DNA from: Methylorubrum populi
GTDB taxonomy: Bacteria > Pseudomonadota > Alphaproteobacteria > Rhizobiales > Beijerinckiaceae
Reading direction: 5' to 3'
Assembly: GCF_002355515.1 (NCBI RefSeq)
Contig: NZ_AP014809.1
Span: 5,170,501 to 5,234,500, forward strand
DNA: 64,000 bases
Numbering within the stretch: the stretch's first letter is position 1; every line of letters begins with the position of its first letter. Positions 1 through 64,000 of the stretch are shown here, one piece after another. The notes beneath the pieces are model-generated. The model made no database searches, had not been told where the DNA came from, and saw only the letters and a program-made list of their open reading frames with translations. A program made the position numbers and the translations under genes.

Positions 1-704
1 TGCGCCGCACCGGTGCAGCGGTGGATTGCCTCGTGACGCTGATCGAGCAGGAGCGGCCCGACCTGCTGCTGATGCAGGAGGCGACGCGGGAGATCGCCGC
101 GCTCAAGGACCGGGTCGGCGGCGTCTATGCCTGGGCGCAACTGCCGGGGCGCATCCACGGGTTGGCGATGTGGAGCCCGATCCCCTGGGCGAAGCCGCCC
201 GAGATCGTCCCGCTCCCCTCGGGCGTGCTGATCGACCGGGTCTGCCAAGTGCTCGATTGGGGCGAGTTCGGCGTCGCCAACGTCCACCTTTCCCACGGGC
301 AGGTGCTGAACCGGCGCCAGCTCCGGCGGATCGAGAGCCACTTGCCGCAGCAGGCCGCGGTGCTCGGCGACTACAACATCGTCGGGCCGGCCCTCGTGCC
401 GGGGTTCCGCGATGTCGGCCCCCGGCGGCCGACCCATGCCATGGTCAACGTGCTGCCGCTCCGGCTCGACCGCTGCCTCGTGCGCGGGCTCGTCTGCCAC
501 GAGCGCGCGGTGCTGCCCCGCGGGCTGTCCGACCACCATCCGATCGTGGTGCGCCTCTCGCCCGCGCCGGAGGGGGCCGCCGCTGTCGGGCGGCTCAGAG
601 GTATGGCAGAAGCAGTCGGACGGCTGCGTCGCGCAAACGCACGGGGAGCGGGCGGGCGTCGAGATCGGACAGCGTCAGACGGGTCTGCCGCTTCCCCACG
701 ATGA
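1..704 (+). CDS. endonuclease/exonuclease/phosphatase family protein, 5' end outside window
   Basis: The reading frame is open to the left edge (from base 3), so the N-terminus is missing; a GTG at 21 is an internal codon or at best an alternative start. Visible EEP-fold motifs are the metal-binding Glu in LLMQEAT, the strand VANVHLSHGQ, the GDYN motif near 375-386 and the catalytic SDHHPIVV near 529-552. The family hydrolyses phosphodiester or phosphomonoester bonds in DNA, RNA, lipids or inositol phosphates; substrate cannot be read here. After SDHHP about 50 low-complexity residues run antisense into the end of the convergent cardiolipin synthase gene, a 110-bp overlap. Many alphaproteobacteria keep an EEP gene beside a PLD-type gene. 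Confidence 0.85.
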   Translation, partial: RRTGAAVDCLVTLIEQERPDLLLMQEATREIAALKDRVGGVYAWAQLPGRIHGLAMWSPIPWAKPPEIVPLPSGVLIDRVCQVLDWGEFGVANVHLSHGQVLNRRQLRRIESHLPQQAAVLGDYNIVGPALVPGFRDVGPRRPTHAMVNVLPLRLDRCLVRGLVCHERAVLPRGLSDHHPIVVRLSPAPEGAAAVGRLRGMAEAVGRLRRANARGAGGRRDRTASDGSAASPR

Positions 705-2031
705 AGGCTTCGAGGGTCCGGGCCAGCGGCACGTCGTAGACCTCGACGTTCAGCTCGAAATTCAGGCGGAAGCTGCGCGAATCCCAGTTCGCGCTGCCGA
801 TGAAGCACCATTGCCCGTCGACGGTCATCGCCTTCGAGTGGTCGAAGGGCGGGCCGTCGATCCAGATCCGCACGCCGCTCCTGAGGAGCGGGTCGATATG
901 GCCGCGGGTCGCCCAATCGACGAAGCGGTGATCGCTCGCCTTGGGGATGACGACATCGACCTCGATCCCCCGCGTCGCGGCGAGGCAGAGGGCGTTCACG
1001 ATGAGGTCGTTGGGCAGGAAGTAGGGCGTCGCCAGCCGGATCGATTGTCTGGCGCAGGCGATGACCTGCAGGATGACGGTGGCGATCTTCTCGATGTCGG
1101 CGTCCGGTCCCGAGGTGACGACGCGGGCGGTGACGGTGCCGGCCGGCGCCAGCGGCGGCAGCCACGCCTCGCCCTCCAGCTCTTCGTCGCTCACGAACAG
1201 CCAGTCGGCGATGAAGGCCTGGGTCAGGTGCTCGACCACCGGTCCCTCGATCCGGAAATGCGTGTCGCGGATCGGGAAGGCCGGCTTTTCGCGGATGCGG
1301 TTGCCGTCGGAGATGTTGACGCCGCCGGTGAAGGCGGTCCGCCCGTCGACGATCAGCAGCTTCTTGTGGGTGCGCAGGTTCAGGAACGGCATCCGCCAGG
1401 GCAGGACGGAGTGCATGAACAGCCCGGCCGGCACGCCGAGCCTGCGCAGCCGCCGCCACGCCGCGGGGAAGAAGTAGCCGCTGCCGATGCCGTCGAGGAT
1501 GACCCGCACCTCGGCGCCCCGCTCCTGCGCCGCGTGCAGCGCCGCGCAGAAGGCCCGGCCGATCTCGTCGTCGCGGAAGATGTAGCTCGACAGGGCGACG
1601 CTGCGGCGGGCCTCGCCGATCGCCGCCAGCATCGCCGGATAGGCCTCGTCGCCGTTGCGGAACACCTCGACCCGATTGCCCGCCACCGTCGGCAGGCCGG
1701 TGATCGCCTGCACCGCCCGGTCGAGCGCGCGGTAGGATTCGGGCACGTGGGCGGAGGGCTGCGGCGTGTCGTCGACGGCCTGCGAGGGACGCCGCTTCAG
1801 CCGCCGGGCGCGCCGCTCGACCCGGTTGATGCCGAAGGTGAGGTAGAGCAGCGTGCCGAAGACCGGCGCCAGCCATGCCAGCCCGATCCAGCCGATCGCC
1901 GCGCCCACCACCCGCTTGCGCAGCAGCACGTGGGTGCTGACGCCGAGGGACAGCACGAGGCCGATCGCCGCGACGATCTCGGTGCGCAGCGAGGCCGTCG
2001 TGCCGAGCCATCGGGTGAGGACTTCTTCCAC
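595..2031 (-). CDS. cls: cardiolipin synthase (phospholipase D superfamily)
   Basis: About 478 residues if translation starts at the GTG at 2031, which has an AAGGCGGA ribosome site just upstream and gives the usual ClsA length; the frame stays open to 2121. The N-terminus has two membrane helices, followed by two PLD domains, each with an HxKxxxxD motif: RTHKKLLIVDG and FDHSKAMTVDG, the latter followed by FIGSANWDSRS. ClsA-type enzymes condense two phosphatidylglycerol molecules into cardiolipin and glycerol at the inner membrane. The gene converges on the EEP gene and overlaps its 3' end. A PLD enzyme with another lipid substrate cannot be excluded, but the two N-terminal helices and paired HKD motifs favour Cls. 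Confidence 0.9.
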   Translation of the reverse strand: MEEVLTRWLGTTASLRTEIVAAIGLVLSLGVSTHVLLRKRVVGAAIGWIGLAWLAPVFGTLLYLTFGINRVERRARRLKRRPSQAVDDTPQPSAHVPESYRALDRAVQAITGLPTVAGNRVEVFRNGDEAYPAMLAAIGEARRSVALSSYIFRDDEIGRAFCAALHAAQERGAEVRVILDGIGSGYFFPAAWRRLRRLGVPAGLFMHSVLPWRMPFLNLRTHKKLLIVDGRTAFTGGVNISDGNRIREKPAFPIRDTHFRIEGPVVEHLTQAFIADWLFVSDEELEGEAWLPPLAPAGTVTARVVTSGPDADIEKIATVILQVIACARQSIRLATPYFLPNDLIVNALCLAATRGIEVDVVIPKASDHRFVDWATRGHIDPLLRSGVRIWIDGPPFDHSKAMTVDGQWCFIGSANWDSRSFRLNFELNVEVYDVPLARTLEAFIVGKRQTRLTLSDLDARPLPVRLRDAAVRLLLPYL

Positions 2032-2270
2032 CGGTCCGCCTTGCCGCCCTGCCCTGTCTGGGAACGGCGCAGGAGATAAGCCAAGCCTGGGGCGGCGAAC
2101 AGGCGGCTCGCCAGAAATCACCGCCCCGTGCTAGAACAAACCTCGAACGGTTGACGCCGCGGCCGCCGCCTTTCGAAAGCCTTCACCATCTTGTCCTCAG
2201 GTGGTCGGCCAAGGAGCGTGGCGTCCGGTCGGTCACGTTCCTCACAGCGTCAGGTCTCACACCGTCGAGC

Positions 2271-5200
2271 ATGTCCGCGAGCGCCGCTCCCCGCGTCTTC
2301 ACGATTCCCCCCGGCACCCCGTTCCTGCCGACGCTGGCGGACGCCCTCGTCTCGGGCCGCCTCGTCGGCGAGGTCGGCCACGATCCGTTCGCGCTGGCCT
2401 CCGTCACGCTCTACCTGCCGACGCAGCGCGCGGTGCGGGCGCTCTCGACCGTTCTCGCCCAGCGGCTCGGCGGGGCGGCCCTGCTGCCGCGGATGATCCC
2501 GCTGGGCGAAGCCGACGAGGCGGAACTCGACCTCTCTTCGAACACGCTCCTCGAGACGCCGGAGGATCTGCTCTATCCCTCGATCCCCGCCCTGGAGCGT
2601 CGGCTGATCCTGGCGCGCCTCGTCCAGAAATGGGCGGAGACGGTGGACCGCGAGCTCCTGCCCATCGACGACGAGGTGCCCTTCCTCGTGCCCTCCTCCC
2701 CCGCCGACGCGGTGGCGCTCGCCGCCGACCTCGAAGGGCTGATGGACGCGCTCACCGTCGAGGGCCTGCCCTGGAGCGAGATCGCCTCCGCCGTGGAGGC
2801 CGAGCACTCGCGCTATTTCCGCCTCACCCTCGACTTCCTGCGGATCGCCGCCGAGCACTGGCCCGACATCCTCGCCGCGCGTTCGCTCGCCGACCCCGCC
2901 GCCCGCGCCCGCCGCCTCGTGCTCGCCGAGGCCGCCCGGCTCGACCGCGACCGGCCGGACGATCCGGTGATCGTCGCCGGCTCCACCGGCTCGGTGCCCG
3001 CCACCGCCCGGCTGATCGCGGCGGTGGCCCGCCTGCCCCGCGGCGCCGTGGTGCTGCCGGGGCTAGACCTGCATCTCGACGAAGAGGGCTGGGAGGCGAT
3101 CGACGGCGCCGGCGGCACGCGGGACGAGATCGCGCACGGCCACCCGCAGGCAATCCTGCGGGCGCTGATCGGACCGAGGGGTCTCGCCGCCGGCCGGGCG
3201 GAGGTCGGGACCCTCGGCGATCCCTCGCCCGAGGCGCTGTCGCGGGAGAGGCTGCTGTCCCAGGCCCTGCGCCCGGCCGAGACCACCGACCTCTGGGCCC
3301 GCCTCGACGCGGCCGAGCGGCTGGCTCTGGCGCGCGGCGGCATGGCCGGCCTCGCCGTGGTCGAGGCGGCGGACGAGCGCGAGGAGGCGCTGGTCGCCGC
3401 GCTGGCGCTGCGCGAGACCCTGGAAACCCCCGGCGCCACCGCCGCCCTCGTCACCCCCGATCGGGGGCTGGCGCTCCGCGTCTCCGCCGAGCTCGCCCGC
3501 TGGGGCATCGCGGCGGAGGATTCGGCGGGCCTGAGTCTCGCCCGTTCGCAGGCGGGCCGCTTCGCCCGCCTCGTGGCCGAACTCGCCGCCGAGGTGGCGC
3601 CGGCCCGCGTCATCGCGCTGCTCGCCCACCCCTTCGTCCGGCTGGGGCTGAGCCGCAGCGAGGTGGTGCGCGCCGCCGCCGCCCTGGAGATCGGCGGCCT
3701 GCGCGGCCCGGCGCCGATTCCGAAGAACAGCTTCGACGGCATGCGCGCCGCCGTGGCGCTCCAGCGCAACGCCACCGAGCGGGTGCCGCGGGCGAAGCGG
3801 CGCCTGAAGGCGATCGACTGGGATCTCGCCGAGAACATCCTCGACCGGCTGGAGATCGCGCTGGACCGCTTCCGCACCGACCTCCAGCCGGCCATCGGCA
3901 ATCTCGTGGCGCTCGCCGCCCTCCACCGCGAGGCCTGCGAGCGGATGATGGGCGGGGCGGAGGATGAGGCCGAGGCCGTCGACGACCCCTCCCTCGACAC
4001 CCTCGACGGGCTGTTCGACGATCTCGAATCGGCCGAGCAGGAGGCGCTGCCGGGCCGCTTCTCCGATTACGCCGCCTTCTTCACCGCGCTCGCCCGCGAC
4101 CGCACGGTGGCCTGCGCCCAGCGGAGCGCGCATCCGCGCCTGCGCATCCTCGGGCCGCTCGAAGCGCGCCTGCTCTCCGTCGACCGCATCGTGCTCGGCG
4201 GGCTCGACGAGGCGGTCTGGCCGGTGCGCCAGACGACCGACGCCTTCCTCAACCGGCCGATGCGCGGACAGGTCGGCCTGAGCCCGCCGGAGCGCCGGAT
4301 CGGCCAGGCCGCCCACGACTTCGTGCAGGGGCTCGGCACCCACGACGCGGTGGTGACCCGCGCGGCCAAGCGCGAGGGCTCGCCGACCGTGCCCTCGCGC
4401 TTCCTCCAGCGCCTGCGCGCCTTCGGCGGCGACGCGGTCTGGGCCGATGCCATCGCCCGCGGCCAGCGCCTGCGCGGGCTCGCCGCGATCCTCGACCGCG
4501 GCCGGGAGGCGCCGCCGCCGCGCCTGACCCGGCCGGCGCCGCGGCCCGATCCCGACCTGTTTCCGTCCCGCCTCAGCGTCACCGAGATCGAGACGCTGGT
4601 GCGCGACCCCTACTCGATCTTCGCCCGGCACATTCTGGGATTGGAGGCGCTGGAGCCGATGGCGGTGGTGCCGGGCGCGGCCGAGCGCGGCAGCCTGATC
4701 CACAAGATCCTCGGCGATTTTTCCGCAGCCCATCCCGGCCCGCTGCCGGCGGACGCGGAAACCCTGCTCTACGCCATCGCCCTCGACGCCTTCGGCCCGC
4801 TCCAGGACCAGTATCCGGAACTCTACGCCGAGTGGTTCCCCCGCTACGAGCGGATGGCGGTGGCCTTCCTCGAATGGGAGGCGAGCCAGCGCCAGGGCCT
4901 GCGCGCGATCCACGCCGAGCGCTCCGGCAAGCTGACGATCCCGCTCGGCGAAAAGACCTTCACCCTCTCGGCCCGCGCCGACCGCATCGAGGCCCGCGCC
5001 GACGGCGGCTACTGCATCGTCGACTTCAAGACCGGCACTCCGCCGAGCAACCGCACGGTCTTCGCCGGCTTCTCGCCCCAGCTCACCCTGGAGGCGGCGA
5101 TGCTGATGCACGGCGCCTTCGAGGGGTTGAAGGCGGCCTCGCCCCCGGATCTCCTCTACGTCCACGCCTCGGGCGGGCGCGAGCCGTTCCGGCCGATCCC

Positions 5201-5411
5201 GGTCAAGGCGCCGCCGGGCGACGCGCGGGCGGTGGCGGCCATCGTCGAGGAGCATCTGGAGCGCCTGCGCGGACTCATCGCCCGCTACATGACCGGCGAG
5301 GCCGCCTATCCCTCGCGCCCCTATCCGCAATACGTGCGCGCCTACAACGAGTACGATCATCTCGCCCGCGTGCTCGAATGGTCGCTGGCGGGCGAAGGAG
5401 AGGCCGCGTGA
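2271..5411 (+). CDS. addB: double-strand break repair protein AddB
   Basis: 1046 residues from the ATG at 2271 (MSASAAPRVFTIPPG, a typical alphaproteobacterial AddB start); an open frame extends upstream to a TTG at 2151 but those codons look non-coding. AddB is the inactivated-helicase/nuclease partner of AddA in the AddAB complex, which resects DNA ends and loads RecA for homologous recombination. The C-terminus carries a RecB-type PD-(D/E)XK nuclease: GSLIHKIL (about residue 810), then ADRIEARADGG and IVDFKTGTPP with the catalytic D and K. The stop codon overlaps the addA start (GTGA), so the two are translationally coupled and probably made in equal amounts. Confidence 0.95.
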   Translation: MSASAAPRVFTIPPGTPFLPTLADALVSGRLVGEVGHDPFALASVTLYLPTQRAVRALSTVLAQRLGGAALLPRMIPLGEADEAELDLSSNTLLETPEDLLYPSIPALERRLILARLVQKWAETVDRELLPIDDEVPFLVPSSPADAVALAADLEGLMDALTVEGLPWSEIASAVEAEHSRYFRLTLDFLRIAAEHWPDILAARSLADPAARARRLVLAEAARLDRDRPDDPVIVAGSTGSVPATARLIAAVARLPRGAVVLPGLDLHLDEEGWEAIDGAGGTRDEIAHGHPQAILRALIGPRGLAAGRAEVGTLGDPSPEALSRERLLSQALRPAETTDLWARLDAAERLALARGGMAGLAVVEAADEREEALVAALALRETLETPGATAALVTPDRGLALRVSAELARWGIAAEDSAGLSLARSQAGRFARLVAELAAEVAPARVIALLAHPFVRLGLSRSEVVRAAAALEIGGLRGPAPIPKNSFDGMRAAVALQRNATERVPRAKRRLKAIDWDLAENILDRLEIALDRFRTDLQPAIGNLVALAALHREACERMMGGAEDEAEAVDDPSLDTLDGLFDDLESAEQEALPGRFSDYAAFFTALARDRTVACAQRSAHPRLRILGPLEARLLSVDRIVLGGLDEAVWPVRQTTDAFLNRPMRGQVGLSPPERRIGQAAHDFVQGLGTHDAVVTRAAKREGSPTVPSRFLQRLRAFGGDAVWADAIARGQRLRGLAAILDRGREAPPPRLTRPAPRPDPDLFPSRLSVTEIETLVRDPYSIFARHILGLEALEPMAVVPGAAERGSLIHKILGDFSAAHPGPLPADAETLLYAIALDAFGPLQDQYPELYAEWFPRYERMAVAFLEWEASQRQGLRAIHAERSGKLTIPLGEKTFTLSARADRIEARADGGYCIVDFKTGTPPSNRTVFAGFSPQLTLEAAMLMHGAFEGLKAASPPDLLYVHASGGREPFRPIPVKAPPGDARAVAAIVEEHLERLRGLIARYMTGEAAYPSRPYPQYVRAYNEYDHLARVLEWSLAGEGEAA

Positions 5412-8400
5412 ACGCCCCGCTGACCGGCTTCACCGTCGATGACCTCACCAAGGCGGCCCAGCGCCGGGCGGCCGACCCGCGCCTCTCGGCCTGGGTCTCG
5501 GCCAATGCCGGGGCGGGCAAGACCAAGGTGCTCACCGACCGGGTGCTGCGTCTGCTCCTCGATGGGGCGCCGCCCGGCCGCATCCTCTGCCTCACCTTTA
5601 CCAAGGCGGCGGCCGCCAACATGTCGATCCGCGTGTTCCAGCGCCTCGGCCGCTGGGTGACGCTGGACGACGCGGCGCTGACCGCCGAGCTGATCGAACT
5701 CACCGGCGAGCGGCCCGCCCGCGACAACCTGCGGCTCGCCCGCCGCCTGTTCGCCCGCGCCGTCGAGACGCCGGGGGGGCTCAAGATCGAGACCCTGCAC
5801 GCGCTCTGCGAGCGGCTGCTGCACATGTTTCCGTTCGAGGCCAACGTGCCGGCCCGCTTCGTCGTGCTCGACGACAATCAGTCGCGCGCGGCCTTCGAGA
5901 TCGAGACCGACAACGTGCTGGCCGACGCGATCCTCGGCGGCGATCAGGCGCTCTCCGAGGCGCTCGCCGTCGTCGGCGCGGAAGCCTCCGGCGACACCCT
6001 GCGCGAGGCGATCCGCGCCGCCATGCGCACCCGCGCCCTGTTCTCCGACCACCGCGCCCTGGAGCCGGCCCTCGCCCGCCTGCCCCGCGCCCTCGCGCTT
6101 CCCGACGGCGCCAGCGTCGAGACCATCGAGAGGGAGATTCTGGAAGGCAGCACGCTGGGCGACTGGCGCGCGGTCGCGGGCCGGCTGCGCACCGGCAAGG
6201 CGACCGACGAGAAGCTCGCCGACGCGCTCGTCGAGGCGGACGCCGCCAGGGATACGCCGAAGGCGCTCGGCCCCTACCGCTCGGTCTTCTTCACCGACAA
6301 GGACGAGCCGCGCGCGGCGAAGTCGTTCGGCACCAAGGCGGTGCCGGAGGAGGTGAAGCAGGCGCTCCTCGACGAGCAGGCCCGGCTGATCCCGCTGTTC
6401 GATGCCCTTCGCGCCGCGCGCGCGCTTGCCCGGACGCAGGGGCTGTTTCGGCTGGCCGCCGAGATCCACCGCCGGGTCGAGGCGCAGAAGACCCGGCTCG
6501 GCGCCCTCGATTTCGACGACCTGATCCACAAGACCCTCGACCTGCTCTCGCGGGTCGGCGCCTCCTGGGTCCTGTACAAGCTCGACCGCGGCGTCGACCA
6601 CGTCCTCGTCGACGAGGCGCAGGACACCAACCCGCAGCAATGGGAGATCCTGCGCACCCTCACCGCCGAGTTCGCGGCGGGCGAAGGCGCCCGCGGCCTC
6701 ACCCGCACCCGCTTCGCCGTGGGCGACCCCAAGCAGTCGATCTACAGCTTCCAGGGCGCCGACCCGCGGGAATTCGAGCTGACCCGCCGCGCCTGGGAGC
6801 GGGCGGCGAAGGGCGCGGAACTCGACTTCGCCGATGTCAGCCTGAGGCTGTCCTTCCGCACCGCGAGCCACGTCCTCGCCGCGGTCGATGCGGTGTTCCG
6901 CGTGCCGGAGCACTTCGCCGGCCTGTCCTTCGATGCGGGGGCGTCGGGCACCGTCCACGCCTCCGCCCGGGCAGGCGTCCCCGGCGCGGTCGAGCTGTGG
7001 GGGATCGAGGAACCCGCCGAGGCCGAGGAACCCGATGCCTGGGCCGCGCCCGTCGATGCGCCCGAGCCCAACGCCCCGGCCATCGTCACCGCCCGCCGCA
7101 TCGCCCGCGCGGTGAAGGCCTGGACGACCCGGGGCGACGCCTGCGGCCGGATCTGGCGGCCGGGGGACGTGCTGATCCTCGTGCGAAAGCGCTCGGCGGC
7201 CTTCGAGGAGGTGATCCGCGCGCTCAAAGGTCTCGGCGTGCCGGTGGCGGGCCAGGACCGGCTGGAGGTTGCCGGCCATATCGCCGTGCTCGACCTCGTC
7301 GCGGTCGGCCGCGCCGGCCTGCTCCCTGCCGACGACCTGACGCTGGCCACCGCCCTCAAGACGCCGCTGGTCGGGCTCACCGACGACGATCTCACCCGCA
7401 TCGCTGCCCGTCGCCCCTTCTCCGAGACGCTGGAGGACGCGCTGACCCGCCATGCGGAGGTCGGCGATACCGCGGCGATCCGCGGCCTCGCGGCGCTGCG
7501 GCTCTGGATCCGGCTCGCGGCGGAGAACGGTCCGTTCGGCTTCTACGCCGCCCTGCTCGGCGCCCATGGCGGGCGCAGCCGGCTGGTGGCGCGGCTCGGT
7601 GGCGAGGCAGGCGATGCCATCGACGTGTTTCTCGCCAAGGCCGCGGAGGCCGAGACCGGGGGCGACGCGCCCTGCCTCGACGCCTTCCTCGCCGATTACG
7701 TGGTGCGGCCCGGCCGGGGAAAAAGTGGCCTCTCGGTCAAGCGCGACCTCGAGGCCGGCCGCGACGAGGTGCGGGTGATGACCGTGCACGGCGCCAAGGG
7801 CCTGGAGGCGCCGGTGGTCGTGGTCATCGACGGCTGCGAACCGCTCGGCCGCAACGACCCGCCGCTGCTCGGCCTCGACCCCGCCGCCGACGGCCCGCTG
7901 CCGCCGGTCTGGACCGGGGGACGCACCCAGGACTGTGCGGCGACGCTCGCCGCCCGCTCCGCCCTCCAGGCGCGGGCGCGGGAGGAGCACAACCGCCTAC
8001 TCTACGTCGCCATGACCCGGGCCGCCGATCACCTCGTCATCGCCCCCTATCGCGGCGCGACCCGGGAGACGTCGGCCTCGTGGTGCGAGATGGTCCGCAT
8101 CGGCCTGGAACGGGGGCTGGGGCCTGGCGAGGCGATCGAGACCGAGCACGGGCCGATCACGCTCTGGCGCGACGGCTCGGCCGCCTCGCTCGCCGCGGCG
8201 GCGGAGACCCTGGCCCTGCCGGACCCCGAGACGGTGCCGGATTGGCTGTTCTCGAACGCCGCGCCGGAGGTTGAGGCCGCGCCACCCCTGAGCCCCTCGG
8301 GCGCGCTTGGCGCCGCGGACGGGCAGCGCCAGCCGCAGCGTCGGCTGGGAGATGCCGAGGCGCGCCGCCGCGGCGCCCTGGTCCACGCCCTCCTCGAACA

Positions 8401-8860
8401 CCTGCCGCGGATCGAACCGGCCCGCCGCGCCGAGGCCGCCGACCGCTTCACCCGCGCCCGAGCGCCGGCCCTGGACGAGGGCAAGCGCAGGGATCTCGTG
8501 CGCTCGGTACTGCGGCTGATCGAGGCGCCGGACCTCGCGCCGCTGTTCTCGGGCCAGGCGCGGGCCGAGGTGGCACTCTCGGGGCGGATCGTGGTGGACG
8601 GCGTGGAGCGCGACGTCACCGGCCGGATCGATCGCCTCGTGGTGGAAGACGGCCGGGTGATCCTGTGCGACTTCAAGACCGGCCGACCACCCGCGGAGGG
8701 CGCCCCGCTCCCCGAGCGCGAGGCGGCGCAAGTCGCCCTCTACGCCCGACTCGCCGCCGCGATCTGGCCGGACCACGCGATCACCGCCCTGCTGGTCTGG
8801 ACCTCGGGGCCGGTGGTGCGGCGGGTGGGACTTGCAAATGGCAATCCGAGACCAGCTTGA
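5408..8860 (+). CDS. addA: double-strand break repair helicase AddA, C-terminal tail apparently replaced
   Basis: 1150 residues from the GTG at 5408, with GAAGGAG at 5394-5400 as ribosome site; it overlaps the addB stop by four bases. UvrD/Rep-type SF1A helicase plus nuclease: Walker A ANAGAGKT (about residue 35), Walker B VDEAQDTN, motif GDPKQSIYSFQGA, VMTVHGAKGLE, LLYVAMTRA, and a C-terminal RecB-type nuclease with GALVHALLEHLP and LCDFKTGRPP. It unwinds and cuts DNA at double-strand ends with AddB. The protein is normal up to LLVWTSGPVVRRV; the following GLANGNPRPA and the stop fall where GC content drops sharply, so the last 10-20 native residues seem to have been swapped for islet-derived sequence. 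All catalytic motifs are retained, so the enzyme should work. Confidence 0.95.
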   Translation: MNAPLTGFTVDDLTKAAQRRAADPRLSAWVSANAGAGKTKVLTDRVLRLLLDGAPPGRILCLTFTKAAAANMSIRVFQRLGRWVTLDDAALTAELIELTGERPARDNLRLARRLFARAVETPGGLKIETLHALCERLLHMFPFEANVPARFVVLDDNQSRAAFEIETDNVLADAILGGDQALSEALAVVGAEASGDTLREAIRAAMRTRALFSDHRALEPALARLPRALALPDGASVETIEREILEGSTLGDWRAVAGRLRTGKATDEKLADALVEADAARDTPKALGPYRSVFFTDKDEPRAAKSFGTKAVPEEVKQALLDEQARLIPLFDALRAARALARTQGLFRLAAEIHRRVEAQKTRLGALDFDDLIHKTLDLLSRVGASWVLYKLDRGVDHVLVDEAQDTNPQQWEILRTLTAEFAAGEGARGLTRTRFAVGDPKQSIYSFQGADPREFELTRRAWERAAKGAELDFADVSLRLSFRTASHVLAAVDAVFRVPEHFAGLSFDAGASGTVHASARAGVPGAVELWGIEEPAEAEEPDAWAAPVDAPEPNAPAIVTARRIARAVKAWTTRGDACGRIWRPGDVLILVRKRSAAFEEVIRALKGLGVPVAGQDRLEVAGHIAVLDLVAVGRAGLLPADDLTLATALKTPLVGLTDDDLTRIAARRPFSETLEDALTRHAEVGDTAAIRGLAALRLWIRLAAENGPFGFYAALLGAHGGRSRLVARLGGEAGDAIDVFLAKAAEAETGGDAPCLDAFLADYVVRPGRGKSGLSVKRDLEAGRDEVRVMTVHGAKGLEAPVVVVIDGCEPLGRNDPPLLGLDPAADGPLPPVWTGGRTQDCAATLAARSALQARAREEHNRLLYVAMTRAADHLVIAPYRGATRETSASWCEMVRIGLERGLGPGEAIETEHGPITLWRDGSAASLAAAAETLALPDPETVPDWLFSNAAPEVEAAPPLSPSGALGAADGQRQPQRRLGDAEARRRGALVHALLEHLPRIEPARRAEAADRFTRARAPALDEGKRRDLVRSVLRLIEAPDLAPLFSGQARAEVALSGRIVVDGVERDVTGRIDRLVVEDGRVILCDFKTGRPPAEGAPLPEREAAQVALYARLAAAIWPDHAITALLVWTSGPVVRRVGLANGNPRPA

Positions 8861-10350
8861 CGTTCCAGTCCGATCAAAGTTTTGAAAACACTTCAGGACT
8901 TAACAGGCGGATTGATTCGTCGTTTTCTTGTTTCTTGCAATCCAATGATCTGCTGTGCCTCGGATTCGGATCGTGTAGTAGGATTTTTGCGCTTTGGAAA
9001 CTATAGTAGCAATATAAGCCGCCTGCTGTGAGTAAGACGAGTTCCAGGGTTGCGGCGAGCGCGCTTAGTACTATTGTTTTTGACATGACGAAGGCGAGTT
9101 GAAGAATAATAAAAGATCCATATATTACAAAAATAGATAAAATGCGCTCGTCGACTTTGGCATCAAATCTGGAATTGTATTCCTCAAATCGGGGGAACAC
9201 TCCTCCAACGAAGACCATAAAGAAAGCTCGGCTCTCCACAGACAGGCCATCGAAGAATTCGCGTGGGAGACTTGCGATTGCTGCCCAGAATCTATTGAGG
9301 ATTAATTGTTGATACGTAAATAAGATGAAAGACAGAACGGGAAATACGAATAAAAATGCGAAGAAGCTGACATGTCCTAATTGTGCTGGAAGTTTTAATT
9401 GCGAGTCCAATTTTCCATCCAATAACGCGAGTATGCCGTACGCATTTACCACATTAGTGGAAACAATAACGGCCCAGAAAGACTTTGCGGCATCATTGAC
9501 GAGATTTGTCGCTTCATACTTCTGCAAACTTGTCGGAAGGCGCGCGCCGCCTTGTAGCGAGCCTGCGATACCGTCTTGTCCCAGATTCCAAACGCTCTCC
9601 ATGAGAGGGCCGCGAAAGTTTGCGCCGAGAAGGCAGGCTTTCGACAGGTTCGTCGCGTCCGATGGGTGTTTCTGACTGAGAGACTGACGCCAGTTGAGAT
9701 TGTCATCGTCGGAAATCGTGTCGGTATCGAAATCCGCCTCCTCGAAGTTCGCCTCCGTCAGGTGACATCCCGACATCTCGGCGCCTTTCAACGTTCCTCG
9801 CCAGAAATTTGCTCTTCGTCCTACGATCCCTATAAGAGACGTTCTGCAAAGCTTGGCGCCTGCGAAATCCGTTCCATCGACGTGCGCAAAATCGAGCGTT
9901 GCACCGCGTAGATCGGCGTCTCTGAATCCAGTGTCCGTCAGGTTAGCCGATCTGAAATCGGCAAGACGCAGATCGCAACCATTGAAATTTTGCTTCTTCA
10001 GATCGCACTCAGCGAAGCAAATTTTCTTTCCGAGCTTACCCTCGGATGCTAGAAATAGCACATGGTCTGCAAGAGTCTTCTTCAAATCCTCAGAACGCGG
10101 AAGAAACTTATCGGCTGATTGAGTCCTCATCGCCAAAATCTCAGTCGCAATCAGATTTTGTGATTTTATTGGCTTGACGGAAACACTGCTAAAATACAAG
10201 GTGGAGAGTAATCAAATAAAATTTATAATAGAATTAAGGTCGTGCTGGCAAGTACACGATCCTGAACACGGAAGTGTCGATCGCAAATTGGAGGCTGATC
10301 GGCGAAGGCGTGGCGGAGATCCGGCTGGCTCGAAAAGCTGGCCGGGATCT
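8833..10350. mobile_element. AT-rich genomic islet between addA and the PQQ dehydrogenase gene
   Basis: Base composition changes abruptly near 8833 to strongly AT-rich sequence (for example around 9100-9140 and 10195-10240) and returns to normal GC near 10250-10350. The islet holds a single gene, a pentapeptide-repeat membrane protein, with codon use unlike all neighbours. Its left edge coincides with the last addA codons. No transposase, integrase, tRNA or clear terminal repeat is visible, so the mechanism of entry is unknown. At the right edge (about 10240-10370, plus strand) a short open frame ending IGEGVAEIRLARK... SSSASA may be a gene remnant. The borders are estimates by eye. Confidence 0.6.
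8874..10130 (-). CDS. pentapeptide-repeat protein with C-terminal membrane helices
   Basis: About 418 residues from the ATG at 10130 (MRTQSADKF); the frame is open upstream to a TTG at 10199. Residues about 30-140 contain A(D/N)LXX-type pentapeptide repeats (CDLRLADFRSANL, TGFRDADLRGATL, GTDFAGAKL, TEANFEEADF), which fold into a right-handed quadrilateral beta-helix. The C-terminal half has about four hydrophobic segments (around FWAVIVSTNVVNAYG, FFAFLFVFPVLSFILF, ILSIFVIYGSFIILQLAF, ALAATLELVLLTAGGLYCYY), so the repeat domain is probably cytoplasmic and membrane-tethered. Function is unknown. Codon use is AT-rich and it is the only gene of the islet, implying horizontal transfer. A cell-defence or signalling role is speculation. 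Confidence 0.75.
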   Translation of the reverse strand: MRTQSADKFLPRSEDLKKTLADHVLFLASEGKLGKKICFAECDLKKQNFNGCDLRLADFRSANLTDTGFRDADLRGATLDFAHVDGTDFAGAKLCRTSLIGIVGRRANFWRGTLKGAEMSGCHLTEANFEEADFDTDTISDDDNLNWRQSLSQKHPSDATNLSKACLLGANFRGPLMESVWNLGQDGIAGSLQGGARLPTSLQKYEATNLVNDAAKSFWAVIVSTNVVNAYGILALLDGKLDSQLKLPAQLGHVSFFAFLFVFPVLSFILFTYQQLILNRFWAAIASLPREFFDGLSVESRAFFMVFVGGVFPRFEEYNSRFDAKVDERILSIFVIYGSFIILQLAFVMSKTIVLSALAATLELVLLTAGGLYCYYSFQSAKILLHDPNPRHSRSLDCKKQENDESIRLLSPEVFSKL

Positions 10351-10364
10351 CTCTCGGATTGAGT

Positions 10365-11663
10365 TCAGCTGCTCTTCTTCGGCGTCAGCTTGACGATCTG
10401 CCCGTCATCCTCGGTTACTGCATAGACGGCGCCGTCGGGACCGACCCGCACGTCGCGGACGCGGTGCTCCAGAGGAATCCGCTCCTCGGTGACGACTTTG
10501 TCACCGTCGAGCTTGAGCAGGACGAGCCCGGTGCTGACGAGGCCGCCGATGAGGAACTGGTTCTTCCAGGCCGGAAAAAGATCCTTGTCGTAGAGCGCCA
10601 TGCCCGAGGGGCCGATCACCGGATCCCAGTAATAGACCGGTTGCACTGTGCCGCCGGCCTGGGTCTGGCCGTCGCCGATCTTCTCGCCGGAATACTCGAT
10701 GCCGTAGGTCACCACCGGCCAGCCGTAATTGAGGCCGGGGCGCGGGCGGTTCAGCTCGTCGCCGCCGCGGGGGCCGTGCTCCACGGTCCAGAGCCGGCCC
10801 TGGCCGTCGAGGGCGGCGGCCTGGACGTTGCGGTGGCCGTAGGACCAGATCTCGGGCTTGGCCTTCTCGCCGCCGGTGAAGGGGTTGTCCTTCGGCGCGT
10901 TGCCGTCGGTGTCGATGCGGAACACCTTGCCCAGCCCGCTGGTGAGATCCTGAGCCTGCCCGCGGGTCTGCTTGTCGGAGCGCTCGCCCACCGTGACGAA
11001 CAGCTTGCCGTCCGGCGCGAAGACGAGGCGCGAGCCGAAATGCTTGTCGCCGTCATAGGTCGGCATCTGGCGGAAGATGACCTTGACGTCGTCGAGCCGG
11101 GCCTTGCCGTCGCTCTCGACCAGCTTGGCCTTGGCTACCGTGGTGCCGTTGCCCTTGTCCCGCGGCTCGCTGTAGCTGAAGTAGATCGTGCGGTCGGAGG
11201 CGAAGCTCGGGCTCAGCGCCACGTCGAGCAGACCGCCCTGCCCTTTCGGATCGACCTTCGGCACCCCCGCCACCGGCTGGCCCACCGTGCCGTCCTTGGC
11301 GACGAGGCGGATCTTGCCGGCCTTCTCGGTCACGATCATGCGCCCGTCGGGCAGGAACTCCATTGCCCAGGGGCTTTCGAGACCCTTCGCCACGACCGCG
11401 GTCTCGACTTCGGTCTTCTGCGCCGGCTCCGGCGCGCGGGTCTGGTTGGGCAGAAGCGGCTTGTACTCGGTGTTCGGGGGCTCCTTCTCGGCGATGGAGG
11501 TGCCGGCGCTCGGCGCGGCCGGTGCCTGGAACGACTCGCCCTGGACGCGCGGCGCCCGCGTGTCCTCGCCGCCGCCCTGCCCGGAGGGCTGTTGCGCGAA
11601 GGCGGAGGCATCGAGGCCGAGGGCCGCGACGGTGGCGAGCAGAAGGGAAAGTGTGCGCGTCAC
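10365..11663 (-). CDS. PQQ-dependent sugar dehydrogenase family protein, exported
   Basis: 432 residues from the GTG at 11663, with AAGGA about 9 bases upstream. The N-terminus is a Sec signal peptide (VTRTLSLLLATVAALGL, likely cut after ASAFA). The mature part is a soluble aldose sugar dehydrogenase (Asd/YliI-type) six-bladed beta-propeller: LESPWAMEFLPDG, GLLDVALSPSF, LTSGLGKVFRIDTDG, and EHGPRGGDELN followed by LNYGWPVVTYG, the signature of the family. Such periplasmic enzymes oxidise aldoses to lactones using PQQ and calcium and pass electrons to the respiratory chain. The linker after the signal peptide is Gln/Gly/Pro-rich. It is divergent from trxA. Confidence 0.88.
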   Translation of the reverse strand: MTRTLSLLLATVAALGLDASAFAQQPSGQGGGEDTRAPRVQGESFQAPAAPSAGTSIAEKEPPNTEYKPLLPNQTRAPEPAQKTEVETAVVAKGLESPWAMEFLPDGRMIVTEKAGKIRLVAKDGTVGQPVAGVPKVDPKGQGGLLDVALSPSFASDRTIYFSYSEPRDKGNGTTVAKAKLVESDGKARLDDVKVIFRQMPTYDGDKHFGSRLVFAPDGKLFVTVGERSDKQTRGQAQDLTSGLGKVFRIDTDGNAPKDNPFTGGEKAKPEIWSYGHRNVQAAALDGQGRLWTVEHGPRGGDELNRPRPGLNYGWPVVTYGIEYSGEKIGDGQTQAGGTVQPVYYWDPVIGPSGMALYDKDLFPAWKNQFLIGGLVSTGLVLLKLDGDKVVTEERIPLEHRVRDVRVGPDGAVYAVTEDDGQIVKLTPKKSS

Positions 11664-11992
11664 GTCGATTGATCCTTGTGCGGGTCGCCGATCCTGCCCG
11701 CCAAATGGGGCGCGGGCGGCCCATGGCGAGGGTCGCGGCGCCGCAGAGGGCCGAAGGCGGCGGCTTTGCACGAGTATGGGCCGGGGATCGACGCGGGGAT
11801 TGCGGGGACGAGCGGCGCCGTACCCATGTGGGTTCGGCGCGTCAGACCCGCGGCCGGGGCGCGACGCCTTGACCGGAGGATGGGGCGTCGCCAATTCTCT
11901 GCCACCGTGAGGCGCCGAACCCACTCCCCGGTGCCGTCCATGCAGGGGACTTCCCTGTTCCCGCGTGGGACCGCGTGTCGAAAGGACGTACG
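11664..11992. other. divergent intergenic region between PQQ dehydrogenase and trxA
   Basis: A 329-bp stretch separating two divergently transcribed genes. It must contain both promoters. The only elements recognised are the two ribosome sites (AAGGA before the GTG at 11663 on the minus strand and AAAGGACG at 11981-11988 before trxA). No riboswitch or repeat was seen. Confidence 0.5.
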
Positions 11993-12313
11993 ATGGCGAC
12001 CGTGAAAGTGACCGATGCGAGCTTCGAGCAGGACGTTCTGCAGTCCGCCGAGCCCGTCGTAGTGGATTTTTGGGCGGAGTGGTGCGGCCCCTGTCGGCAG
12101 ATCGGCCCGGCGTTGGAGGAGATCTCCGTCGATCTCCAGGGCAAGGTGAAGATCGCCAAGGTCAACGTCGATGAAAACCCCGGCATTGCCTCGACCTACG
12201 GCATCCGCTCGATCCCGACGCTGATGATCTTCAAGGACGGCAAGCTCGCCAGCCAGAAGGTCGGCGCTGCCCCCAAGGGCGACCTCTCCCGCTGGATCCA
12301 GGCGAGCGCCTGA
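11993..12313 (+). CDS. trxA: thioredoxin
   Basis: 106 residues from the ATG at 11993, chosen because AAAGGA lies 7 bases upstream; an in-frame GTG at 11975 is an unlikely alternative. The active site WCGPC places the redox cysteines at residues 31 and 34, and the cis-proline loop is SIPTLMIF. TrxA reduces protein disulfides in the cytoplasm, using electrons from thioredoxin reductase. Related genomes commonly have trxA directly downstream of addA; here the islet and the dehydrogenase gene sit between them. A hairpin terminator follows 34 bases after the stop. Confidence 0.97.
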
Positions 12314-12347
12314 CGCGCTGCCCGATCCGGGCCGCATCCCCCGAGAC

Positions 12348-12373
12348 AGCCCGGCCGCGAGGCCGGGCTTTTT
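12348..12373 (+). terminator. rho-independent terminator of trxA
   Basis: A perfect 9-bp stem AGCCCGGCC / GGCCGGGCT with loop GCGA, followed by a run of T. It ends the trxA transcript. Confidence 0.9.
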
Positions 12374-12429
12374 CATGCCCGCCGCCCCGCCCATCGACCG
12401 GGCGCTTGCGACGGATCGTGAAACGCAAG

Positions 12430-12453
12430 AAGCCCGGCCTTGCGGCCGGGCTT
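12430..12453 (-). terminator. terminator of the outer membrane protein gene
   Basis: A 10-bp perfect stem AAGCCCGGCC / GGCCGGGCTT with a 4-base loop, placed 33 bases past the stop of the minus-strand porin-like gene. The T-tract on the minus strand is short and interrupted. The stem core is the same as in the adjacent trxA terminator. Confidence 0.75.
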
Positions 12454-12485
12454 CCTGGTTTCGAGACCCTTATCGGAGGTTCGGC

Positions 12486-13397
12486 TTAGTAGCTGCCGAA
12501 CTTGTAGTTCAGGCCGGCGCGGATGACGGCGAAGTCGACGTCGCGGCGGGCGGTGTTGTTCAGGATGGTCGAGGGCGAGATCGGGCCGGCCGCGGTCAGC
12601 GGGGTGGCGTTGACGATCACGCCGTTGGCGTTGGCGAAGCCGTAGCGGCTGTTGTTGCCGTCGAAGTTCACGTACAGACCTTCGACCTTGAGCGTCACCG
12701 CCGAGGAGCGGAAGAAGTTCAGGAACGAGTCGGTCGGGAGCGCGTACTCGACACCACCACCGGCGGCGTAGCCGGTCTTGAAGTCGTCGGTGTCGACGGC
12801 GCGGCCGCCACCGAAGCTGCCGTAGGCGAAGCCGCCGGTGCCGTAGAACAGGACGCGGTCGAAGGCGTAACCGATACGGCCGCGGACGGTGCCGAAGAAG
12901 TCGAGGCCCTGGAGACCGGTCGGGTTGATCAGGGTCACGCCCGGCTGGATGAAGCCGCCCGGCGTCACCGCGCAGGCAATGCCGCCCGTGCCGCAGCCGC
13001 CTGCACGGCCGAAGCGACCGCCGAGGTCAGCGTACTGAGCGTCGGCTTCGATACCGATCACGACACCCGAACCCGGGGTGAACTGATAGTTGTAGCCGAT
13101 CTGACCACCGCCGACGAAGCCGTCGCTGCGGCCGCCGTTGTCGAAGGCGAAGCCGGCGATCGCGCCGACCGGGCCGCCGACGACGCGACGATCGATCGTG
13201 ACGACCTGCGTCGGAGCCAGGGAGTCCTCGACGCCGAAGCCGTAACCGGCGTTGAGACCGGCGTAGAAACCGGTCCAGGTGAACACAGGGACGGGCGTGA
13301 AGACCGGCGGCGGAGCAGCGCGGCGCGGCAGGTCAGCGGCGGAGGCCGCGGCGGTCAGCGCCGTGAAGGCGGCGAGAGAAGTGAGAAGCTTTTTCAT
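12486..13397 (-). CDS. outer membrane beta-barrel (Omp25/porin-like) protein
   Basis: 303 residues. Signal peptide MKKLLTSLAAFTALTAAASA, cleavage before ADLPRR, which is the classic start of the small alphaproteobacterial outer membrane family (Omp25, RopB, Omp31). The mature chain starts with FTWTGFYAGLNAGYGFG and ends with AGLNYKFGSY; the alternating pattern and terminal aromatic residue fit an 8-stranded barrel inserted by the Bam machinery. Two cysteines in the mid-loop (GGCGTGGIACA) could form a disulfide. GGGGAT lies upstream of the ATG. These proteins stabilise the envelope; a specific transport role is not shown. Confidence 0.9.
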   Translation of the reverse strand: MKKLLTSLAAFTALTAAASAADLPRRAAPPPVFTPVPVFTWTGFYAGLNAGYGFGVEDSLAPTQVVTIDRRVVGGPVGAIAGFAFDNGGRSDGFVGGGQIGYNYQFTPGSGVVIGIEADAQYADLGGRFGRAGGCGTGGIACAVTPGGFIQPGVTLINPTGLQGLDFFGTVRGRIGYAFDRVLFYGTGGFAYGSFGGGRAVDTDDFKTGYAAGGGVEYALPTDSFLNFFRSSAVTLKVEGLYVNFDGNNSRYGFANANGVIVNATPLTAAGPISPSTILNNTARRDVDFAVIRAGLNYKFGSY

Positions 13398-13956
13398 TTT
13401 TTGATCCCCAGCAGAAACCCGATCGCCCGCAAGCTAGACCATTTCTCCGGCCCGAGATGTAGCGAGCAGGACACACCCGCCGCGCGACAATCCGGCCGAT
13501 GGGCGGTTGCAACCTATTCGGACCGATGCCGAAACCAGACTTCGCGCCAAGCCGGGCGAATAGGATGGGCCATGAGCCAAGACGCTGGTCCGCGACGACT
13601 GGTCGAGGGGCGGCCTCGAAGGGGTTCCGACCGGATGATTCGGCTCGAAGACGATCCTCCCTCGGCAGAGGCCGGACATGGGCTCGTCGTCCGAAGATGC
13701 GGGCCAGTCGATCCCGGCTCACCCGATCGCCGATCGACGGCTTTCCGGCACGAATGTGCTGTTCACGGTCACGGACCGGATGTGCGCGCCGGTCCGGCAC
13801 CCACTCTCACCGGAGCGGATAGCCTGCCGCGCCTTATCCGCTCGGGCAGCGGATGCGGGGTTCGGCGCATTCCATCGGGCATGCCGAGGGGCGCGGTCCT
13901 CACGCGTCGCTCGGGACGGCCGATACGAGTCTCGCTTCGATCGAGCGGATGCCGGC
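13398..13956. other. 559-bp intergenic region between omp and folC
   Basis: Holds the omp promoter (minus strand) and the folC 3' region. No open frame here looks coding. The only structure seen is an imperfect inverted repeat, GAGCGGATA at 13813-13821 and TATCCGCTC at 13835-13843, without a T-tract. Confidence 0.5.
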
Positions 13957-15282
13957 TCAGACCGGGATCGTGCCGTTGGCCTCGAGGACGGCGCCCGCCA
14001 GGTAGAGCGAGCCGCAGATCAGGACGCGCGGCGGACGCTCGAAGATGGTGTCCGACAGGCCCGCCACCGCCGCCTCGACGCTCGGGGCGACATCCGCCGA
14101 GAGGCCGACGGAACGGGCGATTTCCGCCACTTCCTCGGCGGGCCGCGCGGCCATCTGACCGGTGATCGGCACCGCGACGAGCGAGCGGGCCAGGCCGACG
14201 AAGTTCTTCAGGAAGCCTTCGGCGTCCTTGGTGCCGAGCAGCCCGACGACGAGGACCAGCGGCGCATCGCTGCGCTCGCCGAGATCGGCCATCGCCGCGG
14301 CGAGGATGCGCCCGCCATCGGCGTTGTGGCCGCCGTCGAGCCACAGCTCGGCGTCCCTCGGCATCCGTTCGGCCAGCGCGCCGCGCACGAGGCGCTGGAG
14401 CCGGCCCGGCCAATCGACGTTGCGCAGGCCCGCCTCAAGGGCCGCCGTGCCGATATCGCCGAAGCCCGCCGCGCGCAGCGCCGCGATGGCGGTGCCGGCA
14501 TTGGTGAGCTGGTGGCGCCCGGCGAGCCGGGGCCGGGGCAGGTCGAACAGATCGGTCTCGTCTTGGTAGACGAGCCGCCCGCTCTCCTCGTGGACGGAGA
14601 AATCCTGGTTGCCGACGCGCACCGGCACCGCGCCGACCCGCTCGGCCTGGCGGCAGAGGACCGCGTCGGCCTGGGCGTAGTCCTGGGCGGCGATCACCGC
14701 CGGGCAACCGCGCTTGAAGATGCCGGCCTTCTCCATCGCCACCGCCTCGACGGTGTCGCCGAGATATTCGGCGTGATCGCGCCCGATCGGCGTGACGACG
14801 GCGCAGGCCGGATGGTCGATCACGTTGGTGGCGTCGACCCGCCCGCCGAGGCCGACTTCGAGCAGCAGCACGTCGGCCGGCGCCTCCGAGAACAGGAGCA
14901 GAGCCGCCGCCGTCGTGATCTCGAACACGGTGATCGGATCGCCCTTGTTGGCCGCTTCGCAGCGGGCGAAGGCGTCGGCGAGCCGGTCCTCGGCGACGTA
15001 GTGGCCGCCGCCGATGCCGCCCAGACGGATCCGCTCGTGGAAGCGCACGAGGTGGGGCGAGGTGTAGACGTGGGCGGCCAAGCCCCCCGCCTCCAGGATC
15101 GCCCGCATGAAGGCGATGGTCGAGCCCTTGCCGTTGGTGCCGGCGACGTGGATCACCGGCGGAAGGCGCCGCTCGGGATGGTTGAGGGCCGCGAGCAGGC
15201 GCTCGATGCGCCCGAGCGACAGGTCGATCGTGCGCGGATGCAGGGCGAGGAAGCGCGCCATCAGCGCGTCGGAGGAGTCCAT
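13957..15282 (-). CDS. folC: dihydrofolate synthase / folylpolyglutamate synthase
   Basis: 441 residues from the ATG at 15282 (MDSSDALMARFLALHP). Mur-ligase superfamily enzyme: P-loop HVAGTNGKGST (about residue 45), the second loop LLEVGLGGRVDATNVI, TPIGRDHAEYLG, and C-terminal WLDGGHNADGG. It couples ATP hydrolysis to adding glutamate to dihydropteroate and folates. It lies 32 bases after accD and is probably the last gene of the trpA-accD-folC unit, a common alphaproteobacterial arrangement. Confidence 0.96.
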   Translation of the reverse strand: MDSSDALMARFLALHPRTIDLSLGRIERLLAALNHPERRLPPVIHVAGTNGKGSTIAFMRAILEAGGLAAHVYTSPHLVRFHERIRLGGIGGGHYVAEDRLADAFARCEAANKGDPITVFEITTAAALLLFSEAPADVLLLEVGLGGRVDATNVIDHPACAVVTPIGRDHAEYLGDTVEAVAMEKAGIFKRGCPAVIAAQDYAQADAVLCRQAERVGAVPVRVGNQDFSVHEESGRLVYQDETDLFDLPRPRLAGRHQLTNAGTAIAALRAAGFGDIGTAALEAGLRNVDWPGRLQRLVRGALAERMPRDAELWLDGGHNADGGRILAAAMADLGERSDAPLVLVVGLLGTKDAEGFLKNFVGLARSLVAVPITGQMAARPAEEVAEIARSVGLSADVAPSVEAAVAGLSDTIFERPPRVLICGSLYLAGAVLEANGTIPV

Positions 15283-15314
15283 CTCGCGCGAAGACCTTCT
15301 GTCGCGGATTGATC

Positions 15315-16238
15315 TTAGGCCGCGTTGGGCAGGGGTTCGGGGGCAGCCGGCCGGGGAGGCGTACCGGAATCGTGCGTCCGGCGCACATCCATCAGCAGGC
15401 CGCAGAGCCGGCTGATCGTCTCCTTGAGCTGGTGCCGGTGCACGACCTGATCGACCATGCCGTGCTCGCGCAGGTATTCGGCCCGCTGGAAGCCGTCCGG
15501 CAGCTTCTCCCGGATCGTCTGCTCGATGACGCGCGGGCCGGCAAAGCAGATCAGCGCGCCGGGTTCGGCCAGATGCACGTCGCCGAGCATGGCGTAGGAG
15601 GCGGTGACGCCGCCGGTGGTCGGGTTCGTCAGCACCACGATGTAGGGCAGCCGCGCGGCCCTGAGACGGCGAACGGCGACCGTCGTGCGGGGCATCTGCA
15701 TCAGCGAGAGGATGCCCTCCTGCATCCGCGCCCCGCCGGAGGCGGCGAACAGCACGTAGGGGGTGCGCTTCTCCAGGGCCGTCTCGGCGCCGCGGACGAA
15801 GGCCTCGCCGCCGGCCATGCCGAGCGAGCCGGCCATGAAACCGAATTCCTGGGCCGCGATCGTCATCGGCAGGCCGCCGACACGGCCGAAGCCGATCTTG
15901 AAGGCATCCGCCATGCCGGTCTTGGTCCGCGCCTCCTTGAGACGGTCGACGTAGCGCTTCTCGTCGCGGAACTTGAGCGGATCGGCCGGAACCTCGGGCA
16001 GCGGCACGTCGATCCACGTGCCCTCATCGAACATCATCTTCAGGCGCGCCGTCGCGCTCATCTTGAGATGGTGCTCGGACCCGGGGATGACCCAGTGATT
16101 CTGCTCGACTTCCTTATGGAAGACCATCTGGCCGGTATCGGGGCACTTGATCCAGAGGTTCTCCGGCGTCTCGCGCTTGAACAGCGTCTTGATTCGGGGC
16201 CGCACGACCTCCGAGATCCAGTTCATCGGCTCGACCAT
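15315..16238 (-). CDS. accD: acetyl-CoA carboxylase carboxyltransferase subunit beta
   Basis: 307 residues from the ATG at 16238 ([14 protein letters not shown]), with AGGAATCC upstream. AccD pairs with AccA to transfer the carboxyl group from carboxybiotin to acetyl-CoA, the first committed step of fatty-acid synthesis. Family signatures include [28 protein letters not shown] and [14 protein letters not shown]. The N-terminal zinc ribbon of the E. coli type needs four cysteines; here only the Cys in WIKCPDTGQ remains and the later positions are [11 protein letters not shown], so the ribbon is probably zinc-free. The tail is a short Pro/Ala-rich extension. Confidence 0.96.
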
Positions 16239-16374
16239 GGCGTCGGATTCCTGTCTGACCGCGTTCTCTTGCCGCGCTGATATCGGATCGCCGCCGCCCC
16301 GATGCCAAGGGATCTTGCCGAAGAGACGCTGCGGGTGCGGCGTCCCGCGAGGCGGGCGACGGATTGACGGACGC

Positions 16375-17217
16375 TCAGGCCTCGGCCGGCACCTTCGTGG
16401 TGCTGCGAACGCCCTCGGCCAACTCGCGTACCAGGGCGGCGACCGCCTCCACCGTGCCGCTGCCGGCGCGGTCTCCGGGTTCGAGGCTGCGGGCCAGCGC
16501 ATCGACGAGGGCCGAGCCGACCACGACGCCGTCGGCGCCGCGGGCGATCGCGGCGGCGTGCGCGCCGGTCTTCACGCCGAAGCCGACGACGACGGGCAGG
16601 TCGGTATGCGCCGAGATCCGACCGACGGCCTGAGACACCTTGCCGAAATCGGGGGTCGCGGTGCCGGTCACGCCGGTGATCGACACGTAGTAGACGAAGC
16701 CGGCGGTGTTCGCGAGGACGGCCGGCAGGCGCTTGTCGTCGGTCGTCGGGGTCGCGAGCCGGATGAAGGCGAGGCCCTTCTCGCGGGCGGGCAGGCAGAG
16801 TTCGTCGTCCTCTTCCGGCGGCAGATCGACCACGATCAGGCCGTCGATGCCGGCCGCCCCCGCATCCTCCAGGAAGCGCGGCACGCCGTAGGTGTGGATC
16901 GGGTTGTAGTAGCCCATCAGCACCACCGGCGTCCGGTCGTCGCCCTCGCGGAAGCGGCGCACCAGGGCCAGCGTGCCGCGCAGGTCCTGCCCGGCCTTCA
17001 GGGCGCGCAGGCCCGCCGCCTGGATCGCCGGCCCGTCGGCCATCGGATCGGTGAAGGGCAGGCCGAACTCGACGATGTCGGCCCCGGCCTTCGGCAGGGC
17101 TTCGAGCACCCTGAGCGAGGTTTCCGGATCGGGATCGCCCGCCATGACGTAGGTGACGAGGGCGGCCCGTCCTTCCGCGCGGCAGCGGGCGAAGGCGGCA
17201 TCGATGCGGGCGGTCAT
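16375..17217 (-). CDS. trpA: tryptophan synthase alpha subunit
   Basis: 280 residues from the ATG at 17217 ([16 protein letters not shown]), preceded by GGGAG. A TIM-barrel lyase cleaving indole-3-glycerol phosphate to indole and glyceraldehyde-3-phosphate; indole is channelled to TrpB. Catalytic Glu and Asp are in [15 protein letters not shown], with the phosphate loops [10 protein letters not shown] and VGFGVKTG. trpB is not in the window, so the subunit partner is not immediately adjacent. It lies upstream of accD and folC in the same direction. Confidence 0.96.
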
Positions 17218-17386
17218 GGTTCTCGCTCCCGGCGTCACGTCCGGCCTGTGAGGCCCGGGGCACGCTGTCCCCGGAACCGGGCCGCCGCGCAGGGCCCGGC
17301 TTCCCCGGCCGATCTTCGGCCGTTTCCGGCCAAGTGGGGGCGCCTACACCATCCGCTCGCGTCCGTGAAGCGCGGGCGCGCCGGGC

Positions 17387-18346
17387 TTACGCCCCGAGGG
17401 CAGGCGGAGCCGCGATGACGCCGTCCAGCCAGTCGCGCAGCAGCAGGTGGGCGATGGCGGTGGCCGGTGGCACGGTCAGGCCCTCCGGGTGATCGCCCGC
17501 GATCATCCGCATCACCTCGGCACGCGGGAACCAGCGCGCATCCTCCAACTCGTCCGGATCGGTCCGGATGTCCTCCGTGAGCCCCTCCGCCACGCAGCCG
17601 AGCATCAGCGAGGCCGGGAAGGGCCAGGGCTGCGAGGCGTGATAGGTGACCGCGCCGACCGCGACGCCGGTCTCCTCGCGGGTCTCGCGGCGCACCGCGT
17701 CCTCGACCGTCTCACCGGGCTCGATGAAGCCGGCGAGGCAGGAATACATCCCCGGCTTGAAGTGCGGGCCGCGCCCGAGCAGGCAGGCATCCCCCCGCCG
17801 CACCAGCATGATCGCCACCGGATCGGTGCGGGGGAAGTGATGCAGCCCGCAGGCTCCGCATTCCCGCCGGAAGCCTCCGGCGGCGATGGCGGTCGAACTG
17901 CCGCAATTGGCGCAGAAGCGGTGGCGCGCGTGCCACGCCAGAAGCGACTTGGCGGTGGCGAGGAGCCCCTGCTCCTCGCGGGCGACGGCGCCCTCGGCGG
18001 CGAGCGTCCGCAGGTCGAGGACGCGGTAACCGGGCGCCGGAAACAGGGGGGCGACCTCCCCCGGGACGGCGCCGGCGAAGACCGGCCGTCCTTCGGCCCG
18101 GCCGAGGAAGATTTCCACGGCCCGCTCCCCCGCGCGCGCCGCTTCGTCCGGCCTGAGCAGGGCCGTCCCGGCCTGTTCCGGGTCGGCGCGCAGGATCACC
18201 GTCTCGCCCGCCATCAGCACGAGGCGGGCGTCGGGGCCGGCCTCGGCCAGCGCGGGTGCCGGACCGAACTCGGCGGAATGGCGCACGAGACGGCTCGCGG
18301 CGTAGGCGAGCGCGTCCCGGCCGGTGGTATCGGGCGAGCCGGTCAT
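17387..18346 (-). CDS. nudC: NAD(+) diphosphatase (NADH pyrophosphatase)
   Basis: 319 residues from the ATG at 18346 (MTGSPDTTGRDALAY). The zinc ribbon has Cys145, Cys148, Cys163 and Cys166; the Nudix box is GFIEPGETVEDAVRRE continuing TREETGV, with all REUXEE residues present; and the NudC-specific SQPWPFPASLM motif follows. NudC hydrolyses NADH to NMNH and AMP and also removes NAD caps from RNA 5' ends. It is 10 bases downstream of the HIT gene, so the two are co-transcribed. Confidence 0.95.
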   Translation of the reverse strand: MTGSPDTTGRDALAYAASRLVRHSAEFGPAPALAEAGPDARLVLMAGETVILRADPEQAGTALLRPDEAARAGERAVEIFLGRAEGRPVFAGAVPGEVAPLFPAPGYRVLDLRTLAAEGAVAREEQGLLATAKSLLAWHARHRFCANCGSSTAIAAGGFRRECGACGLHHFPRTDPVAIMLVRRGDACLLGRGPHFKPGMYSCLAGFIEPGETVEDAVRRETREETGVAVGAVTYHASQPWPFPASLMLGCVAEGLTEDIRTDPDELEDARWFPRAEVMRMIAGDHPEGLTVPPATAIAHLLLRDWLDGVIAAPPALGA

Positions 18347-18356
18347 GTCGGGCGCC

Positions 18357-18773
18357 TCACGCGGCCACGAACAGGGCGGCGGCCCGTTCGAGCAGGGCGG
18401 CGCGGGCATGCGGCGGATAGGGCTTCCGCTCGCCGACGCCCCAGACCGGTCCGGGCCAGGCGGGGTCCGACTGGAACCGCGCCACGACGTGGATGTGGAG
18501 CTGCGACACCACGTTGCCGAGACTGGCCACGTTCACCTTGTCCGGCCGGGCGAGCGCCTGCACCACCCCGACCGCGATACGGATCTCGTCGAAGGCCAGG
18601 CTCGCATCCTCCGGCGCGAGGTCGGTGAGCTCGCGCAGATCCGGTCGCCGCGGCACGAGGATCAGCCAGGGGAAGCGCGCGTCGTCCATCAGGAGGACGG
18701 AGCAGAGGGCGAGATCGCCCACGGGGTGGGTGTCGGCGGCGAGCCGCGGATCGAGGGAGAAGGCATCGGTCAT
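18357..18773 (-). CDS. HIT (histidine triad) domain protein
   Basis: 138 residues. The C-terminal half holds the histidine-triad motif QLHIHVVAR, preceded by VNVASLGNVVSQ, and a PVWGVGERKPYP tail. HIT proteins are nucleotide hydrolases or transferases acting on AMP-lysine, dinucleoside polyphosphates and similar substrates; the true substrate is unknown. The third triad histidine position is Val-Ala-Arg rather than a clear His, as in the atypical alphaproteobacterial branch. Its 10-base spacing from nudC fits shared nucleotide housekeeping. Confidence 0.88.
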   Translation of the reverse strand: MTDAFSLDPRLAADTHPVGDLALCSVLLMDDARFPWLILVPRRPDLRELTDLAPEDASLAFDEIRIAVGVVQALARPDKVNVASLGNVVSQLHIHVVARFQSDPAWPGPVWGVGERKPYPPHARAALLERAAALFVAA

Positions 18774-19003
18774 GCCGGGGATCTAGCGCACCGGCCCGAA
18801 AAGTGGTGGCCGGTTTTCGGAGCGGCCGGTGCGGGGCGGAAGACCGGCACCGGCCCGAAATGGGGCGGGCTGGTTTGCCGCTTGCGCGGCGGCTTCGACC
18901 GCTCGAAGATCTCCCGCATCGGTTCACGATCAGTTAACCATGTTCGGGCACGCATGAGGCAGCGATCGGGATTCGGCGGGCGGCGGGCCGCGCCGGGATC
19001 GCC

Positions 19004-20068
19004 GTGGATGACGTGATGACGGGCGGCGCGGATGGAAGCGGGCACGCGGTCGTCGCGGTCGTGGCGGCGCGAACCCCGGCCCCGCTCGTCCTCGCCCTGC
19101 GCGGGCTGCCCTGCAGCGCCTGCGTCGTCGCGGTCTCCGGCCGCGTCGTCGAGGATCTCGTCGCCGAGGCACCCGGCGTGGTCGTGGTGGAGGCCGAGCC
19201 CGAGCGCTTCGACGCACCGGCCCTGATCCGCGCCCTGCGCGAGCAGGACAGCCTCGCGCGCACCCCCGTACTGCTGGTGGCCGGCGGTGACGTGCGGACC
19301 CTGCGCCGGATCGGTCGGGAGGCCGGCGCCACCGACGTGCTGTCCAAGCCCTTCGACGCCGCGGAATTGCAGGACCGGCTGGGCGTGCTGATCGAACTCG
19401 CCCTGGCGCGTCGGGAGAACGACGATCGCGCGCACGCGATGCGGCGCGACGCCGCCCAGGCGGTGGCCGACGCCACGGCCCGGGAGCGCGAGATCATCCG
19501 CCGTCTGATGCTGGCCGCCGAATTTCGCGACGACCAGGCCGGCGACCACCTCACCCGTGTGGCCGGCTGCGTCATCGCCGTGGCCGAGGGCCTCGGCCTG
19601 TCGCCCGCGGAGGCCGACGACGTGGCGCTCGCCTCGACCATGCACGACATCGGCAAGATCGGGGTTCCCGACCACATCCTGATGAAGGCCGGCCCGCTCA
19701 CGTCCGAGGAATGGGAGGAGATGCGCCGGCACGCGCTGCGCGGCTACCACATGCTGCACGACAGCTCCTCGCGCCTGCTTCAGATCGCCGCCGAGATCGC
19801 CTTGACCCACCACGAGCGCTGGGACGGCACCGGCTATCCCCGCGGCCTCAAGGGCGAGGAGATTCCCTGTTCCGGCCGGATCGTCGCGGTCGCCGACGTG
19901 TTCGACGCGCTGATCTCCGCGAGAAGCTACAAGCCCGCTTGGTCCCTGGAGCGGGCGCGCGCGCACCTGGAGGCGGAATCCGGTCGGCATTTCGATCCGG
20001 CCTGCGTCGCCGCCTTCCTCTCGCGGTGGGAGGACATCGTCGCCTTGGTGGAGGAGCGGGCGGCTTAG
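19004..20068 (+). CDS. HD-GYP domain protein with degenerate receiver
   Basis: 354 residues from the GTG at 19004 (an ATG at 19016 is possible). Residues about 10-135 resemble a response-regulator receiver, with the conserved Lys in DVLSKPFD, but the phospho-acceptor position reads VVVVEAEPE, a Glu or nothing in place of Asp. A helical linker leads to the HD-GYP domain: His214-Asp215 in MHDIGKIGVPD, THHERWDGTGYPRGLKG with the GYP motif, and RIVAVADVFDALIS. HD-GYP domains hydrolyse cyclic di-GMP, so this is likely a c-di-GMP phosphodiesterase whose input is not classical phosphorylation. The gene is monocistronic and divergent from the HIT gene. A TTAACCAT sequence lies upstream at 18934-18941. 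Confidence 0.9.
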   Translation: MDDVMTGGADGSGHAVVAVVAARTPAPLVLALRGLPCSACVVAVSGRVVEDLVAEAPGVVVVEAEPERFDAPALIRALREQDSLARTPVLLVAGGDVRTLRRIGREAGATDVLSKPFDAAELQDRLGVLIELALARRENDDRAHAMRRDAAQAVADATAREREIIRRLMLAAEFRDDQAGDHLTRVAGCVIAVAEGLGLSPAEADDVALASTMHDIGKIGVPDHILMKAGPLTSEEWEEMRRHALRGYHMLHDSSSRLLQIAAEIALTHHERWDGTGYPRGLKGEEIPCSGRIVAVADVFDALISARSYKPAWSLERARAHLEAESGRHFDPACVAAFLSRWEDIVALVEERAA

Positions 20069-20206
20069 GAGAGGCCCCCTTCCTCATGCAACCCTCGTGC
20101 AAGGCCCCTGCGCGGCGCGGGTAGTGGTCGCGGCCGCCGCTTGGGGCTAGAAGCGGCGCTTGATTCCGATCCGGCCGATCCACTTCGGTCCGAAGGCGCA
20201 GCTCCC

Positions 20207-21913
20207 TTGCCATTTCCGTCCCTGCCCTCCCCCCTCGCCCGGGCGCTCACCGAGCGCAACTATGCCGAGCCGACCCCCGTCCAGCAGGCGGTGCTCGACG
20301 CCGCACCGGACCGCGACCTGCTCGTCTCGGCCCAGACCGGCTCGGGCAAGACCGTCGCCTTCGGTCTCGCCATCGCCGGCACGCTGCTCGGGCCCGAGGA
20401 GGCTCTGCCGCCACCGGCCGCGCCGCTCGCCCTCGTCATCGCCCCGACCCGCGAACTGGCGCTCCAGGTGCAGCGGGAGCTGACCTGGCTCTACGCGCAG
20501 ACCGCGGCCCGCGTCGTCCCCTGCGTCGGCGGCATGGATCCGCGCCGCGAGGCCCGTGCGCTGGAAGCGGGTGTCCACATCGTCGTCGGCACGCCGGGGC
20601 GCCTGCGCGATCACATGGAGCGCGGCCGCCTCGTCACCGAGGGGCTGCGCGCCGTCGTCCTCGATGAGGCCGACGAGATGCTCGACATGGGCTTTCGCGA
20701 GGATCTCGAATTCATCCTGGCGGCGACGCCGCAGGACCGGCGCACGCTGCTGTTCTCGGCGACCCTGCCGAAGGCCATCGTCGCCCTCGCCGAGAGCTAC
20801 CAGCGCGACGCCCTGCGCCTCGCGGTCGCCGGCGAGACCCGCGGTCACGCCGACATCGTCTACCGTGCGGTGCGGGTGATGCCGCGGGAGGTCGAGCACG
20901 CCGTCGTCAACGTGCTGCGCTACGTCGATGCCCCGGTGGCGATCGTGTTCTGCAACACCCGCGACGGGGTGCGCCATCTCCAGGCCTCGCTGACCGAGCG
21001 CGGCTTCTCGGCCGTGGCGCTCTCGGGCGAGCTCGGCCAGGGCGAGCGCAATGCCGCGCTCCAGGCCCTGCGCGACGGCCGTGCCCGCGTCTGCGTCGCC
21101 ACCGATGTCGCCGCCCGCGGCATCGACCTGCCGGGGCTCGACCTCGTCATCCACGCCGACCTGCCGCACGACGCCGAGGTGATGCAGCACCGCTCCGGCC
21201 GCACCGGCCGCGCCGGCCGCAAGGGCACGAGCGTCGTGCTGGTGCCCCCCGCCCGGCGGCGGCGCGCCGAGCAGATGTTCGCCATCGCCAAGGTCAGCCC
21301 CGACTGGAGCGGCCCGCCGACCGCGGATGAGATCCGCACCCTCGACCGCGAGCGGATGATGTCCGATCCGCTGCTCTCCGAATCCGAGACGGAAGAGGAG
21401 CGCGAGTGGGAGCGGGACTGGGCCGAGGCGCTGATGGAGCGCTGCCCGCCCGAGCGCCTCGCCGCCGCCTTCGCCCGGCTCTACCGCTCGCGCATCCCCG
21501 TGCCGGAGGAGGTCAGCGACCCGGCCTACGAGACGAGCCGGCGCTCCGACGCCCGCAGCGGCGTGCCGGTCGGTGCCTCGCGGATCGACGAGGACGAGCC
21601 GGCGGCGTGGTTCCGCCTCAATCTCGGTCGCCGCGACCGGGTCGAGCCGCGCCGCCTGCTGCCGATGCTGACCCGTCGCGGGCAGATCGGCCGCGGCGAT
21701 ATCGGCGCGATCCGGATCTTCGACAACGAGACCGCCTTCGAGGTGCGTGCCAGCGCCGCGGAGAATTTCGCCGCCGCCTTCGCCCGGCGCGGACCGGCCG
21801 ATGTGCGCGTCGAGCGGATGCAGGGGGATGGGCCCGCGCCGGCCAAGGCGCCGAAGAGCCCCCGCGCCCAGCGCCACCGCCGCGAGGCGACCAAGGCCGG
21901 CCGGGGCGGCTGA
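20207..21913 (+). CDS. DEAD-box RNA helicase with DbpA-type RNA-binding tail
   Basis: 568 residues from the TTG at 20207, chosen because GAAGG sits 10 bases upstream and the protein then begins PFPSLPSPLARAL; the frame stays open to a TTG at 20141. Helicase motifs in order: Q-motif EPTPVQQAVL, Walker A SAQTGSGKT, PTRELALQ, GTPGR, VLDEADEML, SATLPKA, ATDVAARGID and HRSGRTGRAGRKG. The C-terminus (AAWFRLNLGRRDRVEPRRLL ... IFDNETAFEVRA) is a DbpA RNA-binding fold. It probably remodels ribosomal or messenger RNA, as DeaD/CsdA and DbpA do. Transcribed alone. Confidence 0.93.
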   Translation: MPFPSLPSPLARALTERNYAEPTPVQQAVLDAAPDRDLLVSAQTGSGKTVAFGLAIAGTLLGPEEALPPPAAPLALVIAPTRELALQVQRELTWLYAQTAARVVPCVGGMDPRREARALEAGVHIVVGTPGRLRDHMERGRLVTEGLRAVVLDEADEMLDMGFREDLEFILAATPQDRRTLLFSATLPKAIVALAESYQRDALRLAVAGETRGHADIVYRAVRVMPREVEHAVVNVLRYVDAPVAIVFCNTRDGVRHLQASLTERGFSAVALSGELGQGERNAALQALRDGRARVCVATDVAARGIDLPGLDLVIHADLPHDAEVMQHRSGRTGRAGRKGTSVVLVPPARRRRAEQMFAIAKVSPDWSGPPTADEIRTLDRERMMSDPLLSESETEEEREWERDWAEALMERCPPERLAAAFARLYRSRIPVPEEVSDPAYETSRRSDARSGVPVGASRIDEDEPAAWFRLNLGRRDRVEPRRLLPMLTRRGQIGRGDIGAIRIFDNETAFEVRASAAENFAAAFARRGPADVRVERMQGDGPAPAKAPKSPRAQRHRREATKAGRGG

Positions 21914-22140
21914 GCGTCGCCGTCGGCCGGGTCACGCTCGGGCTTCATCCCAGGGCGGAGGGCGATATCGAATCGATCACCCCGGCCCCGATCGCCGCGG
22001 CGATGGCGGCCTGCCGTCATCGCGCGTCGGCGATCTGATCCAGGTCGCGACTTTTCGGACGGGGCGCTCGAGCGGATGCCGGCCCGGCAAGGCCAGGCGC
22101 GATGTCCGAGCGAGGCGGGCGTCGCGCCGTTCCGCCGCGG

Positions 22141-23040
22141 CTACTGGCCCGCGGACTTGCTGCCGAGCAGGCCGTTCACGGCAGCATCCCAGCCTTCGCG
22201 GATCTGCCGGCCGCCCGGAATCTTGACGCCGAGCAGTTCGGGCTCGTCCGCCGCATCCGGCGCCGGCTTGGCCGAGGGCGCTTCCGCCGAGGCGGTCTGC
22301 GTCGGCCTCGTCTCCGCGGCCCGGTTGCGGCTCGCCGGCACGGCCTTGCGGGCGGCATCGGCTTTCGCGACCTCGGCCTTCGCTTCGGGCTTGCTCTCGC
22401 TTTTGGCGATCTCGGACTTCGCCTTCGGCGCGGGCAGCGACACGAACTTGGCGGGCTGCTCCGTCTTGGCCCGAACCGTCTCGCTCCGGCTGGGAGGCAA
22501 CGGCACCGTAACCTTGGCGGGCGCGAGGGCCGCCGCCGTGCGGGCCGCGGCCGGGACCGTGGGAGTGGGTTCGATCGGAAGGTTTGCCCGGGCAGACGAT
22601 GGCAAGGGAGCCGCAGTCTGGACCGGAGCCGCAGTCTGGACCGGAGCCGCAGCTTGGACCGGCACGGTGACTTGGGTGGGCGCCGCGGCCTGGACGGGCG
22701 CCGTCGCGCGGACCGATGCCGCCGGCGATGGCGGTGTCGGCGACGCGGGTTCGGCGGCCGGGAGGCTCGCTTGGCGCGGCATCGGCAACGATCCGGCGGC
22801 GGACGGCGCCAGGGCGGGGACACCGTCCTTCAGGTCGGGCCATTGCGAGGCGACGGGCGCGATCCGGGCCGGCCGGCTCCGGGGATCGGCGAGATCGGAG
22901 AAGAACGAGAACGCCCCGACGGCGAAAACGGCCAGGGCTATGCTCCCGCCGGCGGCGCCCGCGACGACGGGCAGCCGGAACCGGGCCTGAGTCCTCGCCT
23001 CGGACGGACGGGTTTCGGACGGATGAATCGCCACCGACAT
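22141..23040 (-). CDS. Ala/Pro-rich single-pass membrane protein, unknown function
   Basis: 299 residues from the ATG at 23040 (MSVAIHPSETRPSEAR). A short charged N-terminus is followed by one membrane helix (VVAGAAGGSIALAVFAVGAF, about residues 25-44), then a long low-complexity Ala/Pro/Val/Lys-rich region and a conserved-looking C-terminus (LLGVKIPGGRQIREGW). The layout suggests an inner-membrane anchor with a periplasmic flexible stalk, like TonB- or SPOR-type proteins, but no known domain was recognised. The stalk includes a tandem 6-residue repeat encoded by an 18-bp DNA repeat. Confidence 0.7.
   Translation of the reverse strand: MSVAIHPSETRPSEARTQARFRLPVVAGAAGGSIALAVFAVGAFSFFSDLADPRSRPARIAPVASQWPDLKDGVPALAPSAAGSLPMPRQASLPAAEPASPTPPSPAASVRATAPVQAAAPTQVTVPVQAAAPVQTAAPVQTAAPLPSSARANLPIEPTPTVPAAARTAAALAPAKVTVPLPPSRSETVRAKTEQPAKFVSLPAPKAKSEIAKSESKPEAKAEVAKADAARKAVPASRNRAAETRPTQTASAEAPSAKPAPDAADEPELLGVKIPGGRQIREGWDAAVNGLLGSKSAGQ
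22610..22699. repeat. 18-bp in-frame tandem repeat
   Basis: Units GCCGCAGTCTGGACCGGA at 22610-22627 and 22628-22645 are identical; 22646-22663 differs at a few bases and 22682-22699 is a more degenerate copy. On the minus strand they encode repeats of the VQTAAP/VQAAAP type in the stalk of the membrane-anchored protein. Confidence 0.85.
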
Positions 23041-23527
23041 GCGGTCGGCCTCTTGCACGTTGTACCCCTGCAACGACACGGCCTCGGCAATGCGGCGGCA
23101 AGATGTCCGAGCGGTCTGAACAGAATTCAGGCGCCGTCCATCCACACGAATCTGTCGGAAACTCCGAGGCGGAGAAACCTGGCCGGAAGGCGCAAGCCGC
23201 GGACAAGTCTCGCCCCGATCTGTTCTCGCAAACGCTTATACAGGGCGCGCTTTAACGGAGCGTGTAGTCGGGGCAGGCCTCGACGGGGCGCTGCGCTCTT
23301 TTCGGGGCTGGCGATCATGGGCGATCATAAGAGAAACATCAGTGGGCCGCGCCGCCCTGCCGCGCGGCCCCGCCATGGACTTTCATCCGGGGATCGGCCA
23401 CGGTGCCGACGTGCCGAAAGAGTAGAGATCTGAGACTTTTATCCGATGTCGGCTTGCCGAATTGTCCCGGGCCCGACCGGTCCGCGGCGCCCTCGGCGGG
23501 CGGTGGCCTGACCGACCGCGAGGGCCC
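23041..23527. other. 487-bp divergent intergenic region
   Basis: Separates the Ala/Pro-rich membrane protein (minus) from the histidine kinase gene (plus) and must hold both promoters. No RNA gene, repeat or convincing operator was identified. Confidence 0.5.
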
Positions 23528-25057
23528 GTGCCGAATCCCGCCGCGACGCAACCCGATCTGTCGCCGATGATGGCGCAGCCGACGGCCGATCCCAAAACCG
23601 ACAAGGCGCAGGATCGGGCCGGCGGCGCGTCCGTGCCGTTCTGGGCCGGCTGGCCGACGCGCGCGCGCCTGATCCTGATCGTGCTCGCCATCGACGTCGT
23701 CGCCGCCCTGGTCTCCTGCGGCGTCATCGTTCTGACCGCGCGCAGCGCCGTGCAGGTCGAGATGGCCGCCAGCCTCGCCACCGTCGAGCCTCTGGTGGCC
23801 GATACCATCCGCTCCCTGCGCAGCCCGAGTCCGGAGAGCGTGCTCCACACCCTCGACCTGCGCTTCCAGGCGCTGCGCCACGTGCGCGTGACGATCCTCG
23901 ATGCGGAGGGCCGGCGGATCGGCTTCGGTCCGTCCGATCAGGGGCGCGAGCAGCGCCGGGCGCCGCGCTGGTTCGTCCGTCTGATCGCTCCTGAGACGCA
24001 CCAGCACGATCTTCCCATCGTCGTGCGAGGCGAACGGATCGGAACCGCCGCGATCACCACCCAGCCCCTCGACGAGATCGAGGAGGTCTGGGGTTATGCC
24101 CGCTCCCTGGCGCTGGCCAGCCTCATCCTCAACCTCGCGGTGCTCGCCGCCCTCACCCTGGCGCTCGGGCGCATCCTGCGGCCGCTCGGCCGCCTCGCCG
24201 AGGGGCTGACGCGGCTGGAGCGGCACGACTACACCGCTCATCTCGATCCGCCCGCCTCCCGCGAGCTGGCGGTGATCGCCGAGCGCTTCAACCGCGTGGC
24301 CGGGGCGCTCTCCGAGGCGCGGGCCGCCAATGGCCGTCTCAACCGCCAATTGCTGACGGCCCAGGACGACGAGCGCGCCCGCATCGCGCTCGAACTCCAC
24401 GACGAGTTCGGCCCGTGCCTGTTCGCTCTGGAGGCGAACGCGGCCTCCGTGGCGCGGCTCGCCGCCAGCCCCGGCGAGATCGACCGCGGCCGGCTCGCGG
24501 CGCGGGCCGGGGATATCGGCAGCATCGTCGGCCAGGTTCAGACCCTCAACCGCGACCTCCTCAACCGCCTGCGCCCGCACGGCCTCGGCGAGGTGCCGCT
24601 CGCCGATTGCCTCAGCCTCCTGCTGCGCGATTTCCAGCGGCGCCATCCCGAAACGCGCTTCGACGGTGCGTTCGAAGGGCTGGCCCGGGGCTACGGCGAC
24701 ATCGTCGATCTCACCGTGTTCCGCTGCATCCAGGAGAGCAGCACGAATGCCGTGCGCCACGGCGGCGCCCACCACGTCCGGGCCCGGGTGGCGGAGGAGA
24801 CCGACGCGGCCGGCCTGACGACCCTGCGGTTGAGCGTCGAGGATGACGGCAGCGGCATCGCCCCCGGCCACCGCGTCGGCCTCGGCCTCTCGGGAATGCG
24901 CGAGCGGGTCGAGGCGCTCGGCGGCCATTTCCACCTCGACACGGCTTCTCTTGACAACGGCGCCTCCGGAACCGTTGTCCGGATCACCCTCCCGATCGAT
25001 CCCGAGCGCGACGGCAGCGAGGGTCCGCCTCCGCCCGCCGCGCCGCAACTCAAGTGA
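23528..25057 (+). CDS. NarL-family sensor histidine kinase (HisKA_3)
   Basis: 509 residues from the GTG at 23528, which has GAGGG upstream; ATG codons at 23567 and 23570 are alternatives. Two membrane helices (about residues 48-70 and 197-220) flank a periplasmic sensing domain of about 120 residues; a HAMP-like segment (RILRPLGRLAEGL) follows. The dimerisation motif is DDERARIALELHDEFG with phospho-accepting His291. The ATPase domain has ESSTNAVRHG (N box), VEDDGSGI and GLGLSGMRERVEALGG. This is the UhpB/NarX/DegS-type kinase class, and the response regulator starts 10 bases downstream. The signal is not known. Confidence 0.92.
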   Translation: MPNPAATQPDLSPMMAQPTADPKTDKAQDRAGGASVPFWAGWPTRARLILIVLAIDVVAALVSCGVIVLTARSAVQVEMAASLATVEPLVADTIRSLRSPSPESVLHTLDLRFQALRHVRVTILDAEGRRIGFGPSDQGREQRRAPRWFVRLIAPETHQHDLPIVVRGERIGTAAITTQPLDEIEEVWGYARSLALASLILNLAVLAALTLALGRILRPLGRLAEGLTRLERHDYTAHLDPPASRELAVIAERFNRVAGALSEARAANGRLNRQLLTAQDDERARIALELHDEFGPCLFALEANAASVARLAASPGEIDRGRLAARAGDIGSIVGQVQTLNRDLLNRLRPHGLGEVPLADCLSLLLRDFQRRHPETRFDGAFEGLARGYGDIVDLTVFRCIQESSTNAVRHGGAHHVRARVAEETDAAGLTTLRLSVEDDGSGIAPGHRVGLGLSGMRERVEALGGHFHLDTASLDNGASGTVVRITLPIDPERDGSEGPPPPAAPQLK

Positions 25058-25067
25058 TGCGTGTAAG

Positions 25068-25757
25068 ATGAACGCCCCGGTCAGCAGCCCCGTGATGAAA
25101 GCGGCGTCGAGCAAGGGCGGCCCCGTCCCGGTTCTCGTGATCGACGATCACCCGATCGTCCTGCAGGGCTGCCGCCGCGTGCTGGAGGATGCCGGGATCG
25201 AGACCGTGGTGGAGGCCACCGGCGTCGTCTCCGGCTACCGCGCCTTCCACCGCCTGCGCCCGCCCGTGGTGATCTGCGACCTGACCTTCCAGGGCAGCGG
25301 ACTTGCCGGCCTCGCCCTGATCCGGCGCATGCGCGCCATCGAGCCCGAGACCCGCGTCCTCGTCTTCTCGATGCACAACGATCCCGTCATCGTCTCGCGG
25401 GCTCTGGAGGCCGGGGCGCTCGGCTACGTTCTGAAGGATCACGCCTCGAACGAGCTGTTCCAGGCCTTCGAGCGGGTGCGCGCCGGCGAGGTCTATCTCG
25501 ACCGCCGTCTCGCCACCGAGGTCGCCATGCTGCGGGCCGACCCGCGCCGCACCCCGGAGACCCAGCTCACGCCGCGCGAGCAGCAGATCCTTGCCCGCCT
25601 CGCCCAGGGCAAGTCCTACGGCGCCATCGCCGCTGACCTCTCGGTCAGCTACAAGACCGTCACCAACGCCTGCTCGCAGATGCGCCAGAAGCTCAAGGTG
25701 CGCACGCTGGCTGAGCTGATCCACGTGGCGGTGACCCAGGCGCAGCGGCAGGGCTGA
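25068..25757 (+). CDS. NarL/LuxR-family response regulator
   Basis: 229 residues from the ATG at 25068 (MNAPVSSPVMKAASSK; ATG 25095 possible). Receiver domain: acidic pair in VLVIDDHPIVLQG, phospho-acceptor Asp71 in VVICDLTFQG, and Lys in LGYVLKDHAS. C-terminal LuxR helix-turn-helix: LTPREQQILARLAQGKSYG, then AIAADLSVSYKTVTNACSQM. It is the partner of the kinase encoded immediately upstream and acts as a DNA-binding transcription factor; its targets are not evident. Confidence 0.93.
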   Translation: MNAPVSSPVMKAASSKGGPVPVLVIDDHPIVLQGCRRVLEDAGIETVVEATGVVSGYRAFHRLRPPVVICDLTFQGSGLAGLALIRRMRAIEPETRVLVFSMHNDPVIVSRALEAGALGYVLKDHASNELFQAFERVRAGEVYLDRRLATEVAMLRADPRRTPETQLTPREQQILARLAQGKSYGAIAADLSVSYKTVTNACSQMRQKLKVRTLAELIHVAVTQAQRQG

Positions 25758-25805
25758 GGCAAGGCCAAGTCGGGGCCGATTTTTCTCGAAGACGGAGCGC
25801 GGTTC

Positions 25806-26489
25806 TTGGCCGATCCCCTTTCTGCCGGGCGCTTCTCGCAGGCGGCCTGGGCCCGCAACCTCGCGGCCTACGAGACCATCCGCACGATGCCGTTCAACGC
25901 GGAACTGGCGGACGGCACCCTGAGTCGCGAGCGCTTCCGCCGCTACATCGTGCAGGACGCGCATTACCTCATCGGCTTCGGTCGCGCGCTGGCGCTCGCC
26001 GCCGCCAAGGCGCCGCATCCCGACCGGATCGTGCAGTTCGCCCGCGGCGCCGAGACCGCCATCGTGGTCGAACGCGCCCTGCACGGCGGCTTCTTCCGGG
26101 AATACGGCATCGATGCCGGCACGTTCGCGGCGACGCCGCTCTCGCCGGCCTGCGACCACTACGTCGCGTGGCTTCTGGCCTCGGCCTATGCCGAGCCCTA
26201 CGAGGTCGTGCTCGGAGCGCTCCTGCCCTGTTTCTGGATCTATGCCGAGGTCGGCCGCGACATCTTCGCCCGCGCGAGCCCGGACAACCCCTATCGCGCC
26301 TGGATCGACACCTACGCCGGAGAGGAGTTCGGCGAGGCGGTGGCGGCGATGATCGCCGCCACCGACGAGGCCGCGGCGGACGCCTCGCCCATCCTGCGGG
26401 ACCGCATGCAGGCGGCCTACACCCACGCCACCCGTCTCGAATACGGGTTCTGGGACGGGGCCTACCGCGACGTTTCCTGGCCGCTGTGA
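25806..26489 (+). CDS. tenA: TenA family aminopyrimidine aminohydrolase (thiaminase II)
   Basis: 227 residues from the TTG at 25806, with ACGGAG upstream. All-helical TenA fold. The catalytic Cys142 is in ALLPCFWIYAEVG and the general-acid Glu212 is in LEYGFWDGAY; the N-terminus has RFRRYIVQDAHYL. TenA hydrolyses the aminopyrimidine of degraded thiamine so it can be reused as HMP. thiD and thiE, the kinase and the coupling enzyme that use HMP, are also in this window about 26 kb away. No TPP riboswitch is visible upstream. It sits 48 bases after the response regulator gene. Confidence 0.9.
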   Translation: MADPLSAGRFSQAAWARNLAAYETIRTMPFNAELADGTLSRERFRRYIVQDAHYLIGFGRALALAAAKAPHPDRIVQFARGAETAIVVERALHGGFFREYGIDAGTFAATPLSPACDHYVAWLLASAYAEPYEVVLGALLPCFWIYAEVGRDIFARASPDNPYRAWIDTYAGEEFGEAVAAMIAATDEAAADASPILRDRMQAAYTHATRLEYGFWDGAYRDVSWPL

Positions 26490-26647
26490 CCTGAATCCGA
26501 CAGCGGATCCGTGCATCTTGGCCGTTTCCTTGCACGGTCTTGTCACAGCCGGCCGTTGCGCGCAGGCCGGTTTCGCGGTTGATCTATGAGGCTTGACGCC
26601 GTGCCTTCTCACGAGAGGCGGGGTCATCGAACGGGGGTGGGACGGAT

Positions 26648-28138
26648 ATGGCGTCAGGCTTGGCGAGTGATCTCTTTCGGATCAAGACGCTGGAACGGCT
26701 CAACGCCGACGCGGAGTCCGGTGAGAACAAGCTGGAACGCCATCTCGGCCCCTGGAGCCTGATCGGTCTCGGCATCGGGGCGGTGATCGGGGCCGGCCTG
26801 TTCTCGCTCACCGGCATCGCCGCGGCCGAGCATGCGGGTCCGGCGGTGACGCTCTCCTTCGCCATCGCGGCGATCGGCTGCGCGCTCGCCGGCATGTGCT
26901 ACAGCGAGCTCGCCGGCATGATCCCCGTCGCGGGCTCGGCCTATACCTACACCTACGCCACGATGGGCGAGTTCATCGCCTGGATCATCGGCTGGGATCT
27001 CGTGCTCGAATACGCGGTCGGCGCGGCCACGGTCTCGGTGAGCTGGTCGCGCTACGTCACGCGCTTCCTGCGCGACTCGCTCGGCATCAATCTGCCCGGC
27101 TCGCTCGTGCACTCGCCCTTCGAGACCTACCAGCTCGCCGACGGCACGATGGCGCACGGTCTCGTCAACGTCCCGGCGATCCTGATCGTGGTCGCGGCCT
27201 CGACGCTGCTCATCATCGGCATCCGCGAATCGGCGCGCGTCAACGGCGCGGTGGTGCTGCTCAAGCTCGCGGTTGTGATCACCGTGATCGGTGTGGGCCT
27301 GTTCTACATCAAGGCGCAGAACTACGATCCCTTCCTGCCGCCGAACACCGGCACCTTCGGCGAGTACGGCTGGAGCGGCGTGATGCGCGCGGCCGGCGTG
27401 GTGTTCTTCGCCTATGTCGGCTTCGACGCGGTCTCGACCGCGGCGCAGGAGGCCAAGAACCCCCAGCGCAACATGATGATCGGCATCCTCGGCTCGCTCG
27501 CGATCTGCACGGCGCTCTACATCGCCTTCGCGGGCGTGCTGACCGGCCTCGTCCACTACGACGCCATGCGGGGCGACGCCGCCCCGGTGAACACCGCGAT
27601 CGCCGCGACGCCCTATCCGTGGCTGAAGAGCCTCGTCACCTTCGGCGTGATCTGCGGCTTCTCCACCGTGATCCTCGTGCTGCTGCTCGGGCAGAGCCGG
27701 GTGTTCTACTCGATGTCGAAGGACCGGCTGCTGCCAGGCTTCTTCTCGGCGATCCACCCGAAGTGGAAGACACCCTACCGCTCGAACCTGTTCTTCATGG
27801 TGTTCACCAGCGCCCTCGGCGGCTTCCTGCCGATCTCGCAGCTCGGCCACATGACGAGCATCGGCACCCTGCTCGCCTTCATCCTCGTCTGCGCCGGCGT
27901 CGTCATCCTGCGCCGGACCCAGCCCGACGCGCCGCGCGCCTACCGCACCCCGCTGGTGCCGTTCGTGCCGATCCTCGGCGCGCTGTTCTGCCTCGCGATG
28001 ATGCTCTCGCTCGACGGCGACACCTGGCTGCGCCTGATCATCTGGCTGGCGATCGGCCTCGTGATCTACTTCGCCTGGAGCCGCAAGCACAGCCGCATCG
28101 GCCGTGAGGAGGGTGCGGGCGCGACGACGGCGCTGTGA
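26648..28138 (+). CDS. APC-superfamily amino acid permease
   Basis: 496 residues from the ATG at 26648. Resembles the cationic amino acid transporter (CAT/YhdG) branch: N-terminal KTLERLNADAES, then LGPWSLIGLGIGAVIGAGLF with the unwound-helix substrate motif GAVIGAGLFSLTG, GSAYTYTYATMGEF in helix 3, and FFAYVGFDAVSTAAQEAKNP in helix 6. About 12 membrane helices are visible. It imports amino acids or polyamines across the inner membrane; specificity cannot be read. It stands alone with about 158 bases of upstream leader. Confidence 0.9.
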   Translation: MASGLASDLFRIKTLERLNADAESGENKLERHLGPWSLIGLGIGAVIGAGLFSLTGIAAAEHAGPAVTLSFAIAAIGCALAGMCYSELAGMIPVAGSAYTYTYATMGEFIAWIIGWDLVLEYAVGAATVSVSWSRYVTRFLRDSLGINLPGSLVHSPFETYQLADGTMAHGLVNVPAILIVVAASTLLIIGIRESARVNGAVVLLKLAVVITVIGVGLFYIKAQNYDPFLPPNTGTFGEYGWSGVMRAAGVVFFAYVGFDAVSTAAQEAKNPQRNMMIGILGSLAICTALYIAFAGVLTGLVHYDAMRGDAAPVNTAIAATPYPWLKSLVTFGVICGFSTVILVLLLGQSRVFYSMSKDRLLPGFFSAIHPKWKTPYRSNLFFMVFTSALGGFLPISQLGHMTSIGTLLAFILVCAGVVILRRTQPDAPRAYRTPLVPFVPILGALFCLAMMLSLDGDTWLRLIIWLAIGLVIYFAWSRKHSRIGREEGAGATTAL

Positions 28139-28340
28139 GCCGCCTGGAGGGGCGGCCGCTCGCATCCGCGCCGGCGACTGCCCCTCCGCCGTCATGTCCG
28201 GACGGCGTCGCGTCCCTGGATTGCGGCGCCTGACGGCTCGCGACGGCGGTGTCGGATGACCCGTCGTCATCGCGCGGCGGAGCCATCCAGCCGCGCGACC
28301 GCGCCGATCGCGTGCTGTAGCGATGTGACTTCGAGGGCGG

Positions 28341-29246
28341 TCAGGCCCGCCGGGCCAGCGCCAGTATCGGTGGCTCGGCGAGGCCGATGAGGGGACGGCC
28401 CACCTCGATCGACTGGCGCTCGCGGGCGATGAAGGCAGTCGGCATCTCGGCCTGCATCTCGGCCTCGACCTTGCGCAGCTGCACGTCCGAATGGGCCGGG
28501 TGCAGGTGGATGATGGCGAGCGCCTTGGCACCCGCCCCCTTGGCCAGTTCGACGCCCTTCTGCCACGTCGAGTGACCCCAGCCCTTGCAGCAGGGATACT
28601 CGCCCTCGGTGAACATGCCGTCGTAGACGAGGAGGTCGGCATCCTCGACGAAGCGGCACAGTTCCGGATCGGGCCAGTTCGCGCTGTGCTCGATGTCGCT
28701 GATCACGCAGAGGCGCTTGCCGCCGTAATCGAAGCGGTAGCCGGTCGAGCCCTGCGGATGGTCGAGCAGGATCGTGTCGACGCGGATGCCGTCGGCGAAG
28801 GTCAGCGGTTCGCCCGCCTTGAAGCCGTGGTGCTGGAAGGTGCAGGGCAGGACGTCGAGGGTCACCGGAAACAGCGGCGGCGAGAAAAGCCGGTCGAGCG
28901 CGTCCTGCGCGCTGGCGCCGTCGAGATTCCCGCAATAGGTGTGGATCGTGTGGTCGCAGTTCATCACCGCCGGTTTGAAGAAGGGCAGGCCGGCCGTGTG
29001 ATCGAGATGAAGGTGGCTGAACAGCAGGTCGATGTCCTGGGGCAGCGACTCGCGGCAGCTGCTCCCGAAGGCGCCGAGCCCCGAGCCGGCATCGATGACG
29101 AACAGGCGTTCCCCGCAGCGGATCTCCAGGCACGGCGTATTGCCGCCGAACTCGGCGGTCTCCGGGCCGCTGACCGGCGTGGAGCCGCGTACGCCCCAGA
29201 AACGCAGGACGAGGGCGTCGTCCTTGGCTGGATATGGCAGGGTCAT
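28341..29246 (-). CDS. MBL-fold metallo-hydrolase (PhnP/RNase Z-like)
   Basis: 301 residues from the ATG at 29246 (MTLPYPAKDDALVLRFWG). Metallo-beta-lactamase fold with VRGSTPVSGPETAEFGGNT (typical of the PhnP/RNase Z-like branch), the metal motif SHLHLDHTAGLP, CVISDIEHS, DGMFTEGEY and a late LHPAHSD. Two metal ions are expected; substrates in the branch include cyclic phosphodiesters and nucleic acids. It is not near phosphonate genes, so PhnP function itself is not implied. Confidence 0.87.
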   Translation of the reverse strand: MTLPYPAKDDALVLRFWGVRGSTPVSGPETAEFGGNTPCLEIRCGERLFVIDAGSGLGAFGSSCRESLPQDIDLLFSHLHLDHTAGLPFFKPAVMNCDHTIHTYCGNLDGASAQDALDRLFSPPLFPVTLDVLPCTFQHHGFKAGEPLTFADGIRVDTILLDHPQGSTGYRFDYGGKRLCVISDIEHSANWPDPELCRFVEDADLLVYDGMFTEGEYPCCKGWGHSTWQKGVELAKGAGAKALAIIHLHPAHSDVQLRKVEAEMQAEMPTAFIARERQSIEVGRPLIGLAEPPILALARRA

Positions 29247-29436
29247 GGATCGGCACCAATGCCCGGCCTCATGCCGGGCTTTCTCGGGTAGCAGCGGCGC
29301 CGCCGTGCGCATCCGCGCACGTCTTCGCGGCTGTCCTTCGGCCCCTCTTCGGGTACGGAGTGTACAGCGCTGAGATGGGGGCCCGCCATTCGGGTATGTG
29401 TGCGTGCTCGCACACGCCGTTTTGAGACGGTCCAAG

Positions 29437-30660
29437 TCAGCGCTGCGCCACCTTCTCAATCGAGGGTTGCGACGGCGCGAATGCCGGCGGCGGTATCTGC
29501 GCCTCGATGGCGGCCCGGGCAAGGCTCGGCCATGTCTGCGCGTAGGTTTGCGCGGAGCGCGCGACGCCCGCGGCGAAGCGGCCCGCGCCGGCCTCGTAGG
29601 GCGGCACGAAATCCGCGGTCCGCACCGCGAGGGAGGGGCTGTCCCGGCCGATCCAGGCGGCCCAGACCGCCTCCGGCACCGGCGGCGCACGGCGGCGGGC
29701 CGGGATCAGCACCACTTCCTGGCCGGCATAGGCCAGAGCCTCCGGCCGGCTGATGTCGCCCACCGCGAAGCCTTGGCGGATCCGAGCGGCCCAGAAGGCG
29801 TGCTGCCCGCCATCGGAATAGGTCGTGCGAATAGCCGCCGCGCCCTCGTCGACCAGGGCGGCGATGCGGTCGCTCTCGTCCTTGTGCAGGGCGACGAAGG
29901 CCGCCTCCTTGGCCGGATCGGACGAGGGCGCGAAGGCGTAGCGTCCGCCCGATACGCTCACGACCGGCTCCTCGCCGGTGGCTTCGAAGCGGTCGGAGCC
30001 CTCCTTCAGCTGGCGCCAGAAGGCGATGTTCGGGTCGGTTCGGTGCCGGGCCATGTTCGCGGCGGTCATGCGGAAGGGGAACGACTGGAACTGAAACGCG
30101 CGCTGCCCCCCGGAGAATGCCTCGCGGGCGATGGAAAACAGTTCTCCAGCTACGGCGTCCGTCATGGCGAAGCAGCCCATGGAGGAGCACACGCCGTGCA
30201 CCATCACCGCCGAGCCCGTGGAGCCGTGCGCCCGGTCGTAGGCGTTGGGGTAGCCGACGTCGAAGGAGAGATAGTAGCGCGAGTTCGGGTTCATCTGGCT
30301 CTTGGCCACGGTGTAGAACCCCTCCGGCGTCTGCCGGTCACCGGTCTTGGTCTTCGGCCCGAGCTGCCCGGACCAGCGGCAGATCGGATAGGTCTTGATC
30401 GGCACGTAGCGGCCGGCGGCGTTGCGCTTCCAGACCTCGATCTCGGATTCCTTCTTGTAGGCCCGCAGCACGATCGGCGAGGCGGCATCGGTCCCGCGGG
30501 CGGACATCAGGGCCAGGGTCGCGGCGGGGATCGGCGCGTTCGCCTTGTCGGCCAGGGCGCTCGCATTCGAGAGGGCGACGCCCAGCAACCCGATCAGGGC
30601 CGGCACGAGGATGCGCAGGCGGGACCTCTCGGGGCGTCTCGGGCCGTTCGGGGAAAGCAT
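29437..30660 (-). CDS. exported L,D-transpeptidase (YafK/YkuD family)
   Basis: 407 residues from the ATG at 30660. A positively charged start then LRILVPALIGLLGVALS and ASALA form a signal peptide. The YkuD-like catalytic motif is VMVHGVCSSMGCFAMTD, with the nucleophile Cys163. Upstream, KTKTGDRQTPEGFY is the conserved substrate strand. L,D-transpeptidases make 3-3 cross-links or attach proteins to peptidoglycan; the YafK subgroup can instead cleave lipoprotein-peptidoglycan links. Polar-growing alphaproteobacteria rely heavily on such enzymes. The C-terminal 150 residues match no domain I recognise. Confidence 0.88.
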   Translation of the reverse strand: MLSPNGPRRPERSRLRILVPALIGLLGVALSNASALADKANAPIPAATLALMSARGTDAASPIVLRAYKKESEIEVWKRNAAGRYVPIKTYPICRWSGQLGPKTKTGDRQTPEGFYTVAKSQMNPNSRYYLSFDVGYPNAYDRAHGSTGSAVMVHGVCSSMGCFAMTDAVAGELFSIAREAFSGGQRAFQFQSFPFRMTAANMARHRTDPNIAFWRQLKEGSDRFEATGEEPVVSVSGGRYAFAPSSDPAKEAAFVALHKDESDRIAALVDEGAAAIRTTYSDGGQHAFWAARIRQGFAVGDISRPEALAYAGQEVVLIPARRRAPPVPEAVWAAWIGRDSPSLAVRTADFVPPYEAGAGRFAAGVARSAQTYAQTWPSLARAAIEAQIPPPAFAPSQPSIEKVAQR

Positions 30661-30762
30661 GCACCGTCTCGATCGAGGCCGGGGGCGGCCGGCGGCGCCT
30701 GGGGGCGGCGAAAGCCGGATCGTGCCCAAGCTTTGGGGCGGTTTTGCGGGAAACGGAAGCCG

Positions 30763-33366
30763 TCAGGCGGGGAGCGCGGCGGTTTCCAGCGGATCCCCGG
30801 TCACGACGGTGTTGCGCTCGACCCGCAGCACGGCGTCGAACGGTGCCTGACGCCTCAGGGTGTCCTCGTCGGGCAGGCAGACGATCAGGGCCTCGCCCGC
30901 CCGCAGCGCCCGCAGGCGCTCGATTCGGGCGGTGATCTCGTCGGGCTTGCGGTCATCGAGCGACAGGCCGACCACGAGGATATCCGGGCGGCGCACGAGG
31001 CAGCGCACGAACTCGATCGCCACCCGCTCGCGCGGGCCGATGGCGCCCTCCCCCAGAACCGCGCGCTGGCCCTGGCCGGCCACGGCGACGCCGGCCTCGA
31101 TCCGTGCCGCGAGGCCGAGCCGGTAGACGGTGGGCTCCAGCCCCTGCTCGGCGAGCACCCGGCGCACCAGGGAGCGCACCCGCCCCTCGGCGCCCGCCTC
31201 ACCCTGGGTGATGCGCCCGAACAGCAGGTTCTCCTCCAGGCTCGCGGCCGCGGTGAGCCGGGAGGGATCGTAGAACTCGACCTTCTCGCGATAGCGCGGC
31301 GGCAGCATCGCCGCGAAGGAGTGACGCGCCGCGACCAGTCGCTCCTCGAGCGCGGCGTCGATCAGGCCGAAGCGGTGGCGCGTCTCGCTGTAGCGGAGCG
31401 CCAGCCCGATCAGCCGCTCGCGGTCGCGGTGTCCGGCCGGGCCGCGGCGGAAGCCGCGGGCCTCGGGCTGGCGCGCGACGAGATCCTCGAAATAGCCCCG
31501 CTCCGCCGCCGGGAAGAGCGAGAAGGTCTCGAACAGGGGGTGGTCGTCGGGCAGGTCCGAAAAGATCTCAACGGTGGAGCGGGCGACCTGCAGCCCGACA
31601 TCGACCAGCGTCCGGGTCAGGTCCTCCGCCTCCAGCACCGCGCGCAGATAGGGATGCGCCGCGAGCCGCGCTTGCGAGAAGGCGGGGCTCACCGCTTCGC
31701 CGAACAGGATGTTCTCGCCGATATCGGCCTGATGGTTGTAGCGGGCCGGGTCGAACGGCTCGACGAGCCGGGCCATGCCCTCGCGGGCAAGGGCCTCGCG
31801 CACGGCCCAGCGTGCGGCGACCACCGCCTGGGCCGTGGCAGGATCGTCCTCCGGGTCGATCGAGGCCTCCAGGCCCCGCTCGTAGACGAAGGCATCGAGC
31901 CCGGTGAGCTTGAGGATGGCGATCCGTTCGGCCAGGCCCGAGGCTTCGCGGTCGCCGCTGCGGGCGCCGTAGAGCAGGTTCTGGCGCAGCGTCCCCTCGA
32001 TCAGGATCGCCTCGGAGCCGGCGAGCGCGATCCGCCGGGCGCGCTCGGCGGAGTCGAAGGCGCGCAGGTCGGTGCCGCCATAGGTGACGGCCCCGGCGGT
32101 GGGTTCGATCTGCCCCGCGAGCAGGGCGGCGAGGGCCCGCGATCCGCTGCCGCGATGACCCACGATCGCCACATGCGCCGGCATCGGCAGCGTGAGGTCG
32201 ACCCCGGTCAGCCGCTCGCCGCTGCCGGGGTCGTAGGCGCCGACCCCGCGCGCGACGAGCGCGCCCGTCTGCGGGAACGGGGCCGGGCTGCGGGAGCGGT
32301 CGCCCGGCAGCCGCGGATCGAGGGCGTCCAGGGTCTCGGCGATGGTGCGGAACAGGGGTGAAACCACCCGGTACTGGGTCCATAGCCGCAGGCTGATCGC
32401 CACGAGGACCGCGGCCAGCGCGAAGGCGCCGGCGGCGGCGACCAGTGCGCCGGGCAGGACGTTGTCGGCCTCCGTGGCGGCCTCGCCCTGCCACAGGGCG
32501 GTGGCGATGAGGAGCGCGGGCAGGATCACGACGAGGGCGAGCGCCGGGGCCCGCGCGTAGGCGAGCCGGGCCTCGGCCCGCACCAGGGCCGTCCGCGCCG
32601 CCCGCGCCCGAAGGCCGAGGCGCCGCCGCTCGAACGCCGCCGCTCCGTGGGCGCGCACCGCCGGCATCCGCCGGATCAGGTCGCGCAGGCCCGCCTCCGT
32701 CGCGGCCGTGTCGGCTCGGCGCAGGCCGCGGCGGGCGGCGGTGCGGCTGGCGAGCAGGGCGCGGGCGAGGCCCACGGCGGCGAGCAGCAGGGCAATGACC
32801 GGCACGAGGCGTGGGGCGGCAAGCTCCGCCATCACCAGGGCGAGGAGGATCGCGGCCAGGGTCAGGCCGGGAAGGACGATGCCGACCGCGGCGAGCGGAC
32901 CCATCCGCGCCAGGGCCTGGCCGACGAGGCCGGGAAGAGCCCGCAGGTCCTCGCGGGCACCCGGCGGCGAGGCGAGGATCGCCTCGGTGGCCCGCGCCCG
33001 CAGCCGCGCCGTGGCCCGGGCCTGGACGGAGAAGCAGAGATAGGCGACCGCCGCACCGAGGCCGGCCAGGAGCAGGGCGGCGGCGGCGAGCGAACTCAGC
33101 GCGATCAGCGGCAACTCGGCCGGCGAAAGGCTCCAGCCGCCGAACAGGATCGGCGTCTCGCTGTCGTGGTGGCCGGGCAGCGGCAGGGCGATCCGCAGGA
33201 AGGGCAGGAAGTCCGAGCTGCTGCGGGTGAGGACCGCGATGAGGTCGCGCAGGCAGAGCAGCACGAACAGCGCCAGCGGTCCGCCCAGACCCACCGCCAG
33301 CCCGAGCGCCGCCGCGTGCCGGCGCGGCGACGAGGCGAAGGCGAACCGGACCGGGTTACGCTCCAT
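30763..33366 (-). CDS. ABC exporter-like protein with inactive ATPase domain
   Basis: About 867 residues from the ATG at 33366 (ATG 33372 or GTG 33381 possible). Residues 1-350 form an ABC type-1 exporter membrane domain with about six helices. A nucleotide-binding-domain-like part follows but its key residues are lost: the P-loop near residue 403 is GHRGSGSRAL (no Lys), the signature region is LGEGAIGPRER instead of LSGGQ, and Walker B is DILVVGLSLDD (no catalytic Glu). About 370 residues separate P-loop and Walker B, roughly three times normal, and three ENxLFG-like motifs occur near residues 457, 547 and 709. The frame is intact, so this is probably a selected pseudo-ATPase rather than a dead gene. 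Substrate unknown. Divergent from the ActCD gene. Confidence 0.8.
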   Translation of the reverse strand: MERNPVRFAFASSPRRHAAALGLAVGLGGPLALFVLLCLRDLIAVLTRSSSDFLPFLRIALPLPGHHDSETPILFGGWSLSPAELPLIALSSLAAAALLLAGLGAAVAYLCFSVQARATARLRARATEAILASPPGAREDLRALPGLVGQALARMGPLAAVGIVLPGLTLAAILLALVMAELAAPRLVPVIALLLAAVGLARALLASRTAARRGLRRADTAATEAGLRDLIRRMPAVRAHGAAAFERRRLGLRARAARTALVRAEARLAYARAPALALVVILPALLIATALWQGEAATEADNVLPGALVAAAGAFALAAVLVAISLRLWTQYRVVSPLFRTIAETLDALDPRLPGDRSRSPAPFPQTGALVARGVGAYDPGSGERLTGVDLTLPMPAHVAIVGHRGSGSRALAALLAGQIEPTAGAVTYGGTDLRAFDSAERARRIALAGSEAILIEGTLRQNLLYGARSGDREASGLAERIAILKLTGLDAFVYERGLEASIDPEDDPATAQAVVAARWAVREALAREGMARLVEPFDPARYNHQADIGENILFGEAVSPAFSQARLAAHPYLRAVLEAEDLTRTLVDVGLQVARSTVEIFSDLPDDHPLFETFSLFPAAERGYFEDLVARQPEARGFRRGPAGHRDRERLIGLALRYSETRHRFGLIDAALEERLVAARHSFAAMLPPRYREKVEFYDPSRLTAAASLEENLLFGRITQGEAGAEGRVRSLVRRVLAEQGLEPTVYRLGLAARIEAGVAVAGQGQRAVLGEGAIGPRERVAIEFVRCLVRRPDILVVGLSLDDRKPDEITARIERLRALRAGEALIVCLPDEDTLRRQAPFDAVLRVERNTVVTGDPLETAALPA

Positions 33367-33786
33367 CGGCATTCCGGGCACCGGGCCGAGGCGTGCCTGG
33401 CGTGTTCGCTGCGGGGGGAAGCGGCATCGGCGAAGGCTTCGGCGTTGTGAAGGGCTGATCCGGCGGGCAGGCGCGTGAGGAGGCCGTCACGGACCGCCCT
33501 CTTCGCACGGAAACGCCGCGGCGCAAGCCCGATCGGCCCGCGTGTCGCATTGCAATCCCGTGCACGCGTTGCTCTTTGGTGCGGGAGAGCACATGGCGAG
33601 TGGGGCCTGCCCGCGTCTTCCGCGCGGAGGGCCTGCCTTTCGCGTGGATCCCGGCCATTCCGATCGGCGGGCCCCCAGCCTCCCCTCTCACCGGACGATG
33701 CCGGATGGTCGTGCGAGACATTCCAGCGCCTGCTCCTCCCCTTCGACTGCGGGGCCGCCGGCGTTCGATGGCCGGTCGTTGAGCCG
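33367..33786. other. 420-bp divergent intergenic region
   Basis: Lies between the ABC-like gene and the ActCD fusion gene. Open frames extend through it from the right but show no coding-like conservation that I recognise. No hairpin or repeat stands out. Confidence 0.5.
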
Positions 33787-35718
33787 ATGAGCGAGCCCGC
33801 GCATCCGCCATTCCCCGAGCGCGCATCCCTCTACGGAATGCCGGTGATCGGCCCCGGCGAGACGGTCGCCTCGATCGGTGCCGCACTCACCGGGGCCGTG
33901 CTCACCCCGGCCGGCCGCCCCTGGTGGTTCGCTGTTGTCGGCACGCTCGCCCTGACCCTCCTCTGGGCCACCCTGCGCCCGGCCGTGCCCGCCGCCCTTG
34001 CGGCAGCCGGAGCCGGGTGGTGGATCGGGCTCGCCTCGGGATGCCTGCTGATCTCGGGGCTGCTGCTGCTCGCGGACGTTGCGTGGCGCTGCGGGATCGG
34101 TCGCCTCGCCCAGACCGCCGCCCTGCTGAGCGCCGGCCTCGCCGCGCTCCACCCGGTGCCGCTGCATTCGGTGAGCCTCGCGGCCTTGCTCGCGGCGGCG
34201 GGCGGACTCTGGGCGGCGGCGCTCCTGCCGGACCTGGCGGTTCTGCGCGACGGCCTTGCCGCGGGGCCGGATCGCCGGCGGGGCGCGGTCTACCGCGTGC
34301 TGTCGGCCGGCTGGCGCGGCTCGATGTTGCAGTGGCTCGCCTGGGAGCGCGCCTGCCGGGGGCTTGCCCTGCTCGGCATCCTCGCGGCGGTGGCGGTGCT
34401 GATCGACCTCGCCCTCGCCGCGGCGCTGCACAGCGACCGGCACGACACCCTCCTCCCCGTCGCCCTGCTGGTCGAGGCGGTGCTCTCGGGCGCGGGACTG
34501 ATTGCGGCGCTCGCGGTGGCCCTGCGCCGGAACCTGCGGCTCGACGGCCTCGTCACCGGTCGGCATCTCGACATCCTGGGGAGGCTGATCCTCGCCTTCG
34601 GCCTCGCCGCCCTCTATTGCCACGTCACCGAGATCGTCACCGCCCTTCTCTACGGCGATGCGGCCGAGCGGGCGCGCCTGGTCCGCCGGCTCCTCGGCGA
34701 CGAGGCTCCTGCCTTCTGGACGCTCATGCTCGCCGGCCTCCTTCCCACGCAGCTGTTCTGGATCGCGCCCGTCCGCCGCCGTGCCGCCGCCCTCGGGCTG
34801 ATCGGTGCCCTCGTCGCTGCCGGCCTCGGCGCCGATCACGTGCTCGCGGCGCGGGCGGGAGCGACCTGGGCGGATCTGGTGACCGCCCTGACCGCCGCGA
34901 TCGGGTCCGCCGGGCTGTTCGGTCTCGGCCTGCTCCTGCTGTTCCGCCTCGTGCCGCCGATCTCGATCGCCGACACGCGGCAACTCGCCCTCGGACTTAA
35001 CCCGCATGCGTCGCTGCCGCCGCCGGCATCCGGGCTCGGGGATGACCGGCATCCGTCGTCGGATCAGGGTCCACGGCCGGGCCTCCTGGCGGTCTTCGCC
35101 GCGGAGGCGGAGCTGGCCGCGGCGGTGCGGGGGCTCTCGGGGGCCGATGCGCCGTCGCGGCTCGACGCCTACGGCCCGGCGCCGATGCCGGAGGCCGCCG
35201 CCGCCCTGCACGCTCGCGAGTCGCGCTTGAGCCGCCTGGCGCTGTCGGGCGCCTTCCTCGGTGTCGCAGCCTTCCTCGCGGCCCGCCTCGTCGGCCTCGC
35301 CGATGCAATGCCGCAGGGGCTCGCGGATGTCGCGGTGCTCGCCTCGCCGGCCAGTTGGCCCGCCACTTGGCCGACTAGTTGGCCCGCTTCTTGGCCTGCC
35401 GATTGGCCGCGGTCCTGGCCGCTTTCCTGGCCGCTTTCCTGGGCAATGGCGGCGGTGCCGGCGCTCTCCGCCGGAGCGATGGGCGGTGTTCTCGGTCTCG
35501 GGGCGGCGCTCATGGCGGCGCTCAGGGCCGCCCGCGGCGACCGCCGGCCGCCCTCCGCCCTTACCGGACGTTTCGTCCTGACGATCGATCCCGCGATCGG
35601 ATCCTCCCGCGGGTCGTTCAACCCGGCCGCGCTCCTGCGGCGGCTCGACGCCCTGCCGGCCAAGGCCGGACGGCCGCTCGCCGTCTACGGTCCCGGCGCT
35701 CCGGGGCGATTGCGGTGA
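33787..35718 (+). CDS. fused ActC (NrfD-like) and ActD (DUF3341) membrane protein
   Basis: 643 residues from the ATG at 33787 (MSEPAHPPFPERASLYG). Residues about 30-420 form an NrfD/PsrC-type multi-helix domain starting MPVIGPGETVASIG, with helices such as LALLGILAAVAVLIDLALAAAL and LILAFGLAALYCHVTEIVTALLYG. Residues about 430-643 resemble DUF3341 (ActD): LLAVFAAEAELAAAVRGL, two helices and a short tail. In alternative complex III, ActC binds quinol and ActD is a separate small membrane subunit; here they are fused. The loop between the two ActD helices is expanded by a WP repeat. It overlaps the following gene by four bases (GTGA). No ActA, ActB or ActE gene is nearby, so the electron partner is unknown. 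Confidence 0.75.
   Translation: MSEPAHPPFPERASLYGMPVIGPGETVASIGAALTGAVLTPAGRPWWFAVVGTLALTLLWATLRPAVPAALAAAGAGWWIGLASGCLLISGLLLLADVAWRCGIGRLAQTAALLSAGLAALHPVPLHSVSLAALLAAAGGLWAAALLPDLAVLRDGLAAGPDRRRGAVYRVLSAGWRGSMLQWLAWERACRGLALLGILAAVAVLIDLALAAALHSDRHDTLLPVALLVEAVLSGAGLIAALAVALRRNLRLDGLVTGRHLDILGRLILAFGLAALYCHVTEIVTALLYGDAAERARLVRRLLGDEAPAFWTLMLAGLLPTQLFWIAPVRRRAAALGLIGALVAAGLGADHVLAARAGATWADLVTALTAAIGSAGLFGLGLLLLFRLVPPISIADTRQLALGLNPHASLPPPASGLGDDRHPSSDQGPRPGLLAVFAAEAELAAAVRGLSGADAPSRLDAYGPAPMPEAAAALHARESRLSRLALSGAFLGVAAFLAARLVGLADAMPQGLADVAVLASPASWPATWPTSWPASWPADWPRSWPLSWPLSWAMAAVPALSAGAMGGVLGLGAALMAALRAARGDRRPPSALTGRFVLTIDPAIGSSRGSFNPAALLRRLDALPAKAGRPLAVYGPGAPGRLR
35353..35448 (+). repeat. 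12-bp tandem repeat encoding SWPx
   Basis: Eight TGG codons occur exactly 12 bases apart (35356, 35368, 35380, 35392, 35404, 35416, 35428, 35440), giving repeated S/T/D-W-P-x units in the ActD part of the fusion protein. ActD proteins normally have a single SWPAFIP-like motif at this place. Confidence 0.9.
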
Positions 35719-36941
35719 GCGCCGAGGAGAAGGGCGGCGCCGCCCGAAAGGCGGCGGGGGCGAAATCCGCCAGCGGCTACTTTCTCGACCCTGCCCGACG
35801 CCCGGCGGCGGCCTTCGCCGTGGGGTTGGGCTGCCTGCTGCTGGCGCTCCACCATGCCGGCCTGCCGCGGCTCGTGCCCTCCTATCTCGCCGCCTGGACC
35901 TGCCTCCTGGCCCTGCCCGCGGGGGCGCTTCCCGTCGTCATCATGATCGAACGGGCGGATGCGTGGCGCCCTCAGCCCGAAACCGCCCTGCTGGAGACCC
36001 TGCGCGGCCTGCTGGTGCTGATGCCGGTGGCCGCGATCCTCGCCCTGCCGATCCCGCTCGCCGCCGGCCTGCTCTACCCGGGTCCGGAGAGCGCCGGGCC
36101 GGACGGGCCGCTCGTCCTGCGCGCGGGTGCGCCGCCCTTCCTCGCCGCCCGCCTCGCCCTCTACTTCGCCCTCTGGACCGGGCTCGCCCTCCTCTTCGCC
36201 CGCCGCGGCGGCGAGCCCTGGGCCAAGGCCGGGCGGATCGACGACGGGCGCGCCGTGCTCGGCCTCGGCCTTCACACCGTCGTCGGCACGCTGGCGGCCG
36301 ACGATCTCGTCATGGCGGTCGGCACCGATCCCGGCCTGCGCTTCCACGCCAGCGCCTTCGGATTGCTGGTGCTCGCGGCGTGGTCGAGCCTCGCGCTCGC
36401 CGCGGCGATCCTGCTCGCGCCGCCCGATGTCGGACCGGCCCGGCGCCGGCACGACCGCCTGACACCGCTCGCCGTGCTGCTCCTCGTCTGGGCCGGCCTG
36501 CACGCCGTGCAGTTCCTGATGCTGGGCGCCGCGGCCGATCCGGAGGCCGCCGCGTGGTACCGGCTGCGCTCGAGCTTCTACGGCCGCGTCCTGGCGCTGT
36601 CCGCCGCCGCCGTCGTGGCGCTCGCCGCCGTCCTCACCCTGCGTCCCGGCGAGAACCGCACCCGGCTCGTGGCGGCGCTCGCCGTCGGGGTTCACCTCGC
36701 CGAGCTGTTCTGGTTCGTCACGCCGGCCTTCCGCGGCGGCTTCCGCCTCGGGCTGACGGATCTCCTGGCCCTCGCCGGCGTCACCGGGCTGGCCCTGGGG
36801 CTGGCGCCCGCAATCCGCCGCCTGATTCCTGGGCTCGCCGTCACTCCGGCCTGGCCGGGCCGGGAGCGCGTGAAGACCCGCGCCGCGGCGGCAGGGGACA
36901 CGGGCCGCAAATCGGTTGTTCGCCCTCCGGAAGCTTTCTAG
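35715..36941 (+). CDS. ActF-like quinol-binding membrane protein
   Basis: 408 residues from the GTG at 35715, overlapping the ActCD stop. A soluble N-terminal stretch is followed by FLDPARRPAAAFAVGLGCLL and about ten helices with GALPVVIMIERADAWRP, FLAARLALYFALWTGLALLF, HTVVGTLAADDLVMAVG and HLAELFWFVTPAF. This pattern matches subunit ActF of alternative complex III, an NrfD-related quinol-binding subunit. With the ActCD fusion it would form a membrane module for quinol oxidation or proton translocation. Identification rests on overall pattern, not on a search. Confidence 0.7.
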   Translation: MSAEEKGGAARKAAGAKSASGYFLDPARRPAAAFAVGLGCLLLALHHAGLPRLVPSYLAAWTCLLALPAGALPVVIMIERADAWRPQPETALLETLRGLLVLMPVAAILALPIPLAAGLLYPGPESAGPDGPLVLRAGAPPFLAARLALYFALWTGLALLFARRGGEPWAKAGRIDDGRAVLGLGLHTVVGTLAADDLVMAVGTDPGLRFHASAFGLLVLAAWSSLALAAAILLAPPDVGPARRRHDRLTPLAVLLLVWAGLHAVQFLMLGAAADPEAAAWYRLRSSFYGRVLALSAAAVVALAAVLTLRPGENRTRLVAALAVGVHLAELFWFVTPAFRGGFRLGLTDLLALAGVTGLALGLAPAIRRLIPGLAVTPAWPGRERVKTRAAAAGDTGRKSVVRPPEAF

Positions 36942-36993
36942 TTTCCTTCACCCCATCCTCGACCCTGCGCGACGCGAAAAGACCCCGGCGACC

Positions 36994-37815
36994 ATGTGCG
37001 AACTGCTCGGAATGAGCGCGAATGTGCCGACCGACATCCGGTTCTCCTTCGCGGCTTTGGCCCGGCGCGGCGGCGAGACCGGGCCTCACGCCGACGGCTG
37101 GGGCATCACCTTCTACGAGGGACGCGGCTGCCGCTCCTTTCACGATCCGGAGCCGAGCGCCCGTTCCGAACTCGCCAAGCTGCTGCGCCGCTATCCCATC
37201 AAGAGCCGCATCGTCGTCGCCCATGTCCGCAAGGCCAATCGCGGGCGCGTCAGTCTCGAGAACACGCACCCCTTCTCCCGGGAGCTGTGGGGCCGGCGCT
37301 GGACCTTCGCCCATAACGGCCAGCTCAAGGGCGTGAAGCGGCTGCCGCTCGGCCGGTTCGAGCCGGTCGGCACCACCGACAGCGAGCACGCCTTCTGCTG
37401 GATCCTGTCCCAGCTCCAGGAACGGTTCCCCAAGCCGCCCCGTGCTGCCACCCTCGAGGCGGCGATCGCCGGCTACGCCCTCACTCTGTCGGAGCTCGGC
37501 GTGTTCAACATGCTGCTCACCGACAGCCGCGTGCTCTACGCGCATTGCGGCAAGCGGCTCTGCTATCTCACCCGCCGGGCGCCGTTCGGAACGGCGACGC
37601 TGATCGACGAGGATTGGCGGGTCGATTTCGCGCAGGAGACCACCGAGACCGACATCGTCACCGTGATCGCCACACGGGCGCTGACCCGGGACGAGACCTG
37701 GACCGAGCTGGAGCGCGGCGACACCCTGGTCCTCACCGACGGGGCGGTGCGGGTGCTGAAGGGGAAGGCGCGGCGCCGGCCACAAACGGAGCCGGAGATG
37801 CGCGGCGCGGCGTGA
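36994..37815 (+). CDS. class II glutamine amidotransferase (YafJ-like)
   Basis: 273 residues from the ATG at 36994, which puts the N-terminal nucleophile Cys at position 2 (MCELLGMSAN) after removal of Met. Other class II glutaminase features: RRGGETGPHADGWGI, VVAHVRKANRG, NTHPFSRELWG and WTFAHNGQLKG. It lacks a synthetase domain, as YafJ and EgtC do, so the amide acceptor is unknown. It starts 52 bases after the ActF-like gene and may be in the same transcript. Confidence 0.9.
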   Translation: MCELLGMSANVPTDIRFSFAALARRGGETGPHADGWGITFYEGRGCRSFHDPEPSARSELAKLLRRYPIKSRIVVAHVRKANRGRVSLENTHPFSRELWGRRWTFAHNGQLKGVKRLPLGRFEPVGTTDSEHAFCWILSQLQERFPKPPRAATLEAAIAGYALTLSELGVFNMLLTDSRVLYAHCGKRLCYLTRRAPFGTATLIDEDWRVDFAQETTETDIVTVIATRALTRDETWTELERGDTLVLTDGAVRVLKGKARRRPQTEPEMRGAA

Positions 37816-37957
37816 GACCGGGGGCCCGCGCCCCGGGACTGTGCGGTTGATCTGCCGCATTCATGCCGCAGGTTCGACGGATCATTCCATGCCAGATCCG
37901 ATTGATCCCTTGCGGGAGGACTGGATTCGGACGTCGTTCGAGCGCCGCGCGGGCCGA

Positions 37958-37998
37958 GCGATACGGTTTTCGCTCGGATCGGGCGGAAACCGTATCGC
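37958..37998. repeat. REP-like palindrome
   Basis: Perfect 12-base arms GCGATACGGTTT (37958-37969) and AAACCGTATCGC (37987-37998) around a 17-base spacer. There is no T-tract, so it is not a standard terminator. Its composition resembles dispersed palindromic elements of Methylobacterium genomes. Confidence 0.7.
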
Positions 37999-38022
37999 CC
38001 TTCACAGTGGCCCTTCACAGTG
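37997..38022. repeat. 13-bp tandem duplication
   Basis: GCCCTTCACAGTG occurs twice in a row (37997-38009 and 38010-38022), directly abutting the palindrome and overlapping its last two bases. Confidence 0.9.
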
Positions 38023-38182
38023 TGCCGATCGTCTTGTGTGCAAGCGTGGCAGTATTTCGCGCGGCGCGGGTGTGCGGTGCGGGGCCGATGCGCTACAACT
38101 ATGTTAAATGCCCCGCCGGGGCGGTCTCCGCGTGCCGTGCCGCCCCGCCGATTGCCGAAATGCCCCGATCGCGAAGTACCCG

Positions 38183-38917
38183 ATGCGCAACGATGCCGAA
38201 GCGACCCTGGATCGTCCCGCGATGACAGACGGCCGTCCGAAACTCTCCGACTCGATCCGGAGCCATCTGGGTGATCACCTTCGCAGCGTCTACGACACGC
38301 TGGGCGCGGGCGAGGACACACCGGTCCGCTTCTCCGAACTGATCGGCAAGCTCGAAGCGGCCCTCAAGGCTCAGGGTGAGCGGGTCGATCCCGAATTCCG
38401 CAACGGCCTGCTCGCCGCGGTCCCGTCCCTGCGGGCCTTCGCCCTGTCGCTGACCTCGAACCCGGCCCGTTCCGACGACCTCGTGCAGGACACCCTGCTC
38501 AAGGGATGGCAGCACCGGGCCCGCTTCCAGCCGGGCACGAACCTCAATGCGTGGCTCTTCACGATCCTGCGCAACATCTTCTACTCGGACCATCGCAAGC
38601 GCGTCCGCGAGGTCGAGGATCAGGACGGCTCCTATGCTGCCCGCCTCGCTACCGCGCCGCATCAGGGCGACCGGCTCGACGTCGAGGATCTGCAGACGGC
38701 GCTCGCCAAGCTGCCGCCGGACCAGCGCGAGGCGCTGGTGCTCGTTGGCGCCGAGGGTGTCTCCTACGAGGAGGCCGCCACGATCATGGGCTGCAAGGTC
38801 GGCACGGTGAAGAGCCGCGTCAGCCGCGCCCGCGGCCGCCTCGCCGAACTCCTCGGCTACGACGAGGAGGATCTCTCCTCCGACCGCTTCATCCAATCGG
38901 CGATGCCGGACGCCTGA
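38183..38917 (+). CDS. EcfG-type general stress sigma factor with N-terminal NepR-like domain
   Basis: 244 residues from the ATG at 38183 (GAAG upstream); ATG 38222 is an alternative that keeps all domains. Residues about 20-65 read SIRSHLGDHLRSVYDTLG then PVRFSELIGKLEAAL, closely matching the NepR anti-sigma pattern (LxxxLRxVYD...PxRFxxLLxxLE). The rest is an ECF15/EcfG sigma factor: region 2 LRAFALSLTSNPARSDDLVQ and GTNLNAWLFTILRN, region 4 LAKLPPDQREALVLVGAEG and GTVKSRVSRARGRLAELLG. EcfG drives the alphaproteobacterial general stress response and is normally held by a separate NepR until PhyR-P removes it. No PhyR gene is in the window. Fusion could give self-inhibition or a scaffold; this is inference. 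Confidence 0.85.
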   Translation: MRNDAEATLDRPAMTDGRPKLSDSIRSHLGDHLRSVYDTLGAGEDTPVRFSELIGKLEAALKAQGERVDPEFRNGLLAAVPSLRAFALSLTSNPARSDDLVQDTLLKGWQHRARFQPGTNLNAWLFTILRNIFYSDHRKRVREVEDQDGSYAARLATAPHQGDRLDVEDLQTALAKLPPDQREALVLVGAEGVSYEEAATIMGCKVGTVKSRVSRARGRLAELLGYDEEDLSSDRFIQSAMPDA

Positions 38918-39239
38918 TCGTCTTAAGGACAGCGCGGACCCGGTCCTCAGAGAGCCGGGTCGTTCGCGAAAGGCACCTGCCCGCCGCTCCTCTGCCAGCG
39001 TGCGGGATTCGTTAAGGAGACGCCGCGCCGCTGACGATGTCGCCGCCGGCCGGTCGCGTCATTTCCTCCGGCGCGATTGGCGGAAGGGCCAAATCGCCCT
39101 GACAGAGCGGCCCGAGCGGGAGTGGAGCGGACTTCCGGCTGCTCGTCGCTTGCGTCACAAGCCGGTTCGGCCGAACCGGCAACCGGTCTTCGGGCCGACC
39201 GACAGGGACGGAGAGCCCTGTCGGTTCGAGCCTTGGCTG
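38918..39239. other. 322-bp intergenic region between convergent genes
   Basis: Lies between the sigma factor (plus) and a MucR gene (minus). Repeated short GGTTCG/CGAACC-like runs near 39155-39235 may form structure, but no standard terminator was found. Confidence 0.4.
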
Positions 39240-39776
39240 TCAGGCCGCCTTGCGACGGCCGCCGGTCTTGCGTCCCTCACCCGAAGCGGTGCTCTTCCGG
39301 CGCGGCTCAGGCGGCGCTTCCGCGACCACCTCGTCCACGGGCTCCGCAGCCTTGGCGGAGGACTTGCGGCGCTGCTGGCCGAGGCCGAGATCCTTCGCCA
39401 GCGCCGAACGCGCGGCCGAATAGTTGGACGAAACCGTCGGATAGTCGGCCGGCAGACCGTAGCGACGGCGATAACCCTCGATGTCGAGACCGTGCGTCGT
39501 CAGATGCCGCTTGAGCGTCTTGTAGGGCTTGCCGTCGATGAAGGAGATCAGGGCGTCCGGCGTGATCGACTTCTTGATCTGGGCCGGCGTCGCCCGCTCG
39601 ACTTCTTCTTCCTTCGGGGCCTGCGGCGCCGACAGAGAGAGGAGCGCGGCGTGAACCTGAACAATCAGGGCCGGAAGTTCGGGCGATGGCAGGGAATTGT
39701 TCGAGACATAAGCCGAGACGAGATCGGCAGCGAGTTCGATACGATCGTGTTGCGAGACCTGACTTGTTTCAGACAT
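39240..39776 (-). CDS. MucR/Ros-family transcriptional regulator lacking zinc ligands
   Basis: 178 residues. Helical N-terminal oligomerisation region (ELAADLVSAYVSNNSLPSPE), then the Ros/MucR DNA-binding domain SFIDGKPYKTLKRHLTTHGL continuing YRRRYGLPADYPTVSSNYSA and LGLGQQRRK. In classic Ros two cysteines precede the histidines of the zinc finger; here these positions are Ser-Phe-Ile-Asp, so zinc binding is lost, as known for some Mesorhizobium paralogs. The tail is basic and low-complexity. MucR proteins silence AT-rich promoters and control surface polysaccharide and cell-cycle genes. The upstream region is AT-rich, consistent with autoregulation. A paralog lies at 55537-56067. Confidence 0.93.
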   Translation of the reverse strand: MSETSQVSQHDRIELAADLVSAYVSNNSLPSPELPALIVQVHAALLSLSAPQAPKEEEVERATPAQIKKSITPDALISFIDGKPYKTLKRHLTTHGLDIEGYRRRYGLPADYPTVSSNYSAARSALAKDLGLGQQRRKSSAKAAEPVDEVVAEAPPEPRRKSTASGEGRKTGGRRKAA

Positions 39777-40147
39777 TGTACGTGATCCTGTTTGCCCCTC
39801 GTTCTTGTTAGCTAAAAGGATCTAGAAAAGTTTCAAGGCCGGTTCTACGAGTTTTCACGAAAAACGACTGCAAAATTGAGAAAAAGCTCCGATTTGGCCG
39901 ATATTGCCAACGATCAGACCCGATGAGAGGGCAGAACGGGGTTGCTCAAGGTGGTGTGCGCAAGCTGAGGTTCGACGGCCGTCATGATGAGCGCCACCTG
40001 ATTCGGCCATTCAACAAATCGTGAGAGGCAAATTCGGGCTAATCGTGGGTCAAGGGTGATGGAGTCGGGTAACTTCGATGGATTGCGGCAGTTTGAGATC
40101 GTATGCCGCCGCCGATGTGACGGGATTAAAGCGACGCTCTGTCGCGG
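39777..40147. other. 371-bp AT-enriched intergenic region
   Basis: Upstream of the mucR gene; bases 39780-39900 are clearly AT-enriched with many TpA steps and A-tracts, the kind of DNA MucR/Ros proteins bind. No gene is recognised. The distal half is of normal composition. Confidence 0.5.
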
Positions 40148-40555
40148 TTACATACCCGGGAGCATCATCTCGTCGTCTTCGTGCTGGGGAGCGGGCCGGC
40201 TTTGCCTGCAGCGCTCGGGCCTCGTCGGCAGACTGCAGCGATAGACCACTGCATCCGGCGGACCCAGCGTGGCGTTGAGCGGCACCGTGACGGTATCACC
40301 GGAAAAGCGCCAGTTGCGGGTGCCGCGATCCCAGTAGAGCCACACCGTGGTGTCGTGGCCCTTCACGTCGAAGATGGCGGCCTTCTTCGACATCGCCCTG
40401 AGCGTTCGCGGCTCGTAGAGCCCCTTGCGGCGATAGGCGGCGCGGGCCTCCTCGCCCTGGCGGTCGACGAAGGTGTTCTGCACGATCTGAAGGGTCGCCC
40501 CGGGCTTGCGGAGGAATTTCTTGAAATCGCTCAGAGATCGCAAGACCACGGGCAT
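40148..40555 (-). CDS. hypothetical protein
   Basis: 135 residues from the ATG at 40555. The N-terminus is helical and basic (LRSLSDFKKFLRKPGATLQI, VQNTFVDRQGEEARAAYRRKG); the middle has aromatic-rich strands (TTVWLYWDRGTRNWRFSG). Two cysteines (RCSLPTRPERC) lie near the C-terminus. No signal peptide or membrane helix. I do not recognise the family. Codon use is like that of neighbouring genes, which supports it being real. Confidence 0.6.
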   Translation of the reverse strand: MPVVLRSLSDFKKFLRKPGATLQIVQNTFVDRQGEEARAAYRRKGLYEPRTLRAMSKKAAIFDVKGHDTTVWLYWDRGTRNWRFSGDTVTVPLNATLGPPDAVVYRCSLPTRPERCRQSRPAPQHEDDEMMLPGM

Positions 40556-40789
40556 GGCGTCCTTCCAGTCGTCAAGTCACGGACTCATCCTGCATTGTGC
40601 GAGGGCACCTTAGTTCCCGCGAGATGACGGTTATTCCTCACGCGCAAAGGTGGTGTCGGGCGATATCCACGGGAAAACGGCACTGTCCACAGGAGTCGAA
40701 GACTCTCAAGCTCGGCTGTTCGACGCCTGCGGCTCGGCCGCCTCCAGCCGCGGCTTGACCCGTGGGCCGGGCTCGGGCGTTTAGGCCTT

Positions 40790-41965
40790 ATGCTGCTGCA
40801 ATTCTTTACGGGCCTGCGCGAGGCCCGCGTGCCGGTCTCCCTGCGCGAATACCTCACCCTGCTCCAGGCGATGGAGAGCGACCTCGCCGACAAGCGCGTC
40901 GAGGAGTTCTACTTCCTCGCGCGTACGGTCCTGGTGAAGGACGAGGCCAATCTCGACCGGTTCGACCGCGTCTTCGCCTCGGTCTTCAAGGGACTGGAGA
41001 CGCTGGGCGAGGCGGTCGAGCCTGCCGCCATCCCCGAGGAATGGCTGCGCAAACTCGCCGAGAAATACCTGACCGAGGCGGAAAAGGCCGAGTTGAAGGG
41101 GCTCGGCTGGGACAAGCTGTTCGAGACCCTGAAGCAGCGCCTCGCCGAGCAGAAGGAGCGCCACCAGGGCGGGTCGAAATGGATCGGGACCGGGGGCACA
41201 TCGCCCTTCGGCGCCTACGGCTACAATCCGGAGGGCATCCGCATCGGCCAGGACGGCAACCGCAACTTCCGCGCGGTGAAGGTGTGGGATAAGCGCGAGT
41301 TCAAGGATCTCGACGATTCCCGCGAACTCGGCACCCGCTCCATGCGGGTGGCGCTCCGCCGCCTGCGCCGCTTCGCCCGCACGGGGGCGGCCGAGGAACT
41401 CGACCTCGACGGCACCATCCGCGAGAGCGCCCGCAAGGGCTTCATCGACGTGAGGCTCCGTCCGGAGCGGCGCAACGCCGTGAAGGTTCTGCTCTTCCTC
41501 GATGTCGGCGGCTCGATGGACTGGCACGTGGAACTGGCCGAGGAACTGTTCTCGGCGGCGCGCTCCGAGTTCAAGCACTTCGCGCACTACTACTTCCACA
41601 ACTGCCCCTACGAGGCGGTGTGGACCGAGAACCACCGCCGCCACGACGAGCGCATCCCGCTTCTCGACGTGATCCGCACCTATCCGTCCGATTACCGTGT
41701 GGTGTTCGTGGGCGACGCCTCCATGAGCCCTTACGAGATCGCCCATCCCGGCGGCTCGGTGGAGCATTGGAACGAGGAGGCGGGCGAGGTCTGGCTCGGC
41801 CGCGTCCTCGATCATTTCCCGAAAGCGGTCTGGCTCAACCCCGTCCCGGCCGAGCACTGGGCCTACACCCAGTCGATCGGCATGGTCCGCCGGATCTTTT
41901 CCGACCGGATGTTCCCGCTGACGCTCGAAGGATTGGACGGGGCGATGCGGGCGCTGCTGCGATAG
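40790..41965 (+). CDS. VWA domain protein, CoxE-like
   Basis: 391 residues from the ATG at 40790. The N-terminal half (MLLQFFTGLREARVPVSLRE, YFLARTVLVKDEANLDRFD, FGAYGYNPEGIRIGQ) and the C-terminal von Willebrand A domain match the CoxE family. The metal site is FLDVGGSMDWH (Asp238), i.e. DxGxS instead of the usual DxSxS, and GDASMSPYEI is the later conserved loop. CoxE proteins usually work with a MoxR-type AAA ATPase encoded next door to insert metals or activate enzymes; no such gene is adjacent here. It converges on the ferredoxin gene. Confidence 0.9.
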   Translation: MLLQFFTGLREARVPVSLREYLTLLQAMESDLADKRVEEFYFLARTVLVKDEANLDRFDRVFASVFKGLETLGEAVEPAAIPEEWLRKLAEKYLTEAEKAELKGLGWDKLFETLKQRLAEQKERHQGGSKWIGTGGTSPFGAYGYNPEGIRIGQDGNRNFRAVKVWDKREFKDLDDSRELGTRSMRVALRRLRRFARTGAAEELDLDGTIRESARKGFIDVRLRPERRNAVKVLLFLDVGGSMDWHVELAEELFSAARSEFKHFAHYYFHNCPYEAVWTENHRRHDERIPLLDVIRTYPSDYRVVFVGDASMSPYEIAHPGGSVEHWNEEAGEVWLGRVLDHFPKAVWLNPVPAEHWAYTQSIGMVRRIFSDRMFPLTLEGLDGAMRALLR

Positions 41966-41976
41966 GCAGGCGCGCC

Positions 41977-42297
41977 TCAGCCCTGGCGGGCCGGGGTCGT
42001 CACGGTCAGCCCGTCGAGTTCGGGCGTCACGCGGATCTGGCAGCACAGGCGCGAGGTCGCGCGCACGTCCGAGGCGAAGTCGAGCATGTCCTGCTCCATC
42101 GGCTCGGCGGGCCCGACCTTGTCGGCCCAAGCCTCGTCCACGTAGACGTGGCAGGTGGCGCAGGCGCAGGCCCCGCCGCACTCGGCATCGATGCCCGGCA
42201 CATTGTTGCGGATCGCCGTCTCCATGACGGTCGAGCCGACCTCGCCGTCGATCGTGCGGGCCGTGCCGGCGTGATCGACGAAGGTGATCTTGGGCAT
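41977..42297 (-). CDS. 2Fe-2S ferredoxin (adrenodoxin type)
   Basis: 106 residues from the ATG at 42297 ([11 protein letters not shown]). Iron-sulfur ligands are Cys40, Cys46 and Cys49 in [16 protein letters not shown] and a distal Cys in RLCCQIRV; an extra Cys44 and the first Cys of the CC pair are non-ligands. It resembles the ferredoxins that feed P450s or iron-sulfur cluster assembly. No reductase or P450 gene is nearby, so its partner is unknown. Confidence 0.94.
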
Positions 42298-42507
42298 TCC
42301 TTGCTCCGGGACGTGTCCGCGTCCGCCTGCGATCCTTCGAGGGGCGGCGTGGCGCCTGCTTGCGGGCGACGGAGTCAGAATGCAAGCGGGAAGCCGGCGC
42401 TTTTCCGTCGCGCCGGTCTCGATCCGGCGCCTCTGTGGGCGGATCGGGTCCGGTGAGGCCACGACAAGCCTTCGCCGCGGCGAGAGCGGCCGGACGGTGC
42501 GAGCCCG

Positions 42508-42852
42508 TTACGCCTCCAGGCCGAAGGTCGCGAGTGCTGTCAGAGTCTCGGCCGCGGCGGCCTGAAGGCTCGAGAGGTCCGCTCCCGCGCCGGAGCGGAA
42601 ACCGGCCTCGACGGCGGCGCTCGCCTGCGCCACCCGCATCGCCCCGACGCCGAGGGCCGCGCCCTTGAGGGTGTGGGCGAGGTCGGCCCGCGCCTCGGCC
42701 GGGCGGCCCGCCTCCGCCAGCGCCGGCAGCAGGCGGCGGCACTGGTCCTCGAACAGGCTCAGCACCTCCCGGGCGAGATCCGCGTCGCCGAAGGTCTGCG
42801 CGTCGAGATGAGCGCGGTCGAGCAGGAGCACGGGCTGGTTCTCGGCGTCCAT
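42508..42852 (-). CDS. Hpt domain phosphotransfer protein
   Basis: 114 residues from the ATG at 42852, which has GAGGA nine bases upstream; ATG 42864 is a less likely start. The four-helix Hpt fold has the phospho-accepting His in DLAHTLKGAALGVGA. Single-domain Hpt proteins shuttle phosphoryl groups between hybrid kinases and response regulators. No hybrid kinase gene is adjacent. The body is Ala-rich. Confidence 0.87.
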   Translation of the reverse strand: MDAENQPVLLLDRAHLDAQTFGDADLAREVLSLFEDQCRRLLPALAEAGRPAEARADLAHTLKGAALGVGAMRVAQASAAVEAGFRSGAGADLSSLQAAAAETLTALATFGLEA

Positions 42853-43209
42853 GTCGGTCCTCATGCGCCCTCTTGCGTCCTCGAGCCCACCCCCGCGCCG
42901 AACGGCCTTGCCCGGCCCGCGGATCCGGCCGGCGCGGCGACCTGCCTGTGGGCGGCGGGGGCTATCCACAGCGCAGGCCCGCCCGGGGCGTACCCGTTTA
43001 TGTCTGCACGCGTCAGAACTTGGGGCGAGTGCCCGATCACGGGCCCTGGCTTGGTAACCATTCCGTTAAGGTTTCTTGGGTGCGCCGGGCCGATCGGGTA
43101 TCGGGTGCGGGTTCCGAGGGACTAAGGTTCCTCGGCTAGTCGGGTAAATCCGTCTCCATTGCGGAGGGCGCGTGCTCTGCAGTGGACGGCGATGCGTACG
43201 AGGCGTTGC
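42853..43209. other. 357-bp divergent intergenic region before the giant gene
   Basis: Contains the promoters of the Hpt gene (minus) and the growth-pole-ring-like gene (plus). TAACCATTCCGTTAA at 43056-43070 loosely resembles a CtrA box (two TTAA halves), but spacing and one half are off. Nothing else is recognised. Confidence 0.4.
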
Positions 43210-46200
43210 ATGGCCACCGAGAAGAAGCTGAAGGATCCGGCGGAGGCGGCCCTCTCCGCGATCGAGCAGGCTTTGAATCTGGACATTCCGGCTCCGGGCG
43301 AGACCGCCCGGGTCGAGCCGCGCCTGCCCGATGTCGGCGACGGCGACCCGCTGGCCGATCCCTTCTCCGAGGCCGGGGGACGCCGCACCCCGACCCTCGA
43401 TATCGATCCCGGGCCCTCCGACCTCCCGCCGCCGGAGCGCGGCCGCTCGCGCCGCGAGGGCGGCCTCCTGCCCCCCGACCGCTCGCTGGTGGCCAATGAC
43501 GACCGCCAGAACATCGGCATCCTGCAGCAGACCCTGCGGGTGCGGCCCTCGCGCAAGCCGTACCTCGTCGCCGCCATCGCCTCCTTCCTCTGGCTCAACG
43601 GCCTCGTGGCGCTCGCCTGGAACCAGTCCGGCGGCGACCTGAAGGCGTTCATCACCGGGCTCACCGCGCTCCAGGCGGCGGTGGTGGCCACCGCCATCGC
43701 CGGGCCAATCGTGCTGTTTCTCATCACCGCGATGCTGGCGGTGCGCGCCCACGAGATGCGCCTCGTCGCCCGCGCCGTCGGCGAGGTGGCGATCCGGCTG
43801 GCCGAGCCCGAGAGCTTCTCGACGGATGCCGTGCTCACCATGTCGCAGACCGTGCGCCGCGAGGTCGCCGCCGTCGGCGACGGCGTGGAGCGGGCCCTCG
43901 CCCGGGCGGGCGAACTCGAGACGCTGGTGCGCGGCGAGATCTCGACCCTGGAGCGGGCCTATTCCGACAACGAGATCCGCATCCGCAGCCTCGTCGACGA
44001 GCTGATCGCCCAGCGTGAATCCATCGTCGGCAGCGCCGACCGGGTGCGCGGCGCCATCACCGGCTCGCACGAGAACCTGTCGAGCGAGCTGGAGGGCGCG
44101 GCCGAGCGCATCGTCGCGGCGATCAACGGCGCGGGCGAGCGCGTGACCGGGGCGCTCGACGCCCGCGGCGAGGCGATCACCACGGCGCTGGGCGAAGTCG
44201 GCGAGCGGGTGGTCGGCAACGTCTCGACCCGCGGCGACGACCTGATCCGCCAGCTCACCGCCACCAGCGAGGGCGTGCGCAGCGGCCTGGAGGAGATCGG
44301 CGGCAGCCTGACCACGACGCTGCAGCAGCGCGCCGACGAGGTGACGCAGGCCTTCGAGCGCACCGGCGGGGCGCTGACCCGCACGCTCGCCGACAATGCC
44401 GGCGCCGTCGCCCAGTCCCTGTCCGAGACCGGTACCGGCCTGATCGAGGCGCTGGACCGCCAGGGCGGCGCCGTGCGCGAGACCTTCGAGCGCTCGACCA
44501 GGGGCCTGGAAGAGGCCTTCCTGTCGCGTGGGACCGAACTGACCGAGCGCTTCGCCCAGACCGGCGGCGCGATCACCGCCCGCTTCGCCGAGACCGGCGA
44601 GGGCCTGAGCCGGCACTTCGCCGCCACCGGCGCGGCGATCTCCGAGGACATCGCCGCCCGCGGCGCCCTGCTGCGCACCGAGATCGAGGCCGCCGGCACC
44701 GGCGTCTCCGAGCTGATCGAGGGCCGTGGGCGCGATGCCCAGGCCGCCCTGGCGCTCGCCGCCGGCAGCGTCGCCGACGACTTCTCCGCCCGCATCGACC
44801 GGGTGCGCGACGGGTTTCTCGCCTCCGCCACCCAGGCGGCTGAGATCATGGATGGCCGCGGCCTCGAACTCGCCGGCCGGATCGAGGCGGCGGCGACCCG
44901 CGTCGACGACGTCATTGCGGTCCAGGGCGGGGCGCTCGCCTCGAACCTCGACGCCGCGGGCGACCGCGTCGCCGGCCTGATGACCGACCGCGCGGCCCAG
45001 GCCGCCGCCACCGTGGAGCAGGCGCTCGCCGGGCTCGGCTCGTCCTTCGCCGCCAACGCCGCCGGCACCGCCGAGACCCTGCGCGAGGTGGTAGCGCGGC
45101 TGGGCGACGACCTCGACACCCGCACGGGCGCCGCCCAGGACGGCATCCGCCGCAACGCGGAGGCCGCGACCGCCTCCGTCGGCGCCAGCGTCGAGGCGCT
45201 GGAGCGCCGCCTGCGCGAGGCGTCCGAAACCCTGACCGGGCTGCTCGCCGAGCGCACCGCCGAGTCCACCGCCCGGATGCTGCACACCGCCGAGGAGACC
45301 TCGGGCGCCGCGCAGGCGCAGGCCGCCGCGGTCGCCGCGCGCTTCACTGAAGCCGCCGAAACCCTGCGCCGGGCCGCCGACGAGGCCGCGGCCGCCGTCG
45401 AGAGCCGTTCGGACGACGTGGTCGGCCGGTTCCACGCCGCCGCCGAGCGCGTCGGGGGCGAGCTGGGCAGCCGCAGCGAGAGCGCTTCGCAGACGCTGCA
45501 CGCCGCGATCCAGCGGATGGCCGACGAACTCACCGCCCGCAGCGCCGAGGCGACCGGCGCCCTGGCGCTCGCCGCGGCCCATGCCGGCGGCGAGATCGGC
45601 AACCGCACCGACCAGTCGATGCACGCCCTACAGGACCTGCTGCGCCAGGTGGCCGACGAGATTGCCGTCCGCGGCTCCGAGGCGAGCGTCGCCCTGTCGC
45701 TGGCCGCGGCCCAGGCCGGCGGCGAGATCGGCAGCCGTGCCGACCAGTCGGTACAGGACCTGCGCGACCTGCTGGCCCGTGTCCGCGACGAGATCGACGG
45801 CCGCAGCGCCGAGATGACCGACGCCCTGGCCCGCACCGCCGAGCGCGTCGGTGGCGAAGTCGGCACCCGCACCGAGGAGTCGCTGCGGAGCCTGCGCGAC
45901 GCCCTTGAGCGGATCGGCGAGGAGCTGTCCGCCCGCGGCGAGGCTACGGTTCAGGCACTGTCGCGCAGCGCGGCAGGGGTCGGCTCCGAGCTGGATGCCC
46001 GTCTGGGCGCCCTGGAGGAAGGCTTCGGCCGCCACGGCCGCGGCGCCGCCGCGCTCATCGCCAGCCAGTCCGACGAGGCCCAGTCCCGCCTCGAAGGCGC
46101 CGGCCGCGAGGTGGCGCTTGCCATCGCCGGCCACGTCTCGCAGGTCGGCGACGCGCTTCACCGCAGCCACGCCGCCTTCATCGAGACCACCGACAGCCGC

Positions 46201-49200
46201 GCCCGCGCGGTGGAGGAGGCGCTGGGCAGCCGCCTCGCCGCCCTGCAGGAGACCATCGCCCGCGGCGACATCCTCGCTGACCGGATCGCCGGCAACGCGC
46301 AGACCCTCGGGGCCACCCTGGATTCGCGCCTCGGCGAGATCGACCGGATCATCGCGGTGCAGGGCAGTGCACTCGCCGAATCCCTGGCCGAGCGCGCCCG
46401 CCTCGCCGGCGAGACGGTCGAAGCGCGGATCAGCGAGATGGAGTCCCTCTCCGCCCGCCGCGCCGCCGAGATCGGCGAGAGCTTCGCGGCCCTGGTCGGC
46501 CATGTCGATACGCGTCTCGGCGCCCGCGCCAACGCCCTCAACGAAACCCTGGTGCTGCGCGCCTCCGAGATCGCCCGCACTCTGGACGAGGGCAACCGCA
46601 TCCTCACGGACGCCCTCGACCGGCGCATCGAAGGCTCGGCGCAGGACATCGCCGACCGCGGCCGCTCCGTGGGCGACGTTCTCGCCGCCCGTGCCGCCGA
46701 GATCGCCGAGCGGCTCGAGCGCACGACGCAGGATCTCGCCCGCCGCCTTGATGAGGGCGCCGAGCGCCTCGATACCGGCGTCGTCGCGCGCCTCGACTCG
46801 ATCAGCGGCACGCTGGAGGAGCGCGCCCGCCATCTCGACGAGTCCTTCGGCATCCAGGCCCTCGAAGCAGTGCGCCTGATCGAGGGCCGCACCCGCACCA
46901 TCGACGGCGAGCTGACGACGCGGATCCGCGACCTCGTCGCCCTGCTGGAGCGCCGCAGCGGCCTCGCGGTCGAGGCGCTCGGCGGCCATGTCGAGACCAT
47001 TGCCCGGCTGTTCGACGAGCGGGCCGAGAGCCTCAACCACCTGTTCGAAGAGCGCGGCGGCGCGCTCGCCGCCGACCTCGACCAGCGGGGCCGCGCCACG
47101 GTCGAAGGCCTCAACGGACGCCTCTCCGAGATCACTCAGGCCCTGGAACAGGGCGGCGCCTCGCTCGGCGCCCTGCTCGACCGGCGCGGCACCGCCCTGC
47201 TCGCCGCCCTGCGCGACCTCGTGGGGCAGGTCGATGGCCTGCTCGGCGAGGGCACCGGCCGCCTCGGCCAAGCCCTCGAGACCCAGGCGGGCGAGATCCG
47301 CAGCCTGCTCGACAGCCGCACCGACGACCTGCGCGGCCTGATGGAGGGCAGCGCCGGGCGGGTGCGCGGCGAGTTCGAGGCCGGCCTCGGCGCCGTCGAG
47401 ACCGCGCTGGAGGAGCGCCTGCGCACGGTGCGCGACCTGCTCGAGGCCCGCAGCCACGAGATCCGCGACACCTTCGACCACCGCACGGACGACCTGCGCG
47501 GCCTGATGGAGGGCGGCGCCGGACAGGTGCGCGGCGCCTTCGACGCGAGCCTCGGCGCCCTCGAGACGGTGCTGGAAGAGCGCCTGCGCACGGTGCGCGA
47601 CCTGCTCGACGCCCGCAGCCACGAGATCCGCGACACCCTCGACAGCCGCACCGGTACCCTGCGCGGCCTCGTGGACGGCAGCGCCGGCCATGTCCGCGGC
47701 GAGTTCGAGGCCGGGCTCGACGCCCTGCGCGCCGCCCTGGAGGAGCCGGCCCGCACGGTGCAGGACCTGCTCGACAGCCGCGCCGGTGAGATCCGCGCCA
47801 TGCTCGACGCCCGCGGCGACGACCTGCGCACGACCCTGGAGGAGCGCACCCGCACGGTTCAGGAGATTCTCGACCACCGCACCGGCGAGATCCGTGGGCT
47901 GCTCGACGGCCATGCCGGCCGCCTCGACGAGGGCTTCCAGGGCCGCGTTCTGCCGCTCCAGGCGGCGCTGACCGAGGGCGCGCGCCTGTTCGTCGAGACG
48001 CTGGAGGGCGGCATCGGCCGGGCCACGAGCGAGGTCGATGCCCGCACGCGGGGGCTCACCCACCTGTTCGACGAGCGCCTCGGCGTCCTCGGCGACCTCG
48101 TGGACGGGCGCGGCCAGCAGGTGGCGCAGACCGTCGAGACGCGGACGCAGGAGCTGCGCACCCTGTTCGACGAGATCCACGCCCGCCTCGGCACCCTGGT
48201 GGACGAGCGTGCGAACACCCTGACCGGCCGCGTCGACAGCCAGACCCAGGCGCTGGCAGCCCTGTTCGACGAGCGGATGCAGAGCCTCGACGGGTTGGTC
48301 GAGAGCCGCGGCGGCGCCTTCGCGCAGATCGTGGAGAACCAGGCCGCCACCCTGGCGCGGACCGTCGATACCCGCAGCGAGGACTTCACCGCCCGTATCG
48401 ACGCCCGCCTGCGCGCCTTCGCGACCGTGGTGGCGAACCGCGCCAACGCGCTCGCCGACGCCTTCGACGAACGCCAGGACGCCTACGCGGCCCTGGTCGA
48501 CGAGGGCATGACGCGCATGGTCGCCGCGCTCGACGAGCGGGCCCGCCAGCACGTGGCCCAGTTCGAGACGGTCGAAGAGCGCCAGAAGTCTGTCGCGGCC
48601 CTGGTCGCGGCCGGTACCGATCGGATCGCGGCGGCCCTGGACGAGCGCGCCCGTCAGCAGGTCGCCCTCGCCGAAGCCTTCGACGGACAGCAGGAATCCT
48701 ATGCGAGCCTGATCGAGCAGGGCACCGCCCGCCTCGTGGCGGCCCTGGACGAGCGTGCCCAGCGGCAGGCGGCTCTCACCGAAGCCTTCGAGGGGCAGCG
48801 GGACGCCTACGCCACCTTGATCGAGCAGGGCACCGCCCGGATGGTCTCGGCTCTCGAGGAGCGGGCGCGCCGCCACGCGGTGTTGGCCGAGGCGTTCGAC
48901 CGCCAGAAGGAGGCCTACGCGGCCCTGATCGACGGCGGCACCGCCCGGATGGTCGCGGCGCTCGACGAGCGCGCCGAGCGGCAGTTGGCGCTGACCGAGA
49001 GCTTCGACGAGCGCCGCAACGCCTACGCGGCGCTGGTGGAGGACGGCATCGCCCGGATGGGCCGGATGCTGGAGGAGCGCGCCCAGCGTCACGCCGCCGA
49101 GGTCCAGGCCCGCGCCGCCGCGCTGGCCGAGTCCATGGACGAGCGCAACGCGGCGCTGGCGCGCCTGATCGACGGACCGGCCGCGGCCCTGGCCGATGCG

Positions 49201-50982
49201 CTGGCCGAGCGGGAGCAGGCCCTCGACCGGCTCATCGCCGACAAGGGGACACCGCTGGTCGAGGCGCTGCGCGATCGCACTGACGCCATCGTCGTCCGCA
49301 CGGTCGAGTCGGCCCAGGCGCTGCGCGCGGCCCTGGACGAGGGCGCGGCGGCCTCCGCCGAGACGGTCGGCCAGGCCCATGAGCGGGTCCGCCGCGACGT
49401 CGCCGGCGTCCTCACCCGGATCGAGAGCGCCAACGGCGCGCTCAAGGACCTCGTCGGAGGCGCCTCCGAGAACCTCGCTGCCGTCGAGCAGGGGCTCGCG
49501 GCCCGCGTCGAGCAGATCCAGTCGACCCTCGACCGGGTCGCCGCCGACACGGCGCAGGCCTCCGACCGGGTGTCGACGCAGGTCGTGGCCCTGCGCGAGG
49601 CTTCGCAGGGGGCCCTCGCCCAGGCCTCCGAACTCGCCGAGACCCTCGATGCTCGCAGCCGGACTCTGGTGGAGCGCACCGGCAGCCATGTCGGTGCCCT
49701 CTCCGAGGCCGCCGGCACCCTGGAGGCGGTGGAGAGCCGTCTGGCCGAGAGCCTGTCGAGCCGGCAGGCCGTGATCGAGGCGGTGCTGTCCCGCCTCGAA
49801 GAGCGCAGCCAGGCCATCGAGGCCCAGACCGGCCGCTTCGGCAGCGTGATCGAGGAGACGCTGCGCACGGCCGAAGCCCGCGCCCGCGAACTCAACGAGA
49901 GCGTCGCCCGCGCGGCCCGCGAGGCCGGGACCTCGGTGGCGGGCGACTTCGCCCGCCTGCGCAGCGGCGCCGAAGAGGAAAGCGCCCGCACCACGACCGC
50001 GGTGCACAGCGCCATCGAGGCGGCCTCGGCCAAGATGATGGAGAGCTTTGCCGCAGCCTCCAGCCAGTTCGGCGACTCGGTCGCGCGGATGAACGCCATG
50101 GCCGCGGAGATCCGCCGCGAACTCGACGCGACCCGTAGCGACCTGCAGCGCGGCGTGCTCGACCTGCCTCGCGAGACGCAGGACGCGACCAGCGAGATGC
50201 GTCGCGTGGTGGCCGAGCAGATCGACGCACTGAACGAACTCGCGGCCCTGGTGGCCCGCTCGAACCGGTCGGTGGATGTCGCCCAGCCGGCGGCGCAGGC
50301 CCGCGCCGGCGAGCAGCGCCGCACCGCCGAGGCTGGCCGCGGCGTCTCCGCTCCCGCCGCGCCGCCGCAGCCGGCGCCGGCCCGCAGCGCGGCGCCGACG
50401 GCGGCCCGGCCCCAGCCGCCGGCTCCCCCGGCCGCGCCGCGTCCGGTAAGCCCGGCTGCCGCCCAGGGTGGGGGCCAAAGCGCGGCTCAAGGAGCGGTTC
50501 AGGGGCGGCCCGGCACCCGCGACAACCGCGGCTGGCTGTCCGACCTCCTGACACGCGCCTCGATCGACGATGACGGCGCCGAGGCGATTCCCGCCCCGGC
50601 ACCCACCCCGGCGCCGGAAGCGAAGGGACCGGTCGAGCGGATCTCGCTCGATGCGATCTCGACCGACATCGCCCGGATGGTGGATCATCGCGCGTCCGTC
50701 GAGTTCTGGCAGCGCTACCGCCGGGGCGACGCGAACCTGTTCGACGGCCGTCTCTACACGGCGCAGGGGCGCCAGACCTTCGAGCAGATCCAGCGCCGCT
50801 ACCGGGCGGATGCGGAGTTCCGCCGGACGGTCGATCGCTATGTCGGCGAGTTCGAGCGTCTGCTCGGCGAGGTGACGAAGAACGACCGCGACACCAAGCG
50901 CGCGGACGCCTACCTCACCTCGGAGACGGGCAAGGTCTACACCATGCTCGCCCATGCCAGCGGCCGGTTCGACGAGGTGTGA
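43210..50982 (+). CDS. giant membrane-anchored coiled-coil protein, growth pole ring (GPR/RgsE)-like
   Basis: 2590 residues from the ATG at 43210 (MATEKKLKDPAEAALSA). An acidic cytoplasmic N-terminus (1-117) precedes two membrane helices (about 118-137 and 158-177). Residues about 200-2370 are almost continuous apolipoprotein-A/kinesin-like amphipathic helix built from repeats of the E-E-R-x-x-x-L type. A Pro/Ala-rich linker (about 2378-2430) leads to a compact C-terminal domain (about 2475-2590; SVEFWQRYRRGDANLFDGRL). This layout matches the Agrobacterium GPR and Sinorhizobium RgsE proteins, which form a ring at the growth pole and are needed for polar elongation and rod shape. Two blocks of tandem repeats are listed separately. 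The gene is alone and ends at a strong terminator. Confidence 0.85.
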   Translation: MATEKKLKDPAEAALSAIEQALNLDIPAPGETARVEPRLPDVGDGDPLADPFSEAGGRRTPTLDIDPGPSDLPPPERGRSRREGGLLPPDRSLVANDDRQNIGILQQTLRVRPSRKPYLVAAIASFLWLNGLVALAWNQSGGDLKAFITGLTALQAAVVATAIAGPIVLFLITAMLAVRAHEMRLVARAVGEVAIRLAEPESFSTDAVLTMSQTVRREVAAVGDGVERALARAGELETLVRGEISTLERAYSDNEIRIRSLVDELIAQRESIVGSADRVRGAITGSHENLSSELEGAAERIVAAINGAGERVTGALDARGEAITTALGEVGERVVGNVSTRGDDLIRQLTATSEGVRSGLEEIGGSLTTTLQQRADEVTQAFERTGGALTRTLADNAGAVAQSLSETGTGLIEALDRQGGAVRETFERSTRGLEEAFLSRGTELTERFAQTGGAITARFAETGEGLSRHFAATGAAISEDIAARGALLRTEIEAAGTGVSELIEGRGRDAQAALALAAGSVADDFSARIDRVRDGFLASATQAAEIMDGRGLELAGRIEAAATRVDDVIAVQGGALASNLDAAGDRVAGLMTDRAAQAAATVEQALAGLGSSFAANAAGTAETLREVVARLGDDLDTRTGAAQDGIRRNAEAATASVGASVEALERRLREASETLTGLLAERTAESTARMLHTAEETSGAAQAQAAAVAARFTEAAETLRRAADEAAAAVESRSDDVVGRFHAAAERVGGELGSRSESASQTLHAAIQRMADELTARSAEATGALALAAAHAGGEIGNRTDQSMHALQDLLRQVADEIAVRGSEASVALSLAAAQAGGEIGSRADQSVQDLRDLLARVRDEIDGRSAEMTDALARTAERVGGEVGTRTEESLRSLRDALERIGEELSARGEATVQALSRSAAGVGSELDARLGALEEGFGRHGRGAAALIASQSDEAQSRLEGAGREVALAIAGHVSQVGDALHRSHAAFIETTDSRARAVEEALGSRLAALQETIARGDILADRIAGNAQTLGATLDSRLGEIDRIIAVQGSALAESLAERARLAGETVEARISEMESLSARRAAEIGESFAALVGHVDTRLGARANALNETLVLRASEIARTLDEGNRILTDALDRRIEGSAQDIADRGRSVGDVLAARAAEIAERLERTTQDLARRLDEGAERLDTGVVARLDSISGTLEERARHLDESFGIQALEAVRLIEGRTRTIDGELTTRIRDLVALLERRSGLAVEALGGHVETIARLFDERAESLNHLFEERGGALAADLDQRGRATVEGLNGRLSEITQALEQGGASLGALLDRRGTALLAALRDLVGQVDGLLGEGTGRLGQALETQAGEIRSLLDSRTDDLRGLMEGSAGRVRGEFEAGLGAVETALEERLRTVRDLLEARSHEIRDTFDHRTDDLRGLMEGGAGQVRGAFDASLGALETVLEERLRTVRDLLDARSHEIRDTLDSRTGTLRGLVDGSAGHVRGEFEAGLDALRAALEEPARTVQDLLDSRAGEIRAMLDARGDDLRTTLEERTRTVQEILDHRTGEIRGLLDGHAGRLDEGFQGRVLPLQAALTEGARLFVETLEGGIGRATSEVDARTRGLTHLFDERLGVLGDLVDGRGQQVAQTVETRTQELRTLFDEIHARLGTLVDERANTLTGRVDSQTQALAALFDERMQSLDGLVESRGGAFAQIVENQAATLARTVDTRSEDFTARIDARLRAFATVVANRANALADAFDERQDAYAALVDEGMTRMVAALDERARQHVAQFETVEERQKSVAALVAAGTDRIAAALDERARQQVALAEAFDGQQESYASLIEQGTARLVAALDERAQRQAALTEAFEGQRDAYATLIEQGTARMVSALEERARRHAVLAEAFDRQKEAYAALIDGGTARMVAALDERAERQLALTESFDERRNAYAALVEDGIARMGRMLEERAQRHAAEVQARAAALAESMDERNAALARLIDGPAAALADALAEREQALDRLIADKGTPLVEALRDRTDAIVVRTVESAQALRAALDEGAAASAETVGQAHERVRRDVAGVLTRIESANGALKDLVGGASENLAAVEQGLAARVEQIQSTLDRVAADTAQASDRVSTQVVALREASQGALAQASELAETLDARSRTLVERTGSHVGALSEAAGTLEAVESRLAESLSSRQAVIEAVLSRLEERSQAIEAQTGRFGSVIEETLRTAEARARELNESVARAAREAGTSVAGDFARLRSGAEEESARTTTAVHSAIEAASAKMMESFAAASSQFGDSVARMNAMAAEIRRELDATRSDLQRGVLDLPRETQDATSEMRRVVAEQIDALNELAALVARSNRSVDVAQPAAQARAGEQRRTAEAGRGVSAPAAPPQPAPARSAAPTAARPQPPAPPAAPRPVSPAAAQGGGQSAAQGAVQGRPGTRDNRGWLSDLLTRASIDDDGAEAIPAPAPTPAPEAKGPVERISLDAISTDIARMVDHRASVEFWQRYRRGDANLFDGRLYTAQGRQTFEQIQRRYRADAEFRRTVDRYVGEFERLLGEVTKNDRDTKRADAYLTSETGKVYTMLAHASGRFDEV
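47323..47817 (+). repeat. three tandem 165-bp (55-residue) repeats in the giant protein
   Basis: DDLRGLMEGSAGRVRGEFEA recurs with period 165 bases (starts at 47323, 47488 and 47653; the third begins GTLRGLVDGSAGHVRG). Each unit ends in the ERLRTVRDLL...SHEIRDT segment. 55 residues equals five 11-residue helical units. A degenerate continuation follows. Confidence 0.9.
48484..49131 (+). repeat. six tandem 108-bp (36-residue) repeats in the giant protein
   Basis: Units start at 48484, 48592, 48700, 48808, 48916 and 49024, exactly 108 bases apart. The unit resembles YASLIEQGTARLVAALDERA followed by QRQAALTEAFEGQRDA. The second and sixth copies are the most diverged. Confidence 0.9.
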
Positions 50983-51050
50983 GGCGCAAGCTCCGATCGA
51001 GGCGGGTTCGGTATTGCCGGAGCCGCCTCGCGGCGCCATCGAGCGGGCGG

Positions 51051-51100
51051 CCCATGAAAAAGGCCCCCACCGCACGCGCGGTAGGGGCCTTTTTCATGGG
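51051..51100. terminator. bidirectional terminator between the giant gene and the XRE-cupin gene
   Basis: A long near-perfect palindrome: CCCATGAAAAAGGCCCC at the left arm and GGGGCCTTTTTCATGGG at the right, with ACCGC/GCGGT inside and an ACGC loop. A- and T-tracts flank the GC stem so it can stop transcription from both sides. Confidence 0.95.
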
Positions 51101-51228
51101 ATGCGGCCGTCCCAGGCGGCCGGCCTGTGCGGTCTCATGGGAGGGTCCGATCGATCCCGTCGCAGGGCGGGTCCCGCACCGCGCGGGCGCGCCTGTACGG
51201 CGTCCGCTCCGATCGGGCGGAGATCCGC

Positions 51229-51858
51229 TCACTCCATCACGGCGGCCTTCATGATGACCACCATCGTCGCCCGGCCCGGCTCGTCGCCGAGGCAGCGGAT
51301 GCTGTGGGGACGGTCGCAGCGGTAGCGCAGGGTCTCGCCGGCATTGGCCCGCTGCACCTCGCCGCCCACCTCGACCTCGAAGCTGCCCTCTAGCACCGAG
51401 AGCGACTCGACCGAGCCGCGCTGGTGCGCGTCGGATTCGAGCACCCCGCCGGGATCGGCGGTGACGTCGTACCATTGCAGCCACTCGACGGTCTTGATCC
51501 AGCCGATGATGGCGAGCCGCACCTTGCCGTCGTCGGAGACGAGCCGCGGAGTATCGGCGCGGGAGAAGCGCTCGATGAAGGGCTCCTCGTCGGAGGTGGC
51601 CAGGACGCGCTCGATCGAGACGTCGAGCGCCTGGCTGAGGCGCCAAATCGTGGCCAGTGTCGGGTTGGTCTCGTTGCGCTCGATCTGGCTGATGATCGAC
51701 TTCGCCACGCCCGACTGCTCGGCGAGTTCCGATAGCGAGAGGTTGTAGGCCTTGCGCAGGCGCTGGATCGTCTTGCCGAGTTGGCCCGAGAGCACCTGCG
51801 CACCGCTGGCGAGATCCTTCGGCCGTCCACGCTCGAGGCTTGCCGCTATGTCCTGCAT
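51229..51858 (-). CDS. XRE-family regulator with C-terminal cupin domain
   Basis: 209 residues from the ATG at 51858 (GTG 51861 directly before it). Helix-turn-helix about residues 27-85: IQRLRKAYNLSLSELAEQSG, VAKSIISQIERNETNPTLAT. The cupin-2 domain about 125-205 includes HQRGSVESLSVLEGSFEVEV and RCDRPHSIRCLG. This type (PuuR/SutR-like) senses small metabolites, often amino acids or polyamines. The target is not evident. It ends at the bidirectional terminator. Confidence 0.92.
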   Translation of the reverse strand: MQDIAASLERGRPKDLASGAQVLSGQLGKTIQRLRKAYNLSLSELAEQSGVAKSIISQIERNETNPTLATIWRLSQALDVSIERVLATSDEEPFIERFSRADTPRLVSDDGKVRLAIIGWIKTVEWLQWYDVTADPGGVLESDAHQRGSVESLSVLEGSFEVEVGGEVQRANAGETLRYRCDRPHSIRCLGDEPGRATMVVIMKAAVME

Positions 51859-52036
51859 CACGTCGGTCCGCTGAGAGTGCCCGCCGGGACATCCGCGCGC
51901 CGGACCCGCCCTCGCGGGTGGAACCGTTCACGACGTCATGGGCAGGGCACCGAAAGGCGTTCCGTTATCCGAACGAGCGTTTGATCTGTCAAACGCAAAA
52001 CCGCGGCGGTGACGCGGTTTCGTCCCAGCGGGAAGC

Positions 52037-52843
52037 CTATTGCCAGAGCGCGTAGAAGTGATGGAGCGGGCCGTGGCCATGGCCGACGGGCACCGAATCC
52101 GCCGCGCGGATCGCCGCCGTGACATAGGTCTTCGCCCCACCCACCGCCTCGGCGAGGCCCTGGCCGCGGGCGAGCCCGGCCGCCACGGCCGCCGAGAGGG
52201 TGCAGCCGGTGCCGTGACTATTGCGGGTCTCGATGCGCGGCGCCGCGAACCGGCGCAGCGTTCCGTCCGCGGCGACGAGGTGATCGACGCTCTCGCGGCC
52301 CTCGCCATGGCCGCCCTTGATCAGCACCGCCCGCGCCCCGCGCGACAGCAATCGCCGGGCCTGGCCCACCGCCTCGTTCTCGTGTCCGGCCTCCGCCTCG
52401 TCGAGCAGGGTCGCGGCCTCCGGAAGGTTGGGCGTGACGACGGTGGCCAGCGGCATCAGCTCGCCGCGCAGCGTTTCGACGGCTTCCTGCGAGATCAGCC
52501 GGTCGCCGCTAGTGGCCACCATGACGGGATCGAGCACCACCGGGATGCCGGTGGCGTGCCGCCGCAGGCTTTCGGCCACGGCGCGGATGGTTTCGGGCCG
52601 CGAAAGCATGCCGATCTTCACCGCACCCACCGCGAGGTCGGCGAAGACCGAGTCGATCTGCGCGGCGACGAAGTCGGCGGGCACGTCGTGGATCGCCTGC
52701 ACCCCGCGGGTGTTCTGTGCGGTGAGAGCGGTGACCACGCTGGCGCCGTAGACGCGCAGGGCCGCGAAAGTCTTGAGATCGGCCTGGATGCCGGCGCCCC
52801 CGCCCGAATCCGAGCCGGCGATGGTCAGGGCGATGGCGGTCAT
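52037..52843 (-). CDS. thiD: hydroxymethylpyrimidine (phosphate) kinase
   Basis: 268 residues from the ATG at 52843. Ribokinase-like fold: [20 protein letters not shown] at the N-terminus, [15 protein letters not shown], and the catalytic anion hole [17 protein letters not shown]. ThiD phosphorylates HMP and HMP-P to HMP-PP for thiamine synthesis and salvage. It follows the thiE gene in the same direction, 245 bases apart, with two repeats between them. No TPP riboswitch is recognised upstream. Confidence 0.96.
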
Positions 52844-52883
52844 GGGCGTCTCCCGTCGTCGGCTCTTCTGGCGTCGGCTCCAT

Positions 52884-52990
52884 CTAGAGCCGTATCCGAC
52901 CTGATTGCATCAGGCCGGCGTCTCTCGCTCATTGTTTTGGCGCGCCTTCTTTCGACGAACCGGTGACCACTTCGTCGGAATGCGCTCTAG
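52884..52990. repeat. CTAG-bounded intergenic repeat, copy A
   Basis: About 107 bases beginning CTAGAGCCGTATCC and ending GCGCTCTAG. Shares with copy B the GATTGCATCA-GCCGGCGTCTC block, a CGCGCCTTCT block, TCGACGAACCGGT/TCGATCCGCTAT and the closing GTCGGA...CTCTAG. It looks like a dispersed Methylobacterium intergenic repeat. Confidence 0.85.
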
Positions 52991-53092
52991 ACCGGCATTC
53001 GGCCGGATTGCATCATGCCGGCGTCTCCAGGTCCTTGCCTCGACGCGCCTTCTCTCGTCGATCCGCTATCCACGGCGTCGGACCGCCTCTAG
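52987..53092. repeat. CTAG-bounded intergenic repeat, copy B
   Basis: About 106 bases, directly repeated after copy A and sharing one CTAG with it. Its terminal CTAG (53089-53092) supplies the TAG stop codon of thiE on the minus strand. Confidence 0.85.
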
Positions 53093-53814
53093 CGTCCTCC
53101 TGCCTCCCCGCGCTGTCCGAGGGCCTCGTCGACCCGGGCGCGCAGATCCCGCGCCTTGGCCTCGGTCGCGCCGCCCTTGAACAGCGCACCGATCAGCGCC
53201 ACCCCGTCGGCGCCAGCCCGGATCACGGAGGCGGCGTTGCTGGCGTCGATCCCGGCGATCGCGCCCAGCGGAAGCGATTGTCCCCGGGCGAGCCGGGCGC
53301 GGAACACGATCCGCTGCAGCCCGTCGAGGCCGACTGGCGGGTCCGGATTGTCCTTGCTGGTCGTGGCAAAGACACCGCCGATGCAGGCGTAGTCGATGGG
53401 AAGGCGGTACAGTTCGTCGGCCTGGGCGCCGGTCTTCACGGTCAGTCCGATGATCGCGCGCGGGCCGAGCAGCCGGCGCGCGTCCTCCGGGTGGAGATCG
53501 GATTGGCCGAGATGCACGCCCTCGACGCCCGCGGCCAGGGCGAGGTCGACCCGATCGTTGACGAGCAGCGGCGCGCGGCCGGCGAGCGCCGCATGGATCG
53601 CCCGGATCCGCGCGAGCGCCGCACGGGCATCGGTCGTATCCTTGTCGCGGTACTGGAACAGGGTGGCGCCGCCGGCCACGGCCTCCGCCGCCAGGGCGGC
53701 GAGCGCCGCTGCATCGCCGCCCAGGACGCCCGTATCGAGGATGCCGTAGAGGCGCAGATCCACCGTGATCCCCGTTGAAGGCCGGTACGAACCGAGCCCT
53801 GCCGCGATGCTCAT
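53089..53814 (-). CDS. thiE: thiamine phosphate synthase
   Basis: 241 residues from the ATG at 53814; a GTG at 53763 just before DLRLYGILD is a plausible shorter start with GGGGATC upstream. TIM-barrel motifs: LFQYRDKDTTD, LLVNDRVDLALAAGVEGVHL, IGGVFATTSKDN, and GAIAGIDASNAASVI with GADGVALIGALF. ThiE joins HMP-PP and thiazole phosphate to thiamine phosphate. The stop codon lies in the terminal CTAG of the adjacent repeat, so the repeat may have reset the C-terminus. Confidence 0.94.
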   Translation of the reverse strand: MSIAAGLGSYRPSTGITVDLRLYGILDTGVLGGDAAALAALAAEAVAGGATLFQYRDKDTTDARAALARIRAIHAALAGRAPLLVNDRVDLALAAGVEGVHLGQSDLHPEDARRLLGPRAIIGLTVKTGAQADELYRLPIDYACIGGVFATTSKDNPDPPVGLDGLQRIVFRARLARGQSLPLGAIAGIDASNAASVIRAGADGVALIGALFKGGATEAKARDLRARVDEALGQRGEAGGR

Positions 53815-54042
53815 GCCGACTCCCCGTCCCGTCCGAGCGCCATGGCCGCTCCCTTCCGATGATCCCGCTTCCGGTCTAGCAGGATCGGCCCGCCGCGGCG
53901 ACCTTGGCCTTGCTCGCCTGCGGATGAGGCCGCAGCCTCCGTTGACGGTGCCGGGGCCGATCCGGCAAGAGCGAGGTGGTGGGTTGGAACCGCTTCCGCC
54001 GTCGAGGGCGGCCCGAGGAGAGGGGCTCAAGGCCGACGAACC

Positions 54043-55047
54043 ATGAGCACGGCCGAATTGGGTTTGACCGCCGCAGCGGCGGACAAGGGGACGCGCGCCG
54101 CCAGTGCCTCCTCGGTGGGGCTCGTCGCCGTGATCGTCGCGGCGACGGATGGGGAGCCGCGCGCGCTCACGGTGCAGGTTGCCGGGCAGGCGCCGGGACG
54201 TGAGACCGCCCTGCCCGCCGGCCCGCTGGTGCCCGAGCACGCCACGTTGGAGAAGGGCCTCCGCGCCTGGGTCGAGCAGCAGACCCACCAGCGGCTGGGC
54301 TATGTCGAGCAGCTCTACACCTTCGGCGACCGCGACCGGGAGGGCGGGCAGCACGGCGTGCACCTGCTCTCGGTGGCCTATCTCGCCCTGGTGCGCGAGC
54401 TGCGCCCGGCCGGCCTCGCCGAGGCCGCGTGGCGCAACTGGTACCGCTACCTGCCCTGGGAGGATTTTCGCGAAGGGCGCCCGCCGGCGCTGGCCGAGAT
54501 CGAGCCGCGCCTGATGGCCTGGGTCGCCGCTGCCCCCGACGCCAAGCTCCGGCGCCTGCGCGAGGACCGGGTCGGCCTCAGCTTCGGGATCGGCGGCGCC
54601 TGGAACGAGGAGCGGGTGCTGGAGCGCTACGAACTGCTGTTCGAGGCCGGGCTGATCCCCGAGGCCAACGGGCAGACCGGCGCCGCCGTGCCCGACGACG
54701 TCGCGATCACCGGCCAGCCGATGGCGCACGACCATCGCCGGGTGCTCGCCACCGCGATCGGGCGCCTGCGGGGCAAGATCAAGTATCGCCCGGTGGTGTT
54801 CGAGCTGATGCCGCCCGCCTTCACCCTGCTCCAGCTTCAGCGCACGGTCGAGGCGCTCTCGGGCACGCGGCTGCACAAGCAGAATTTCCGCCGCCTCGTG
54901 GCGCAGCAAGGGCTCGTCGAGGAGACCGAGGCGCTCACCAGCGGCAATGCCGGACGTCCGGCCCGGCTGGTGCGGTTCCGACGGGAGGTTCTGCTGGAGC
55001 GCCCGGCCCCCGGCGTGCGGCTCACACCGTCGCGACGGACGGTGTGA
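54043..55047 (+). CDS. Nudix-like / winged-helix protein (NrtR-like, COG4111 type)
   Basis: 334 residues from the ATG at 54043. The N-terminal domain has the Nudix fold (VGLVAVIVAATDGEPRALTV) but the box is degenerate: GPLVPEHATLEKGLRAWVEQ continuing QTHQRLG lacks the catalytic REUXEE glutamates. The C-terminus (FTLLQLQRTVEALSGTRLHK, GRPARLVRFR) is a winged helix as in NrtR regulators. This suggests a ligand-binding transcription factor, perhaps sensing ADP-ribose or another NAD metabolite. The ligand and targets are unknown. Confidence 0.75.
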   Translation: MSTAELGLTAAAADKGTRAASASSVGLVAVIVAATDGEPRALTVQVAGQAPGRETALPAGPLVPEHATLEKGLRAWVEQQTHQRLGYVEQLYTFGDRDREGGQHGVHLLSVAYLALVRELRPAGLAEAAWRNWYRYLPWEDFREGRPPALAEIEPRLMAWVAAAPDAKLRRLREDRVGLSFGIGGAWNEERVLERYELLFEAGLIPEANGQTGAAVPDDVAITGQPMAHDHRRVLATAIGRLRGKIKYRPVVFELMPPAFTLLQLQRTVEALSGTRLHKQNFRRLVAQQGLVEETEALTSGNAGRPARLVRFRREVLLERPAPGVRLTPSRRTV

Positions 55048-55074
55048 GGGCCCGTTGTCCCTGCGGGGCCGTGC

Positions 55075-55329
55075 TCAGCGCTGGAGGATGCGCCCGAACT
55101 GCTCCGGGCAGCCGGCGACGAGGGTGGGTGCCAGGGGCAGGTCGGCGCGGGTGCAGAGGCTGAAGCCGTAGTAGGGCGTCAGCAGATCCGGCTCGGGAAC
55201 GCAGACCCAGAGACGGACCATCGGCCAATCCTCGTCCACCCTGACGAGGAGCATCTGGCACAACGGATCGAGAGACGCCGCCTGCTCGCGAAACAGGATC
55301 TCGACCGACCGGATCGTGTCGGCCGCCAT
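55075..55329 (-). CDS. small hypothetical protein
   Basis: 84 residues from the ATG at 55329, chosen because AAAGG lies 8 bases upstream; longer frames extend to 55428. It contains SVEILFREQAASLDPLCQML, WPMVRLWVCVPEPDLLTPYY and a C-terminal CPEQFGRILQR. No known domain recognised. Codon use is typical of the genome. Confidence 0.55.
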   Translation of the reverse strand: MAADTIRSVEILFREQAASLDPLCQMLLVRVDEDWPMVRLWVCVPEPDLLTPYYGFSLCTRADLPLAPTLVAGCPEQFGRILQR

Positions 55330-55536
55330 TCGCCTTTGTGCCCAGACCATCGGCCAGCGCCCTCCGACAGAGCGTTTGCCGATGGCAGGATGGTCCCTCA
55401 ATCGATCCTGGCGCAGGGCAGGTGCCACGAGGGCCCGCGGATGAGACGTCCACCGAAATCGTGGAGCGATCCAGAGGCCGCCGCATGGTCATGGGCCCGA
55501 CCTGGCCGAGCCCACGTCATCCGGGCCGCTGCGGCC

Positions 55537-56067
55537 TCAGGCCTGCGTCTCCTTCTTGCGGCGCGGGGCGCGGCGCTTCTTCTCCGGAGCGGGCTCCGGC
55601 TCGGCCGCCACGGGCTCGGGGGCCGGTTCCGGCTCCGGTTCCGCGATCCGGCGGCGCTGCTGACCCAAGCCGAGCGCGCGTGCCAGTTCCGAGCGCTGCT
55701 CCGAATAGCTCGCCGACGTCATCGGGTAGTCGTTGGGCAGCCCCCACTTCGCCCGATACTGCTCCGGCGACAGACCGCGCAGGGTGAGGTGGCGACGCAG
55801 CGTCTTGTAGGGCTTGCCGTCCTCGAAGCTGACCAGGAAGTCGTGGCTGATCGACTTGCGGATCTCTTGCGGCGTCGCCTTCGGCGGGCCGGTCTCGGGG
55901 GACGGGCGTCCGCTTAAGCTGACCGAGCGGATCGCCTCATGCACTTCTCCGAGCAATTTGGGAAGCTCGGCGCTCTGGACATGATTGTTGCTGACATAAG
56001 CAGAAACGACGTCCGCCGTAAGGGTAACGAGGCGGGCTGTTTCCGCGTCCTGTTCACTGGTTTCCAT
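55537..56067 (-). CDS. MucR/Ros-family regulator lacking zinc ligands (second copy)
   Basis: 176 residues from the ATG at 56067. Oligomerisation region LTADVVSAYVSNNHVQSAEL, then FLVSFEDGKPYKTLRRHLTL and YRAKWGLPNDYPMTSASYSE, LGLGQQRRR. The cysteine pair is again replaced (Ser-Phe-Glu-Asp) and the second histidine is also gone (RRHLTLRGL), so no zinc finger can form. The C-terminus is a Glu/Pro repeat ending in a basic RRAPRRKK. It is a diverged paralog of the 39240-39776 gene and also has AT-richer upstream DNA. Confidence 0.93.
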   Translation of the reverse strand: METSEQDAETARLVTLTADVVSAYVSNNHVQSAELPKLLGEVHEAIRSVSLSGRPSPETGPPKATPQEIRKSISHDFLVSFEDGKPYKTLRRHLTLRGLSPEQYRAKWGLPNDYPMTSASYSEQRSELARALGLGQQRRRIAEPEPEPAPEPVAAEPEPAPEKKRRAPRRKKETQA

Positions 56068-56811
56068 GGCGCGATCTTCTGTGAGGGGTGATTACCTGCA
56101 AGACGGTAAGCTCAGAGCCGCGGATGAGCAAGACATCGTCGCTGATTTCGGGCTCAATCAGGTCGAGGCGAATGGAACGATACGCGTGTTTCTATGCAGC
56201 CCGAATGAAAAAAACGCCGATGCGAAGCTGCAGAAAAGAACGATTACGCCCGACTTGCGGCTCAGCCTTAAGGGCGGACTGAATTATTTCATATGTTATG
56301 ATAGGTGTCGTCGTCTCTTGGAAAATGGTGCTGTTTCAACGAGTTGAGACTTCGAACAAGGAGACGGTTGCATCGCCGATGACACGGGTCGCGACACAGG
56401 CCGCCTCCGGCAGGGGGCGAAGCTTCGCAAAACAGCTTTCGGTTGCGACACCCCGCCGCAGGTCTACGTATTTTCTGTGGATCGCGCGGGATTGATCGAA
56501 GCGAATCGACTGCTCCGAAGCTTCTCGTCCTGCCGTCGGCCTGTTCCGGCGTCACGCCGACCACGGCGTTGCATCGCTTCGACACGGAAGTCGAAGAGGA
56601 GCCGGTGCCAGGCCGCTCTGCGGTTGTCGAATTCAAGGGCTCGTCTCGGCCGATGCGGTCTCGAACCGCATCTGCCCTGCTTTTTCCCCAGCGCACCGCC
56701 GCTCCAATGCCGGCGGACGGCCCGCCCGCGGAGCAACCCTCTTCGGACCTATCCTGATCGACGGGCCGGCTGCCGCTTCGCCGGGCGAGAAAGCCCGAAC
56801 GGTCCGGTGCG
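56068..56811. other. 744-bp intergenic region
   Basis: The largest gap. Bases 56080-56350 are AT-enriched (mucR promoter side); the rest is of normal composition. Short frames on both strands lack ribosome sites or coding character. It must contain the mucR promoter; no RNA gene or repeat was identified. Confidence 0.5.
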
Positions 56812-57756
56812 TCAGTCGAGGCCGAGCATCAGGCCGAGATTCTGGACCGCCGCCCCCGAGGCGCCCTTGCCGAGATTGTCGAGACGGGCGACCAGCACGG
56901 CTTGGCCGTGGCTGTCGGAGCCGAAGACCCGCAATTCGAGGTGGTCGGTGTCGTTGAGGGCTTCCGGCTCAAGGCGCTCGCGGTGAGCGCCTTCCTCCGC
57001 ACCGCTGACGACCTTCACCAGCGACGCGCCGGCATACCAATCGATCAGCGCGCCTTCCAGGTCGCCCGGGGTGGGGCGGCCGGGCAGGGTGCCGAGATGC
57101 AGGGGGATGCTGACCAGCATGCCCTGTCGGAAGTTGCCGACCGAGGGGATGAAGATCGGCCGGCGGGTGAGCCGGCTATAGGCCTCGATCTCCGGCAGGT
57201 GCTTGTGGCCGAAGCCGAGCCCGTAGAGCTGGAACGGTGCCCCCTCCCCGCGCTCGTAACTCTCGATCATGCTGCGGCCGCCGCCGCTATAGCCACTGAC
57301 GGCGTTGATGCTGATGGGATGATCCGGCGGGATCAGGCCGCGCTCGACCAGCGGGCGCAGCAGCGCGATCGCTCCGGTCGGGTAGCAGCCGGGATTGGCG
57401 ACCCGGCGCGCGCTGCGGATGGCCTCGGCCTGATCCGGCGCCATCTCGGCGAAACCGTAGGCCCAGCCCGGGGCGATGCGGTGGGCGGTGCTGGCGTCGA
57501 GCAGCTTCGGGCCGCCCTCGGGCAGGCTGTCGGCCAGGGCCGCAGTCTCGCGGGAGGCGTCGTCGGGCAGGCAGAGCACGACGAGATCGACGTCCTGGAG
57601 GATCGCCCGCTTCACGCCCGCATCCTTCCGGCTCTCGTGCGGGATGCTGACGAGGCGCACCCTGCCGTCGCGTTCCAGGCGCTCGCGGATGCCGAGTCCG
57701 GTGGTGCCGGCCTCGCCATCGATGAACACCTTCGGGGCGCTGACGCCGTCGGACAT
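56812..57756 (-). CDS. argC: N-acetyl-gamma-glutamyl-phosphate reductase (type 2)
   Basis: 314 residues. NAD(P)-binding start [19 protein letters not shown], catalytic Cys124 in [14 protein letters not shown], and [14 protein letters not shown]; the short length identifies the type 2 (AGPR2) form common in alphaproteobacteria. The enzyme reduces N-acetylglutamyl phosphate to the semialdehyde in arginine synthesis. It is transcribed alone, divergent from the DUF5872 gene. Confidence 0.96.
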
Positions 57757-57952
57757 CGCAACAATCCTCGCTCGGCCCTGATCCGGACCGCTCTGAACAG
57801 CTCGTGGGCGGAGCAGCCCGACTCGCCGGTGGCGCGGAGGTGGAAGCTCCGCCCTCCCCTGTCAACGCCTTCGGTGTCCGCACACGCTCATCGGCGCGAC
57901 CCCGGCGGGTCGCGGGCGAGCCGTGTTGTGCGTGGACAGGCACGGCGCGGCC

Positions 57953-57977
57953 GGAACCCAGAATGACGCCTTCTGTT
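57953..57977 (+). promoter_or_regulatory. candidate EcfG (general stress) promoter for the DUF5872 gene
   Basis: GGAAC (57953-57957), 16 bases, then TGTT (57974-57977); the EcfG consensus is GGAAC-N16/17-CGTT, so one mismatch. A short leader then leads to AGGAGG (57996-58001) and the ATG at 58010. Confidence 0.45.
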
Positions 57978-58009
57978 GACAGCCGAATGTCGCTCAGGAG
58001 GCGAAGCCG

Positions 58010-58552
58010 ATGTCAGGAACCGCGAAGAAGACCGACCCGAAGCTGTGGGACAAGGTCAAGAAAGAGGTCACGCAATCGTCCAAGGGCGGCAAGCCCGGTC
58101 AGTGGTCGGCCCGCAAGGCGCAAATGGCCACCAGCGAATACAAGAAGGAGGGCGGCGGCTACGCCGGCAAGAAGTCCGACGACAACCATCTCAAGCAGTG
58201 GACCGACGAGGAGTGGGGTACGAAGTCGGGCAAGGAGAGCGGCAAGACGGGCGAGCGCTACCTGCCCAAGAAGGCGCGCGAGAAACTGTCCGACTCTGAG
58301 TACAAGCGTTCGACCGCCAAGAAGCGCGCCGATTCCGCCGAAGGCAAGCAGCACTCGAAGCAGCCCGCCGACGTGGCGAAGAAGGCGGCCACCGCCCGCA
58401 AGACCGGCAAGACGTCGGACAAGAAGACGTCGGCTAAGGGCGGCAATGGCGGCGCGACCAAGGCGGAGCTGATGCAGCGCGCCCGCAAGCAGGACATTCC
58501 CGGCCGCTCGAAGATGACCAAGGGCGAGCTGGAGCGCGCACTGGCCTCCTGA
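58010..58552 (+). CDS. DUF5872 protein with SAP/Rho-N-like tail
   Basis: 180 residues from the ATG at 58010 with AGGAGG upstream. Residues about 5-105 match DUF5872: DPKLWDKVKKEV, GGKPGQWSARKAQMA, YKKEGGGYAGKK, KTGERYLPKKAREKL. A Lys/Ala-rich linker follows, then ATKAELMQRARKQDIPG and MTKGELERALAS, a SAP/Rho-N-type nucleic-acid-binding motif. Strongly basic and cytoplasmic. Probably DNA- or RNA-associated, possibly in stress given the upstream promoter match; function is not established. Confidence 0.85.
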   Translation: MSGTAKKTDPKLWDKVKKEVTQSSKGGKPGQWSARKAQMATSEYKKEGGGYAGKKSDDNHLKQWTDEEWGTKSGKESGKTGERYLPKKAREKLSDSEYKRSTAKKRADSAEGKQHSKQPADVAKKAATARKTGKTSDKKTSAKGGNGGATKAELMQRARKQDIPGRSKMTKGELERALAS

Positions 58553-58818
58553 TCGGGGCGAGGCGGCCGCGAGGGGGCGTCCGCCTGGCTTCGCTTGAGA
58601 GTATCGGCCGACCCCGCCGTGACGAGGCTCCGGGGCTCGAAGAGCGGACGTGAGCGAGGATGCTCACGACGTTCGATACGGTGCGGCCCGTCCCGCGCGG
58701 GTCGCATCCACGGGCGCCGCACTCAGCCGGGGACGATCGTGCCCCGATCCGAGCGGATGCCTCCGATGATCAGAGGATTCGCGCAAGGTCTCCCGCGAGG
58801 CGGGGCTCGTTGCGCGGT

Positions 58819-58989
58819 TCAGTTCTCGGAAGGGCCGGCAGCCGAAGGCTCGGGCTCGCCGTCGGTGTAGCCCTCAAGCCAGTCGAGGCTCTCCTGCGAG
58901 CCCGCCTCGTAGGGGTTCGCCGAATCGGGCTGGCCCGTTGCCTTCGCGGCTTTGCCCTCTTGGAAGATCTTGCTCGATACCACGACCAT
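58819..58989 (-). CDS. small Rmf/CrpP-like protein
   Basis: 56 residues from the ATG at 58989, with AAAGGA about 10 bases upstream. The core FQEGKAAKATGQPDSANPYE followed by SLDWLEGYTDG resembles the ribosome modulation factor / CrpP group (G-x-x-A...G...NPY...WLxGY). Rmf dimerises 70S ribosomes in stationary phase. The similarity is short. The acidic tail is unlike Rmf. Confidence 0.6.
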   Translation of the reverse strand: MVVVSSKIFQEGKAAKATGQPDSANPYEAGSQESLDWLEGYTDGEPEPSAAGPSEN

Positions 58990-59049
58990 CGACCGATCCT
59001 TTCGCGATGCGGGCCCGGGCATTGTCGGGCCGGAGGGAGCGGGAACAGA

Positions 59050-59074
59050 AGCGATCCGAAGGGGACGCGGTTCC
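59050..59074 (-). promoter_or_regulatory. candidate EcfG promoter for the Rmf/CrpP-like gene
   Basis: On the minus strand GGAAC (59074-59070), 16 bases, then CGCT (59053-59050), one mismatch to the EcfG consensus CGTT. It lies 61 bases upstream of the start at 58989. Confidence 0.35.
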
Positions 59075-59106
59075 CGCAGGAGTCGCGTCTGTTTCAGGTC
59101 CTCGAG

Positions 59107-59307
59107 TCAGGCGACAGGGTCGGATTCGGGAGCGGGCTTCGCTTCCGCGCGGTGCAGACGGCTCAGCAGCACGAGCAGCGAGCCGGGCAGCGGGGCCTCC
59201 AGGCTGTCCGGAGCGAGGATGTCCGTGCTCGCGGCACGGCGGCGGTCGAGTCGCGGCTCGCGCTTCACGATGACGGGGGAGCGGCGGCGGGCGGATCTGG
59301 GTGTCAT
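59107..59307 (-). CDS. small basic hypothetical protein
   Basis: 66 residues from the ATG at 59307 (MTPRSARRRSPVIVKREPRL). A basic, disordered N-terminus is followed by a helical LPGSLLVLLSRLHRAEA. No clear ribosome site and no recognised family; it may not be real. It lies upstream of the Rmf-like gene in the same direction. Confidence 0.35.
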   Translation of the reverse strand: MTPRSARRRSPVIVKREPRLDRRRAASTDILAPDSLEAPLPGSLLVLLSRLHRAEAKPAPESDPVA

Positions 59308-59630
59308 GACGCGATGGGGACTCGAAGGCGCATGATGTGCGGTACTGAGAAGCACCCCCGCAGGGACCTGCCATTGGGCACAGCCCCGTCGATGCAGGAT
59401 CGGCGAGGGGCAGGTGCGAGGTGCTTCGGACGATGAGAACGCCGCCTTTCCGCCCCGGTTCCGCGGATTTCGGCTAGAAATTAAACATCATGCCTGTGGA
59501 TTAATCACGACTGGTCTTGTCTGTGCTTTTCCGAACACGGCGCGTGCTGCATTCCGATTATGGACCGGTCGGGCGTGGGCGGACGTGAAGACCGTGGCCC
59601 TCCGAGCGTGCCGGTGATAGAGGGCGCTCC
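59308..59630. other. 323-bp intergenic region before prmA
   Basis: Carries the prmA promoter region. A locally AT-rich patch at 59478-59520 is a likely promoter position. No repeat, RNA gene or hairpin recognised. Confidence 0.45.
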
Positions 59631-60548
59631 ATGCTCGAAGGTCTGCCGCCGCACCGACCCACGCACGTTCTGCGCCTGATCACGGACGAGCCCTCCGCTC
59701 GCGCCATGACCGAACTCCTGGGCGAGATGTTCGACCCGATGGAGACGGCGGTGGCCGCCTTCGAGGTGGAGGAAACCGGCGCGTGGCGGCTGGAGGCCTA
59801 TTTCTCGGAGGAGCCCGACGCGGAGATGATCCGCGAGCTGATCCGCCCGGTGCTCGGCGCGCAGGCGGAGGAGGCGCTCTTCGAGACCATCGACCAGCAG
59901 GATTGGGTCCGCGCCTCGCTGGAGGGGCTGAAGCCGGTCCGCGCCGGCCGCTTCCTCGTCCATGGCGGCCACGACCGGCATCAGGTGCGGGCCAACGACC
60001 TCGCCATCGAGATCGAGGCGGCCCTCGCCTTCGGCACCGGCCATCACGGCACCACGCTCGGCTGCCTGCGGGCCCTGGTGGACGAGCTGAAGCGGCGCCG
60101 TCCGGCCCGCGTGCTCGATGTCGGCACGGGCACCGGCATTCTCGGCTTTGCCGCCGCCAAGGCGTTGCGCATGCCGGTGATCGCCGGCGACCTCGATCCC
60201 GAGGCCGTCTCCACCGCCCGCGGCAATGCCCGCCTCAACGGGCTCGGACCCTATATGCGCCTCTACCACGCACCGGGCGTGCGCCACGCGCTGGCGAACC
60301 GTTCCCGGGGCTTCGACGTGGTCTTCGCCAACATCCTGGCCCGTCCGCTCAAGCGGCTCGCGCCCTCGCTCACCGCCGTGGTGGCCGATGACGGCGTGCT
60401 GATCCTCTCCGGCCTGATCGAGCGCGACGTGCCGGGCGTGCTCTCGACCTACCGCCATCGCGGTTTCCATCTCGCCCGCTCCGGCGTGATCGAGGGCTGG
60501 GCCACGCTGGTGCTGCGCCGGGGCGGGGCGGCGGCGCGCCCGCGCTGA
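59631..60548 (+). CDS. prmA: ribosomal protein L11 methyltransferase
   Basis: 305 residues from the ATG at 59631. The N-terminal substrate-recognition domain is followed by the SAM-binding core: LAFGTGHHGTTLGCL, VLDVGTGTGILGFAAAKAL, IAGDLDPEAV and VVFANILARPL. It trimethylates L11 at several positions. A methyltransferase of another protein is possible but the LAFGTGHHGTT motif is PrmA-specific. pepP follows 70 bases later. Confidence 0.93.
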   Translation: MLEGLPPHRPTHVLRLITDEPSARAMTELLGEMFDPMETAVAAFEVEETGAWRLEAYFSEEPDAEMIRELIRPVLGAQAEEALFETIDQQDWVRASLEGLKPVRAGRFLVHGGHDRHQVRANDLAIEIEAALAFGTGHHGTTLGCLRALVDELKRRRPARVLDVGTGTGILGFAAAKALRMPVIAGDLDPEAVSTARGNARLNGLGPYMRLYHAPGVRHALANRSRGFDVVFANILARPLKRLAPSLTAVVADDGVLILSGLIERDVPGVLSTYRHRGFHLARSGVIEGWATLVLRRGGAAARPR

Positions 60549-60618
60549 GAAGCCGGCGCCGAGAAGCCCGCACCGAGGAGGCTGTCGCGGGGTCGTCCGA
60601 CGCGGTAGGTTTCAGGCT

Positions 60619-62457
60619 ATGACGACGCCCTCTGCCCGCTTCCAGACCTTCGACGATCCGAGCCACGCCAAGGGGCCCGAGCGGATCGAGGCCCTGCGCG
60701 CCGCCCTGCGGGAGACCGGCGCCGACGGCTTCGTGGTGCCGCGGGCCGACGAGCATCAATCCGAATACGTGCCCGCCAACGCCGAGCGTCTCGCCTGGCT
60801 CACCGGCTTCACCGGCTCGGCCGGCCTCGCGGCGGTGCTCGCCGACGAGGCCGCCCTGTTCGTCGATGGCCGCTACACGCTGCAGGCGCCGGAACAGGTC
60901 GATACCGCGACGGTCACGGTGGTGCCGCTCGCCGAGACGACGCCGGAGGCGTGGCTCGGGACGCATCTGAAACCGGGCCAGGTCCTTGCCTACGATCCCT
61001 GGCTCCACACGCCCGACGGCGTGGCCCGCCTCGAGCGCGCCGCCACGAAGGCGGGCGCGTCGCTTCGCGCCGTGCCGGACAATCTCGTGGATGCGGTCTG
61101 GGCCGGGCGGCCCCGGCCGCCGGCCGGCCGGGTCACGGCCCATCCCGACGATCTGGCGGGCGAGACGCGGGCCGAGAAGCTCGACCGCATCCGCGCCGCC
61201 CTCGCCGAGGGCGCGATCGATGTCCTCGTCATCTCCGATCCTCACAATCTCGCCTGGGCCTTCAATCTGCGGGGGGCGGACATCCCGCACACGCCGCTGG
61301 CGCTCGGCTACGCGCTCGTCCTCCGCGAGGGACGGGCGGCGCTCTACCTCACCTCCCAGGCGATCGACGCCGACCTGCGCGCAGCCCTCGAACCGCTTGC
61401 CGACCTGCGCCCGCGCAACGCCTTCGCGGGGGATCTGGCAAGCGCGTGCAGGAATGCCGCGCGGGTGCGGCTCGATGCGGCGACGGGGGCGGCGGCGCTC
61501 AAGGATCGGGTCGAGGCGGCCGGCGGCGTCGTCGATGTCGGCGCCGATCCGGTCACCGCGATGAAGGCCGTCAAGAACGCGGCCGAGATCGCCGGCACCC
61601 GTGCCGCCCACCGCCGCGACGGGCTCGCCGTGACGCGCTTCCTCGCCTGGCTCGATCGCGCGGCCGCGGAGGGCGTGAGCGAGATCGCCGCCGTCGAGGC
61701 GCTGGAGGATTTCCGCCGGGAGAGCGGCTTGCTGCGGGACGTCTCCTTCCCGACCATCTCCGGCTCGGGCCCGAACGGCGCCATCGTCCATTACCGCGTC
61801 ACCCGCGCCACCGACCGCACCGCGCGGCCCGGCGAACTCTTCCTGATCGATTCCGGTGCGCAATACGCCGACGGCACCACCGACATCACCCGCACCGTCG
61901 CGATCGGTGTGCCGAGCGACGAGATGCGCGACCGCTTCACCCGTGTGCTCAAGGGGCACATCGCCATCGCCCGCGCCGTCTTCCCCGAGGGGACGACGGG
62001 CGCGCAGATCGATGCCCTCGCCCGCATCAGCCTGTGGGAGGCGGGGCTCGATTTCGATCACGGCACCGGCCACGGTGTCGGCGCCTTCCTCTCGGTCCAC
62101 GAGGGGCCGCAGCGCATCGCCAAGACCGGCACCGTGGCGCTGAAGCCCGGCATGATCCTCTCGAACGAGCCGGGCTACTACCGGAGCCGCGCCTACGGCA
62201 TCCGCATCGAGAACCTGATCCTCGTCGAGGAGCGGACCATTTCCGGCGGCGATCGGCCGATGCTCGGCTTCGAGACCCTGACGCTCGCTCCGATCGACCG
62301 GCGCCTGATCGATCCGTCCCTGCTCGCCCCGGCGGAGGTGGAATGGCTCGACGCCTATCACGCGCGGGTGCGCGCGGCGCTCGCACCCGACCTCGACGGG
62401 CCGGTGCGGGGCTGGCTGGAGGCGGCGACGCGGCCACTCGCCGAGGCCGCCGCGTGA
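60619..62457 (+). CDS. pepP: Xaa-Pro aminopeptidase (M24B)
   Basis: 612 residues, the long three-domain form like eukaryotic APP1. Two creatinase-like N-terminal domains (AERLAWLTGFTGSAGLAAVL; ISDPHNLAWAFNLRG) precede the pita-bread catalytic domain. Metal ligands are the Asp in LIDSGAQYADGTTDITRT (two), His in HGTGHGVGAFLSVHEGP, and Glu in SNEPGYY and IRIENLILVEE. It removes N-terminal residues before proline. Its stop overlaps the next start (GTGA). Confidence 0.94.
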   Translation: MTTPSARFQTFDDPSHAKGPERIEALRAALRETGADGFVVPRADEHQSEYVPANAERLAWLTGFTGSAGLAAVLADEAALFVDGRYTLQAPEQVDTATVTVVPLAETTPEAWLGTHLKPGQVLAYDPWLHTPDGVARLERAATKAGASLRAVPDNLVDAVWAGRPRPPAGRVTAHPDDLAGETRAEKLDRIRAALAEGAIDVLVISDPHNLAWAFNLRGADIPHTPLALGYALVLREGRAALYLTSQAIDADLRAALEPLADLRPRNAFAGDLASACRNAARVRLDAATGAAALKDRVEAAGGVVDVGADPVTAMKAVKNAAEIAGTRAAHRRDGLAVTRFLAWLDRAAAEGVSEIAAVEALEDFRRESGLLRDVSFPTISGSGPNGAIVHYRVTRATDRTARPGELFLIDSGAQYADGTTDITRTVAIGVPSDEMRDRFTRVLKGHIAIARAVFPEGTTGAQIDALARISLWEAGLDFDHGTGHGVGAFLSVHEGPQRIAKTGTVALKPGMILSNEPGYYRSRAYGIRIENLILVEERTISGGDRPMLGFETLTLAPIDRRLIDPSLLAPAEVEWLDAYHARVRAALAPDLDGPVRGWLEAATRPLAEAAA

Positions 62458-62933
62458 ACGCGCCCACCCGTCCCGCGATCCTGTTCGTCTGTCTCGGCAA
62501 CATCTGCCGTTCGCCGCTCGCCGAAGCCGCCTTCAGGAGCGAGGCGGCGCGGATCGGGCTCGACGTGATGGTCGATTCCGCCGGCACCAGCGACTGGCAT
62601 GTGGGCGAGCCGCCCGACGCCCGCGCGATCGCCGTGGCGCGGGCGCACGGCGTCGAGATTGCCGGCTATCGCGGGCGTCAGGTGACGCCGGACGATTTTG
62701 AGCGGTTCGACCACGTCGTCGCCCTGGATCTCGCCAACCTCGCCAAGTTGCGCGCCCTGCGGCCGGCCGGTTCACGGGCCGCGTTGAGCCTGCTCCTCGA
62801 CCACGTGCCGGGCCGGGAGGGCGAGCCGGTGGCCGACCCGTATTACGGAGCAGACGACGGCTTCGACACCACCTGGGCCGACGTGACGGCGGGCGCCCGC
62901 GCCCTCGCCCGCCGCTTGGCAGAGCCGGAATGA
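62454..62933 (+). CDS. low-molecular-weight protein tyrosine phosphatase
   Basis: 159 residues from the GTG at 62454. The signature loop FVCLGNICRSP has Cys13 and Arg19 (CX5R), and the general-acid Asp is in ADPYYGADDG. It overlaps pepP by 4 bases and the fructosamine kinase by 4 bases. Bacterial members encoded next to fructosamine-kinase homologs have been reported to act as ketosamine-phosphate phosphatases, so protein deglycation is as likely as tyrosine dephosphorylation. Confidence 0.93.
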   Translation: MNAPTRPAILFVCLGNICRSPLAEAAFRSEAARIGLDVMVDSAGTSDWHVGEPPDARAIAVARAHGVEIAGYRGRQVTPDDFERFDHVVALDLANLAKLRALRPAGSRAALSLLLDHVPGREGEPVADPYYGADDGFDTTWADVTAGARALARRLAEPE

Positions 62934-63736
62934 ACGTCCTCGCCCGCCGGGCGGCGGACCTGCTCGGCATCTCCGTCGCCGAGGCTCGGCCGATGGCGGG
63001 CGGCGATCTGTCCCAATGCATGCGCCTGCGGCTGGAGGACGGACGCGAGGCGGTGGCCAAGACCGGACCGGCGCCGCCGGAGGAGGCCCGGATGCTCGCG
63101 GCCATCGCCGCGACCGGCGCGCCCGCCCCCGCCGTGCTGGCCGTGGACGCGACGCTGCTCGTCCTCGAAGCCCTGCCCGATACCGGTGCCGGGCCGGGCG
63201 CCGAGGCCGACCTCGGTCAGGTCGTTGCCCGCCTGCACGCCGCCGCGGGCGAGCGCTACGGCTGGCACGCCGACTACGCCTTCGGTCCCGTGGCCATCGC
63301 GAATGCGTGGGCCGAGGACTGGCCCGCCTTCTGGGGCGAGCGCCGCCTGCTCTGTCATGCCGGCCACCTCCCCGTCCCGCTGTTCCAGCGGGTCGAGCGG
63401 CTGGCGGGAGACCTGAGGAGCCGCCTGCCGGAACGGCCCCGCGCCGCCCTGCTCCACGGTGACCTGTGGAGCGGCAACGTCCTCACTGCCGGCGACCGGG
63501 TCTCGGGACTGATCGATCCGGCCTGCTATTACGGTCATGCCGAAGTCGATCTGGCGATGCTGAGCCTGTTCGGCCGTCCCGGTCCCGCGTTCCGCATCGC
63601 CTATGGGCCGTCGGAACCCGGCGCGTCGGAGCGTGCGGCGATCTACAAGCTTTGGCCGGCGCTGGTGCATCGGCGCCTGTTCGGCGCCGGCTACGACGGC
63701 CTGGTCGAAGGGTGTCTGGAGGCGGCGGGCGCCTGA
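62930..63736 (+). CDS. fructosamine kinase family protein
   Basis: 268 residues from the ATG at 62930 (ATGA overlap). Aminoglycoside-phosphotransferase-like fold: AVAKTGPAPPEEARML, LVLEALPDTG, LLHGDLWSGNVL with the catalytic Asp, and GLIDPACYYGHAEVDLAML. Bacterial homologs phosphorylate ribulosamine or erythrulosamine on glycated proteins, making the adduct unstable so the lysine is freed. The tight coupling with a phosphatase supports that role. Confidence 0.9.
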   Translation: MNVLARRAADLLGISVAEARPMAGGDLSQCMRLRLEDGREAVAKTGPAPPEEARMLAAIAATGAPAPAVLAVDATLLVLEALPDTGAGPGAEADLGQVVARLHAAAGERYGWHADYAFGPVAIANAWAEDWPAFWGERRLLCHAGHLPVPLFQRVERLAGDLRSRLPERPRAALLHGDLWSGNVLTAGDRVSGLIDPACYYGHAEVDLAMLSLFGRPGPAFRIAYGPSEPGASERAAIYKLWPALVHRRLFGAGYDGLVEGCLEAAGA

Positions 63737-63828
63737 GACGCCCGCCCCTTGATCGCTTCGCTGCCGCTCGCGATGACGGAGAGGACGCCGGACGGGGGCG
63801 ACCGGAGGCTCCCGTCGAAAGAAATCGC

Positions 63829-64000
63829 TCAGAACATTCCGTTCGAATTGGCGGAGGTCTCGGGCAGGATCTGCAGCACGTCCCAGTGCTCGACGATCCG
63901 GCCCGCGTCATCGAGCCGGAAGATGTCGATGGCCGCGTAGTCGTGGTTGCCCGGCCAGTGCTGGAGACAATGCAGCACGACGAGATCGCCCTCGGCGATC
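63829..64000 (-). CDS. SnoaL-like / nuclear transport factor 2 family protein, 5' end outside window
   Basis: Minus-strand frame open to the right edge, 56 residues visible, stop at 63829-63831. It reads [41 protein letters not shown], ending SANSNGMF, the typical C-terminus of SnoaL-like proteins (bacterial NTF2-like fold). These are small isomerases, cyclases or binding proteins; substrate unknown. Convergent with the fructosamine kinase gene. Confidence 0.8.

What the first reader, a model, noticed from the sequence alone, without database searches (positions are those of the whole stretch)
38183..38917. NepR-like anti-sigma domain fused to an EcfG sigma factor
The sequence shows one uninterrupted frame whose first ~65 residues match the NepR pattern and whose remainder is a complete ECF15 sigma factor. 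In the canonical general stress response NepR is a separate protein that is displaced by phosphorylated PhyR. A fusion means a 1:1, intramolecular anti-sigma, or a domain reused as a PhyR or NepR decoy. I recall that Methylobacterium has several EcfG and NepR paralogs and cannot exclude that this fusion is already described.
Basis: partly seen in the sequence, partly recalled or inferred. Interest (0 to 1): 0.75.

Follow-up and report, generated by a model that had tools for sequence, protein, structure and literature searches.

The report
NepR-EcfG sigma factor fusion (EcfG1)
A stress-response sigma factor of a Methylobacterium relative really does carry a piece of its own inhibitor (NepR) at its front end, but this fusion was already described in 2016; what the extra piece does is still unsettled.

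Summary
In detail: 38183-38917 (+) is one open frame of 244 aa. Residues about 19-62 are a NepR-like two-helix segment; residues about 69-230 are an ECF15/EcfG sigma factor. Pfam NepR scores 22.3 bits (cut-off 25.7) on the window protein, but up to 44.3 bits in fused relatives. The start at 38183 is kept in 80 of 80 orthologues examined, so the segment is translated. This gene is most likely EcfG1. Added here: nepR lies just upstream of ecfG in 43 of 44 unfused relatives examined; the fused copies are compatible with one origin; conserved helix positions of free NepR are kept, while its PxPD loop is lost and the segment evolves fast. Best reading: a NepR-derived lid over the sigma factor's NepR-binding face (published: only truncated EcfG1 binds NepR in vitro). 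Whether it inhibits the sigma factor or binds PhyR is unknown; AlphaFold2 did not settle docking.

The parts
38183..38917 (+). fused EcfG gene (EcfG1-type), 244 aa plus stop
   Evidence: start conserved in 80 of 80 orthologues
38183..38236 (+). variable N-terminal tail, residues 1-18
   Evidence: dN/dS 0.72 for residues 2-18; low pLDDT
38222..38224 (+). second in-frame ATG (Met14), possible start of a short isoform that still contains the NepR-like segment; present in 13 of 80 orthologues, the Methylorubrum-like group
   Evidence: M. extorquens EcfG1 has a second isoform from a second start, PMC4814048
38237..38368 (+). NepR-like segment, residues 19-62 (Pfam match at residues 26-60 = 38258-38362; predicted helices at residues 23-41 and 46-63)
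38369..38386 (+). short junction, residues 63-68
38423..38608 (+). sigma region 2 (Pfam PF04542), residues 81-142
38687..38842 (+). sigma region 4 (Pfam PF08281), residues 169-220

Best explanation
This is EcfG1, the general-stress-response sigma factor of a Methylorubrum/Methylobacterium species. It arose when nepR ran into the ecfG gene that normally follows it. The NepR-derived two-helix segment has kept the conserved helix positions of NepR and lost the PxPD loop. It most likely acts in cis as a lid that packs on the sigma factor's own NepR-binding surface, so that free NepR must compete for the site and the sigma factor is gated rather than silenced. Shown here: the fusion, its conserved start, its homology to NepR, a history compatible with one origin, and the kept helix positions. 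Shown by others: only EcfG1 lacking the extension binds NepR in vitro and in two-hybrid. Inferred: the fusion step, docking in cis and gating.
For: Profile matches. A NepR match lies just upstream of ecfG on the same strand in 43 of 44 unfused relatives examined; it ends 8-59 nt before the sigma start in 41 of the 43 (119 and 146 nt in the other two), and 9-15 nt before it in 24 of 28 fused copies with a profile hit. The loci are not a random sample: several were fetched because a stop interrupted the match. Tree of 96 sigma domains: one fused clade is not rejected, p-AU 0.602. Column entropies of 24 helix positions, free NepR against the EcfG1 extension: rho 0.56, reached by 24 of 10000 permutations, and 0.07 or less when the register is shifted by 1-3; the free-NepR invariants G, L and Y of helix 1 and the near-invariants R of helix 1 and R, F, L, L of helix 2 stay invariant or nearly so. 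Truncation-dependent NepR binding: PMC4814048, passages. Complementation: section part.
Against: Two AlphaFold2 models give the two helices but no NepR-bound arrangement of the sigma domains (pTM 0.46 and 0.47; TM-score 0.46 by target length to 5uxx_A, rmsd 14.8 and 14.6 A). dN/dS of the segment is about 12 times that of the sigma part (0.465 against 0.040), and its core differs more than that of free NepR in the same genomes (mean 0.352 against 0.208; 18 of 21 pairs, 7 genomes). Both EcfG1 isoforms do pull down NepR in vivo according to PMC4814048, so the lid cannot be tight in cells. The branch that unites the fused rows without L128 has bootstrap 50 (SH-aLRT 99).
Confidence: 0.45

Rival explanations
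1. The segment is a PhyR-binding handle. Phosphorylated PhyR binds the NepR-like helices on the sigma factor itself, which gives PhyR direct control over EcfG proteins that do not bind NepR.
For: Conserved NepR helix positions are kept. PMC4814048 says that EcfG2 should be controlled by PhyR through an unidentified mechanism, and that two NepR homologues bind PhyR but were not found to bind any EcfG.
Against: The PxPD loop of the 26 free NepR sequences used (Asp in 25, Glu in 1) is lost. No co-precipitation of PhyR with an EcfG is reported in the parts of the paper that I saw. Not tested here.
Confidence: 0.2
2. It is a relic: a co-translated leftover of nepR that no longer has a regulatory role and is lost slowly.
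For: dN/dS 0.465 against 0.040 in the sigma part; more different than free NepR in 18 of 21 genome pairs; PMC4814048 says that its role is not known.
Against: Kept in 80 of 80 EcfG1 orthologues, in 25 of 25 sampled genomes of the window's genus and in diverged fused paralogues, with a loose helix-1 motif in 40 of 45 (motif chosen after seeing the sequences). Core positions do not vary. Removal changes NepR binding (PMC4814048).
Confidence: 0.25
3. A classical intramolecular anti-sigma: the segment keeps the sigma factor off until it is displaced.
For: Domain make-up; homology to NepR.
Against: In PMC4814048 EcfG2 looks constitutively active and EcfG1 isoforms complement. AlphaFold2 shows no NepR-bound arrangement, which is weak evidence.
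Confidence: 0.1

Closest known systems
EcfG1 of Methylobacterium (Methylorubrum) extorquens AM1, and the NepR-like N-terminal extension of its EcfG proteins (PMC4814048, 2016; first noted in its reference 4, which I did not see)
   Same: Same architecture; a second start codon in the tail; not beside phyR (here phyR and a free nepR sit side by side elsewhere in the genome); EcfG1 is the one EcfG that the paper finds in all Methylobacterium it considered.
   Different: No difference found, but the AM1 sequence itself was not compared. AM1 has six EcfG proteins; this genome has three frames with such an extension, the third (L003) weakly alike.
Canonical nepR-ecfG operon with phyR (general stress response of Alphaproteobacteria)
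   Same: Same two modules in the same order.
   Different: Here one polypeptide; the PxPD loop of NepR is lost.
ECF sigma factors with fused regulators (IutY, ECF243, and some ECF36 members, fused to anti-sigma factors; ECF41 with a fused regulatory domain), from passages of PMC8999054 and a title
   Same: A sigma factor carrying a regulatory module in the same chain.
   Different: Here the module is N-terminal, has no membrane segment and derives from NepR.

Membership tests
ECF15 / EcfG sigma factor | sigma regions 2 and 4 with EcfG-type sequence | tested here: met
   Pfam r2 and r4_2; NCBIfam PRK12547 232.9 bits over cut-off 219; best PDB match 5uxx_A, E 7.2e-52, the RpoE of an RpoE-NepR co-crystal. 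That RpoE of this organism is EcfG is recalled
ECF15 / EcfG sigma factor | encoded beside nepR and phyR | tested here: not met
   phyR (Pfam PhyR_sigma2, PhyR_sigma-like and Response_reg) and free nepR lie at about 3.44 Mb of contig C1, this gene at 5.21 Mb. The paper reports the same for M. extorquens. The feature is general in the family, not universal
ECF15 / EcfG sigma factor | recognises EcfG-type promoters | not testable with these tools
   needs transcription assays
NepR anti-sigma family | profile match to PF18557 | tested here: met
   22.3 bits alone, below the 25.7 cut-off; 26.2 with its neighbours in the genome search; fused relatives up to 44.3 bits. Weak on the window protein, clear through relatives
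NepR anti-sigma family | two-helix core with the conserved positions of free NepR | tested here: met
   predicted helices 23-41 and 46-63; conserved columns
NepR anti-sigma family | PxPD loop between the helices (taken from the 26 free NepR here, not from a published definition) | tested here: not met
   Asp in 25 and Glu in 1 of 26 free NepR; S, N, T, A or V in 48 of 50 distinct EcfG1 rows
NepR anti-sigma family | binds and inhibits EcfG; is bound by PhyR~P | not testable with these tools
   needs binding assays

The most novel reading that the evidence does not exclude
The fused NepR-like segment turns the three-protein partner switch into a two-protein one: PhyR~P opens the sigma factor directly by taking the segment off it in cis, without free NepR. 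This would explain the unexplained PhyR control of EcfG2-type proteins.
Probability: 0.15. Interest if true: 0.7.

Novelty: already known. Interest (0 to 1): 0.33.

Why it matters
The fusion itself is in print, but its role is an open, directly testable question in a model host of this stress response. The history and residue pattern found here (neighbouring nepR and ecfG joined, conserved helix positions kept, loop lost) say which residues to mutate first.

Tried and rejected
Translation starting downstream of the NepR-like part: rejected. The ATG at 38183 is matched in 80 of 80 orthologues, and 40 of 81 sequences (80 plus the window) have no ATG, GTG or TTG between the NepR core and the sigma start; 12 of 81 have an ATG there.

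An EcfG-type promoter upstream: none found. The pattern GAAC-N16/17-SGTT has 2 matches in the window, overlapping on opposite strands at 59437-59461, against 3.77 expected. No sigma-70-like promoter or terminator was found at 37750-39100.

Fusions outside the family: two candidates in another family (G354, G307) have nepR and ecfG in different frames. No other uninterrupted match reaching into the NepR part was listed outside the family among 397 order-level genomes (the list was cut at its best rows) or 289 class-level genomes (strict cut-off 1e-57). Distant fusions may be missed.

The domain-only protein search (residues 14-66) returned 5 of 56 candidates. VIA-align rows cover mostly residues 61-229, so the fold of the segment was not compared with solved NepR. 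One search aligned only 16 of 81 extensions because the loop was set too long, and gave rho 0.43, with the loop length freed, matched 81 of 81 and gave 0.56. The 26 free NepR rows were strong Pfam hits, which favours conserved columns. In one search one of 8 genomes (G162) was left out because its free NepR did not fit the pattern. Papers looked up by id and not held: PMC3361459, PMC3361416, PMC5760481, 10.1073/pnas.0810291106, so no published NepR contact list was available.

Full report
What is there. The frame at 38183-38917 (+) is intact and encodes 244 aa. Pfam finds NepR at residues 26-60 and sigma regions 2 and 4 behind it. On its own the NepR score is just below the curated cut-off (22.3 against 25.7 bits), but the same family search over 22 related genomes finds frames at 44.3, 37.6 and 33.5 bits that one search shows to be fused. 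The closest solved structure by sequence is 5uxx_A, the RpoE chain of the Bartonella quintana RpoE-NepR co-crystal (title).

Is the NepR part translated? The 80 loci kept of 91 found in named genomes are all titled Methylobacterium, Methylorubrum or MAGs of their family. All 80 have an ATG aligned with 38183 within 3 columns, and 40 of 81 sequences have no start codon between the NepR core and the sigma part. The second ATG (38222, Met14), seen in 13 of 80 loci, the Methylorubrum-like group, would make a shorter protein that still holds the NepR core. It parallels the two isoforms published for M. extorquens EcfG1 (PMC4814048), although that paper counts 14 missing residues and here it would be 13. 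Together with its presence in 25 of 25 sampled genomes of the window's genus this points to EcfG1, the only EcfG that the paper finds in all Methylobacterium it considered. The AM1 sequence itself was not compared.

Already known. PMC4814048 (seen here: passages, the first of three parts of the Results, sections 22-26) states that the EcfG proteins of M. extorquens AM1 have an N-terminal extension of about 55 aa that resembles NepR, suggests an ancient fusion, gives Methylobacteriaceae as its range and says its role is not known. Proteins of that kind named Microvirga are in the protein search (P0044 with both Pfam domains; P0088 aligned over 93% of the query), and Microvirga belongs to that family in NCBI's taxonomy, so the published range holds. 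NCBI records already name several of these sigma factors 'NepR family anti-sigma factor'. Seven other library searches (listings only, listing 20 of 57 and 20 of 42) and passages of PMC8999054, PMC8103513 and PMC12148442 showed no further work on this fusion.

Origin. Of the 44 unfused relatives used in the tree, 43 have a NepR match just upstream on the same strand. In 8 of these it is in the same frame, separated by a stop; in the rest it is in another frame. The 8 were fetched because the genome search had shown a stop inside the match, so they do not measure how common this is. In one relative (L134) a single TAG and then an ATG divide the two genes. Of 52 fused copies scanned, 28 still match a NepR profile built from 26 free NepR sequences (20 of them at E under 0.01, the weakest at 0.11); the others, among them the two paralogues L002 and L003 of this genome, were classed as fused by the look of their extension. 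In a tree of 96 sigma domains (52 fused, 44 unfused) the best tree needs two changes, with one fused row (L128, genus g36) apart; a tree holding all fused rows together has a log-likelihood 3.41 higher and is not rejected (p-AU 0.602). Without L128 the fused rows are one side of a branch with weak bootstrap (50, SH-aLRT 99). So one origin is compatible, not proven. Fused copies were found in 25 of 25 genomes of the window's genus g1 and in at least 17 of 23 genomes of genus g32 with a listed match; that g32 is Microvirga is an inference.

What was kept. Comparing 26 free NepR with 50 distinct helix pairs from 81 EcfG1 sequences, the free-NepR invariants (G, L and Y of helix 1) and near-invariants (R of helix 1; R, F, L, L of helix 2) stay invariant or nearly so. 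The rows were cut out with a pattern that asks for several of these letters, but it matched 81 of 81, so no row was lost to it. Column entropies agree at the right register (rho 0.56; 24 of 10000 permutations) and not at shifts of 1-3 (0.07 or less). The Asp of the PxPD loop is lost. That the kept positions form the contact face of NepR is recalled, not tested. At the same time the segment changes fast: dN/dS 0.465 against 0.040 in the sigma part (400 random pairs of 81 sequences; a simple method and possibly saturated dS, so only the contrast is meant), and its core differs more than free NepR in 18 of 21 pairs among 7 genomes.

Structure. Two AlphaFold2 models (the window protein; P0044, a Microvirga relative) both give two helices in the segment at moderate confidence, with pTM 0.46 and 0.47. 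The sigma regions match ECF structures one by one, but not in the NepR-bound arrangement (TM-score 0.46 to 5uxx_A, rmsd 14.8 and 14.6 A). Cis docking is therefore neither shown nor excluded.

Reading. The kept helix positions, together with the published finding that only truncated EcfG1 binds NepR in vitro, make a cis lid over the NepR site the best single reading (0.45). A relic (0.25), a PhyR handle (0.2) and a full self-inhibitor (0.1) remain.

Noticed in passing
L014/L290 = G000:C1:2931314-2931832 (+), outside the window: A NepR-like segment joined to a receiver domain in one frame (P0122, 173 aa: Response_reg E 1.7e-12, NepR E 1.3e-4 but below its cut-off). Of 99 family genomes searched, nearly full-length uninterrupted matches in 4 of 4 of the window's genus (own included) and in G077 of another genus; in G036 the match holds two stops. 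Possibly a second kind of NepR fusion; not seen described in the parts of PMC4814048 read or in the listing.
   Followed up: partly
window 37958-37998: A strong hairpin with 19-bp arms upstream of the gene, without a terminator-like T run; its arm pattern occurs nowhere else in the genome, and an exact 13-base arm pattern was not found beside the gene in the orthologous loci.
   Followed up: partly
L134 (G036:C1:1403711-1414361): nepR and ecfG in the same frame with a single TAG and then an ATG between them, as a fusion precursor or a reversal would look.
   Followed up: partly
L243, L245, L246, L247: Some genomes of the window's genus also hold an unfused ecfG with its own nepR upstream; the four form their own clade in the tree.
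   Followed up: no
P0007, P0010, P0011, P0037, P0044, P0060, P0061: NCBI records name these fused sigma factors 'NepR family anti-sigma factor', which hides the sigma part.
   Followed up: no
window 36985-37812 (+) and 39243-39776 (-): Neighbours of the gene: a class II glutamine amidotransferase (GATase_4, E 6.4e-105) and a ROS/MUCR-type regulator (E 3e-41).
   Followed up: partly
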